IMG/VR virus record: IMGVR_UViG_3300030451_004937
Location: 1 to 36,498 of that record
Length of the DNA: 36,498 nt
Direction: 5' to 3' (one strand)
Source of the DNA: a virus
The translations under genes and the position numbers were made by a program. Below the pieces are notes generated by a model. It was not told the DNA's origin, searched no databases, and saw only the letters and a list, made by a program, of their open reading frames with translations. The stretch's first letter is position 1. Each line of letters starts with the position of its first letter. Positions 1 to 36,498 of this stretch are shown piece by piece.

Positions 1-102
1 ACAGATACTATTGACGGCTCTACAACTGATTACACGATGGATGTACAATATTCAGCCATCACACTAGTCAGTAATGGCTCTAACGGATGGGAGATTATCT
101 AA
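1..102 (+). CDS. 3' end of tail fibre gene (partial, second copy)
   Basis: The first 33 codons and the TAA stop at 100-102 encode the same C-terminal residues as the fibre gene ending at 36421 (ending SNGSNGWEII). The stop overlaps the next ATG as TAATG. If the window is circular, this is the same gene as the 887-residue fibre at the other end, seen again because of the terminal overlap. All three base differences from the right-hand copy are silent, so both copies are under protein-level constraint. Confidence 0.85.
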   Translation, partial: TDTIDGSTTDYTMDVQYSAITLVSNGSNGWEII

Positions 103-179
103 TGAGTCATAATCAAAGTAAAGTAAACAGCCAAGAACCGAATAGACAAGGCGTAACGAGTCAGGCACTAGGTGATTTA
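1..179. repeat. Left copy of the diverged terminal direct repeat (179 bp)
   Basis: Bases 1-179 align without gaps to 36320-36498. Nine bases differ (positions 15, 84, 99, 143, 146, 154, 158, 164, 170). Eight of the nine are synonymous in the two reading frames covered; position 154 changes Val to Ala. Six of the nine lie in the last 37 bases. The repeat spans the end of the tail-fibre gene and the start of the next gene. The simplest reading is that the window is a circular genome cut in the fibre region, with the two ends coming from slightly different strain variants. A real duplicated fibre cassette is the alternative. Confidence 0.9.
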
Positions 180-749
180 AGTAACGTCTCTAGCACTTCA
201 CCTACTGAAGGTTATTACCTTCAATATGACGATACGGCCAGCGAGTGGCAACCCAAAGTTGGCACAGCCGGCTCATCAACTTCAGCACAACATATTTTTT
301 TAGGTGAGGGTGCTAGTCAAACTTATCCTGAAACTTGGTCATCAGGTAACAATGTTTACTTTTATAGTAGTAGTGCTGTTAACAATATCGATGGTGCTTC
401 TTTGGCAAGCTCAGACACTTATAGTAATTGGTATGATGAGATCACCTTGCCCATTGGTACTTATTGGGCTTACTGTAGAGTAGAGGGTGACTTCTCTGCA
501 TCAAGCGGCCAATTTAAATATGTGTTTCAGTCTACTCCTACTGCTGGCGGTGCTACATCTACTCACGCGGCTTCTGGCTGGTCAGCATCGACAGCTAACA
601 CCGGGCAAAATCCTGACGTAGCACAAGCTTTATTTGAGTTAGATGCAGAGGCTGTCTTAGTTGTGAACATTCAGAACACAGCGAGCTTAGGCACAGCTGG
701 CACAAATCAGGGTCTCTATGGTTTCCTAACAATTGTGAAGGTTGGTTAA
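102..749 (+). CDS. Tail-fibre-associated protein with conserved N-terminal tag (215 aa)
   Basis: The start is ATG 102, coupled to the fibre stop; a start at 87 is possible but would read into the fibre end and is not supported by the homologous start at 36421. The first 30 or so residues (MSHNQSKVNSQEPNRQGVT and on to LGDLSNV) match the next gene closely, after which the two diverge. The LSDV-type stretch followed by a Trp resembles short repeats common in phage fibres, and the same motif occurs in the large fibre (NDLSDVTITAA). The rest is Ser/Gly/Thr-rich, as in beta-rich receptor-binding or tip domains. It is probably a virion protein at the fibre end or an adhesin. I recognise no enzyme motif. 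Confidence 0.7.
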   Translation: MSHNQSKVNSQEPNRQGVTSQALGDLSNVSSTSPTEGYYLQYDDTASEWQPKVGTAGSSTSAQHIFLGEGASQTYPETWSSGNNVYFYSSSAVNNIDGASLASSDTYSNWYDEITLPIGTYWAYCRVEGDFSASSGQFKYVFQSTPTAGGATSTHAASGWSASTANTGQNPDVAQALFELDAEAVLVVNIQNTASLGTAGTNQGLYGFLTIVKVG

Positions 750-750
750 T

Positions 751-1422
751 ATGAGCCACAACCAAAGAAAGTTAAACAGCCAGGAACCGAATAGGCAAGG
801 CGTAACGAATCAAGCATTAGCTGACTTATCTGATGTTACTGCTAGTTCACCAACAGCCAACCAAGTCCTAAGGTGGGTATCTTCAGCGTGGTTAGCCGCT
901 TCACCAGTAGCCCCAATATTCTCAGCTGGAGGCTATGCTGCAGGCTTCTCAAAATATACGGCTGGTACCGGGTCAAGTTATTCTAGCTCAGGTTCATTAG
1001 ATAGCTATAGAACTCACACCGCTGTGAATTGGTCAGAAGCTACGGCAGATGATAGCCGTTATCAACATGGAGGTGTGACGATCACAAGAGGCACACATGG
1101 CGGTGCTACACCAACACAAGTCCGATTTAGTAAGATTACTGTAGACGTTGGTAAATATATCTTGTTTGCTACTACACGTTCACCAATTTCATCATCATCA
1201 AATTACATTGAGTGGCAATGGTTGAACACGTCAACAGATGCAGCACTTGGACCCAAATGGCGTCAATACGGTTCTACGGTTGATGATGTTGGCTACGGCA
1301 TTGGCTACGTAGAATGTACTTCAGGCACAATCACATGTGATGTTAGGGTAACAGCTAACACCGGAGGAACCGACGCGGCGCGCGCTTATGGCGATATTCT
1401 AGCGGCTTTACAAATAGGATAA
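751..1422 (+). CDS. Paralogous tail-fibre-associated protein (223 aa)
   Basis: The chosen start is ATG 751, preceded by GAAGG, directly after the upstream stop at 749. Residues 1-30 (MSHNQRKLNSQEPNRQGVT and on to LADLSDV) repeat the tag of the upstream gene, then comes a fibre-type segment (SPTANQVLRW...SAWLAAS) and an unrelated C-terminal beta-rich domain. The shared tag with divergent ends suggests two alternative or co-assembled tip proteins docking to one partner, probably the large fibre. The homology to the upstream gene is seen directly; the role is inferred. Confidence 0.7.
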   Translation: MSHNQRKLNSQEPNRQGVTNQALADLSDVTASSPTANQVLRWVSSAWLAASPVAPIFSAGGYAAGFSKYTAGTGSSYSSSGSLDSYRTHTAVNWSEATADDSRYQHGGVTITRGTHGGATPTQVRFSKITVDVGKYILFATTRSPISSSSNYIEWQWLNTSTDAALGPKWRQYGSTVDDVGYGIGYVECTSGTITCDVRVTANTGGTDAARAYGDILAALQIG

Positions 1423-1427
1423 TAATC

Positions 1428-1775
1428 ATGATATTTTTTACAGTAGAAACTAATACAAGTTTTACAGTGGGTGAAGCCGTTGAAAAGTCAGGCTCCACTA
1501 TCGCTACTCATTCAACTGGTGATGTACTTGGTGTCGTTATGGCATCAAATGAAATCACAGAGAATACTCTTTATCAGATCAAAATTTACTCAGCCGGTGG
1601 GGGTGGTACTGACATGATCTTAGGTGCTGACTGGGATGGCTCACCTGGTCGATTTCAATTTATAAATGGGCGTATTCATCCAGTTAGTAGCGGTGGTGAT
1701 GGCTGGTTTTTACCAGAACTGCCACAAGCCACTAAAGTAGCAGGTGATATAGTCAAGGGTGCTATTTATGCTTAA
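1428..1775 (+). CDS. Small probable structural protein (115 aa)
   Basis: A Gly/Thr-rich protein with no Cys and no membrane segment, starting 5 bases after the paralogous fibre-associated gene. The N-terminal half (a GEAVEKSG...GDVLGVVMAS pattern) resembles small beta-barrel decoration or fibre-tip proteins in which a short domain of repeated strands is followed by a Gly-rich loop (GGGG at about residue 56). The context, between fibre proteins and the lysis-like membrane proteins, suggests a virion component. I do not recognise a family with confidence. Confidence 0.6.
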   Translation: MIFFTVETNTSFTVGEAVEKSGSTIATHSTGDVLGVVMASNEITENTLYQIKIYSAGGGGTDMILGADWDGSPGRFQFINGRIHPVSSGGDGWFLPELPQATKVAGDIVKGAIYA

Positions 1776-2118
1776 TTTAAACTTTCATCAGCTTATGTCT
1801 GATAAGTCTGTGATTGTAGTCGTTAGCTTAGTCATGGGCTTCTCTGTGATTATGTCAGCCTACGTTTTCGGTGTGTCTCAAGGCTTTGAAGATGGGCAAC
1901 TCAAAGCTAGTAAAGAGTGTGAACCGATTAAACTAGAGGTAGCTCAGCTAAAAGAAAAACTCATCAAGTCTAGAGCTGGTAATGTGGCTAAGTGTGCTCA
2001 ACAGTGTGCTAACAAAGCTCTATCATGTGATAGTATTTGCACTCAAAAGATTGAAGAGAGTCTTAAACTCTGCTCAGAGATTGCTTGCGGTGAAGCCGTT
2101 GAGGTTAAAGTTAAATGA
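1768..2118 (+). CDS. Single-pass membrane protein with Cys-rich coiled coil (116 aa; i-spanin-like?)
   Basis: The start is taken as ATG 1768, with AAGGG 8 bases upstream, overlapping the previous stop; a GTG at 1759 is less likely. After about 12 residues comes one hydrophobic helix (SVIVVVSLVMGFSVIMSAYV), then a charged, helix-prone tail with eight cysteines (KECEP, KCAQQCANKALSCDSICT, LCSEIAC). An N-terminal anchor with a periplasmic coiled coil and cysteines is the architecture of inner-membrane spanins, which act with an outer-membrane partner in lysis of Gram-negative hosts. The position right after the fibre genes and the ATGA overlap with another membrane protein fit a lysis role, but no sequence signature proves it. 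Confidence 0.55.
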   Translation: MLNLNFHQLMSDKSVIVVVSLVMGFSVIMSAYVFGVSQGFEDGQLKASKECEPIKLEVAQLKEKLIKSRAGNVAKCAQQCANKALSCDSICTQKIEESLKLCSEIACGEAVEVKVK

Positions 2119-2552
2119 TCTGGCTACTACCTTTTCTAATACCCTGGTCATCAGATTCTTACACCATTGACATGGGTAGTAGTAGGCCGGTGGTAGGTTT
2201 TCCAATCGAGCTTACAGAGCGACCAAATGAGCGTATGATGATGATGAGCGTGGGTGATTTTATACGTGCTAAACAAAAGATTGAAGGTTCTCCTGACTTT
2301 TGTAGATCAGCCATCGACTCAGCCGTTGGTGAGTGTGAGCGCGGCTCGATTGAAGCACAAAGAGAAGCTTTAGCAGATGCTGAGACAACCAAAGTAAATC
2401 AAGAGGCTCTAATTAAAACTCTACAATCCCAGCTTACTGATACTCAGATAGAGCTATCAACTAGTCAAGAAAGTACTAAGGTGTGGCAGTGGGTAAGCGT
2501 GGGAGTAGGTGCAGCGGCTTTAAGCACTACTGCTATCTTGATTTTTAAGTGA
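2115..2552 (+). CDS. Membrane protein with N-terminal hydrophobic segment and C-terminal anchor (145 aa)
   Basis: It starts with ATGA overlapping the stop of the preceding membrane protein, so the two are probably translationally coupled. The N-terminus (MIWLLPFLIPW) looks like a short signal or anchor. There is no lipobox cysteine after it, so it is not a standard outer-membrane spanin. Residues about 75-120 form a likely coiled coil (LADAETTKVNQEALIKTLQSQL region) and the last 20 residues are a second membrane helix (SVGVGAAALSTTAILIFK). It may be the partner of the upstream protein in host lysis or envelope work. The 3' end overlaps the convergent annealing-protein gene by 33 bases. Confidence 0.55.
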   Translation: MIWLLPFLIPWSSDSYTIDMGSSRPVVGFPIELTERPNERMMMMSVGDFIRAKQKIEGSPDFCRSAIDSAVGECERGSIEAQREALADAETTKVNQEALIKTLQSQLTDTQIELSTSQESTKVWQWVSVGVGAAALSTTAILIFK

Positions 2553-3635
2553 ACATACAAAGTCATAAGCACCCCACTCATCTGGGTGCATAGTACCGAG
2601 TATTGAGAGTGCTTTCTTTTGTGCTTCTCTATCTAGCTCATGGGCCGCTTTAAGCGTTTCGTGCCAAGCCCCATGTTGGAATAGATGCCCATACTTTCTA
2701 GGCTGGTTGCCTTTTAACAGTGGATAGTCCTTTTCAACCTCTGCTCTCATCTTCTGAATCTCGTTATGTTTTGCGCTCCACCAGGTGGGATCATGGGGGA
2801 TTGTTCTGGTGGCCCGGCTCATGACATAGCGATAAAAGAAAAACTCTCTATGCTGTGGTGACATGAGCTTAACTGGTGTCGATGAGCATCGTTGAACACA
2901 ATCGACAATCTCTTCCAAGTCAATACCAGTAGACTCTAGAGCGGCTTGCCATCCCTCCATAGTATCAAAGTTATGTAGCCTATTTGGTTCTGGTTTCATC
3001 ATTGGAGGCTGTGATTGTTGTTGTGCATGGTGTTGGTTTTGGTGTGGCTGTGGAGCTGGTGGCTGTGATGTGTGTAACTCCTCACCAAGACTATGAGCTG
3101 ATAACATAGCTCTCTCATGGTCGTTCATCTGAGTGTTATCTGCAATCTCATCGGGTGAGTAAATGCCACTAACGGCATCCGGGAAAGTTGCTCTCAGAGC
3201 CATTGTAAGGCATCGAGCTCTTAACATCTGCTTAGGCATCTGAGTCCAGTTGCGGTTACGAGTTAACCCTTGTTGTTTAGCCATCTCGATGGTGAAAGTG
3301 AATGTATGCACAATATCAGCCGGCTCATCATTGCGTGCCATGATCATTGTACATTTAGTTTCATCCCATTCAGTTATTTGCATATATCGCATTAGGCCAG
3401 AACGTCGACAAATACCAGCCATCGCGTCAGCGTTAAGAGTGGGCTTACCCTTCAGACAGTAGCCTTGACTCATGCAAAGCCCCATATCACCATTGAAGTG
3501 GTGACCATGTGCAGCATGAATGAGTAACAAGTTTTGTGGGTTGGCTGGTTCGAGTACTTGAGCCATATTCATGGCCTCTTGTACGTCCTTAGGGGTCCAA
3601 ATTGATTTAGGTACTGGTTTATAAATAGCGTTCAT
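2520..3635 (-). CDS. RecT-family single-strand annealing protein (371 aa)
   Basis: RecT-type proteins anneal complementary single strands in phage recombination and concatemer formation. The core is in residues 1-180. The diagnostic stretch is NW..MPKQMLRARCLTMALR.TFPD..SGIYSPDEIAD, which matches the conserved RecT pattern of a Trp, an Arg-rich helix, a phenylalanine-proline turn and a Tyr-x-x-Asp-Glu end. Residues about 190-220 are a Pro/Gln/His-rich flexible linker, followed by a separate C-terminal domain of about 150 residues that I do not recognise. No partner exonuclease of the RecE or lambda-exo type lies beside it. It is the last gene of the leftward operon. The start ATG has AAAGAGAG upstream. 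Confidence 0.8.
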   Translation of the reverse strand: MNAIYKPVPKSIWTPKDVQEAMNMAQVLEPANPQNLLLIHAAHGHHFNGDMGLCMSQGYCLKGKPTLNADAMAGICRRSGLMRYMQITEWDETKCTMIMARNDEPADIVHTFTFTIEMAKQQGLTRNRNWTQMPKQMLRARCLTMALRATFPDAVSGIYSPDEIADNTQMNDHERAMLSAHSLGEELHTSQPPAPQPHQNQHHAQQQSQPPMMKPEPNRLHNFDTMEGWQAALESTGIDLEEIVDCVQRCSSTPVKLMSPQHREFFFYRYVMSRATRTIPHDPTWWSAKHNEIQKMRAEVEKDYPLLKGNQPRKYGHLFQHGAWHETLKAAHELDREAQKKALSILGTMHPDEWGAYDFVCSLKNQDSSSA

Positions 3636-3652
3636 AGTAAGTCTCTCTTTTA

Positions 3653-3943
3653 TTAGTGAGCTGGAAACATTGGAATAGTAGATTGAGCTTGATCGATAAG
3701 CTCTTGATGATCGTCATTGCGATGACACCATGATAAAGCTGATCTGTAAGTGTAACCATGCCCCATCAACACACGTGATTGATATGGTGATAGACGGTCC
3801 TTGATTTGAATTGCACACTCACGCGCATCATCAACAGGAGCACAGTTAGCAGCATAAGCGATAATCGAGCCAAAGAAGGCTATGTAGCATAAAGCCCAGA
3901 GGGTCAATAGTTGTTTATTAGTTAGATTCTCAGTCATTGTCAT
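3653..3943 (-). CDS. Small single-pass membrane protein (96 aa)
   Basis: It contains one clear hydrophobic helix at residues about 13-32 (LLTLWALCYIAFFGSIIAYA) ending in a small-residue, signal-like junction (YAANC), followed by a soluble tail with four Cys in all. It may be an inner-membrane or exported protein. The start could be ATG 3943 or the ATG two codons later (3937); the AGGAG upstream is better spaced for the second. The gene overlaps the upstream HTH gene by 14 bases, so the leftward genes form one transcript. Function unknown. Confidence 0.6.
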   Translation of the reverse strand: MTMTENLTNKQLLTLWALCYIAFFGSIIAYAANCAPVDDARECAIQIKDRLSPYQSRVLMGHGYTYRSALSWCHRNDDHQELIDQAQSTIPMFPAH

Positions 3944-4358
3944 TATCTCCTAGTTCAATTAAATAGCGGTTATGTACACAGTGGACACCATCAACACTCA
4001 CACAGTTATGTAGAGCCTGAATGAAGTCTATGTCATCTGCATAAAGCTCATGTAGTTCTTTAGATGTGTATGTATTAACAGAGCGATTCCGACCGTTGAC
4101 GCGGTCAGTAACCACAAAGCAAACCTCATCACATACATTCTTAAGGTTAGGGTTTAGGTTAGGGTTGAAATCATTTGGCTCAAATACATCGTACTCGGTC
4201 CATGCATTGGCATAGCGTGAGAGGTTAACGGCAAGTTTTTTACTACAGTTAACCTTTCCGGCCAAGATACGGCATAGGTAAGCCTCATTAGTATCAGCTG
4301 ATAAGGCTAGTCTTCTGTGTCCTATTCGCTTTATAAGTTCTATTTTGCAATCAATCAT
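3930..4358 (-). CDS. Cro-like helix-turn-helix regulator (142 aa)
   Basis: The start ATG 4358 is chosen because AAAGGA (4366-4371) sits 7 bases upstream; an upstream in-frame GTG at 4382 would overlap the operator dyad. Residues about 8-47 read as a small HTH: IELIKRIGHRRLALSADTNE followed by AYLCRILAGK and a short basic helix, in the style of Cro proteins. A C-terminal region of about 95 residues is unrelated to any repressor dimer domain I know and includes a duplicated NPNL. It is the first gene of the leftward operon, facing the replication operon, so it probably represses one or both divergent promoters through the GTCAA-N6-TTGAC dyads. Confidence 0.6.
   Translation of the reverse strand: MIDCKIELIKRIGHRRLALSADTNEAYLCRILAGKVNCSKKLAVNLSRYANAWTEYDVFEPNDFNPNLNPNLKNVCDEVCFVVTDRVNGRNRSVNTYTSKELHELYADDIDFIQALHNCVSVDGVHCVHNRYLIELGDNDND
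4145..4166. repeat. Imperfect tandem duplication GGTTAGGGTTTA
   Basis: GGTTAGGGTTTA at 4145-4156 is followed at once by GGTTAGGGTT at 4157-4166. On the minus strand it encodes the NPNLNPNL stretch of the HTH protein. It is a short in-frame duplication. It resembles a telomere repeat by chance only. Confidence 0.75.
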
Positions 4359-4370
4359 TGTGATTTCCTT

Positions 4371-4388
4371 TGTCAAACTCACTTGACA
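4371..4388. promoter_or_regulatory. Operator-like dyad O1
   Basis: TGTCAA (4371-4376) and TTGACA (4383-4388) are perfect inverted repeats around a 6-base spacer. The dyad lies 13 bases upstream of the HTH start codon and overlaps its Shine-Dalgarno, where a bound repressor could block the leftward transcript. A leftward promoter is plausible (TTGACC on the minus strand at 4418-4413 with TTAAAT at 4393-4388, spacer 19), but weak. The binding protein is inferred to be the adjacent Cro-like product. Confidence 0.6.
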
Positions 4389-4424
4389 TTTAATGACATA
4401 TGATGAACACTAGGTCAACAGAAA

Positions 4425-4442
4425 AGTCAAACTTTATTGACA
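4425..4442. promoter_or_regulatory. Operator-like dyad O2
   Basis: AGTCAA (4425-4430) and TTGACA (4437-4442) repeat the O1 pattern with the same 6-base spacer: GTCAA-N6-TTGAC. The centres of O1 and O2 are 54 bases apart, near five helical turns. A further half-site GTCAA lies between them at 4414-4418. O2 sits just before the Shine-Dalgarno (AAAGGA, 4443-4448) of the replication initiator and could gate its expression. Confidence 0.6.
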
Positions 4443-4454
4443 AAAGGACAAAGC

Positions 4455-5309
4455 ATGATTGAAAAGGATTTGAGACGCTTAGTATATAAGCTCGACCTTA
4501 AACATTCTACCAAGTTCACACTCTTAGGTATTATACAGCGTGTAAACTGGGAGTCTTGGAGTGGGCCTGTATCTGTTCAAGACATATGTAATGACATGAG
4601 CTTAAAGAGTCGTACAGTATCAAGAGGATTAGCTGAGCTTGCTAAGCTCAATATCATCACTCGACACGCTACACTTAGAGCAACACCAGAAGGTAAACAG
4701 TATCACCACCGAGCTATTAACCAGATCAATATATCAGTGATTATTCAAATGGTTGATGTTGACACTAAAGCTCTACCCCATGTCACTGCTGACAGTACCC
4801 CTAAAGCTCTACCCCATGTCACTGCTGACAGTACCCCTAAAGCTCTACCCCATGTCACTGTTGACAGTACACCTTCTGTCAGTGATGACATAGTGCTAAG
4901 CCTACCCCCTGTCACTCTTGACAGTACCCCCTATGTCACTCTTGACAGTACCCCTTCTGTCACTGCTGACAGTACCCCCTATGTCACTCTTGACAGTACC
5001 CCTTCTGTCAAATTGGCAGACATTACAACTAAGGAGATAACAACTAAGGAAACAATAAAGGAAAACAATAATAATACAGCTGAGATTGATCTTAGTAAAA
5101 TTAAGTCAGCAGATGAGCTGGGACTGTCTGAGAGAGAGAGAGCAGTAGTCATCTCATCGCGCCTAGAGGGTCTATCAGAGACTTTCTTAATCAAAGCAAT
5201 ATTAGACGCGCGAAAAAGTAACGGGGGCTCAAAGCTACAATACAGAAGAGATCAAGAAAAAAGATCCACCCGTTCAGAGTCAACTTGCAATCCATACAAA
5301 CTATATTAA
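4455..5309 (+). CDS. Replication initiator, winged-helix, with internal origin (284 aa)
   Basis: The start ATG 4455 has AAAGGA 6 bases upstream. Residues 1-95 are a winged-helix domain (DICNDMSLKSRTVSRGLAEL, then a wing with RHATLRATPEG), in the style of lambda O and RepA-type initiators and primosomal phage proteins. Residues about 109-188 are an in-frame peptide repeat (VTADSTP, VTLDSTP) encoded by DNA iterons. An Asn-rich stretch and a short C-terminal helical domain follow, which may contact the helicase loader encoded next. Having the origin inside the initiator gene, with the loader downstream, is exactly the lambda O/P arrangement. The initiator role rests on this architecture, not on sequence identity. 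Confidence 0.75.
   Translation: MIEKDLRRLVYKLDLKHSTKFTLLGIIQRVNWESWSGPVSVQDICNDMSLKSRTVSRGLAELAKLNIITRHATLRATPEGKQYHHRAINQINISVIIQMVDVDTKALPHVTADSTPKALPHVTADSTPKALPHVTVDSTPSVSDDIVLSLPPVTLDSTPYVTLDSTPSVTADSTPYVTLDSTPSVKLADITTKEITTKETIKENNNNTAEIDLSKIKSADELGLSERERAVVISSRLEGLSETFLIKAILDARKSNGGSKLQYRRDQEKRSTRSESTCNPYKLY
4781..5019 (+). repeat. Iteron array, probable replication origin
   Basis: The unit begins TGTCACTCTTGACA or TGTCACTGCTGACA and continues GTACCCC. Full copies start at 4781, 4817, 4853, 4910, 4934, 4958 and 4982; degenerate copies start at 4877 and 5006. Starts are 24, 33 or 36 bases apart, always a multiple of three, so the gene stays in frame. Each unit has an inverted TGTCA/TGACA with 4 bases between. 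An AT-rich stretch (about 5025-5105, with AACAATAATAATACAG) follows directly and could be the unwinding element. By analogy with lambda ori this is an initiator-bound origin. It could also be an autoregulatory site. Confidence 0.75.
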
Positions 5310-5321
5310 AGGAGAGAATCT

Positions 5322-6266
5322 ATGCCACATGGATTTACTAAACTAGGTGATTCAGAAGCAATCACTAGACTACAGAATCAAGTAAGACAATTTAAGGCCT
5401 CTTGGCAACTCAGAGAGAAACCAATAGCAGACACGCAAACCAGAACATTACTAGACTATAGTCATCTGAACGGGCAGAATCTAGAAGATAATGGCATGGT
5501 AGAGCGCAAAGCACCACGCTTTACAGTTACCTTGCCTAATTATTGTGGTAGATGTGATGATGGCTTTCTAAGAGTAGATCGTACTACTACAAGGATGTGT
5601 CCTTACTGTGAGATACCACGTAGACGAATCAAAGCACTAAATAAACTGAATTTACCGGCTGGCGCTGTGGATATGCATCTAGACAAGTATGAGTGGGATA
5701 ATCCACTACAAGAGCAAGTCATTAACCAGCTCATAGCCCACATGATAAACCCAGAAGACAATCAAGGGCCTGGTGCTTTCATGTATGGGCAACCTGGTAA
5801 TGGTAAAAGCTCCATACTCTATGCTGTGGCTAGATGGGCTTGTTTGGCTGGTCATCGCGTCATCTACTCTACTCATGATAAGTTACTAGAAGACATTAAA
5901 GACAACTATGATTCTAAGCGACATAAAGACCCGGTAGAATATTGGCTGTTTGGGTATGGCAATAAGAGAAGGACCATACTACTACTCGATGAGATAGGCG
6001 GTAGAGGTGGATCAGGCAGTAAGTCAGCTTGGATGGTGTCAAGGACCAATGAAATCATCGGTAAGATACATGATTACTGGCAAGGTGGCCAACTCTGTGT
6101 ATTGATGACAACTAATATTCACCCTCAGCAACTATTCTCAACTCTACTCAATCCAGCTAGTGAGGATCGTTTACTTCAGATGCTGACACCCATTCAGATG
6201 GTAGGCCAAAGCAGGCGCACCGGGTCAAATCGTGCAGCACTCAGAGCTAAGTGGGGTTTGAGATGA
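5322..6266 (+). CDS. DnaC/IstB-like AAA+ helicase loader with zinc finger (314 aa)
   Basis: Residues 75-96 form a zinc-finger pattern (CGRC ... CPYC). The AAA+ core follows: Walker A GQPGNGKS at 156-163, Walker B ILLLDEIG ending at about 226, a sensor Thr-Thr-Asn (MTTNIHP) and a likely arginine finger (SEDRL). This is the layout of DnaC/DnaI-type ATPases that place the replicative helicase at an origin. The phage has no helicase or polymerase of its own, so the partner would be host DnaB. It follows the initiator with a 12-base gap and an AAAGGAGAG ribosome site. Confidence 0.85.
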   Translation: MPHGFTKLGDSEAITRLQNQVRQFKASWQLREKPIADTQTRTLLDYSHLNGQNLEDNGMVERKAPRFTVTLPNYCGRCDDGFLRVDRTTTRMCPYCEIPRRRIKALNKLNLPAGAVDMHLDKYEWDNPLQEQVINQLIAHMINPEDNQGPGAFMYGQPGNGKSSILYAVARWACLAGHRVIYSTHDKLLEDIKDNYDSKRHKDPVEYWLFGYGNKRRTILLLDEIGGRGGSGSKSAWMVSRTNEIIGKIHDYWQGGQLCVLMTTNIHPQQLFSTLLNPASEDRLLQMLTPIQMVGQSRRTGSNRAALRAKWGLR

Positions 6267-6550
6267 TTGACGGGCCATATTATTATATGAGCGAAGAGAC
6301 TAACTATGAAGTGTTTGTAGTCGACTCTAAAGAGACAATCAAAGTTATTTCATCACCATTTTTAGAGGGTTCTGGGCAATGGATATGGCAAGTTACAACC
6401 GGTGATGCAATAGTACACAGCTCTGATTATAGTGAGCAGACAAGCTTTAGAACTCACTATCTAAGCCTCTATTATCAAGCTGTATTAACTACATTCAGAC
6501 TTAGAGAGAATGGTTCAGTACCTAGAATTGTTGTGTACATCTGCTTGTGA
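6263..6550 (+). CDS. Small protein of unknown function (95 aa)
   Basis: The start ATG 6263 overlaps the loader stop (ATGA); a GTG at 6251 is less likely. The product is acidic and aromatic-rich at the N-terminus (MIDGPYYYMSEETNYEVF) with a Trp-containing central strand region (GQWIWQVTTGDAI). There is no membrane segment and no known motif. It is the last gene of the replication operon, directly before a strong terminator, so it is co-expressed with the initiator and loader. Confidence 0.5.
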   Translation: MIDGPYYYMSEETNYEVFVVDSKETIKVISSPFLEGSGQWIWQVTTGDAIVHSSDYSEQTSFRTHYLSLYYQAVLTTFRLRENGSVPRIVVYICL

Positions 6551-6601
6551 ATTGACTATTACTTATGTGTTCAAGTAAGTCTCACTCCCCTTGAGAATTG
6601 C

Positions 6602-6646
6602 TAAAAGCCAGTAGTTTCTTATGAGTTCTACTGGCTTTTATTTTTT
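6602..6646 (+). terminator. Strong intrinsic terminator of the replication operon
   Basis: TAAAAGCCAGTAG (6602-6614) pairs perfectly with CTACTGGCTTTTA (6628-6640), a 13-bp stem with a 13-base loop, followed by TTTTTT (6641-6646). It lies 51 bases past the stop of the last replication gene. The stem is symmetric with A-tract and T-tract on either side, so it may also work leftward, but no leftward gene is near. Confidence 0.9.
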
Positions 6647-6862
6647 GTGTTGACTTCAGTTACAGTCTATCTCATCATCAGTAAGTTACCCTATTGTCAT
6701 TCACCCTTTCTTTTCTTTTAACGTCCGAAAGGACAATGAAGGTTAAGCGGACTCAATTTACACTTATCTCACACGAGTGATGAGAAGGTAACACTTGGTG
6801 AGTTCAATTATCTGGCCTCACCTTTATTTTTTGTAGTACTGAAAAGAATTGTAAACAATTTA
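6647..6862 (+). other. Gene-free stretch; possible small RNA between two hairpins
   Basis: No convincing gene lies here. It holds a TTGACT at 6650-6655 (with no good -10), a GTCC-GAAA-GGAC mini-hairpin (6723-6734) enclosed by TTAAC/GTTAA (6718-6722 and 6744-6748), a TCAC-ACGA-GTGA hairpin (about 6770-6781), and GGTGAG/CTCACC (6797-6802, 6817-6822) followed by TTTATTTTTT, which reads as a weak terminator. TCTCATC near 6670 can pair with GATGAGA near 6779, and GTTACC near 6686 with GGTAAC near 6787; the two pairings are mutually crossing. A 14-codon reading frame (MKVKRTQFTLISHE, 6736-6780) is too poorly spaced from AAGGA to be trusted. A structured RNA is possible but unproven. Confidence 0.3.
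6797..6832 (+). terminator. Weak candidate terminator
   Basis: GGTGAG (6797-6802) and CTCACC (6817-6822) form a 6-bp stem with a 14-base loop, followed by TTTATTTTTT. The stem is short but the T-tract is good. It would end any transcript arising in the preceding gene-free stretch and insulate the promoter at 6863. Confidence 0.4.
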
Positions 6863-6890
6863 TTGACTCAACTTTTGAGGCTGTTATGAT
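6863..6890 (+). promoter_or_regulatory. Extended -10 sigma-70 promoter with internal dyad
   Basis: TTGACT (6863-6868), a 16-base spacer and TATGAT (6885-6890), with TG one base before the -10, make a strong extended -10 promoter. It drives the RHH, SSB, nuclease and probably terminase genes. The spacer contains a perfect inverted repeat CTCAA-CTT-TTGAG (6867-6879), placed where a repressor would block polymerase. The first gene downstream encodes an RHH-like protein, so autoregulation is a natural guess. Confidence 0.75.
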
Positions 6891-6895
6891 GGCCT

Positions 6896-6968
6896 TGACC
6901 TCAGGCTTATTTTAAACCATTTCGTATTAAGCTAAATGTTTAGAGAGAGACCCTAAAGCCTGAGGTCA
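6896..6968 (+). promoter_or_regulatory. Structured 5' leader hairpin
   Basis: TGACCTCAGGCTT (6896-6908) pairs perfectly with AAGCCTGAGGTCA (6956-6968). The 47-base loop has a second pairing, AAAC(C)ATTT with AAATGTTT. The expected transcription start (about 6897) falls at the base of the stem, so the mRNA would begin with this hairpin. The ribosome site AAAGGAGA (6973-6980) lies just outside. It may protect the 5' end from decay or control translation. It lacks a long T-run, so it is unlikely to be a terminator. Confidence 0.65.
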
Positions 6969-6985
6969 TTTTAAAGGAGAGACAA

Positions 6986-7186
6986 ATGCAGTCACTCACA
7001 AAAGTTGTAGGACTACGCTTAACACCTGATGAATACGCCTGGCTAAAGTCAGCGGCTAACTCTCATCAATGTTCACGCGCTGCACTAGTCAGAGAGGTAT
7101 TACTAGAGTATCGAGAAACTAGAGCCAGAGGTGGGGCTTGTGTTCAAGTGGTCTCAAGAAGAATTGGAAGACGAAAGAATGATTAA
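6986..7186 (+). CDS. Ribbon-helix-helix-like DNA-binding protein (66 aa)
   Basis: Residues 1-45 read as an RHH fold: a short strand (TKVVGLRLTPDEYAWL), a helix, then a second helix with SRAALVREVLLEYRE. The C-terminal tail is basic (SRRIGRRKND). RHH proteins bind short palindromes as dimers and are often autoregulators. The gene has a strong AAAGGAGAG site and follows an extended -10 promoter that carries a small dyad, its most likely target. It overlaps the SSB start by 8 bases. Confidence 0.6.
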   Translation: MQSLTKVVGLRLTPDEYAWLKSAANSHQCSRAALVREVLLEYRETRARGGACVQVVSRRIGRRKND

Positions 7187-7592
7187 CACTATTACATTGG
7201 TTGGGAATCTTGGCAAAGCTCCAGAGCTAAGGATCACCAATAACGGCAAACAATACGCCTACTTTTCAGTAGCTACATCTGAAAATTACCAAAAGGATGG
7301 CAGATGGGAGAAAACTACTGAATGGCACAATATTAAGGTTTGGGGACAATCAGCAGATAGAGCAACAACACAGCTTAAGAAGGGCTCTAAGGTCTATATC
7401 GAGGGTAGTCTAAAAAGCTATGCACCAAACCCAGATGAGCCTAATAATAGACGCTGGGAAGTCATCGCTAAAATGTGGAGGTCGCTAGATCCAAAACCAG
7501 AGCACTCAGGAGATTGGAATCAGTCACCAGCTGCACAGAATAACCAGTGGACTAATCCAGGTGAGCTTATGCCACCTTCATGGGGTAACTAA
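7179..7592 (+). CDS. ssb: Single-stranded DNA-binding protein (137 aa)
   Basis: The start ATG 7179 gives the standard SSB beginning MINTITLVGNLGKAPELR. The OB-fold follows (FSVATSENY, TTEWHNIKVWGQSADRA, LKKGSKVYIEGSL), with the conserved aromatic residues for ssDNA stacking. The C-terminus is Asn/Gln/Pro-rich and ends PPSWGN, not the acidic DDDIPF-type tip of bacterial SSB that recruits host partners. It therefore coats phage single strands but may not recruit the host set. It is translationally coupled to the RHH gene. Confidence 0.93.
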   Translation: MINTITLVGNLGKAPELRITNNGKQYAYFSVATSENYQKDGRWEKTTEWHNIKVWGQSADRATTQLKKGSKVYIEGSLKSYAPNPDEPNNRRWEVIAKMWRSLDPKPEHSGDWNQSPAAQNNQWTNPGELMPPSWGN

Positions 7593-7609
7593 TTTAAAGG
7601 GGACTTACT

Positions 7610-8965
7610 TTGAACGCTAAGAAAAACAAAGAACCAAGTAAAAAAGGCAAACATAGAAAAGACAAACAACATATTGAAAAGATAAGAGAGGGCATGGGGA
7701 TTGGGTTACAGCTTGAATCAAGCATTTTTGAAATGTTAAATCTTTATTGGGCTGAAGTTATTTTAAATGGAAATGATGTTTATAAAAATATGTCGTTTCG
7801 TGGTGATTATAGCCACCTTTCAAAAGAAATATCTCAACCCCCTATGGATATGAACCTAATTGGGTACCATGTGGAGATAAAAAGTAAAAGAGCCTCTCCT
7901 TATCTTACAAAAAAAGAGAGAATTGCTAATAATTGGACTTGTTTTGATGAATATATTGCTCAACCTCCTGGCTGGGCCGAGTTAGACTTTAAGCATTTAG
8001 AAAAGATTCCAAACTTCAGTAATTTTACTAAAGAACTGGATAAAAAGGCTAAAGCTACTGAAAAAACTCAAACTGGTTTCTTTATTGTTGGTACTTATTC
8101 AAAAAGTACCTCTGAGATGGTAGGGAAATGTAAACAAATACATTATCCTCTATCTTCTTTTAACTGTAAAAACTTTATTAGATGCTATGATGGGTTTGTT
8201 ATTGGAACCATGAAAGCAGATGGAAAAGGAAAACCTTACTGGCTACCAAGTCTAATTAGATTAACATCTAATCAATTCCTTAGTTTTTTCCCTATTTGTT
8301 TCATGCCTTATCAAATTAGATTCGATAAACGCTGTCGATTAAGACTCAAAAACCTCTGCTCAGAAATTAATGACTGGTGCAGTGAGTTCTTTCGTTTATA
8401 TGATGACTACACTTATTTATTTGATGATGGTAGTGTTGATTTTACGCAAGCAGATGAACAATTATTAGGTAAACGTTTTAATGATTTTTTATTTGGTAAC
8501 TATTCTCATCTTGTTTCCTCACTGAATGGAGAAAACCTTTTAGAAATTGGCTGTTCTCAAGAGTCATCAACTAAGTCAAACTCTATAATAGGATGTAGTA
8601 TTCTTTCATCTTGGCATATCTTTTTTAAACAAGGATATGCTGGTGAGAAATCTATACGTTTTATTCTAGGCTTGTGTGATGATCCTCTCTTTACTAAAAA
8701 TACTTATCTATTTAATGTACTTGAATTAACCCCCGAGCACATATCTTCTATACATTTAAAAAGGCCCACTATCTTATTTACAAATGTCAAATACACTAAG
8801 GAAGATTTGTTAGAGAAGTACTTAGTAGAGAGAGAAAATTGGGTTTTTCATAAGTTCACAGCTAAAAAAGGTTATGAATACTTAGAGGATGTATTCAGCC
8901 ATTTTACTGTTCTTATTGAATCGCTAGAAGCTAAATATGCTGATTATACTCTAGAGGCTTATTGA
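7610..8965 (+). CDS. AT-rich PD-(D/E)XK-like putative nuclease (451 aa)
   Basis: The start is TTG 7610 with a strong AAAGGGGA site 6 bases upstream. After a Lys-rich leader, residues 78-91 read PMDMNLIGYHVEIK: Pro-x-Asp, eight residues, then Glu-Ile-Lys, the spacing of the PD-(D/E)XK metal site, with a helix carrying Glu (about residue 36) before it as in many restriction enzymes. The rest is unfamiliar and rich in Phe, Tyr, Cys and Lys. Codon use is much more AT-rich than in its neighbours, a sign of recent acquisition. It could be a restriction-type or host-DNA-degrading nuclease, perhaps linked to the equally AT-rich methyltransferase at 11462. The nuclease call is a motif-level inference. 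Confidence 0.5.
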   Translation: MNAKKNKEPSKKGKHRKDKQHIEKIREGMGIGLQLESSIFEMLNLYWAEVILNGNDVYKNMSFRGDYSHLSKEISQPPMDMNLIGYHVEIKSKRASPYLTKKERIANNWTCFDEYIAQPPGWAELDFKHLEKIPNFSNFTKELDKKAKATEKTQTGFFIVGTYSKSTSEMVGKCKQIHYPLSSFNCKNFIRCYDGFVIGTMKADGKGKPYWLPSLIRLTSNQFLSFFPICFMPYQIRFDKRCRLRLKNLCSEINDWCSEFFRLYDDYTYLFDDGSVDFTQADEQLLGKRFNDFLFGNYSHLVSSLNGENLLEIGCSQESSTKSNSIIGCSILSSWHIFFKQGYAGEKSIRFILGLCDDPLFTKNTYLFNVLELTPEHISSIHLKRPTILFTNVKYTKEDLLEKYLVERENWVFHKFTAKKGYEYLEDVFSHFTVLIESLEAKYADYTLEAY

Positions 8966-8967
8966 CC

Positions 8968-9135
8968 ATGAACGAGCGAAAAGACGACACCATCCAAATA
9001 CTAGAACGCTTAAAAAAGTTAATCGTACTCTCTGCTAAAGATCATGATGCTAAGATAGCTAAACACTCTGAAGAGCTCATGGCCCACATTGAGAAAGTGC
9101 TGCAAGAGGCTAGGCATGGTCAGCGTCGGGACTGA
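8968..9135 (+). CDS. Small coiled-coil protein (55 aa)
   Basis: ATG 8968 opens 2 bases after the nuclease stop and reads MNERKDDTIQILERLKKLIV and on to GQRRD. The sequence is almost wholly charged and helical with a heptad-like pattern, and its codon use returns to the phage norm. It overlaps the next gene by 20 bases, as is common here. No ribosome site is obvious, so translation may be coupled to the nuclease stop. Function unknown. Confidence 0.5.
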   Translation: MNERKDDTIQILERLKKLIVLSAKDHDAKIAKHSEELMAHIEKVLQEARHGQRRD

Positions 9136-9409
9136 GCTTTATCTAGCCAGAGAAGTTCTGTTTGTTAATCCATCTTATCTTAGGTGGAAGAATAAACCAC
9201 CAGGTGAAATCACTTGGCCACAATTCACTAAAGTGACTCTGCTACATCCCAATTGGAGGATAGGAGAGGACAAGTTTATTAGGCAGTCTAAGAAGCTGAG
9301 AAACTTAGACATGGTAGTGGTGAGCTTGTCAGGTCAAAGAGTGTTTATCGAGCGTGATATATTACTTACAAGGGCGCAGGCGGTGGTTATTAAGCGTCAA
9401 CAAGGGTAA
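9116..9409 (+). CDS. Small protein upstream of terminase (97 aa)
   Basis: The start is taken as ATG 9116 (MVSVGTELYLAREVLFV); an upstream TTG at 9089 would lengthen it. The product is basic and beta-prone with two Trp-Pro turns (EITWPQFTKV, LHPNWRIGEDKF). There is no membrane segment and no known motif. The placement just before the terminase small subunit is typical of small packaging-region genes or HNH proteins, but it lacks any HNH residues. Confidence 0.5.
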   Translation: MVSVGTELYLAREVLFVNPSYLRWKNKPPGEITWPQFTKVTLLHPNWRIGEDKFIRQSKKLRNLDMVVVSLSGQRVFIERDILLTRAQAVVIKRQQG

Positions 9410-9448
9410 TATATAAATAAACAAACTATACACTAACGTGAGCGCGCT
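9410..9448 (+). promoter_or_regulatory. AT-rich spacer before the small terminase gene
   Basis: This 39-base gap is AT-rich (TATATAAATAAACAAAC), has a possible -10 TATACA at 9427-9432 without a good -35, and ends with the palindrome AGCGCGCT (9441-9448) touching the TerS start codon. It could be a weak promoter. Packaging sites often lie beside terS, but nothing here proves a pac or cos site. Confidence 0.25.
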
Positions 9449-9871
9449 ATGACTAAGAACAGAAAGACCAGAGAACTCTTACTAGACAATCTAAGAACCG
9501 GTATGAGTATTAAGGCGGCTTGTAGTTTGAGCCTCATTAGTCGAGGTACTTACTACCTATGGTTAGAGGAAAGTGAAGAGTGGAGAGCTGAGGTTGAGGA
9601 GGCTATTGACTTTGCAGAAGCTGTAAACGTGGCGAGAATCAAAGCTTTAGGTGATGAGCGTGGAGACTGGCGAGCTTATGCCTGGTTGCTGGAACGTAGG
9701 CACCCAGATAGATGGGGACCGAAGAGAGAGATTGAAATCACACAGAGCAAAGCTAACGCAGGTCAAAACATGGTCCTCTCTATGTTAGAGCAGACTGACG
9801 AACGGCTAAAGGCTGAGCTTAGAGAGGAGAGCTTAAGTGAAGACACAACCGAAGACTCTGACAAAGATTAA
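9449..9871 (+). CDS. terS: Terminase small subunit (140 aa)
   Basis: The N-terminal 45 residues form an HTH (LRTGMSIKAACSLSLISRGTYYLWLEES), the DNA-recognition part of small terminases. The central region carries the common AWLLERRHPDRWGPKREIE signature, and the C-terminus is an acidic helical tail (LREESLSEDTTEDSDKD). TerS recognises the phage genome and loads the large subunit. It lies one small gene upstream of terL, the usual order. Confidence 0.85.
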   Translation: MTKNRKTRELLLDNLRTGMSIKAACSLSLISRGTYYLWLEESEEWRAEVEEAIDFAEAVNVARIKALGDERGDWRAYAWLLERRHPDRWGPKREIEITQSKANAGQNMVLSMLEQTDERLKAELREESLSEDTTEDSDKD

Positions 9872-10103
9872 GCTTAAAAAGCTGTGGCATTTCGCAAGCT
9901 ACTTTCAAGAGAGCTATCTCATCATGAATGGGGAATATTCAATCATAGCTGAAACTGATATTAGTGATGGGTGGGTAAGAGGTTATGAGCGTACACTGTC
10001 AATAGAGGTAGGTGCTTTGGTGCTTATCTTAAAGATTAATGACGCTGGCTTCTCACACTCTGAGCGTTGGAAAGTTACCGAAGATGGACTCATTAAAACT
10101 TAA
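9837..10103 (+). CDS. Small protein between terS and terL (88 aa)
   Basis: The start is GTG 9837, with GAGGAG about 10 bases upstream inside terS; the gene overlaps terS by 35 bases and terL by 20. The product has a basic N-terminus (KTLTKIKLKKLWHF) and a beta-rich remainder (SIIAETDISDGWVRGYERTLSIEVG). There are no cysteines and no membrane helix. It may be a packaging accessory, but nothing in the sequence shows it. Confidence 0.5.
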   Translation: MKTQPKTLTKIKLKKLWHFASYFQESYLIMNGEYSIIAETDISDGWVRGYERTLSIEVGALVLILKINDAGFSHSERWKVTEDGLIKT

Positions 10104-11460
10104 TGAATTGCAACTAGACATTATCACTCAGATCAGAAAAGAGAATAAGATCATAGCCGCGAGATGTGGATGGGGGTCCGGTAAAACATCGGCTTTAGTC
10201 TTGTCTCTGCTAACTATCAGCCACATTCGACCCGGTACCAGCTCTCTGTTAGTTACTGACACAACACCACGCTATAACTCTGTATTGATGCCTGAAATCG
10301 AGAAGTGGTTAGCTCCATTAGGATGGACTTACAATCACACCCTCAAACAATGGTCAGACCCTGAAACCGGGTCCACTGTTTGGACTAGGTCTTACTATCG
10401 GCCTGGTACTAGGGATGCTACACACAATCCACTAGAAGGTTTAAATGTAACTAGTGGTGTATGCTTGATTGATGAATGCCAAACACTTACTGAAGAGGTA
10501 GCCCACAAAGCCTTAGGACGTTTAAGGAGTGGTCCTACTCCCATCATGATATTGGTGGGTCTACCGGTGGCTGATGCCTGGTGGTGTCGATTAGCTGAGA
10601 GAAGTGAGTGTAAGCCTCTACTCTATACAAGCTATGTGAATGAGGCTAACCTGAGTCAAGAGTGGTTTGAAGCTACCAAGTTACTACCAGAGGCTGAGCG
10701 CCTAGCAATGGTCATGAATCAGCCTAGACCCCCATCAGGTCTAGTCTATAATGAGTTTGACCCGGCCAAGATGGTCCTCGATGATTGGCAGTATCAACCC
10801 TCGATGAGTTCAAGGATTGCCATTGACTGGGGTTTTAGAAAACCATCTGTGCTTATCATCTGCCATGATCCACTATTAAAGGCTGATATAATTGCAGCAG
10901 AGATTAACCCGGCTGAAGTCACTATCGAACAACTGGCACAGCTCATTCTCTCCATTGCTTGGCCTCGAAAAACTAAGGGGAAGGCACCGGGTCCTAGAAT
11001 CTGGTTAGACTCTGGATGTGCTGATAAGGCCGGTAAAGCTCGAAATGATCAGACTGGTGCCAGTGCTTTTAGAGCGATGAGACTACCACCGCCTAAAGGT
11101 TTAGGTATGCCTCTGAGGTCTAATACTGACCCTATCAGAACTGACATCCTCAATGGTGTGCAGCGTTTAAAGAGAGCATTTAGTAGAGGTCAATACTTGA
11201 TCACTAGAGAAGTATGGGACGCTGGCGAACGTTCAACTAATAACTCAATTAGAAAGGCTCTACTTACTTACAGCTGGGAACCGCGACAAGAGAAGCCTAA
11301 GAAGGATGGCAGAGAAGACCCACTCGACGCGCTTAGATATGACTGTATTATGTGGCGTTGGGATGATGATGTTATAGTTGACCAAAGACGCTATCAAACG
11401 AGGCAAGGCGTTAGATCTAGAAAAGTGAATGTAGGTGGATCTAAGAAAAGGAGCTTTTAA
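10084..11460 (+). CDS. terL: Terminase large subunit (458 aa)
   Basis: The start ATG 10084 (MDSLKLNELQLDI) removes a spurious upstream extension. The ATPase domain has Walker A GWGSGKT at 29-35 and Walker B VCLIDE at 126-131. The nuclease half has the metal-site acids of the RNase H fold: IAIDWG with D248, IWLDSG with D309, and the C-terminal EDPLDALRYD (411-420). This motor drives DNA into the procapsid and cuts the concatemer. The type, 458 residues with DPLDALRYD, resembles terminases of headful or mixed strategy phages; the cutting mode cannot be set from sequence alone. Confidence 0.95.
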   Translation: MDSLKLNELQLDIITQIRKENKIIAARCGWGSGKTSALVLSLLTISHIRPGTSSLLVTDTTPRYNSVLMPEIEKWLAPLGWTYNHTLKQWSDPETGSTVWTRSYYRPGTRDATHNPLEGLNVTSGVCLIDECQTLTEEVAHKALGRLRSGPTPIMILVGLPVADAWWCRLAERSECKPLLYTSYVNEANLSQEWFEATKLLPEAERLAMVMNQPRPPSGLVYNEFDPAKMVLDDWQYQPSMSSRIAIDWGFRKPSVLIICHDPLLKADIIAAEINPAEVTIEQLAQLILSIAWPRKTKGKAPGPRIWLDSGCADKAGKARNDQTGASAFRAMRLPPPKGLGMPLRSNTDPIRTDILNGVQRLKRAFSRGQYLITREVWDAGERSTNNSIRKALLTYSWEPRQEKPKKDGREDPLDALRYDCIMWRWDDDVIVDQRRYQTRQGVRSRKVNVGGSKKRSF

Positions 11461-11461
11461 G

Positions 11462-12181
11462 GTGCAATATTTAGGAGGCAAATTTAGAATAGCTAAAACT
11501 ATTGTTCCAATAATGGAGAGCTTTAGAACACCAGGCTCTGTATGGGTTGAACCTTTTATGGGGTCTTGTAATACGTTGGCTTTAGCTTCTGGTGATAGAA
11601 TAGGTAATGATATTGATTATGAGCTAGTCAGTTTATACCAAAAGTGCACTAATGAAGGCTATCAACCACCAGAAAATGTGGATAAAGACTTTTACTTAAA
11701 AGTTAAAGAAAACCCCTTAGATTATCCTCCTGAACTAAGAGCATTTATTTCTATTGGCTGCTCTTTTGCTGGCTTAAAGTGGGGAACGTTTGCTAGTAAT
11801 AAAAAAGGAGAAAGTTACTCTCAACAAGCCAGAAATAGTTTATCGAGAAAGTCTAAACTTTTGAAAGGGACTAAGTTTTACTCTAAGTCTTATCAGGATT
11901 TAGATATACCTCCAAAGTCTATAATATACTGTGATCCTCCATATGAAGGAAGCGCCGGTTATACTGTAAGTTTTGATAGTGTAAAGTTTTGGAATTGGGC
12001 AGTAAATAAGTCATTAGAGGGGCATATTGTATGGGTGAGTGAATACTCATGTCCTTTAGATATTGAACCTCACTGGAGTTTGAGCACAGTCTCTACATTG
12101 GCACAATACAAACAAAAGAAAGTTATTGAAAAGCTCTACCTACTTACACCAGGTGCAGAGTTTCAATTGTCTAGTTATTAG
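11462..12181 (+). CDS. D12-class adenine-N6 DNA methyltransferase (239 aa)
   Basis: The start is GTG 11462, with AAGGAG about 9 bases upstream, giving the family's usual beginning (M/V)QYLGGKFRIAK. The AdoMet pocket motif is WVEPFMGSCN (28-37), followed by an acidic ribose site (GNDIDYE), and the catalytic motif IV is DPPY at 158-161. These are Dam-like adenine methylases. The gene is more AT-rich than its neighbours, like the nuclease at 7610. It may protect phage DNA from a host enzyme or from that nuclease. The target site is unknown; GATC is common in the genome. Confidence 0.9.
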   Translation: MQYLGGKFRIAKTIVPIMESFRTPGSVWVEPFMGSCNTLALASGDRIGNDIDYELVSLYQKCTNEGYQPPENVDKDFYLKVKENPLDYPPELRAFISIGCSFAGLKWGTFASNKKGESYSQQARNSLSRKSKLLKGTKFYSKSYQDLDIPPKSIIYCDPPYEGSAGYTVSFDSVKFWNWAVNKSLEGHIVWVSEYSCPLDIEPHWSLSTVSTLAQYKQKKVIEKLYLLTPGAEFQLSSY

Positions 12182-12205
12182 CCAGCCGAAAAGGAGAAAA
12201 CTCTA

Positions 12206-12862
12206 ATGGAGTACATTTATGACGATGACATTGGTGGTGTGGAGCTGGTAGCTACGATGGGTAATGATGCTACACCGGCTCATAGTGCTAGAGTAAGCTT
12301 TGCTAAGCTGTCTCATTCTGGTGAGCTTAATGAGCGTGATGAGAAGTTGATTAAGTTCTTAGCTAATCATCAACATACTTCACCTTTTGAGCACATCACA
12401 GCCACATTCCTTTTGACTGTGCCTCTGTTTGTGAGGTCACAGATTCAGCGTCATAGGACATTCTCTTACAATGAGGTGAGCAGGCGGTATACTTCAGAGC
12501 GTATTCAGTTCTACTCACCCATCTGCATCAACAAACAAGCACAGTTAAATCTACAATGTTCATCTAATGAAGAGGTACATCAACCAGATGAGGCCAGAGA
12601 TATTATAGACAGTATCAGCAAACTCACAGAGGCGGTATACTTCAACTTACTAGATCGTGGTGTTTCACGTGAAACGGCCAGAACAGTCTTACCAGTTAAT
12701 CTTTATACTTCGTTTTGGATGACCGGCAACTTACTGAACTGGTCAAAGTTCTTGAGGCTCAGATGTGATGATCATGCTCAACTAGAGACCAGGTTAGCCG
12801 CTATAGCTATTAAAGAGCTATTGCTTGAACGTTTCCCGGTTAGCTTAGGTTCACTACTATGA
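12206..12862 (+). CDS. thyX: Flavin-dependent thymidylate synthase (218 aa)
   Basis: Residues 82-95 carry the ThyX signature RHRTFSYNEVSRRY, which binds dUMP and FAD. The family's QIQRHR lead-in and the C-terminal RARxxLP-like stretch (SRETARTVLPVNLYTSFWMTGNL) are present. ThyX makes dTMP from dUMP with methylene-tetrahydrofolate and NADPH. The next gene, a dCMP deaminase, supplies dUMP, and the two overlap by 4 bases (ATGA). The coding sequence also contains a parS-like palindrome at 12661-12676. Confidence 0.97.
   Translation: MEYIYDDDIGGVELVATMGNDATPAHSARVSFAKLSHSGELNERDEKLIKFLANHQHTSPFEHITATFLLTVPLFVRSQIQRHRTFSYNEVSRRYTSERIQFYSPICINKQAQLNLQCSSNEEVHQPDEARDIIDSISKLTEAVYFNLLDRGVSRETARTVLPVNLYTSFWMTGNLLNWSKFLRLRCDDHAQLETRLAAIAIKELLLERFPVSLGSLL
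12661..12676. promoter_or_regulatory. parS-like ParB-binding sequence inside thyX
   Basis: TGTTTCACGTGAAACG contains the perfect 14-base palindrome GTTTCACGTGAAAC (12662-12675) and matches 15 of 16 bases of the bacterial chromosomal parS consensus TGTTTCACGTGAAACA. No parA or parB gene is visible in the window. It encodes Val-Ser-Arg-Glu-Thr in a conserved part of ThyX, so coincidence is possible; binding by the host ParB is an inference. Confidence 0.6.
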
Positions 12863-13308
12863 GCAAACATAAACACATTTGGACTAAGATTAGAATGAGT
12901 CAACAGTTGGCACAGGCATCACCATGCCCACGAGCTAAAGTTGGAGCTATGTTATTTCAGCCAGACACATGGGTGACTTTAGCAGATGGCTACAATGGGG
13001 CACCTAGAGGTGGAGGTGATTTATGTGGTGGAACTATCTGCCATCGAGATGAGCAAAAAATTGTTAGTGGTACTAAGGTAGAGGTTGGTTGCCACCATGC
13101 AGAAGCTAACGCCATTTGTAACGCGGCTAGATATGGTCATGCTACTAAAGGCGCCTGGTTAGTTGTAACTAGACCACCATGCTTAAACTGTGCAAAGTTA
13201 ATTCATCACGCTGGTATAACTCAGGTATACACTACTAAGCATGATCGAGATTCACCAGGCTGTGCTTACCTCATCGAGCACAATATCAAGGTGATCAGCT
13301 GGGAGTAA
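12859..13308 (+). CDS. dCMP deaminase (149 aa)
   Basis: The zinc-dependent deaminase motifs are complete: H80-A-E82 (HAEANAI) and PPCLNC with C108 and C111. The length and the N-terminal AxSPCPRAKVGAM segment are those of phage and bacterial dCMP deaminases, which convert dCMP to dUMP. With ThyX it forms a two-step route to dTMP for phage DNA synthesis. The start overlaps the thyX stop as ATGA. Confidence 0.93.
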   Translation: MSKHKHIWTKIRMSQQLAQASPCPRAKVGAMLFQPDTWVTLADGYNGAPRGGGDLCGGTICHRDEQKIVSGTKVEVGCHHAEANAICNAARYGHATKGAWLVVTRPPCLNCAKLIHHAGITQVYTTKHDRDSPGCAYLIEHNIKVISWE

Positions 13309-13311
13309 CCA

Positions 13312-14076
13312 GTGGAGCAAGAACACTATCAAGAGAGACTGTTAGCCATTGTATTACTAGACCTCATTGGCTCAACTGACTTTGTAAGGCGAGTTGGTGC
13401 AATGAAGGCGGCTGAATGGTTACAATATCATGATAGACTTAGTCGCTCGATGCTCTACAAGTTCAATGGTAGAGAGATAGATAGATCAGATGGTTTCCTC
13501 TTGTCGTTTGAACGTCCTATTGATGCCCTTAACTTTGCTCTCAACTATCAGAAGACAATACCAACTAAAACTCATCTAGGTGCTAGAATAGGTATACATT
13601 GGGGCCAAGTGATTGAAGTAACACAACATGAGTTACTAGTGCTCTCAGGAGCTAAACCGATTGAACTAGAGGGACTAAGTAAGAACTTAGCGGCTAGAAC
13701 TATGTCAATGTGTCAAGCTGGCCAGGTACTACTAACTAAGCAAGCTTTCCAGGTCATTAAGGGACGCGCTAACCCCCATACACCGAAGGGTACTAGATAT
13801 GCTTGTGTTGGTCTCTATCAGTTTAAAGGTGTCAGACAACCTCAGACTATTTATGCGGTGGGTGTCACCATCGAATCACTACAGCCTCCTGAAGGTAATG
13901 AGAAGGTTAAGAGGATAGGCGGACCGGGTAAAATTAAATCTAAAGCTAAACATAGAAGGCTCAAAGAGTGGGCATGGTGGATACTGTGGCGATCATTCTG
14001 GTTGAGCTTAGGGTATATCATCTGTTTACTTTACCCCTTTATTAAACAGTGGCTTAAGGAGTGGTTAGATGAATGA
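13312..14076 (+). CDS. Class III nucleotidyl-cyclase-like protein with membrane tail (254 aa)
   Basis: The start is GTG 13312, with GGGAG 6 bases upstream. Residues 10-185 follow the class III cyclase fold: LLDLIGST with metal-type D17, REIDRSDGFLLSF with D60, ARIGIHWGQV (91-100), and the transition-state pair N125 and R129 in GLSKNLAAR. The residues known to set substrate choice differ from adenylate cyclases: the usual Lys region is shortened (EIDRS-DG) and the usual Asp is Glu (IELEG). This matches, from memory, a bacterial subgroup whose activity is not well characterised. Residues 219-245 form a membrane helix (WAWWILWRSFWLSLGYIICLLYP). It overlaps the next membrane protein gene by 8 bases. 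A nucleotide-signal enzyme at the membrane is inferred; a catalytically dead sensor is the alternative. Confidence 0.75.
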   Translation: MEQEHYQERLLAIVLLDLIGSTDFVRRVGAMKAAEWLQYHDRLSRSMLYKFNGREIDRSDGFLLSFERPIDALNFALNYQKTIPTKTHLGARIGIHWGQVIEVTQHELLVLSGAKPIELEGLSKNLAARTMSMCQAGQVLLTKQAFQVIKGRANPHTPKGTRYACVGLYQFKGVRQPQTIYAVGVTIESLQPPEGNEKVKRIGGPGKIKSKAKHRRLKEWAWWILWRSFWLSLGYIICLLYPFIKQWLKEWLDE

Positions 14077-14512
14077 AGAGTATGAAAAAAATAAACGTGG
14101 CTGGTGGTTCTCAATCTTCTTTATGCTGTTAGTGATGGGGCTCATTGTCTTCTTAGCCAGAGTTAGCATAGTAGATGAGAATCGTGATGTGCTCGTTGGA
14201 ATACTCGGCATGATAACGGGCTCAATCTCTTCAATGATTGCCATAGCCAGCGGGCGGGATCCATCTGAAGTTGAAGATCTTAAGGATAAGCTAGCATTTC
14301 AGGAGTCTGATAGAGCTGCACTCATAGCGCGTTTAAGGGATGCTAACATCCAGATGCAACTCTTGAGAGAACAGCAGGCGGCTTTGCAGTTTGCTATTAT
14401 CGAGCGTCTAAGCGTTCTTAATGGTTTTGAGCATCCTGCTAATGATGATGAGGTAAAACTACCAGAAGTAGTTGATCAGTGGCTACCAGCACAGCCAGAG
14501 TCAGAAGACTAG
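14069..14512 (+). CDS. Two-helix membrane protein with coiled coil (147 aa)
   Basis: Two hydrophobic helices lie at about residues 12-31 (WWFSIFFMLLVMGLIVFLA) and 42-61 (LVGILGMITGSISSMIAIA), joined by a short charged loop and followed by a coiled coil (VEDLKDKLAFQESDRAALIARL) and an acidic tail. The second helix resembles those of phage holin-like and small membrane proteins. There is no recognised cyclic-nucleotide-binding domain. Translation is coupled to the cyclase-like gene (8-base overlap), so a joint membrane function is likely. Alternatives are an additional holin or an antiholin. The stop overlaps the late promoter's -35. Confidence 0.6.
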   Translation: MNEEYEKNKRGWWFSIFFMLLVMGLIVFLARVSIVDENRDVLVGILGMITGSISSMIAIASGRDPSEVEDLKDKLAFQESDRAALIARLRDANIQMQLLREQQAALQFAIIERLSVLNGFEHPANDDEVKLPEVVDQWLPAQPESED

Positions 14513-14538
14513 ACAACTGTTCAGTAAAATAATATAAT
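14510..14538 (+). promoter_or_regulatory. Near-consensus sigma-70 promoter of the late operon
   Basis: TAGACA (14510-14515), a 17-base spacer and a perfect TATAAT (14533-14538) precede the portal gene by about 38 bases. The -35 overlaps the stop codon of the preceding gene. Everything from portal to fibre runs in the same direction with overlaps or gaps of a few bases, so this is the probable main late promoter. Since it is close to consensus and no phage sigma factor or RNA polymerase is present, host polymerase would use it, and timing must come from something else. Confidence 0.75.
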
Positions 14539-14575
14539 AGGCTCAATTTTAATCAATCACGTTGAAGGGTTGGCT

Positions 14576-15997
14576 ATGTCTAATCCCCATGATGATGGTA
14601 AGGCTCCAAGACACATTAGAGCCCTATCGCCACGATTCAGAACTAAAGGCATAAGCGGAACCCAATTAAACGGTGGAGTGATTTCTAAAGAGAGCAACCC
14701 ACAGCTCACCGGCCTCAACTGGGTGCAAGAAGCTGAAGATATGCTTAGAACTGACCCGATAGTCAGACGCTCATGGCATATGCTCAGACAAACTCTGCTC
14801 TCTGCCACTTGGAGGTTTGAGCCTGGTGTAGAAGGTGACATAGTAAGCGAAGAGTTGGCCAGGTACGCCAACGAAGCTTTTGGTTTTGATGGTAACAGCG
14901 GTCAAATGATAATGAGCTGGGAAGACCAACTTAGTTATCTATTTGAGTTTGTCCCAGTTGGTTATCGCTACGCTGAAGAGATTTACAAAGTAGGCCCAGA
15001 CTCTACTGGCAAGGTTAGAGTGTGGTTGAGCCACTATGCAGATAGAGAACCTTCAGCACATTCAAGATGGCTATCGAGGGATGACCAAAACTTAGATGGT
15101 GTACTACAAAACATGGTTGGTTCTGGTAAAGTTCCCGAACCTATCCCAGCTAATAAACTATTACTCCTCACGCTAAACAAGACCGGCTCTAATTTTGAAG
15201 GTGTGGGAATGTTACGCCCAGTTTGGTGGTGGTGGCGTACTAAACAAAGAGTTAGTAACTTGATGTGTGTTGGCTTAGACCGTTGGGCGGTGCCTACTCC
15301 TAAAGTAGTTGTAGACCGTTCTACAGCTGAGTCCATTGGTTTAAGTGATGGTGACATCGACGCTATGATTGATGATGCAGAAGCACAAGCACAAGCCTTT
15401 ATCAGTGCTGAGCAAAGCTATCTAGTAGAGAACGCGGCTGTTAAGTTTGAGACGTATGCAGCACAGCCAAATTTGTACGCAGATGGCCCCATTAACATCA
15501 TCACTAAATGTGATTCACAAATTGCAGCGGCCTTTCTAGCTCAGTTTGCCGATTTAGGCAATACTGAAACTGGAGCTAGATCAGTGGGAGAAATTCACTT
15601 ATCAGTGTTTAGGCGTGCAGCCATTAACCTATGCGACTTGGTCGCGGCTCAAGTAAGCGGACCTGATAGGCGTGGAGGTGGTACAATAGGCCGGTTGATT
15701 CGCTGGAATTATGGGGCGGTGGATCAAAGCAAATTACCTCGATTAGTTCATACTGGCCTTGATACTGATGAGTTAGCTGAGTCTCTTCAGATGTTACCCG
15801 GTCTAGTCCAGTCTGGTCTTATCACGCCTGATGATGAACTAGAGAGAGTTATCAGAGCTAAGTTAGGAGCCGGTGATTTACCTGAGGATGCTCAACGCTC
15901 ACCAATGTTAAGAGTATCTAGCCAAGGTGGATCCGGTGGAGTGTCTGCACTTGCTGAACAACTTATAGCTAGGAGGCGACATGGTAAAAGCAATTAA
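14576..15997 (+). CDS. Portal protein, Mu-like (DUF935-type) (473 aa)
   Basis: The start ATG 14576 has AAGGG 6 bases upstream. The N-terminal segment (LNWVQEAEDMLRTDPIVRRSWHMLRQTLLSATWRF) is the wing and helix region usual in Mu-like portals, followed by the clip and stem region (GYRYAEEIYKV, LSHYADREPSAHSRWL) and the long central helix region (SRDDQNLDGVLQNMVG, RPVWWWWRTKQRVSNL). The length fits a dodecameric portal. It forms the head vertex for DNA entry and tail attachment. The following gene encodes a Mu-type protease, matching the Mu-like order. Confidence 0.8.
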   Translation: MSNPHDDGKAPRHIRALSPRFRTKGISGTQLNGGVISKESNPQLTGLNWVQEAEDMLRTDPIVRRSWHMLRQTLLSATWRFEPGVEGDIVSEELARYANEAFGFDGNSGQMIMSWEDQLSYLFEFVPVGYRYAEEIYKVGPDSTGKVRVWLSHYADREPSAHSRWLSRDDQNLDGVLQNMVGSGKVPEPIPANKLLLLTLNKTGSNFEGVGMLRPVWWWWRTKQRVSNLMCVGLDRWAVPTPKVVVDRSTAESIGLSDGDIDAMIDDAEAQAQAFISAEQSYLVENAAVKFETYAAQPNLYADGPINIITKCDSQIAAAFLAQFADLGNTETGARSVGEIHLSVFRRAAINLCDLVAAQVSGPDRRGGGTIGRLIRWNYGAVDQSKLPRLVHTGLDTDELAESLQMLPGLVQSGLITPDDELERVIRAKLGAGDLPEDAQRSPMLRVSSQGGSGGVSALAEQLIARRRHGKSN

Positions 15998-17948
15998 GAA
16001 GCGTACCCAAGCCCAAACACCAGCACCAAAGAAAGACCGAATCAAAGGAAGTAAGGCGAACCCTAAAGGCTCCGCCAGTGGGTCACGAGGTGGCATTGAG
16101 ATCAGTGAGCAAGCTACCAAAGCTCTAGAGAACATGAGAGACAAGCATAATGCTAAGTTCAAGGCGGCTAAGCGTCGAGTTGATCTAGGTGCACTCAAAG
16201 CCGTTTATAGACGTGGAGCCGGTGCTTTTAGTGTTTCTCATCGGCCGGGCATGACTAGAAATCAATGGGCTCTAGCAAGGGTGAGAACATTCTTAAAACT
16301 GGTAGCTACTGGCCAGCGTAAGAAGGCTTACACCAGTGATTTAGACCTACTGCCTAAAGGACACCCACAGCACAGAGAAGCCCAAAAGAAAACTGAGCTT
16401 TTAGCGGTCCCTGATAAATACTCTCATATCGACTTTACACCACCTAAGGGTGCTCAAGATGCTGGTAAGCGAGCTTTAGAAGTTAGAGCATCTAAGCCAC
16501 AATCCCAGCGTGGTATGACTAGTGTAGGCATAGCCCGAGCCAGAGACTTAGCCAACGGTAAAGCGATGAGCCCAGATACAGTTAGACGGATGCTCAATTA
16601 CTTCACCAGGCACGAAGTTGATAAGCAAGGCTCTACTTGGTCTGACCAGGGTAAAGGCTGGCAAGCTTGGCACGGTTGGGGCGGTGATGCTGGCTTCTCA
16701 TGGGCTAAGAAAGTAGTAAGACAAATGAACACAGCTGACTCTAAAACTAAAGCTTTGAGAGCACTCTCAGAGTCTTCAGTATTTGCATATAATATACCTG
16801 AAAACCTCACAGTAGGCCGACCATTTAAAACCTTAGGTCTAGGTCAAGTCTCATCTAGGATGAGTGGTGAGAACGTTGGCAAAGAAATTAATATGTCTAT
16901 GCTGGCTGAAATGGTCAGAGTATTTAAAGAGCGTAAAGACCAGGACCCAGTGGTTATTGATTGGCAGCACGCAACCTCACCCTATCAAGGCGGGTCACCA
17001 GCTCCACCAGAGTCAGGGAACGCTTTAGGTTTAATCATCGACTTAGAACTAAAAGAGGATGGGCTTTATGCAATCCCAGCATACAACGAACGCGGCTTAA
17101 AAGTTGTGAAAGATGCAGGTGGTGTATTGTGGAGTTCTCCAGAGTTCTTAGCCGGTGAAGTCTATGACCGTTTAGGCGGTGCTAAAGTTGGTGATGCTCA
17201 ACTCTTAGCCGTTACTTTAACGCCTAGACCGGCACAATCACATGACCAAATTGACAGGGTCATACTAAATGAAAGGCTTGAAATGGATAACATTGAAAGT
17301 ATGTCTACTGATGAGCTTAGATCTATGCTCATTGCAAAAGATGAGATGGTCAAAGAACTTGAAGACCAGATAAAGAAAATGAAGCAAGATTCTGAGGCAT
17401 CCATGCGTAAAGAGCATGATGAGGACGATAAAGAGAAGATGGCCGAATCTGAAGACGACAAAGAGAAGATGGCCGAATCTAAAGACGATAAAGAAAAGAT
17501 GGCTGAAAAGAAGGATTACAAGATGAGTGAGCAACTATCACCAACTTTGTTATCTGAGATTAATGCACTCAGAGAGAATAACGCTAAGATGAGCGCACGA
17601 ATTGAAGCGATTGAAGCTGAGAAGGCTGAGATTGAAAAACGTGAGGCTGTTGGAGCTTTGTTGCGTGATGGTCGAATCTCACCAGCTGAAGAGACTGTAG
17701 CTGGTAAAGCTTGGCAACTCAGAGAGCTACAACCGGAGTTCTGGCAGATGTTTAACGAGCGTAGCTCAGGCTCAACAGTACCACTCTCTGAGGTGGGGCA
17801 TGGTGCTAGCCGTCGTGAGATTAATAAACGTGCTCTAGATGCTGAAGTAAAGAAGCTATCCAAAGAAAAGAGCATTTCATATTCAGAGGCGTTAACTCAA
17901 TTCAGAGCTAATAACGCTGACTTCTATAATCAAGTGTTTGGAGGCTAA
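15981..17948 (+). CDS. Mu-like prohead protease/scaffold fused to two phage domains (655 aa)
   Basis: AGGAGG precedes ATG 15981, inside the portal gene. Three parts can be read. Residues about 45-110 are a basic domain (GALKAVYRRGAGAFSVSHRP then MTRNQWALARVRTFL) like DUF5824. Residues about 175-250 are a second head-associated domain (ARARDLANGKAMSPDTVRRM, then WHGWGGDAGFSWAKKVVRQM). Residues about 265-430 are a Mu-I-type protease with DWQH (327-330), a GLYAI...AYNERG segment and SSPEFLAG. The C-terminus is an acidic coiled-coil scaffold with a tenfold-residue repeat DDKEKMAES. Maturation would involve self-cleavage. The composite architecture is unusual. Confidence 0.85.
   Translation: MVKAIKKRTQAQTPAPKKDRIKGSKANPKGSASGSRGGIEISEQATKALENMRDKHNAKFKAAKRRVDLGALKAVYRRGAGAFSVSHRPGMTRNQWALARVRTFLKLVATGQRKKAYTSDLDLLPKGHPQHREAQKKTELLAVPDKYSHIDFTPPKGAQDAGKRALEVRASKPQSQRGMTSVGIARARDLANGKAMSPDTVRRMLNYFTRHEVDKQGSTWSDQGKGWQAWHGWGGDAGFSWAKKVVRQMNTADSKTKALRALSESSVFAYNIPENLTVGRPFKTLGLGQVSSRMSGENVGKEINMSMLAEMVRVFKERKDQDPVVIDWQHATSPYQGGSPAPPESGNALGLIIDLELKEDGLYAIPAYNERGLKVVKDAGGVLWSSPEFLAGEVYDRLGGAKVGDAQLLAVTLTPRPAQSHDQIDRVILNERLEMDNIESMSTDELRSMLIAKDEMVKELEDQIKKMKQDSEASMRKEHDEDDKEKMAESEDDKEKMAESKDDKEKMAEKKDYKMSEQLSPTLLSEINALRENNAKMSARIEAIEAEKAEIEKREAVGALLRDGRISPAEETVAGKAWQLRELQPEFWQMFNERSSGSTVPLSEVGHGASRREINKRALDAEVKKLSKEKSISYSEALTQFRANNADFYNQVFGG
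17424..17513 (+). repeat. Three 30-bp tandem repeats in the scaffold region
   Basis: Units at 17424-17453, 17454-17483 and 17484-17513 encode DDKEKMAES(E/K)-type decapeptides. They extend the acidic coiled-coil scaffold and are a likely site of length variation between relatives. Confidence 0.85.
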
Positions 17949-17950
17949 TC

Positions 17951-18343
17951 ATGGCTAACACAGATAATCTTGTAAGTTTTGTCTCTGCTGAAGCTATCAC
18001 AGAGTATGCTATTGTTTCACTCAATGCGGCCGGTAAGGTCGTGATCACCACCGCGGCCACAGATGAGAAAGTTGTTGGTGTGGCTCAGCGTGCTTGTGCA
18101 TCTGGTGAGTCTGTTGAGGTACTTGTAAGCGGTATCACTCGCGTTATTGCTGGTGAGTCAATTACATTTAGTTCAAGCCCTATTCTCTCAGCGACCACAG
18201 CCGGAAAAGTGCAACCTTGTGAATCAGGTGACACCACCTTTTACCCCATCGCTAGAGTTATCCCAAATATTAATCAAGTCTCAGCATCATCAGGTGACCA
18301 GATCAAAGTATTGTTTGTTGGTCCTACCAGCCTTAATGCTTAA
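17951..18343 (+). CDS. Head decoration protein (130 aa, DUF2190-like)
   Basis: A small beta-rich protein between the protease and major capsid genes, the classic position of lambda-gpD-type decoration proteins. The body reads AITEYAIVSLNAAGKVVITT, then DEKVVGVAQRA and VEVLVSGITRVIAGES, a pattern of alternating strands typical of DUF2190-type trimers that bind capsid three-fold sites and stabilise a filled head. There is no signal or membrane segment. GGAGG lies just upstream. Confidence 0.75.
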   Translation: MANTDNLVSFVSAEAITEYAIVSLNAAGKVVITTAATDEKVVGVAQRACASGESVEVLVSGITRVIAGESITFSSSPILSATTAGKVQPCESGDTTFYPIARVIPNINQVSASSGDQIKVLFVGPTSLNA

Positions 18344-18354
18344 GGAGTTAAAAC

Positions 18355-19347
18355 ATGGCACGTTCATATTCTAATTTACATCCAGTTGATGAGATCTTAA
18401 GCAGTCTAGTTGTCGAGGCTGTGCCTAGTGATAACCAACTTATTGCTGACAAGGTCATTGAAAACATCACTATTCCAGAGCGATCAGGGACTCTACTTTT
18501 AGAGGAGACTCGAAACTTTATGGGTGCAGGTGCTGGCCTCGATCTAGAGCGCGCTCCAGGTGCATCACGCACTACTATTGGTGGTTTCGATCGTACCTCT
18601 ACTACATTCAAAGCTAAGATTTACGCGGCTTCTGATTCTATCGCGATGGAAGACATTTTTGACAGTCAGTATCCCGGAAGTGAAGAACAACGAATGGCTC
18701 GTAAAGTTAGCAGAGTAATGAAGCTAGCTAGAGAGAAACGCTGTGCTGATGTGTTGTTTGATAGTACAGCTTTCAACTCTTCAACACCTGCTACTAAGTA
18801 TAATGCGACAGGTGCTGAGCCTCTAACAAACTTACATGAGCTTAAAGACACAGTCTTCGCGGATGCTCATGGTATTAACCCTGACACCATGATTCTTGGT
18901 CGTGATGTATTTCGAGTGTTAGCGCGTAACCCTGAGGTTAGAGGTTATGTAGGTACCAGTGGTCAAGGTATTGCGGCTGGTAACAGAATCTTAAATGATG
19001 AGGCTGTAATTGCTGTGCTTCGTGATGTGCTTGGCATCCCCAATATCTATGTTGGGCAAGCTCGACAAGATACAGCCGTACCAGGTGCTACATCTTCAGA
19101 GAGTTATATTTGGAATGGTGAGACCATTTTCATGGGTATCTTACGTGGTTCTGATGCTATTGTACAAAAGTCAGGTGGCGTCAAGGCTATGCCTGTGGCC
19201 GCTTTAAACTTCCAGTTTGGCAACATGGTTGCCGGCCAGTATGACAGTCTAGATAAAACTCGCCGTTATGTTTACGCTGAGGAGGTGCAATCATTCCAAG
19301 CGATTGATTCTACACTAGGTCACGTTCTTACAAACACGTTAGCCTAA
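18355..19347 (+). CDS. Major capsid protein, HK97 fold (330 aa)
   Basis: Length and place after the decoration gene fit a major capsid protein. Features include the N-terminal arm and E-loop region (DLERAPGASRTTIGG, FKAKIYAASDSIAMEDIF), a central helix (RKVSRVMKLAREKRCADVLF), the P-domain (NPDTMILGRDVFRVLARNPEVRGYVG), and a terminal stretch (SLDKTRRYVYAEEVQSF). No delta domain of HK97 type is obvious, in line with a separate scaffold attached to the protease. The TAA overlaps the next ATG. Confidence 0.88.
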   Translation: MARSYSNLHPVDEILSSLVVEAVPSDNQLIADKVIENITIPERSGTLLLEETRNFMGAGAGLDLERAPGASRTTIGGFDRTSTTFKAKIYAASDSIAMEDIFDSQYPGSEEQRMARKVSRVMKLAREKRCADVLFDSTAFNSSTPATKYNATGAEPLTNLHELKDTVFADAHGINPDTMILGRDVFRVLARNPEVRGYVGTSGQGIAAGNRILNDEAVIAVLRDVLGIPNIYVGQARQDTAVPGATSSESYIWNGETIFMGILRGSDAIVQKSGGVKAMPVAALNFQFGNMVAGQYDSLDKTRRYVYAEEVQSFQAIDSTLGHVLTNTLA

Positions 19348-20279
19348 TGTTTACTTGTGTTAGCTGTGGCCAGCTCTTAACCACTCAGCACACTCACTTA
19401 AGTGAAGATGACGCTGATAAAAGGGCGATTGATGATCTAGGCAGACAAGCTAAAAGCTTATCTGGTCCTATGGCTACACTAACTAGAGCTAGGCGTGACC
19501 AGCTCATTGCAGAGGTATCAGCTGAGAAGTCTTTTAAGACTGCTTTAAACAAAGCCCGTAGGCAACTCATCACTACTTTAGAGATGGCCTCAGTATCTCA
19601 AGATCCAATGCTTCTGTTATCATTTGATGATGATCAACTACTAGATTTAATCCTTAGAGGCGGCTTAGGTTTAGCAGTTGAAGACTTTATCGACAATCAA
19701 GAGCGTATCAGATCAGCGATAGAACGCTCTTTAGAAGTTATAGAGCCTGACTTTAATTTAAATAATCTACCTCAGTTAGACCTTATTCAAGGTCAAGCTG
19801 TGGCTCAGGTGTTTGAGGATGTAATCCTACCAGATACTAAGAGAGCAGTGAGGGACGCACTAACATCTATCACGCTTGATATACCGGCCTCTGTTGTCTT
19901 CTCAGATCTCAATGAGCGTCTTAAAAAATCGGTAGGTAGACAGCTCACAGAAGTTAAGACTACTATTTCTCAATATGGTCGCTCGATTAATGCAGCGGCG
20001 GCGGCGGCGGCTGGTTTAAAGAACTATCTCTACACTGGGCCTATGGATGGCTTAACTAGACCGTTCTGTATTCCATTAGTGAATAAGGTGGTGACTGAGA
20101 AGCAGATGACCAGGTTAAACAATGGTCAAGGCTTAGCGGTAAAGACCAGTGGAGGCGGCTATAATTGCCGGCATAGTTGGTCACCTGTATCAGAAGGCTT
20201 TATCATATCAGCAGACCTAGACCGAGCAACCCAAGCCGACATATTAGCGGCTAATAGTAAAAGGGCTAAAAGACGATGA
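19347..20279 (+). CDS. Minor capsid / head morphogenesis protein (310 aa, Mu F-like C-terminus)
   Basis: The C-terminal third carries the head-morphogenesis signature: DGLTRPFCIPL, a Thr/Asn-rich loop, and GGGYNCRHSWSP. The N-terminal 17 residues have CVSC and HTH (C4, C7, H15, H17), which could bind zinc. The centre is helical with a run of six or so alanines (AAAAAAAGL, about residue 215). Such proteins sit at or in the procapsid. The start is coupled to the capsid stop (TAATG). Confidence 0.75.
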   Translation: MFTCVSCGQLLTTQHTHLSEDDADKRAIDDLGRQAKSLSGPMATLTRARRDQLIAEVSAEKSFKTALNKARRQLITTLEMASVSQDPMLLLSFDDDQLLDLILRGGLGLAVEDFIDNQERIRSAIERSLEVIEPDFNLNNLPQLDLIQGQAVAQVFEDVILPDTKRAVRDALTSITLDIPASVVFSDLNERLKKSVGRQLTEVKTTISQYGRSINAAAAAAAGLKNYLYTGPMDGLTRPFCIPLVNKVVTEKQMTRLNNGQGLAVKTSGGGYNCRHSWSPVSEGFIISADLDRATQADILAANSKRAKRR

Positions 20280-21220
20280 GAAAAGGTGTAACTAATCAAG
20301 CTTATAGGTTCGTGTGGCATCCACCAACACCATACACTGATACACCTACTTTGACAGTGGGGTTTAGCTCTACATTCAGTGGAAACTTTACACAGCTTAG
20401 AGCAGATGCAACAGTAACAGCAGTGGCCAATGATAGACGGACTTTAACTTTATCCGGTGCGGTGGCTACTGCTTTGGAGCGTGATGAAGTTAGAGCATTC
20501 CTTAAAACAGATCGTGACACCTGGTATTCAGTTCAAGTAAGTAGGTTGGGTGGTACTACTGCTATTTTGTCAGAGCCTCTACCCAGAGAGCTAGACTTAA
20601 GCTCATCTGCTACACTCAATTTTGCTTCTGCTTATGTTGATATTACTGATAGTTCAACCGGTGTAAGTGGCCTTTATCCCTACACCATTAGTTACACAGA
20701 TCAATCCGGTGTTAAGCGTGCTGAGAGTGGCCTACTAAAGATCACTCCTCGCCCCTTCGATACTGGCCTAGATCATGACCAGCTCGTTGCTCGATTTCCA
20801 TCACTAGCCGACATGGTACCTAGAAGACAATCTGACTTCTTACCACAGATTAAAGCTAGTCTAGATGAGCTGATCTTAGATATTAGAGATCATGTCATTT
20901 CTGATAATGTGACTGAGGACGAAGTATTTAATCAAACCTCATTCATTTCAGCCCATGCTTATTGTACAGCGGCTTTAATTTATGAACTCTCATTACAATT
21001 AGACGTAGCTACTGCTATGAGAGAACGTTGTGAAGAATTGCTTAATGTGGCTTTGAGGAGTGTTACGCTAGACCTAGATGGTGATGGGGTGGTTGATGCT
21101 GGTGAGGAGAATCTTAGGCGGTCCGGTGGTAGCTCCACAGACTTTAGAGCATCATATTCAAGCTATATTAAAAGCCAATATGATACTAACTTCACACCCA
21201 AAAGAGCAATGAGACACTAA
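20276..21220 (+). CDS. Head-tail connector-like protein with EF-hand-type loop (314 aa)
   Basis: The N-terminal half is beta-rich (YRFVWHPPTPYTDTPTLTVG and on), perhaps a decoration or collar domain. The C-terminal half (HDQLVARFPSLADMVP, a helical bundle with DELILDIRDHVISDNV, ISAHAYCTAALIYELS) resembles connector adaptor proteins that attach to the portal. Residues 266-278 read DLDGDGVVDAGEE, a textbook EF-hand or dockerin-style calcium loop with Asp at 1, 3, 5, 9 and Glu at 12. Calcium could thus set head-tail joining. The start overlaps the previous stop (ATGA). Confidence 0.65.
   Translation: MRKGVTNQAYRFVWHPPTPYTDTPTLTVGFSSTFSGNFTQLRADATVTAVANDRRTLTLSGAVATALERDEVRAFLKTDRDTWYSVQVSRLGGTTAILSEPLPRELDLSSSATLNFASAYVDITDSSTGVSGLYPYTISYTDQSGVKRAESGLLKITPRPFDTGLDHDQLVARFPSLADMVPRRQSDFLPQIKASLDELILDIRDHVISDNVTEDEVFNQTSFISAHAYCTAALIYELSLQLDVATAMRERCEELLNVALRSVTLDLDGDGVVDAGEENLRRSGGSSTDFRASYSSYIKSQYDTNFTPKRAMRH
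21071..21109 (+). other. EF-hand-type calcium-binding loop in the connector protein
   Basis: The 13 residues DLDGDGVVDAGEE carry the metal-liganding acids at positions 1, 3, 5, 9 and 12 of a canonical loop. It is a single copy, flanked by a helix before it and a Ser/Gly-rich loop after it, as in dockerin and thrombospondin-style sites. Confidence 0.7.
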
Positions 21221-21717
21221 TGGCCGTTAAAGTGAATCTCAACTTACCTAAGTCTCTATGGACTGCTCAAGACTCTCTGACTGTGGCTAGTGATACACTA
21301 GCCATGATCAAACTAAGAACAAGTCAAGGTTTAGACGCAGATAGACGGCCGTTTAAGGGGTATTCTACTAGACCTCTCTATGTGGCTAAACGTGGTGCTA
21401 GGCTAACACCTAAAGGTGGTGAGCCGACTGAGGATGGTAAGTCTGTGTTTTATGAGGGTGGTTATAAACAGTACAAACACGAATCAAGGCGAAGAGGTGC
21501 TGGTGATAGTGCTGAAGTTGACCTGGTGTTATCTGGCAACATGATGAATAACTTGGTGGTGAAGTCAGCGACGGCTAAAGGCTTTGTTATTGGCCTAACT
21601 CAGCACGCTCAATATGGTTACCTTGTTAACGCTGATAGAGAGTTCCTAGGCTTAAGTGATCAGGATGTAGACATACTAGTTAATACTATTGATATAGAGC
21701 TGAGGAGAAAGCTATGA
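21220..21717 (+). CDS. Head completion/virion morphogenesis protein (165 aa, Mu G-like)
   Basis: The pattern of an N-terminal helix (LTVASDTLAMIKLRTSQGLD), a Gly-rich basic stretch (RGARLTPKGGEPT), a strand (DLVLSGNMMNNLVV) and the end (NADREFLGLSDQDVDILVN) is that of Mu gpG/phage-tail-S proteins, which finish the head-tail joint. The REFLGLSDQDV end is the most recognisable part. It lies between the connector and a probable tail terminator, as expected. Confidence 0.75.
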   Translation: MAVKVNLNLPKSLWTAQDSLTVASDTLAMIKLRTSQGLDADRRPFKGYSTRPLYVAKRGARLTPKGGEPTEDGKSVFYEGGYKQYKHESRRRGAGDSAEVDLVLSGNMMNNLVVKSATAKGFVIGLTQHAQYGYLVNADREFLGLSDQDVDILVNTIDIELRRKL

Positions 21718-22175
21718 GTCAGGGTATCAACTCAGCATTAACTCACTTAGAAGATAAGTTAATGGAGATCACACCTAAAAGTGATACTCATCATGGTTTT
21801 GTTGCGCTGGCTAGGGCCGGTGGTTCTACTATCCCACTCACCCAGCGTAGTCACTCCACTAGATACTTTGAGCTAGCTATTTCCTCGTTCACTTCTGATG
21901 ATGGTGCAGCTGGTCTCTCTGGTAGACGTCGAGCAACTATCAATTTAAATGTGCGCTATGATATTCCCCATGATGCTTTATTTCTTCAACGTCTGATTGC
22001 TGAAGACGCTGAGAGCTTACTAGTTAAGCTTAAAGGCCCTGAGTATGACTTTGCTAATACTGGTATTGTGTCAGTGATACCAGAACCACCAAGTGTTTTG
22101 CCGGTGGATCCAGTAAATGATACTGGTGCTCTACTACTGACTATTCCTTTCATTTTGCTTTACCTGGAGGCGTGA
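21714..22175 (+). CDS. Tail terminator/completion-like protein (153 aa)
   Basis: An alpha/beta protein of the usual size for tail terminators, located immediately before the tail tube gene. It has an N-terminal helix (INSALTHLEDKLMEIT), a strand-rich core (HSTRYFELAISSF, ATINLNVRYDIPHDALFLQRLI) and a closing strand (LLLTIPFILLYLEA). The position and the segment ISFTSDDGA...NLNVRYD fit a tail-terminator fold. The sequence alone does not identify a family. It overlaps the previous gene by 4 bases (ATGA). Confidence 0.6.
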   Translation: MSQGINSALTHLEDKLMEITPKSDTHHGFVALARAGGSTIPLTQRSHSTRYFELAISSFTSDDGAAGLSGRRRATINLNVRYDIPHDALFLQRLIAEDAESLLVKLKGPEYDFANTGIVSVIPEPPSVLPVDPVNDTGALLLTIPFILLYLEA

Positions 22176-22178
22176 CAC

Positions 22179-23486
22179 ATGACTGTTACTCACAGATCTC
22201 TATCAGTAGCTGTAGAGTCAACTTTTGGTTCTATCAGCTCAACCACTGGTTTACCTGACAACAGTGGGCTCACTTACATTTCAATCCCTTGCGAGCGTGA
22301 CCCAATTATCATACCTGGCGAACCAGTGGCAAGTGAACGAAATGATGCTAGAGATGGTTCTTACTTTGTACCACCTGAACCAGATACAGTTTATTCAAGT
22401 GGGTCTAGGGTTCGCCGTAGAACTGGCCAAGTCGTTTGTAGAGTTGATCTTACAACCATTGGCTCAGGTGCTGATACTTATGCCTCGAATTATCTTGGCT
22501 ATTTACTGGGCGGTGGCCTCAAAACTCAACTACCGTCTATTGTCGATGGTGACGCGGTTACTGCTATAGCTAGCGTTAACAAGTTTACCCCTACTACCGG
22601 TTACGCAGTAGCAGACGTTGGCTGTTTAATCAGTGCTGAGCTTAGCGGCCGGGCTGAATACAGCGCAATCACTGACAATGATGTGAGTGGTGATGTTACT
22701 GTATCACCTGCTTTCTCAGCTGGCTTTACTGGTACACCCACTGTTTATCCTATGCAGACCTGGTATATTCCAAGCCGGTCTAATACTGGCACTAAAGAAC
22801 ACTCTTTAAGTTTTAAAGTTGATGGCGTTAACTTTAGGTCATACGCTTACGGCTGTGTTTTAGAATCACTCTCAATCACACTAGATAATGGCCGTCTTAT
22901 GGGTGAGTTCACTTATCAAGCGGCTCTCATTCAAGATGATCACAGCTCAGCAAGTGGGCCGGTTGAACCAGCTTACAATGATGGCGCGCCCCCATTCTTT
23001 AGAGGTTCATATGTTGTTATTAGCAACGGTTCACCGGCTAGCTTAAGCGATGGCACAGTAGGCGAAACACAAGGGCGAGTAGCATTAAGCTGTGAAGACT
23101 TCAGCTTGACTCTTACTAACACGCTGACACCACTGGGTCATAGTAATGACATTCTAGCAATGTCTGGTATGGATATAAGTGATGTGAGTGTTGAGCTTAG
23201 CTTAACTTTAAGCTCTCCATCTTCAACAGTAGCAGATGATTACTTCAACCGAACAGTAAGACAAGTCCTAGTAGGTACCGGCCCAACTGGCGACGGTAAA
23301 GGGTGTGCTCTTATGCTACCAGCGGCTATGCTGACCAATGATCCAAGTGCTTTTGATGTTGCTGGTAATGATATTGTCAGACAGACTCTAACTTATCAGC
23401 AAAGTAGATATGCAGGTGATTTTACTACAGAGGCTTATGAAGCCAATGCCGGCAACTCACCATTCAGATTAGGCTTAGGTGTGTAA
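22179..23486 (+). CDS. Major tail tube protein (435 aa)
   Basis: A long beta-rich protein right before the tail chaperone pair. The N-terminal domain (SISSTTGLPDNSGLTYISIP, then ERDPIIIPGEP, RTGQVVCRVDLTTIG) is of tail tube type. A central segment (HSLSFKVDGVNFRSYAYGCV, then LESLSITLDNGRLMGEFTYQ) looks like a tube strand pair, and the rest is additional Ig-like or tube-surface domains. At 435 residues it is longer than typical siphophage tubes of about 200, so surface domains are likely. The stop overlaps the next ATG by one base. Confidence 0.75.
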   Translation: MTVTHRSLSVAVESTFGSISSTTGLPDNSGLTYISIPCERDPIIIPGEPVASERNDARDGSYFVPPEPDTVYSSGSRVRRRTGQVVCRVDLTTIGSGADTYASNYLGYLLGGGLKTQLPSIVDGDAVTAIASVNKFTPTTGYAVADVGCLISAELSGRAEYSAITDNDVSGDVTVSPAFSAGFTGTPTVYPMQTWYIPSRSNTGTKEHSLSFKVDGVNFRSYAYGCVLESLSITLDNGRLMGEFTYQAALIQDDHSSASGPVEPAYNDGAPPFFRGSYVVISNGSPASLSDGTVGETQGRVALSCEDFSLTLTNTLTPLGHSNDILAMSGMDISDVSVELSLTLSSPSSTVADDYFNRTVRQVLVGTGPTGDGKGCALMLPAAMLTNDPSAFDVAGNDIVRQTLTYQQSRYAGDFTTEAYEANAGNSPFRLGLGV

Positions 23487-23995
23487 TGGCTCTCTCATTC
23501 CTCACGTCATCAGATGCAACTATTGAAGTAGTTGTAAGTTGTGATCCTGAAGTTAAAGCAGACTCTGAGAGTGTTAGTAAGTATTTACAAACTGGCAACC
23601 TAGACGAGTTAGAGAACATTGGGAACGCTACCAAGTTTACACTCAAAGCTTTATCACCTTCTGAGAGAGAAGCGGCTGAGGTAAAGGCCGGTGCTATGAC
23701 CCGTTCAGAACTTGGTCGGCTTCTCTGGGTAGAGGCACCAACGGACACCAAAGAGCGTGCCAGGTGGCACCATGCTTTAAGTGATGATGAGCGTGAGGCT
23801 ATGAGTCAATATAACAGTTATCTCAATCGTGTTTACATTGAGATGATTAGAGCAGGCCTAACCATGATCGATGGTAAGCCCGGCTCAGTTGATGACATCC
23901 AGCAAATTAGACCTGATGCCCATCGAGCACAGACAATATCTGAGTTAGTGCTACACTTGCAGCGAATCAGCCTGCTAGGTACTGAGGGAAAATAG
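23486..23995 (+). CDS. Tail assembly chaperone, short form (169 aa, gpG-like)
   Basis: The zero-frame product of the chaperone pair. It is a mixed alpha/beta protein (ATIEVVVSCDPEVKADSESV, FTLKALSPSEREAAEVKAGA) with a helical C-terminus (ELVLHLQRISLLGTEGK). The gene stops directly after the slippery heptamer GGGAAAA. As in lambda gpG and gpGT, the short form would be the abundant chaperone. Its place between the tube and tape-measure genes supports this role. Confidence 0.85.
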   Translation: MALSFLTSSDATIEVVVSCDPEVKADSESVSKYLQTGNLDELENIGNATKFTLKALSPSEREAAEVKAGAMTRSELGRLLWVEAPTDTKERARWHHALSDDEREAMSQYNSYLNRVYIEMIRAGLTMIDGKPGSVDDIQQIRPDAHRAQTISELVLHLQRISLLGTEGK

Positions 23996-24408
23996 CTCTG
24001 GCGGCTTCTGTTTGGCTAGGTCATTCCAGAGGCCGCGCTTGGGATTGTGCCCAATGCCAATCAGATACGAGGCTAAGAAGTCTAAGAGGTAATTGTGGAG
24101 GACCGTTTAAAAAAGGTTTACCACAGTCTCAAACAGACGACATTGGGCGGTGGGTGCCTGGCTATCGAGTAGCACCAGATTGTGGTGATGATTTCAGTGA
24201 TCTTAAGGTAAGATCATGTCCAGTTGCTAGCTCCAACAAACTAGCACCTTTAATCATGGCTTATAGACGACATAGGGCCGGTCTATATAATATCAGTGAA
24301 GTCTACCCAAAACCCACTTGTGCTATAATTGAAGCATTAGACACACTACACTATAATTATGAAGCGGCTCAGATTCGAGCTACTGAGAGAGCAAGCAAAG
24401 AGGTTTAA
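23486..24408 (+). CDS. Tail assembly chaperone, -1 frameshift fusion (307 aa, gpGT-like)
   Basis: The frameshift joins 23486-23992 to 23992-24408. After G-T-E-G-K the fusion continues IALAASVWLGHSRGRAWDCA and on to the stop at 24406-24408. The added 138 residues hold five Cys (WDCAQC, NCGGP, DCGDD, SCPV) and may bind zinc. The second frame has no ribosome site of its own before 24154, where only a GTG is available, so it is expressed mainly as the extension. Such fusions load the tape measure during tail assembly. This is the standard arrangement in siphophages. Confidence 0.88.
23986..23992 (+). other. -1 ribosomal frameshift site GGGAAAA
   Basis: The heptamer G-GGA-AAA is in the zero frame at 23986-23992, followed at once by TAG. 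A -1 slip reads GGG-AAA-ATA and continues into an open frame to 24408. It is the same X-XXY-YYZ type as the GGGAAAG site in lambda. A 6-bp hairpin (CTCTGG 23996-24001 with CCAGAG 24026-24031) lies 3 bases past it. Confidence 0.9.
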
Positions 24409-24409
24409 C

Positions 24410-26467
24410 ATGGCTGAGAATCAGATTGAGATTGAGGTAACGTTAGACGCTAAACAAGCTACAAAAGGTTTAGATGATTTAGAAAGTGCTGGCTCAGCAG
24501 TAGGAGAGAGTTTTAGCACAATGGGTAAGGCGGTGGCTACAAGTGGCACTCAACTGGGTGAGGTGATGAGTGGAATAGGTGAAAGTGCTAGTGGTACCGT
24601 TGATGCTTTCATAGATTTAGCAGACGCCAGTAGACAAACTGGTGTAACATTTGGTGCTTTACTCGGTCCTATTGGTGCTGTGGCTTTAGCTGTATTTGAG
24701 CTTATACAAGCATTTAGAGAATACTCAAATGAGGTAGACGGCACAGCCATCAGAATAGAAGCTTATCAAGCATCATTAAGTGACATCACATCTATAGTTG
24801 AAGAGTTAGCAGCGGCCCAAGTTGATCTAACTGATAATGAACTAGAAACCTTAAAAGTTAAGTCTCAGCAAGCTCAGCAACTACTAAATGAAGCTGAGCT
24901 ATTAAGAGAGAGAAACAAACAAAGATATAATGAGATAGCGATACTAGAGGAAGAATATAAACTTATTGAGGCTGGTGAGGATGCCAGAACGAAAGCAATG
25001 AGGGCGATGGGATTAGAAGCTGATAATACCCTCAGGCTCATAGGAATACTTGCTAGAGAGAATGAGATTAGAGCTAAGGTGGCACCCATCGAGGAGAAAG
25101 CTTTTGAAAAGATAAAAGAAGGCGGGCGCATAACTGGCGAAGTTGAACGCATGAAAGAAGAGATTCTTAAGAGGTCTCTGCAGGTGAGAGAAGAGATAGC
25201 GGCTAAAGAGGCTGAACTAGTAGCACAAGCCCAACTACAAGTACTGAGCTTAGAGGCTACTACTCTGGAGGGTCAGAGAAAGCTCTTAGACGCTCAATTT
25301 ATGCAGCGTCTATCTAAGCTTAATGAAATGCTAAAAGAGGAGAAGGTGACTAGAGAGGGTTATAGGAAAATCCTTGAAGGTATGACAGCAGAGCATGAGG
25401 CTAAAGTCATCAAGATAGAGGAGTCTCATCGTCAAAAGAAACTAGCCAACTTTAGAGCGTATCAAGCCAAAAGATTAGCGGCTGAAAGACAGCTAGCAGC
25501 AGAGCAGGCTAGAATTAGACAATTAGAAATAGACCGAATGAGGCTTGATGGTGCTACTGAGATTGAAGTACTAGAGGCTCAATATGATGAGCAAGCTAAG
25601 CTAGCCGGTAAAAATCAAAACCTTCTGTTAATCGCTCAAATGAACTTTGAAAACCAACGGCTAAAACTAGAAAAGGATGCCGAGCGCAAACGACAAGAGG
25701 CGGCTAGCCAAGCGGCCAGAGATGAAGTTGATAGGGCTAAACAACGTCAAGAGTTTATATTTAACTCGATGGAGTTTGATCTAAACCTTCTAAGCGATGG
25801 CATAGACAAGGAACTACAACTTTTAGAATTACGCTATGAGAGAGAGCTGAGGCTTAGAGAGCACTCTGAGGAAGAGATAACAGAGCTAGCGAGAAGACAC
25901 AGCATAGAGAGAGAACGCCTTATAGAGGCACCCATTCACATGGCTATAGAACAAACAAAAGAGATGGCTAAAAGCTTTTCAGATGGGTTTGCTATTGCGA
26001 CCTATAACGCTGTGTTATTTGGTGATAGTTTTAAAAATAGCATTGGTGAGGTATTGGTTGGTTTAGGTAGGCAGGCATCAGTTGAAGCATTAATGGAGCT
26101 GGCAAAAGGTACAGCGGCTTTATTTTTAAACCCAGTGTTAGCGGCTAATCACTTTAAAGCGGCTGGTGTTTTCACTGTAGCGGCCGCGGCGGCTGGTCAA
26201 GCTGGTAAAGGTTTAGGGGGTGGCTCTATGGCAACTCCCCCAAAACCATCTACATCAGCCGGTGGAGGGTCACCAACCGGTTCACCACAAACAGCAACAC
26301 CAGAACGCACCACAGCGGAGAACACTCCAATGGTGTTTAACATCAACTTTGGTAACTCTACTATTTACGACACTAAAAGAGCGGCTACTGATGCTTTCAC
26401 TGACCAAGTAATTAGAACCATGTCAAGGCGTAGACGTGGCGCGCCACAGCTACCATTCAGGGGGTAA
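24410..26467 (+). CDS. Tape measure protein (685 aa)
   Basis: ATG 24410 is preferred over an upstream ATG at 24359 because the protein then begins MAENQIEIEV, the usual start, one base after the chaperone stop. Early on it has a hydrophobic helix (FGALLGPIGAVALAVFELIQ), then about 400 residues of charged coiled coil (LRERNKQRYNEIAILEEEYK, RLAAERQLAAEQARIRQLEI), and a Gly/Ala-rich C-terminus (TVAAAAAGQAGKGLGGGS). At roughly 1.5 angstrom per residue it predicts a tail near 100 nm. It is absent of any peptidase motif. Confidence 0.92.
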   Translation: MAENQIEIEVTLDAKQATKGLDDLESAGSAVGESFSTMGKAVATSGTQLGEVMSGIGESASGTVDAFIDLADASRQTGVTFGALLGPIGAVALAVFELIQAFREYSNEVDGTAIRIEAYQASLSDITSIVEELAAAQVDLTDNELETLKVKSQQAQQLLNEAELLRERNKQRYNEIAILEEEYKLIEAGEDARTKAMRAMGLEADNTLRLIGILARENEIRAKVAPIEEKAFEKIKEGGRITGEVERMKEEILKRSLQVREEIAAKEAELVAQAQLQVLSLEATTLEGQRKLLDAQFMQRLSKLNEMLKEEKVTREGYRKILEGMTAEHEAKVIKIEESHRQKKLANFRAYQAKRLAAERQLAAEQARIRQLEIDRMRLDGATEIEVLEAQYDEQAKLAGKNQNLLLIAQMNFENQRLKLEKDAERKRQEAASQAARDEVDRAKQRQEFIFNSMEFDLNLLSDGIDKELQLLELRYERELRLREHSEEEITELARRHSIERERLIEAPIHMAIEQTKEMAKSFSDGFAIATYNAVLFGDSFKNSIGEVLVGLGRQASVEALMELAKGTAALFLNPVLAANHFKAAGVFTVAAAAAGQAGKGLGGGSMATPPKPSTSAGGGSPTGSPQTATPERTTAENTPMVFNINFGNSTIYDTKRAATDAFTDQVIRTMSRRRRGAPQLPFRG

Positions 26468-26469
26468 CG

Positions 26470-27672
26470 ATGCCTTTAAATAATCCGGCTCCACAATTTG
26501 GACTACTCACAGCTTATGACATGAGAGCTCAATCAGCCACCAAGCTATTTACCAGAGGCTCAACAGCCGTTAACGCGCCAACATTTGGTACTAGTGAAGG
26601 TGTGTATGAAGATGCTGTATTTCTCCTCAATGGTCGCACGTCTAACACTACCAACGCGGCCACCAACCAACTACAGAATACTAAGACTTTTGGGTCTACC
26701 TGGTCAGCATCAATAACGAGCGACGATAAGATAGAAATCAAAGCTAATGTACAATTTACACTCACTAAGACGGGGAGTGATGACCCCTTAGGTTTTGGAT
26801 CATCGACTATCACAGCTAGCGCATCCGGTTCTGATTATGTAGTGGTAGCACCACATGACTGGTCGAGGGGGTTACTAGATCTCACTGACACAACATACAG
26901 AATAGATGAGTCAGGTGGTGCTAACCAATTTAACTTTCCTGCTATCAAGCTACAGATTCAAGACGTGAGTGTATTTATTAGAGATAGAGCTAGCGTCTCA
27001 GATTCTGACTCATTTGGTTTAGACTCGATAGAGAAACTAGATCAAGCTGCACTCAGTAACAGTAATATCACTTGGTCAGTAACTAACGATGGTTATTGTA
27101 GATGTTACTATCTGACCTCACTGGGTGATATAACTTGGAATGATAGCACAACCAGAGAGACGCTAGGCTTTACCGGCTTAGAGAGTCCGGTAGCAGATGG
27201 CGTCTACTCAGTACTAACATCAACTCATAAAATCGCTGGTGTGCTCATACCATCGAGGCCCTATCAATTTCACCACCTCAAGGTGATGAATGAGAGCCAG
27301 AGTAAGCGCAAAATAGGCGGTGGTTATGTCTCTAATCACATAGGGTCATATGTTGCTAGTATGCTTAACTTTGATCTAGACGGACTACTAGACTTAGTTG
27401 ATGACTATAAGCACTTCTCAAATAGATGGTTACCACTCTGTTCAGCTGGTGAGCGCGTCAACTTTTATCAGTCATGGGGTGATTCTAGGCGAGCCTTAAG
27501 AACTGCTCAAATCACCGGTACTCAATATGCTTATGATGACCTCTACACCAGTGAAGATAATGGCGAGTATGGGCGTCTAAGATGCTCGATGATTACTTCA
27601 GAGTTTGAGCTGACTTATCCCAATAGACTTAGGCGACGGGTACCGGTAGCAATGGAGCTTGAACACTTATGA
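26470..27672 (+). CDS. Probable tail-tip protein (400 aa)
   Basis: It follows the tape measure by 2 bases, the position of distal tail proteins. The N-terminus is a short hydrophobic-aromatic stretch (APQFGLLTAYDMRAQSATKL). The body is beta-rich with Ser/Thr/Asp (LYTSEDNGEYGRLRCSMITS at the end). I do not recognise the family. It probably joins the tape measure end to the baseplate or tip complex. Confidence 0.6.
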   Translation: MPLNNPAPQFGLLTAYDMRAQSATKLFTRGSTAVNAPTFGTSEGVYEDAVFLLNGRTSNTTNAATNQLQNTKTFGSTWSASITSDDKIEIKANVQFTLTKTGSDDPLGFGSSTITASASGSDYVVVAPHDWSRGLLDLTDTTYRIDESGGANQFNFPAIKLQIQDVSVFIRDRASVSDSDSFGLDSIEKLDQAALSNSNITWSVTNDGYCRCYYLTSLGDITWNDSTTRETLGFTGLESPVADGVYSVLTSTHKIAGVLIPSRPYQFHHLKVMNESQSKRKIGGGYVSNHIGSYVASMLNFDLDGLLDLVDDYKHFSNRWLPLCSAGERVNFYQSWGDSRRALRTAQITGTQYAYDDLYTSEDNGEYGRLRCSMITSEFELTYPNRLRRRVPVAMELEHL

Positions 27673-28739
27673 GTAATTCATTTACTTCTCCACCAGTACT
27701 AGTAGACCCAGCCAGACCAACGGCCGGCCTTACGATTAGAAGTGAGGAAGCTAGCAGATTGGGCGATATGCAGAATTATGCTTTTGCTCACGCTGGCACT
27801 CATGACTGTGTAAATCAATTCTGGGATCCTGGCGTGTGGGAATACTCGACTAATAGCATGACTTCAGTCTGTGAGTGGTACATTCCCCACCCATCTGAGG
27901 AACACACAGAGTTTAAGCTTAGATTAATGGCATACAGTAATCCGGCTGGTGGTACAGCTCAGATCACTTTAACTTTCCCACTCTCTGGTAACAGTTACAG
28001 CTCATCAGCTGTTAGTATTACAGACACGTCAAGATTTAACAGTGTGTTTGATGTGCTGACTGTTACAGTTACAGCGGTGGAGACTGAAACAGTAGCTATA
28101 CTTACTCTAAAGCTTAATGCACCATCGAGCGGAATAATTGAGGTGGCTGGGTTGGCTGGTAGCTGGACAGCTTTGGGCTCTCCACTGTCAGCCGGTGTGC
28201 TAGGTCAGTATGGCCAAGAGTTTATCCCAATGGGAGCTGGTAGGCTAGGCGATGATAAACCACTTACTTCTAGGTTTGGAGTAGACTCACTCGCGAACAT
28301 AACTGAGCTTAGAAAGCGTGGTAGAGTGCTGCTGAACTGGTCCGGTGTATCAGACTCAGATACTCAAAACTCCATTTTTCAAGCGGCTCAAGGACTAGGT
28401 ACAGCGGACCCGGCTTTACTCTTTTCTCTGGCTTATTTGAGCTTAGGCATGAACCACAATGATTTAAATGTCGACATTTTTATTAACGTGGCAAATTTAT
28501 CAAGCGGCTCAATAGAGGTAGAGATCTTTGGCTATCGATTCAACATAACTAACAATGGTTGGTCTAGTTATGGTGTCGACCTCAGGATACCAGAGCATGA
28601 GTTATCTAGTGATTTCAGGCTATCTATGTATCGAGTGGGTTTGGAGGAAGGCCAGATAAATCAAGATAATCTGCTGAGTGGTGCAGTCTCTACAACTTCC
28701 AACCCATACATTAAAGGTTTGGCTATCATAGCGGTTTAA
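27669..28739 (+). CDS. Probable tail-tip/baseplate protein (356 aa)
   Basis: The start overlaps the previous stop (ATGA). The protein is beta-rich throughout (ITLTFPLSGNSYSSSAVSIT, FDVLTVTVTAVETETVAIL) and lacks membrane or coiled-coil parts. The Trp-rich N-terminal region (QFWDPGVWEYSTNSMTSVCE) may be a carbohydrate-contact domain. It could be a tail-tip component; the sequence does not say which. Confidence 0.6.
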   Translation: MSNSFTSPPVLVDPARPTAGLTIRSEEASRLGDMQNYAFAHAGTHDCVNQFWDPGVWEYSTNSMTSVCEWYIPHPSEEHTEFKLRLMAYSNPAGGTAQITLTFPLSGNSYSSSAVSITDTSRFNSVFDVLTVTVTAVETETVAILTLKLNAPSSGIIEVAGLAGSWTALGSPLSAGVLGQYGQEFIPMGAGRLGDDKPLTSRFGVDSLANITELRKRGRVLLNWSGVSDSDTQNSIFQAAQGLGTADPALLFSLAYLSLGMNHNDLNVDIFINVANLSSGSIEVEIFGYRFNITNNGWSSYGVDLRIPEHELSSDFRLSMYRVGLEEGQINQDNLLSGAVSTTSNPYIKGLAIIAV

Positions 28740-28741
28740 TC

Positions 28742-29353
28742 ATGTTAGTACCTACATCAATTCAACGTCTACCGGATTCTAGAGGGTGTTTTAATGGTGC
28801 TCTATTATTCGGTGCTACTGTCAGTCAAATAGCGTCAACACTTGCTCAAGTGACTAGAGTCAAGATGCTAGGTGAGGCGCATTATTATGTAGGTCAGTTG
28901 GTACCGTTGAACACTGGTAGACGCTTCATAGTTAGACGTGATGATATTAAGACTAGCACAGTTAACAACTTCCTTTATCAGTCTACACCTATAAGCACCC
29001 ATTTAGGGTTAGTTATACAGTATGTCACTCGTAACTTTAGCAATGCTCTACCTGTAACACTCGATGTAGAGCTAAGGGATACAGCAGGTAATAGCTATAT
29101 TGGCACAGTGTTAGACGTTGGTATGAGGATGGCAGAGACTGAGCTACAATCTGACCCTAATACCGCCCTTATAGCTTTTAGCGGTGCTGAATTAATCAGC
29201 GCGCCAAGTAACCCAACACCTGATCCACCTAGACCGCTGTTTGTACCATCTGCTAATCGCGGCCAGCTGCTTAATGTGAAAATTACAGCGGGTAACTGCC
29301 TGGTATTAGGTTGTCACATCTATGATCTATATCAACCGGAGGTTACACCATGA
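28742..29353 (+). CDS. Probable tail protein (203 aa)
   Basis: Two bases after the previous gene and overlapping the next start by 4. The sequence reads as a beta-sandwich (RLPDSRGCFNGALLFGATVS, then ALPVTLDVELRDTAGNSYIG) with a Pro-rich linker (SNPTPDPPRPLF). The pattern suggests a small tip or adhesin piece. No family is recognised. Confidence 0.55.
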   Translation: MLVPTSIQRLPDSRGCFNGALLFGATVSQIASTLAQVTRVKMLGEAHYYVGQLVPLNTGRRFIVRRDDIKTSTVNNFLYQSTPISTHLGLVIQYVTRNFSNALPVTLDVELRDTAGNSYIGTVLDVGMRMAETELQSDPNTALIAFSGAELISAPSNPTPDPPRPLFVPSANRGQLLNVKITAGNCLVLGCHIYDLYQPEVTP

Positions 29354-32300
29354 GCGTATCTAGTGAACATGGCCGGCGAGTATTTGCGCTCCAGGTGGCT
29401 GGTTTAGAGTATCGCTATCACTCAAACACACCACCAACCACATCAAGTTTAGATAGTAATGTAGCAACAAGTATACCCTATGTTGACTCAGAGGGTATAA
29501 TGGGGGTTAGCACCTTCTCAGCTTCAATAGATCCAAGCGGTGGAATCGCTGACTATAGTGCTGTGACTATTACTCTACAGATCAATAGACGCGGTGGGGT
29601 TGGTGATCCTGGTATAATATTTGGCAGATGTGGAGCTAGATCAGCCTCGACGAAAGCACAGCTAAGCCAGAGCTTAAATCGTACTGGCTCAATAGCTAGA
29701 ACCTCATCGAGCTTAACTAGTTTGAGCTACCCTCGACTCTTACACATTGGAGCCGAGACGATAAGAGCAAGCTCAGCAACTTCAACTACTGTGCTTATCT
29801 CTGCGCGTGGTGTAGCTGGCTCAGCACGCCAAACTCATTCAGTGGGCTTAGAGGGTTCTTTTGCACCTGAGCTTAGTGCAGAAATCACCACATTTAGAGG
29901 TAGACGGGCCAAGTTATTTATGGCTCATAGATTTCCCAATGGGAACACATCAAACTATGTAGAAGTGGTCAATGGTTTTATCTCAGAATCTCCATACGTT
30001 GAAGAAGGTGACACTGTATCTATTAGCTTACTACCTCTCACAGCATTAATTGATACTAGCTTAAGTGATAAAGGCATTGGTCAGACTCGACTACTACAAG
30101 GTTATCACTACTATGATGGTATTCATGGGAGTAGCTTAGAGTATGCTCTGGGTTTAACTTTTGCTCAACAAAACCTCTCTAATCTACAAGTAACTCCTGA
30201 CACATCAGGCACCATCACAGCCTCAACCTTCAGCGTGATAGTAGAAAACTTACAGGGTTCTAGCTCATACCTTGCCGACTTTGACACAAGCTTACCTGAG
30301 GGGCCTGAGTCAGACGAGTTCCCAAGAGAGCATCCTAGATTCCCTAAATTTAGACGCTCTCAGGATAGCCGTTTTGATAATGATGGTGTGTTCACTAGCA
30401 CACTAACTTACAACAGTAGTTTACCAGGCTATGACGTCACAGCCGATAATACACCCTCCAACGCTCTAAACGCTAGTGAGATTAGTGCAGCTGAATCACT
30501 GCAAATTAGATTGCCATTGGTGGAGCTTAAACAGCACCAGCTAGGTAATGAGGAAGTTAAGGAATGGCCTGACGTTGTTAATGATACGCTGATCAATTCG
30601 GGTCCTAGTTCAACCTCAGGTGTAGCCGGTGGGTTTGCTCGATGGCGATTAACACCAGATAACTTAATCAGAGCTGAGAAGTTGAGTGAGTCACCCTTTA
30701 CAGCTCAGCTCTATCTATGGCCTAATTTTGGGGGTTTCTCAATACTCAGAGAAGCATTAGAAAGATTTGGAGTTAGCCAGCCTCTAAAATGGGGCACTTA
30801 TGGTGTAAGCCAGCCTTTAAACTCTATAGCGCGTCTAAGTTATCCTCTCAGTTTTACCAGTGGTGATACACCAGTGATACAAACTTTAGGAGATCAAGCA
30901 CCAACGGAATATTTCACACTGAATATGGCTAGTGCAGAGGCCACAGCAGGCCAGCAGATTAGAGAGCTACCAAGAGCATACTATCAACAATTCGAGGGTG
31001 CTATACTAGTAGAGTCTACTCTTGGCCTACCAACCACAGCCACAGCCGGAGAGTTTTATTATATCACAGTGGTGTTCTATGATTGGGATTTAGACGAAAC
31101 ACGACACCAGGTGTTTAAGGTCACTCATGAGAGTACAGCTTTGTTTGGAGGCTCTAATGTTGGTGTATTGCTACACTTGGCAGATGATCACAGACACCTT
31201 GACACTCTCTCATTTGGAGATTGGCCAGACAAAGATAGAGCCCTATTGTTTAGAGGTGGTGACTTAGAAGATGAGAGACCAGGTGTAGCTCTCCTTAAAA
31301 TCTTACAGTCAGGCGGAGGAGATGGGATAAATGGGACTTATGACGTGATGAACATAGGTCTAAACATTCCATCTGCTAATATAGATGAAGACTCATTCTT
31401 ATCAGTAGATACAGCTTCAACGCTGGTCATGAGTGGTAACATCTTTGGTGATGGTGCCGACCTGAGAAGCATGATTGACAGCCTCCTTAAAACTCTGGGT
31501 GCTGTGCTCGTTATGAAGCGTGATGAGTCTACCGGTGACTCAAAACTTTCATTGGTCGCAGTTGGTAACGAGAAGACCAGCCAAAGCACCACAACGATTA
31601 ATGCTGGTGACTGGTTAGCCTCTACTCCACCAACGTGGGGAATCTATGAAGATATAGTCACTCAGATTGAGTACAACTATGAGTATGACCCGGCTGAAGA
31701 TAAGTTAACATCTCAGACCATCTTCAATAATCAAGAAGCAATTAGCCGCTATGGAGATGAGCGTTCTAAGATTAGTTTAGAGTTGCCTGGTGTTACGAGT
31801 AGGTCGTTTGGTCGAAATGCTGGCGATGTGTTCAACTACTTTCTACCCACATCAAGCCGACTGTTTAACCTTCTGAGCAACCCCTTAAGAACATGGTCAG
31901 GCTCGATAGGAACCGGGCCGTCAATCTTCTTAGACGTTGGCTCATACGTTCAAGTCAGCTCACCTCACCTTAGAGGCTACTCAGACTCCTATGGTGTTAC
32001 AGATGGCGTGGGGATGATTCGGGCTATCAGTCAAGAGTTGATGACTGAAGGTTGTCAGCTTGAACTTATTACCACTGGTCTAAGCCCAGTTAACTGGAAT
32101 AGCTCAGCGCGTGTATCTGCTATCAGCTCAACTACCTCAGTAACAGTCAACGCCAATGATTTCAGCGGCTCATCACTCTCAGATGCTTCATTCTTTCAAG
32201 CTGATGATGTTGTTGATTATGTGCCTAAGGGGGATCATGACTCAGCAATAACAAACCTCACTATTCTAAGTGTGGCCGGTAACCTAATCACCTTCACCTC

Positions 32301-32442
32301 TAGTCATGGCATAAGCTCGGCCGGTGGTACCATCGAGCCAACCACCTTCGCCAATGCCTCTACTATCCACCAGGAGGATGCATACTTAGCAGATAGTTCT
32401 GATAGGTTGGCAGTCTCTACAGATGCTCAGGAGTATAATTAA
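29350..32442 (+). CDS. Large tail-tip / central hub protein (1030 aa)
   Basis: The longest gene. It starts MSVSSEHGRRVFALQVAGLE and contains several beta-rich domains, including LDTSLSDKGIGQ and a mid-part with FRGRRAKLFMAHRFPNGNTS, FISESPYVEEGDTVSIS, which look like hub or tail-tip segments. The C-terminal third (SMIDSLLKTLGAVLVMKRDE, GDWLASTPPTWGIYEDIV) resembles the baseplate-hub part of siphophage tip proteins. It probably forms the tail tip and opens on receptor contact. Exact family not recognised. Confidence 0.6.
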   Translation: MSVSSEHGRRVFALQVAGLEYRYHSNTPPTTSSLDSNVATSIPYVDSEGIMGVSTFSASIDPSGGIADYSAVTITLQINRRGGVGDPGIIFGRCGARSASTKAQLSQSLNRTGSIARTSSSLTSLSYPRLLHIGAETIRASSATSTTVLISARGVAGSARQTHSVGLEGSFAPELSAEITTFRGRRAKLFMAHRFPNGNTSNYVEVVNGFISESPYVEEGDTVSISLLPLTALIDTSLSDKGIGQTRLLQGYHYYDGIHGSSLEYALGLTFAQQNLSNLQVTPDTSGTITASTFSVIVENLQGSSSYLADFDTSLPEGPESDEFPREHPRFPKFRRSQDSRFDNDGVFTSTLTYNSSLPGYDVTADNTPSNALNASEISAAESLQIRLPLVELKQHQLGNEEVKEWPDVVNDTLINSGPSSTSGVAGGFARWRLTPDNLIRAEKLSESPFTAQLYLWPNFGGFSILREALERFGVSQPLKWGTYGVSQPLNSIARLSYPLSFTSGDTPVIQTLGDQAPTEYFTLNMASAEATAGQQIRELPRAYYQQFEGAILVESTLGLPTTATAGEFYYITVVFYDWDLDETRHQVFKVTHESTALFGGSNVGVLLHLADDHRHLDTLSFGDWPDKDRALLFRGGDLEDERPGVALLKILQSGGGDGINGTYDVMNIGLNIPSANIDEDSFLSVDTASTLVMSGNIFGDGADLRSMIDSLLKTLGAVLVMKRDESTGDSKLSLVAVGNEKTSQSTTTINAGDWLASTPPTWGIYEDIVTQIEYNYEYDPAEDKLTSQTIFNNQEAISRYGDERSKISLELPGVTSRSFGRNAGDVFNYFLPTSSRLFNLLSNPLRTWSGSIGTGPSIFLDVGSYVQVSSPHLRGYSDSYGVTDGVGMIRAISQELMTEGCQLELITTGLSPVNWNSSARVSAISSTTSVTVNANDFSGSSLSDASFFQADDVVDYVPKGDHDSAITNLTILSVAGNLITFTSSHGISSAGGTIEPTTFANASTIHQEDAYLADSSDRLAVSTDAQEYN

Positions 32443-33137
32443 TGAGCAAGCTTACAAAAGCACAGCTAGAGAATCAGCTAGCTGAACTCAAAGCAGTTAA
32501 TGAAGCGCAAGCACATGAAATAAGAAGACTCGATAGAGCCATTGGTCAAGCTGAACTTGATCGTGATTATCAGCAAGAGAGACTTATTACTAATGTCTCA
32601 CCATCTGTTTTACCTCAAGTACCAGAACTTATCAGACGAGCATTGTCAGAATGGTCTCAAATTGTAGCTGAACCACCTGGTAAAAACTGGGAACGTATTG
32701 ATTATTATATTAGGTCTCGTGATTGTCTTGGCTGGACATGGGAAAAGCAGTACACAAAAAATAAACAGTTTGCATGGTGTGGAGCTTTCGCGGCTTACTT
32801 TTGGGGCCCTTACCTCAACTTTACAGCACGTCAAAAGATACTACCATCATGTTACAGGCTGTATAACAACTGGGTGAATACATCTCGTAAAGTAGAACCT
32901 GAGGAGATGCTACCTGGTGACATTGTTGTCATTTTCAACAGTAACAGAGCTAAAACCGGTGACCACATCACAATCTGTTTAGAGCCACCTTGTAACGGTA
33001 CCTTCAAGACTTTGGAGGGAAATGCATGGGGTACACTAGGCAACGGTGAACGCGGTGAAGGTGTAATTCAACATGAGCGACCAATGACCCAAGTAGCGTG
33101 GGTCTATCGTATTTTAGCGAGTGATTTAGATGAGTAG
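32442..33137 (+). CDS. CHAP/NlpC-type endolysin-like peptidase with coiled-coil N-terminus (231 aa)
   Basis: Residues 1-45 form a coiled coil (LENQLAELKAVNEAQAHEIR). The catalytic domain has the Cys in FAWCGAF (C113), then a Pro-Gly-Asp turn (EMLPGDIVVIF), the His in GDHITICLE (H175), and an acidic/Asn site in LEGNAWGT. These are the Cys-His-Asn elements of CHAP-like peptidoglycan hydrolases. Directly followed by a holin-like gene, it is the likely endolysin. A tail-associated lysozyme is possible because of its place after the hub gene. Confidence 0.75.
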   Translation: MSKLTKAQLENQLAELKAVNEAQAHEIRRLDRAIGQAELDRDYQQERLITNVSPSVLPQVPELIRRALSEWSQIVAEPPGKNWERIDYYIRSRDCLGWTWEKQYTKNKQFAWCGAFAAYFWGPYLNFTARQKILPSCYRLYNNWVNTSRKVEPEEMLPGDIVVIFNSNRAKTGDHITICLEPPCNGTFKTLEGNAWGTLGNGERGEGVIQHERPMTQVAWVYRILASDLDE

Positions 33138-33369
33138 TGAGCAACCAACTCAATCAGACAAGCTAGGAGGCCGTAAAGCTAGCGCGTTCTATGCTTGTCT
33201 CTTAGTAACTTTCATTCTAGCGATTTCCGGCAAAGCTGAGACTCATGTGCTAGGATTAATAGACACCCTATTCTTTATCTACGCTGGTGCCAATGTAGTG
33301 GCTAAACGCTACTCACCAGCTCAACCACAACCTCAACAACCTGATTCAAGACTGGAGAAGCCATCATGA
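33130..33369 (+). CDS. Holin-like membrane protein (79 aa)
   Basis: Two hydrophobic segments: about residues 19-34 (AFYACLLVTFILAIS) and 41-58 (VLGLIDTLFFIYAGANVVA), then a Pro/Gln-rich, polar tail. Short length, two helices and the 8-base overlap with the endolysin gene indicate a holin that permits endolysin to reach the wall. Sequence-level holin families cannot be named. Confidence 0.7.
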   Translation: MSSEQPTQSDKLGGRKASAFYACLLVTFILAISGKAETHVLGLIDTLFFIYAGANVVAKRYSPAQPQPQQPDSRLEKPS

Positions 33370-33749
33370 GATTAGGCGTTCAATATCCAATTCACGCGGG
33401 CGGCTATGCAGCGGCCTATGATGCCTCAGCTGTCAATGATACAGACTGGCACACATTAACAGCCACTGACTTTTATGATGCCCAAACTGGTACACAACTA
33501 TCAGCTGGGCTTAAATTCGCTTATGTCGAGTTTGTTTCAAGCTCAACCAACACAGTGAGCTTTGCTAAGCTCAGGGCGGCCGCTGGTGCTGGTGATGGTA
33601 CTGGTAACACTGATGGTGTAATCCCTATCATGGGTTCATACTCTGTTGACGTCCAGGCGCTGGTTGGTGGTGTCAGCGTAACCTCAATCGCATATAAGAA
33701 AGCGGCCGGTGGTGACAAGTTCACAATTATAGCCGGTTTCAATAGCTGA
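33366..33749 (+). CDS. Small probable virion protein (127 aa)
   Basis: ATGA overlap with the holin-like gene. Residues 1-55 read FAYVEFVSSSTNTVSF-style strands around a WHTLTATDFYDAQTG turn, then a Gly/Asp loop (AGDGTGNTDG) and another strand region. The composition (Ala, Gly, Thr; no Cys) is that of a small capsid or fibre-base protein. It precedes the fibre gene by 8 bases and could be its base or chaperone. Confidence 0.55.
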   Translation: MRLGVQYPIHAGGYAAAYDASAVNDTDWHTLTATDFYDAQTGTQLSAGLKFAYVEFVSSSTNTVSFAKLRAAAGAGDGTGNTDGVIPIMGSYSVDVQALVGGVSVTSIAYKKAAGGDKFTIIAGFNS

Positions 33750-33757
33750 GGTGACCA

Positions 33758-36421
33758 ATGACAATCAAAGCTAAAACATTTACAGGCGGTGGTGGTGGAG
33801 CTGGAACGGACACACTCGATGATGTTACTGGGCGTGGTGCAACCACCACCAACGCCATTACAGTGGGTGGTCTAAGTGTTGGCACTGCTTACACTATGCC
33901 TACCTCAGACGGTTCAACCGGTGAGTTTCTTAAAACAGATGGCTCAGGCAATATCTCGTTTGGAGGTGTTACAGGTGGCTTGACTTATAAAGGCGGCTAT
34001 AACGCAACCACAGCTACACCTAGTTTAGTCACAGCTTTAAAAGGTGACTTCTATATTGTGAGTGTTGCCGGGTCATTGGCTGGCGTTAGTCTGGCAGTGG
34101 GTGACCATATTGTATTTAACCAGAACGCGGCTAACCCAGTCACTTCAGCTATGTTCGACGTGATCGACAATACAGAAGCGGACACCCTCGACAGCGTAAC
34201 AACTAGAGGCTCAACCACGACTAACACTGTTGGTGTAGGTGGCCTCACTATCAACTCTGCTATCACATTCCCTACTGCTGATGGTGGGGCTAATCAGTTT
34301 ATGAAAACCAATGGCTCAGGTACTTTATCATTTGATACTGCCTTGACTGCTGTGGTTGATGATACTACGCCAGAACTCGCAAGTGATCTTGATACAGTCG
34401 GCAATGGTATCACCTCAAGCGTTGGAGGTTTTAGCCTCACTACCTCAGGTGGAGCCAATATAACTATAGGTGCCGACCTGGTGCCAGTGACTAACAACAC
34501 AAACAACTTAGGCTCAGAAGATAAGCGATATATCACCACTTTCTCAGACTTAAATGGTGCTGTAAGATTCAAAGCTAAAAATGATTCTGGTGGTACCATA
34601 AGCAAGGGTCAAGCGGTCTACATAACCGGGATAAGTGGAGATGTACCAACGGTTGATTTGGCACGTTCAAACAGCGCGTCTACCATGCCCGCTTTCGGAT
34701 TAGCGGCTTCTAATGCAAATGATCAAGCTGAGGTTCAGGTGGTGAGCTTTGGTAATCTCACTCAGTATAACACAACTACTTACTCATTAAGTGTAGGTGA
34801 CACTGTGTATGTGTCGAGTAGCACAGCCGGTGCACTGACTAACACAGCACCAACGGGTGAGAGTAATCTTATCCAGAACATTGGTAAGGTGGTTAGAGCT
34901 TCAGCCACAGAAGGCATAATAAAAGTTGGTGGGGCTGGTCGAAGTGCTGCAACTCCTAACCTAGATCAAGATAAGATCTTCTTAGGGAATGCATCCAACC
35001 AAGCTGTCAGCACAGCTCTAAGCTCAATCAACTTAAGCTCATTTAACAATGATCTAAGCTCAGTTTATCAGCCTTTAGACGCTGGATTAACTAGCATAAG
35101 CGGCCTTACTACATCTGCGGATAAGCTCATCTACACTACTGCTAGTGATACCTATGCAGTCTCTAACTTAACTGCTTATGGTCGTACACTAGTATCAACT
35201 AATGATGCAGGTGCAGCACGATCAGCTTTAGGACTAGGTACAGCGGCCACTCAAGATGTAGGCACTACTGCCAATGATGTAGTTCAGTTAGATGGGTCAT
35301 CACGATTACCAGCGGTGGATGGTTCACAGTTAACCAACCTACCAACGGCCTCAGATGCCAGTGAGACGACTAAGGGTATCATCGAGATAGCGACCAATGC
35401 AGAAGCAACAGCCGCTTCAGCAAGTGATAAAGCTTTAGTTCCAAGTAATATAAGCTCGATTGCTTTAAGTTCATTTAACAATGATCTAAGCTATCAACCT
35501 CTTGACGCTGGGCTAACCTCGATCAGTGGGTTAACTACAGCGGCTGACAAAATGATTTATACTACTGCATCTGACACTTATGCAGTAGCAGACTTGACGA
35601 CAGCAGGCCGGGCTTTACTCGATGATGCAGATGCAGCGGCTCAGCGTACCACATTGGGACTTGGTACAGCGGCCACCAGTGCCAGTACTGACTTTCTGGC
35701 ATCTACAGCGTCGATCAATGACTTAAGTGATGTGACTATTACAGCCGCGGCGGCTAGTGAATATTTACGTTATTCGGGCTCAGCATGGGTAGACTCTTCT
35801 TTAAATGTTGTAGATGATACTACCCCACAACTAGGAGGTGACCTAGATCTAAATGGTAATGACCTGGTCACAACCTCAAACGCCAATATCGGTTTAGCTC
35901 CTAACGGTACGGGATATGTTGAGATAAAAGGAAACACTAACCCCGGTGCTATTCGCTTAAATTGTGAGTCAAATAGTCATGGTGTACAAATTCAAAGCCC
36001 TGCACATTCAGCGTCTGCAACCTACAATTTAATCTTACCAACAGGAGTTGGTACAGATGGCCAAGTACTTAAAACTGATGGAGGAGATGGCGGCTCACCC
36101 AATACTGTACAATTGGCTTGGGTTGATCAAGCTAGTGGAGGTGGAGGTTGGACTTATTCAGCAATCACAGCAGACCCGGCCAATGCTCAAGTGGGTTATC
36201 ACTACTCTTGTACATCCGGCAGTTTTACAATCACTTTACCAGCGGCCTCAGGTGCCTCAGCTGGCTCAGAGATTCGAGTAAAAAACATGGGGACTGGTAC
36301 GATCACCATTGATCCGGGTACAGATACTATTGATGGCTCTACAACTGATTACACGATGGATGTACAATATTCAGCCATCACACTAGTCAGTAATGGCTCT
36401 AATGGATGGGAGATTATTTAA
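33758..36421 (+). CDS. Tail fibre protein with two repeat families (887 aa)
   Basis: After a Gly-rich start (FTGGGGGAGTDTLDDVTGRG) come two copies of a fibre repeat (DDVTGRGATTTNAITVGGL at residue about 21 and LDSVTTRGSTTTNTVGVGGL at about 144), a central beta domain, then two copies of a longer unit (SFNNDLS...YQPLDAGLTSISGLTT, at about 422 and 565). These motifs are common in fibres of marine and enterobacterial phages. A TIGR-like LSDVT segment follows, and the C-terminal receptor end (GSFTITLPAASGASAGSEIR) resembles a tip domain. It is the main host-recognition protein. Confidence 0.88.
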   Translation: MTIKAKTFTGGGGGAGTDTLDDVTGRGATTTNAITVGGLSVGTAYTMPTSDGSTGEFLKTDGSGNISFGGVTGGLTYKGGYNATTATPSLVTALKGDFYIVSVAGSLAGVSLAVGDHIVFNQNAANPVTSAMFDVIDNTEADTLDSVTTRGSTTTNTVGVGGLTINSAITFPTADGGANQFMKTNGSGTLSFDTALTAVVDDTTPELASDLDTVGNGITSSVGGFSLTTSGGANITIGADLVPVTNNTNNLGSEDKRYITTFSDLNGAVRFKAKNDSGGTISKGQAVYITGISGDVPTVDLARSNSASTMPAFGLAASNANDQAEVQVVSFGNLTQYNTTTYSLSVGDTVYVSSSTAGALTNTAPTGESNLIQNIGKVVRASATEGIIKVGGAGRSAATPNLDQDKIFLGNASNQAVSTALSSINLSSFNNDLSSVYQPLDAGLTSISGLTTSADKLIYTTASDTYAVSNLTAYGRTLVSTNDAGAARSALGLGTAATQDVGTTANDVVQLDGSSRLPAVDGSQLTNLPTASDASETTKGIIEIATNAEATAASASDKALVPSNISSIALSSFNNDLSYQPLDAGLTSISGLTTAADKMIYTTASDTYAVADLTTAGRALLDDADAAAQRTTLGLGTAATSASTDFLASTASINDLSDVTITAAAASEYLRYSGSAWVDSSLNVVDDTTPQLGGDLDLNGNDLVTTSNANIGLAPNGTGYVEIKGNTNPGAIRLNCESNSHGVQIQSPAHSASATYNLILPTGVGTDGQVLKTDGGDGGSPNTVQLAWVDQASGGGGWTYSAITADPANAQVGYHYSCTSGSFTITLPAASGASAGSEIRVKNMGTGTITIDPGTDTIDGSTTDYTMDVQYSAITLVSNGSNGWEII
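33809..34340 (+). repeat. Two diverged fibre repeats (short unit)
   Basis: A unit starting at 33809 (DTLDDVTGRGATTTN) is repeated at 34181 (DTLDSVTTRGSTTTN), each continuing through a GGL, an (FP/MP)T-(S/A)DG turn and (L/M)KT(D/N)GSG. The protein match is clear, the DNA match partial, so the duplication is old. Confidence 0.75.
35022..35690 (+). repeat. Two copies of a long fibre repeat
   Basis: The segment from about 35022 to 35258 (SSINLSSFNNDLSS, YQPLDAGLTSISGL, SADKLIYTTASDTYAV, LGLGTAAT) recurs from about 35451 to 35690. The copies are highly similar in protein and share stretches in DNA (for example TTTAACAATGATCTAAGCT). Recombination between them could shorten or lengthen the fibre. 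Confidence 0.85.
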
Positions 36422-36498
36422 TGAGTCATAATCAAAGTAAAGTAAACAGCCAAGAACCGAACAGGCAAGGCGCAACTAGTCAAGCACTGGGTGATTTA
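36320..36498. repeat. Right copy of the diverged terminal direct repeat
   Basis: Matches 1-179 without gaps and with nine base differences, nearly all silent. It covers the last 33 codons of the fibre gene and the first 26 codons of the following tagged gene. Confidence 0.9.
36421..36498 (+). CDS. 5' end of tagged fibre-associated gene (partial)
   Basis: ATG 36421 overlaps the fibre stop (TAATG) and reads MSHNQSKVNSQEPNRQGAT, then SQALGDL, to the window edge. It is the same start as the gene at 102, with one amino-acid change (Ala for Val). In a circular genome it is that gene; otherwise it begins a third copy. Confidence 0.8.
   Translation, partial: MSHNQSKVNSQEPNRQGATSQALGDL

Follow-up and report, generated by a model that had tools for sequence, protein, structure and literature searches.

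The locus analyzed here raises the question of what a phage does with a nucleotide cyclase whose gene overlaps that of a small membrane protein. The window, i.e., the whole 36,498-base stretch of an IMG/VR virus record, carries a gene for a cyclase-like protein (CYC) and, overlapping its end by eight bases (14069-14076), a second gene (G2) for a protein with two membrane helices (Table 1). The pair sits between the genes for dCMP deaminase and the portal. The overlap, the coordinates, and the two membrane segments reported in a preliminary description of this DNA were all borne out. Purifying selection on both genes is strong (dN/dS of 0.026-0.042 for CYC and 0.015-0.028 for G2); together with the homologues and a structural model, this rules out a chance reading frame or a misread fold, and the two-gene observation is far beyond chance.

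Table 1. Features of the window, and of other loci where a locus handle (L) precedes the position. A single number is the position noted for that gene.
Feature	Position	Strand	Remarks and evidence
Small terminase-like gene	9449		order around the pair
Large-terminase-like gene	10039		remote matches to annotated terminases
D12 adenine methyltransferase	11435		
ThyX	12206		
dCMP deaminase	12859		
GGGAG, likely ribosome-binding site of CYC	13301..13305	+	6 nt before the GTG; read from sequence
CYC	13312..14076	+	GTG start, 254 aa; predicted membrane-anchored class III nucleotide cyclase; PF00211, TIGR04510, model, Rv1900c
D17, first metal-binding Asp	13360..13362	+	invariant in 161/161 distinct viral homologues
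D57, acidic at substrate-specifying Lys/Asn position	13480..13482	+	aligned with Rv1900c Asn; D in 161/162 viral homologues
D60, second metal-binding Asp	13489..13491	+	invariant in 162/162
E118, second substrate-specifying position	13663..13665	+	Asp in Rv1900c (alignment)
N125-xxx-R129, transition-state motif	13684..13698	+	N125 in 159/163, R129 in 163/163
Conserved linker, cyclase domain to membrane helix, LQPPEGNEKVKRIGGPGKIKSKAKHRR	13879..13959	+	alignment
C-terminal hydrophobic (membrane) helix of CYC, core 222-240	13975..14031	+	Kyte-Doolittle maximum 1.39
AAGGAG, likely ribosome-binding site of G2	14056..14061	+	inside the end of CYC; read from sequence
G2	14069..14512	+	ATG start, 147 aa; two-helix holin-like membrane protein with C-terminal coiled coil
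G2 membrane hairpin, residues about 10-60	14096..14248	+	phrog_9990 match 14096-14245; hhalign residues 9-65
G2 coiled coil, probably cytosolic, residues 65-117	14261..14419	+	model helix; invariant columns
Mu-type portal	14570		follows G2
Endolysin-like ORF	32442-33137		
Candidate holin ORF	33130-33366	+	about 78 aa, hydrophobic stretch; overlaps end of endolysin-like ORF
TM3 examples, near the pair	L047:6079-6342; L052:7921-8178; L081:8188-8445	+	
TM3 examples, near the pair	L031:6802-7143	+	
TM3 examples, near the pair	L010:5654-5932; L036:4467-4745	-	

The cyclase and its relatives

CYC is, on the evidence of its sequence and model, a class III nucleotide cyclase domain with a predicted intact active site. 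The Pfam family PF00211 matches it just under the family cut-off (E = 2.6e-4), which is exceeded when CYC is scored with its neighbors in frame, and the NCBIfam model TIGR04510 matches residues 8-201 (E = 2.2e-47, 162 bits). Its AlphaFold model (mean pLDDT 92.7; 24 phage relatives) resembles class III cyclase domains (Foldseek E = 3e-13). Among solved structures, it comes nearest to the mycobacterial class III cyclases Rv1900c (LipJ), the best match (Z = 24.1, rmsd 1.8 Å over 171 residues), and Ma1120 (Z = 23.1), in line with the fold that had been read from the sequence. Membrane anchoring, likewise proposed at the outset, is consistent with a C-terminal hydrophobic segment (Kyte-Doolittle, 19-residue window) that lies within model helix 217-253 and is retained in 160 of 163 distinct viral relatives. 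CYC is without a sensory domain of its own.

Residue conservation was scored in 164 distinct viral cyclases, 161-163 of which were readable at each position. The residues to which the preliminary description had assigned metal binding (D17 and D60) and transition-state stabilization (N125 and R129) are invariant or nearly so (Table 1), and K115 is essentially invariant. Only N125 varies, with Ala in three viral homologues, all of which still have G2; the solved adenylyl cyclase Rv1900c carries His at the aligned position, and so loss of N125 is not proof of inactivity. The metal aspartates and the catalytic Arg are the same in Rv1900c and Ma1120. The phage enzyme differs from these two in a loop before D60 that is one residue shorter, in its additional membrane helix and partner gene, and in D57 and E118, which stand where the solved enzymes have base-selecting Lys or Asn/Asp. 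These base-selection residues had been singled out as unusual, which the alignments bear out: D57 is nearly invariant among viral homologues and matched by Asp in 80/80 cellular relatives (IDRSDG), and position 118 is occupied by E in 134 of 163 viral homologues, by N in 25, and by S in 3. Guanylyl cyclases have Glu at the Lys base-selecting position; we therefore weakly infer that an acidic D57 would favor GTP or an unusual base over ATP.

The closest cellular relative of CYC is the N-terminal part of TIGR04510 (mod_pep_cyc), a "putative peptide modification system cyclase" of Lysobacteraceae/Xanthomonadaceae. Both have the IDRSDG and GAK-E-G-K motifs, and in both the cyclase domain is followed by a PPxxxKAxR-type linker and then by a membrane helix, with a linker similar to that of CYC in 48 of 80 cellular relatives. 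The cellular members are proteins of about 830-950 residues, whereas CYC has 254 and lacks the C-terminal TPR region; it covers only positions 3-204 of the 814-position profile and scores 162 bits against a cut-off of 400 bits for the full-length family. A further difference lies at the transition-state Asn, which is replaced by Pro in all 80 cellular TIGR04510-type cyclases (KP.AAR; L152-L231), and the bacterial family may for this reason be catalytically altered. A search of 84,980 bacterial and archaeal genomes revealed no phage-type cyclase; the best hits were TIGR04510-type proteins with 35-43% identity, nearly all from Lysobacteraceae, and a G2 gene was absent near the cyclase at 80/80 cellular loci. 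In a quick tree, a single branch (support 94) separates the viral cyclases from the sampled cellular ones. About 50,000 deposited phage records yielded no close relative. One record labeled "Bacteriophage sp." (MT838110.1; L232) was set aside, as it is GC-rich, lacks G2, carries its cyclase in a long multidomain frame, and looks bacterial. A literature search, with most subscription papers and preprints outside its scope, returned nothing relevant on phage-encoded cyclases and no description of the two-gene unit.

The membrane protein encoded by the second gene

G2 has hydrophobic segments at about residues 12-34 and 40-60, joined by a very short turn, and continues after this hairpin into a long helix (65-117) that is modeled with a pLDDT of only 75. 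The helix contains an invariant patch, D81 R82 L85 I86 R88 L89 R90 D91 (DR..LI.RLRD). G2 exceeded no family cut-off in Pfam or NCBIfam, matched no PADLOC model (window protein), and gave no match in a structure search of the PDB, leaving the coiled coil without a solved relative; no known nucleotide-binding domain is recognizable in the protein. SLATT and AbrB identities were dropped because all such matches were sub-threshold (SLATT_fungal, 15.5 bits for the window protein vs. a cut-off of 26.5; best SLATT E-value among 16 G2 members, 7e-4).

The hairpin of G2 resembles those of holin-like proteins, through a remote link over about 57 membrane-helix residues. PHROGs gave remote matches only, among which phrog_9990 (E = 9.7e-6 for the best member) matched the hairpin at E-values from 7.5e-5 (window) to 5e-8 (a relative); at the E = 0.1 limit, weak matches to this family occurred in 3 of 14 control genomes. 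K1pha_43 of Xanthomonas phage KPhi1, encoded beside a glycoside hydrolase 19 gene, is also matched by phrog_9990, as is P26218_21 of Rhodoferax phage P26218, encoded beside a glycosyl hydrolase 108 gene. In most of the records examined, the gene for a P26218_21 relative comes directly after one for a lysozyme, amidase, or DD-peptidase, and one such relative is annotated as a holin. Profile comparison aligned residues 9-65 of G2 with the P26218_21 family (hhalign 89%, E = 2e-6), whereas comparison with an unrelated two-helix family (TM3, described below) gave 0.8%. It is this resemblance to endolysin-adjacent proteins, by phrog_9990 and by profile comparison, that leads us to call G2 holin-like. 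The endolysin-adjacent proteins (phrog_9990/phrog_1544) differ from G2 in having neither its type of C-terminal coiled coil nor an associated cyclase, and P26218_21 has an extra N-terminal region. G2 is a small protein, as holins are, with a hairpin related to proteins in holin position, but it is not itself endolysin-adjacent: the endolysin-like ORF of the window and the small membrane ORF next to it are 18 kb from the pair.

Inheritance of the two genes

CYC and G2 form a near-obligate unit. Among loci retrieved with the genes themselves as seeds, both were present in all 145 with room on the contig, and the five exceptions were all cut by a contig end; more divergent seeds returned both genes in 117 of 119 newly fetched loci, with the two exceptions again at contig ends. 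Seeding with terminase and portal, which does not presuppose the pair, and counting loci with both structural genes gave 75 distinct loci, of which 55 have both genes, 20 have neither, and none has a single one. The preliminary description had named co-occurrence in related phages as a check on the association of the two genes, and these counts uphold it. Eleven records of the sister group were searched whole: ten lack both genes throughout, and the remaining one carries the pair. In the 36-kb phages, portal and terminase trees explain presence and absence of the pair by about two changes, so that the 75 loci are not 75 independent events. Independent support for the unit comes from 50 jumbo-type loci on other contigs, many of at least 100 kb, because their neighbors are unrelated to those of the window. 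An overlap of 1-20 bases between the two genes was seen at 189 of the 249 loci examined; across all loci, G2 precedes CYC in 8, and CYC precedes a non-adjacent G2 in 20. Protein distances of CYC and G2 are correlated (r = 0.50; best of 500 permutations, 0.16). Candidates for the unit number in the hundreds in IMG/VR, and the carriers include many uncultured aquatic phages, from 36 kb to very large. In sister phages, the gap between terminase and portal is filled by an ECF-like sigma factor gene (L508:2744-3199, plus strand; similar in L500, L502, L506, and L520), and the gap looks like a cargo site.

The jumbo-type loci, like the holin-like relation of G2, were not part of the preliminary description, and neither was a third two-helix membrane protein (TM3) that they encode. 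This conserved protein of about 86 aa (PLKSKKFLAYLIA..GWK ... GFIQ.GYILGQAALDKY) is found in 41 of the 50 loci, at a median distance from the cyclase of 270 bases, and in 21 of 25 large records. TM3 weakly matches a holin PHROG and is possibly a third component of the unit; homology to G2 is unsupported (hhalign 0.8%).

Exceptions to pairing were seen in three TM3-seeded records with one gene only (98, 133, and 113 kb; possibly fragments). Two of these large records have G2 without a cyclase and one has a cyclase without G2. The former (L391:7461-8093, plus strand, in a 97.8-kb record, and L392, 133 kb) encode a divergent, longer G2 of 211 aa, with no cyclase found in the record; they are either fragments or cases of G2 with another partner. 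The 113-kb record has a divergent cyclase, directly preceded by an ORF (L393:8025-8396, minus strand) that combines a single hydrophobic helix with a coiled coil, a possible replacement partner. Two further observations concern individual records. A 96-kb record with the pair carries an adenylosuccinate synthase-like gene of the PurA/PurZ family (L049:1588-2652, plus strand), below the PurZ cut-off, and 2-aminoadenine DNA is possible in this phage. Single stops lie within three matched G2/TM3 stretches, all on the minus strand (G057:C1:27618-28073, TAG; G033:C1:62537-62788, TAG; G026:C1:173980-174234, TGA), and reflect upstream extension of the match, error, or stop-codon recoding.

Possible functions of the pair

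The preliminary description had linked the locus to Pycsar defense, and of this link the analogy of layout stands: both consist of two genes, one for a class III cyclase and one for a membrane protein. Pycsar is a bacterial defense locus, whereas CYC and G2 are phage genes, and CYC is closest to the cyclase domain of TIGR04510 and to class III enzymes such as Rv1900c and Ma1120. The receptor PycTIR has been shown to contain a cyclic-nucleotide-binding domain (CNBD); the corresponding model, PF00027, matched nothing in 25 phage carrier records including the window, with matches in 10 of 14 controls. PycC proteins select pyrimidines through an aromatic residue two positions before the first metal Asp (Y50/F60/F100; PMC11224242), whereas CYC has L15 there, and Leu is found in 155 of 161 viral homologues. 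The PADLOC models for PycC did not match the CYC of the window (one divergent viral homologue, L047, was matched at E = 3e-5), nor did those for PycTM and PycTIR match its G2. PycC structures are absent among the structural matches listed for CYC, which says nothing either way. Membership in Pycsar is ruled out by the missing PycC aromatic residue, PycTM match, and CNBD; the holin-like hairpin of G2 is a further difference. A comparable logic, a signal enzyme beside a two-helix membrane protein, is found in Panoptes and CBASS, whose effectors OptE and Cap15 can damage the inner membrane (PMC12657218). There the synthase is an mCpol or CD-NTase rather than a class III cyclase, the sensor part is a beta-barrel, CARF, or SAVED domain rather than a coiled coil, and the unit is not phage-encoded. 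The phage pair thus resembles Pycsar and Panoptes in layout and is not a member of either (PMC11224242; PMC12657218).

We tentatively favor a mechanism in which CYC makes a cyclic nucleotide that controls the holin-like membrane protein G2. CYC would form a homodimer at the inner membrane and make a 3',5'-cyclic mononucleotide; the nucleotide, or CYC itself, would act on the conserved coiled-coil patch of G2, and the G2 hairpins would thereby assemble into, or be restrained from assembling into, a membrane lesion. Such an arrangement would probably serve conditional membrane permeabilization late in infection or upon superinfection, i.e., lysis timing, lysis inhibition, or exclusion. Since the 25 phage records encode no canonical CNBD receptor, G2 is the obvious phage-borne partner, and the receptor would be either a host protein or G2 itself, through a new mode of sensing. 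This choice divides our favored mechanism from its main rival, a rather unlikely one in our estimate, in which G2 serves CYC as a sensor or regulatory membrane subunit and the signal acts on host receptors (CRP-like) to reprogram the host. Control of class III cyclase dimers by coiled coils is common, and such a subunit would suit an enzyme lacking its own sensory domain, co-inherited with a protein that is membrane-anchored as it is, in phages with no CNBD receptor among the records searched. The G2 hairpin, however, is like those of holin-position proteins and not of known sensors, and the very short turn between its helices leaves little space for an external ligand.

The same hairpin could place the pair in the lysis programme proper, with G2 as holin or antiholin and CYC setting lysis timing. 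Amidase_2/peptidoglycan-binding and SLT proteins are encoded within a few kb of the pair in several jumbo loci, where TM3 is also weakly holin-like; even so, we regard this as improbable, for a member of the Amidase_2 family lies close to the pair in just 12 of the 50 jumbo-type loci and the window keeps its endolysin and small membrane ORF far from G2. The existence of sister phages without the pair makes it unlikely to be an essential lysis gene, and a place in the lysis cassette everywhere is unsupported by the gene order of the window and by the jumbo neighbors. As the window has its own endolysin and separate small membrane ORF, and such sister phages exist, the pair is probably not the phage's only lysis route and looks more like an accessory switch than like essential lysis machinery. 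The decoy role and the superinfection exclusion raised in the preliminary description are speculation. For the former, CYC would flood or mimic host cyclic-nucleotide defense signaling, acting on Pycsar-type receptors; phages do manipulate nucleotide signals, by nucleases and sponges (PMC9117128; PMC11722364; PMC12657218), and the base-selection residues of CYC are non-standard. This reading is very improbable, as synthesis of an agonist would normally switch such defenses on rather than block them, CYC does not have the specificity residues of PycC, and the obligate membrane partner would be left unexplained. Least probable of all is that the cyclase domain is a non-catalytic scaffold positioning G2. 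The Ala at N125 in three viral homologues that keep G2 and the Pro of the cellular relatives point in this direction, while the invariance of both metal aspartates and R129 across about 160 sequences, and the His of Rv1900c, point away from it.

In its fullest form, which we think doubtful on balance, the favored mechanism would be a virus-exclusive second-messenger circuit: the phage would make its own cyclic nucleotide, possibly with an unusual base, and a holin-derived protein would read it through a new coiled-coil sensor and thereby determine if and when the membrane is breached. Known dealings of phages with nucleotide signaling mostly destroy or sequester host signals. A phage-made cyclic nucleotide with an obligate membrane partner would, if true, be the reverse case, i.e., a signaling circuit owned by the virus. 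It would offer a testable example of conditional control over a holin-like pore, together with a novel, CNBD-free sensor and perhaps a new cyclic nucleotide, and it would be categorically new if the holin-like protein G2 proves to be the receptor.
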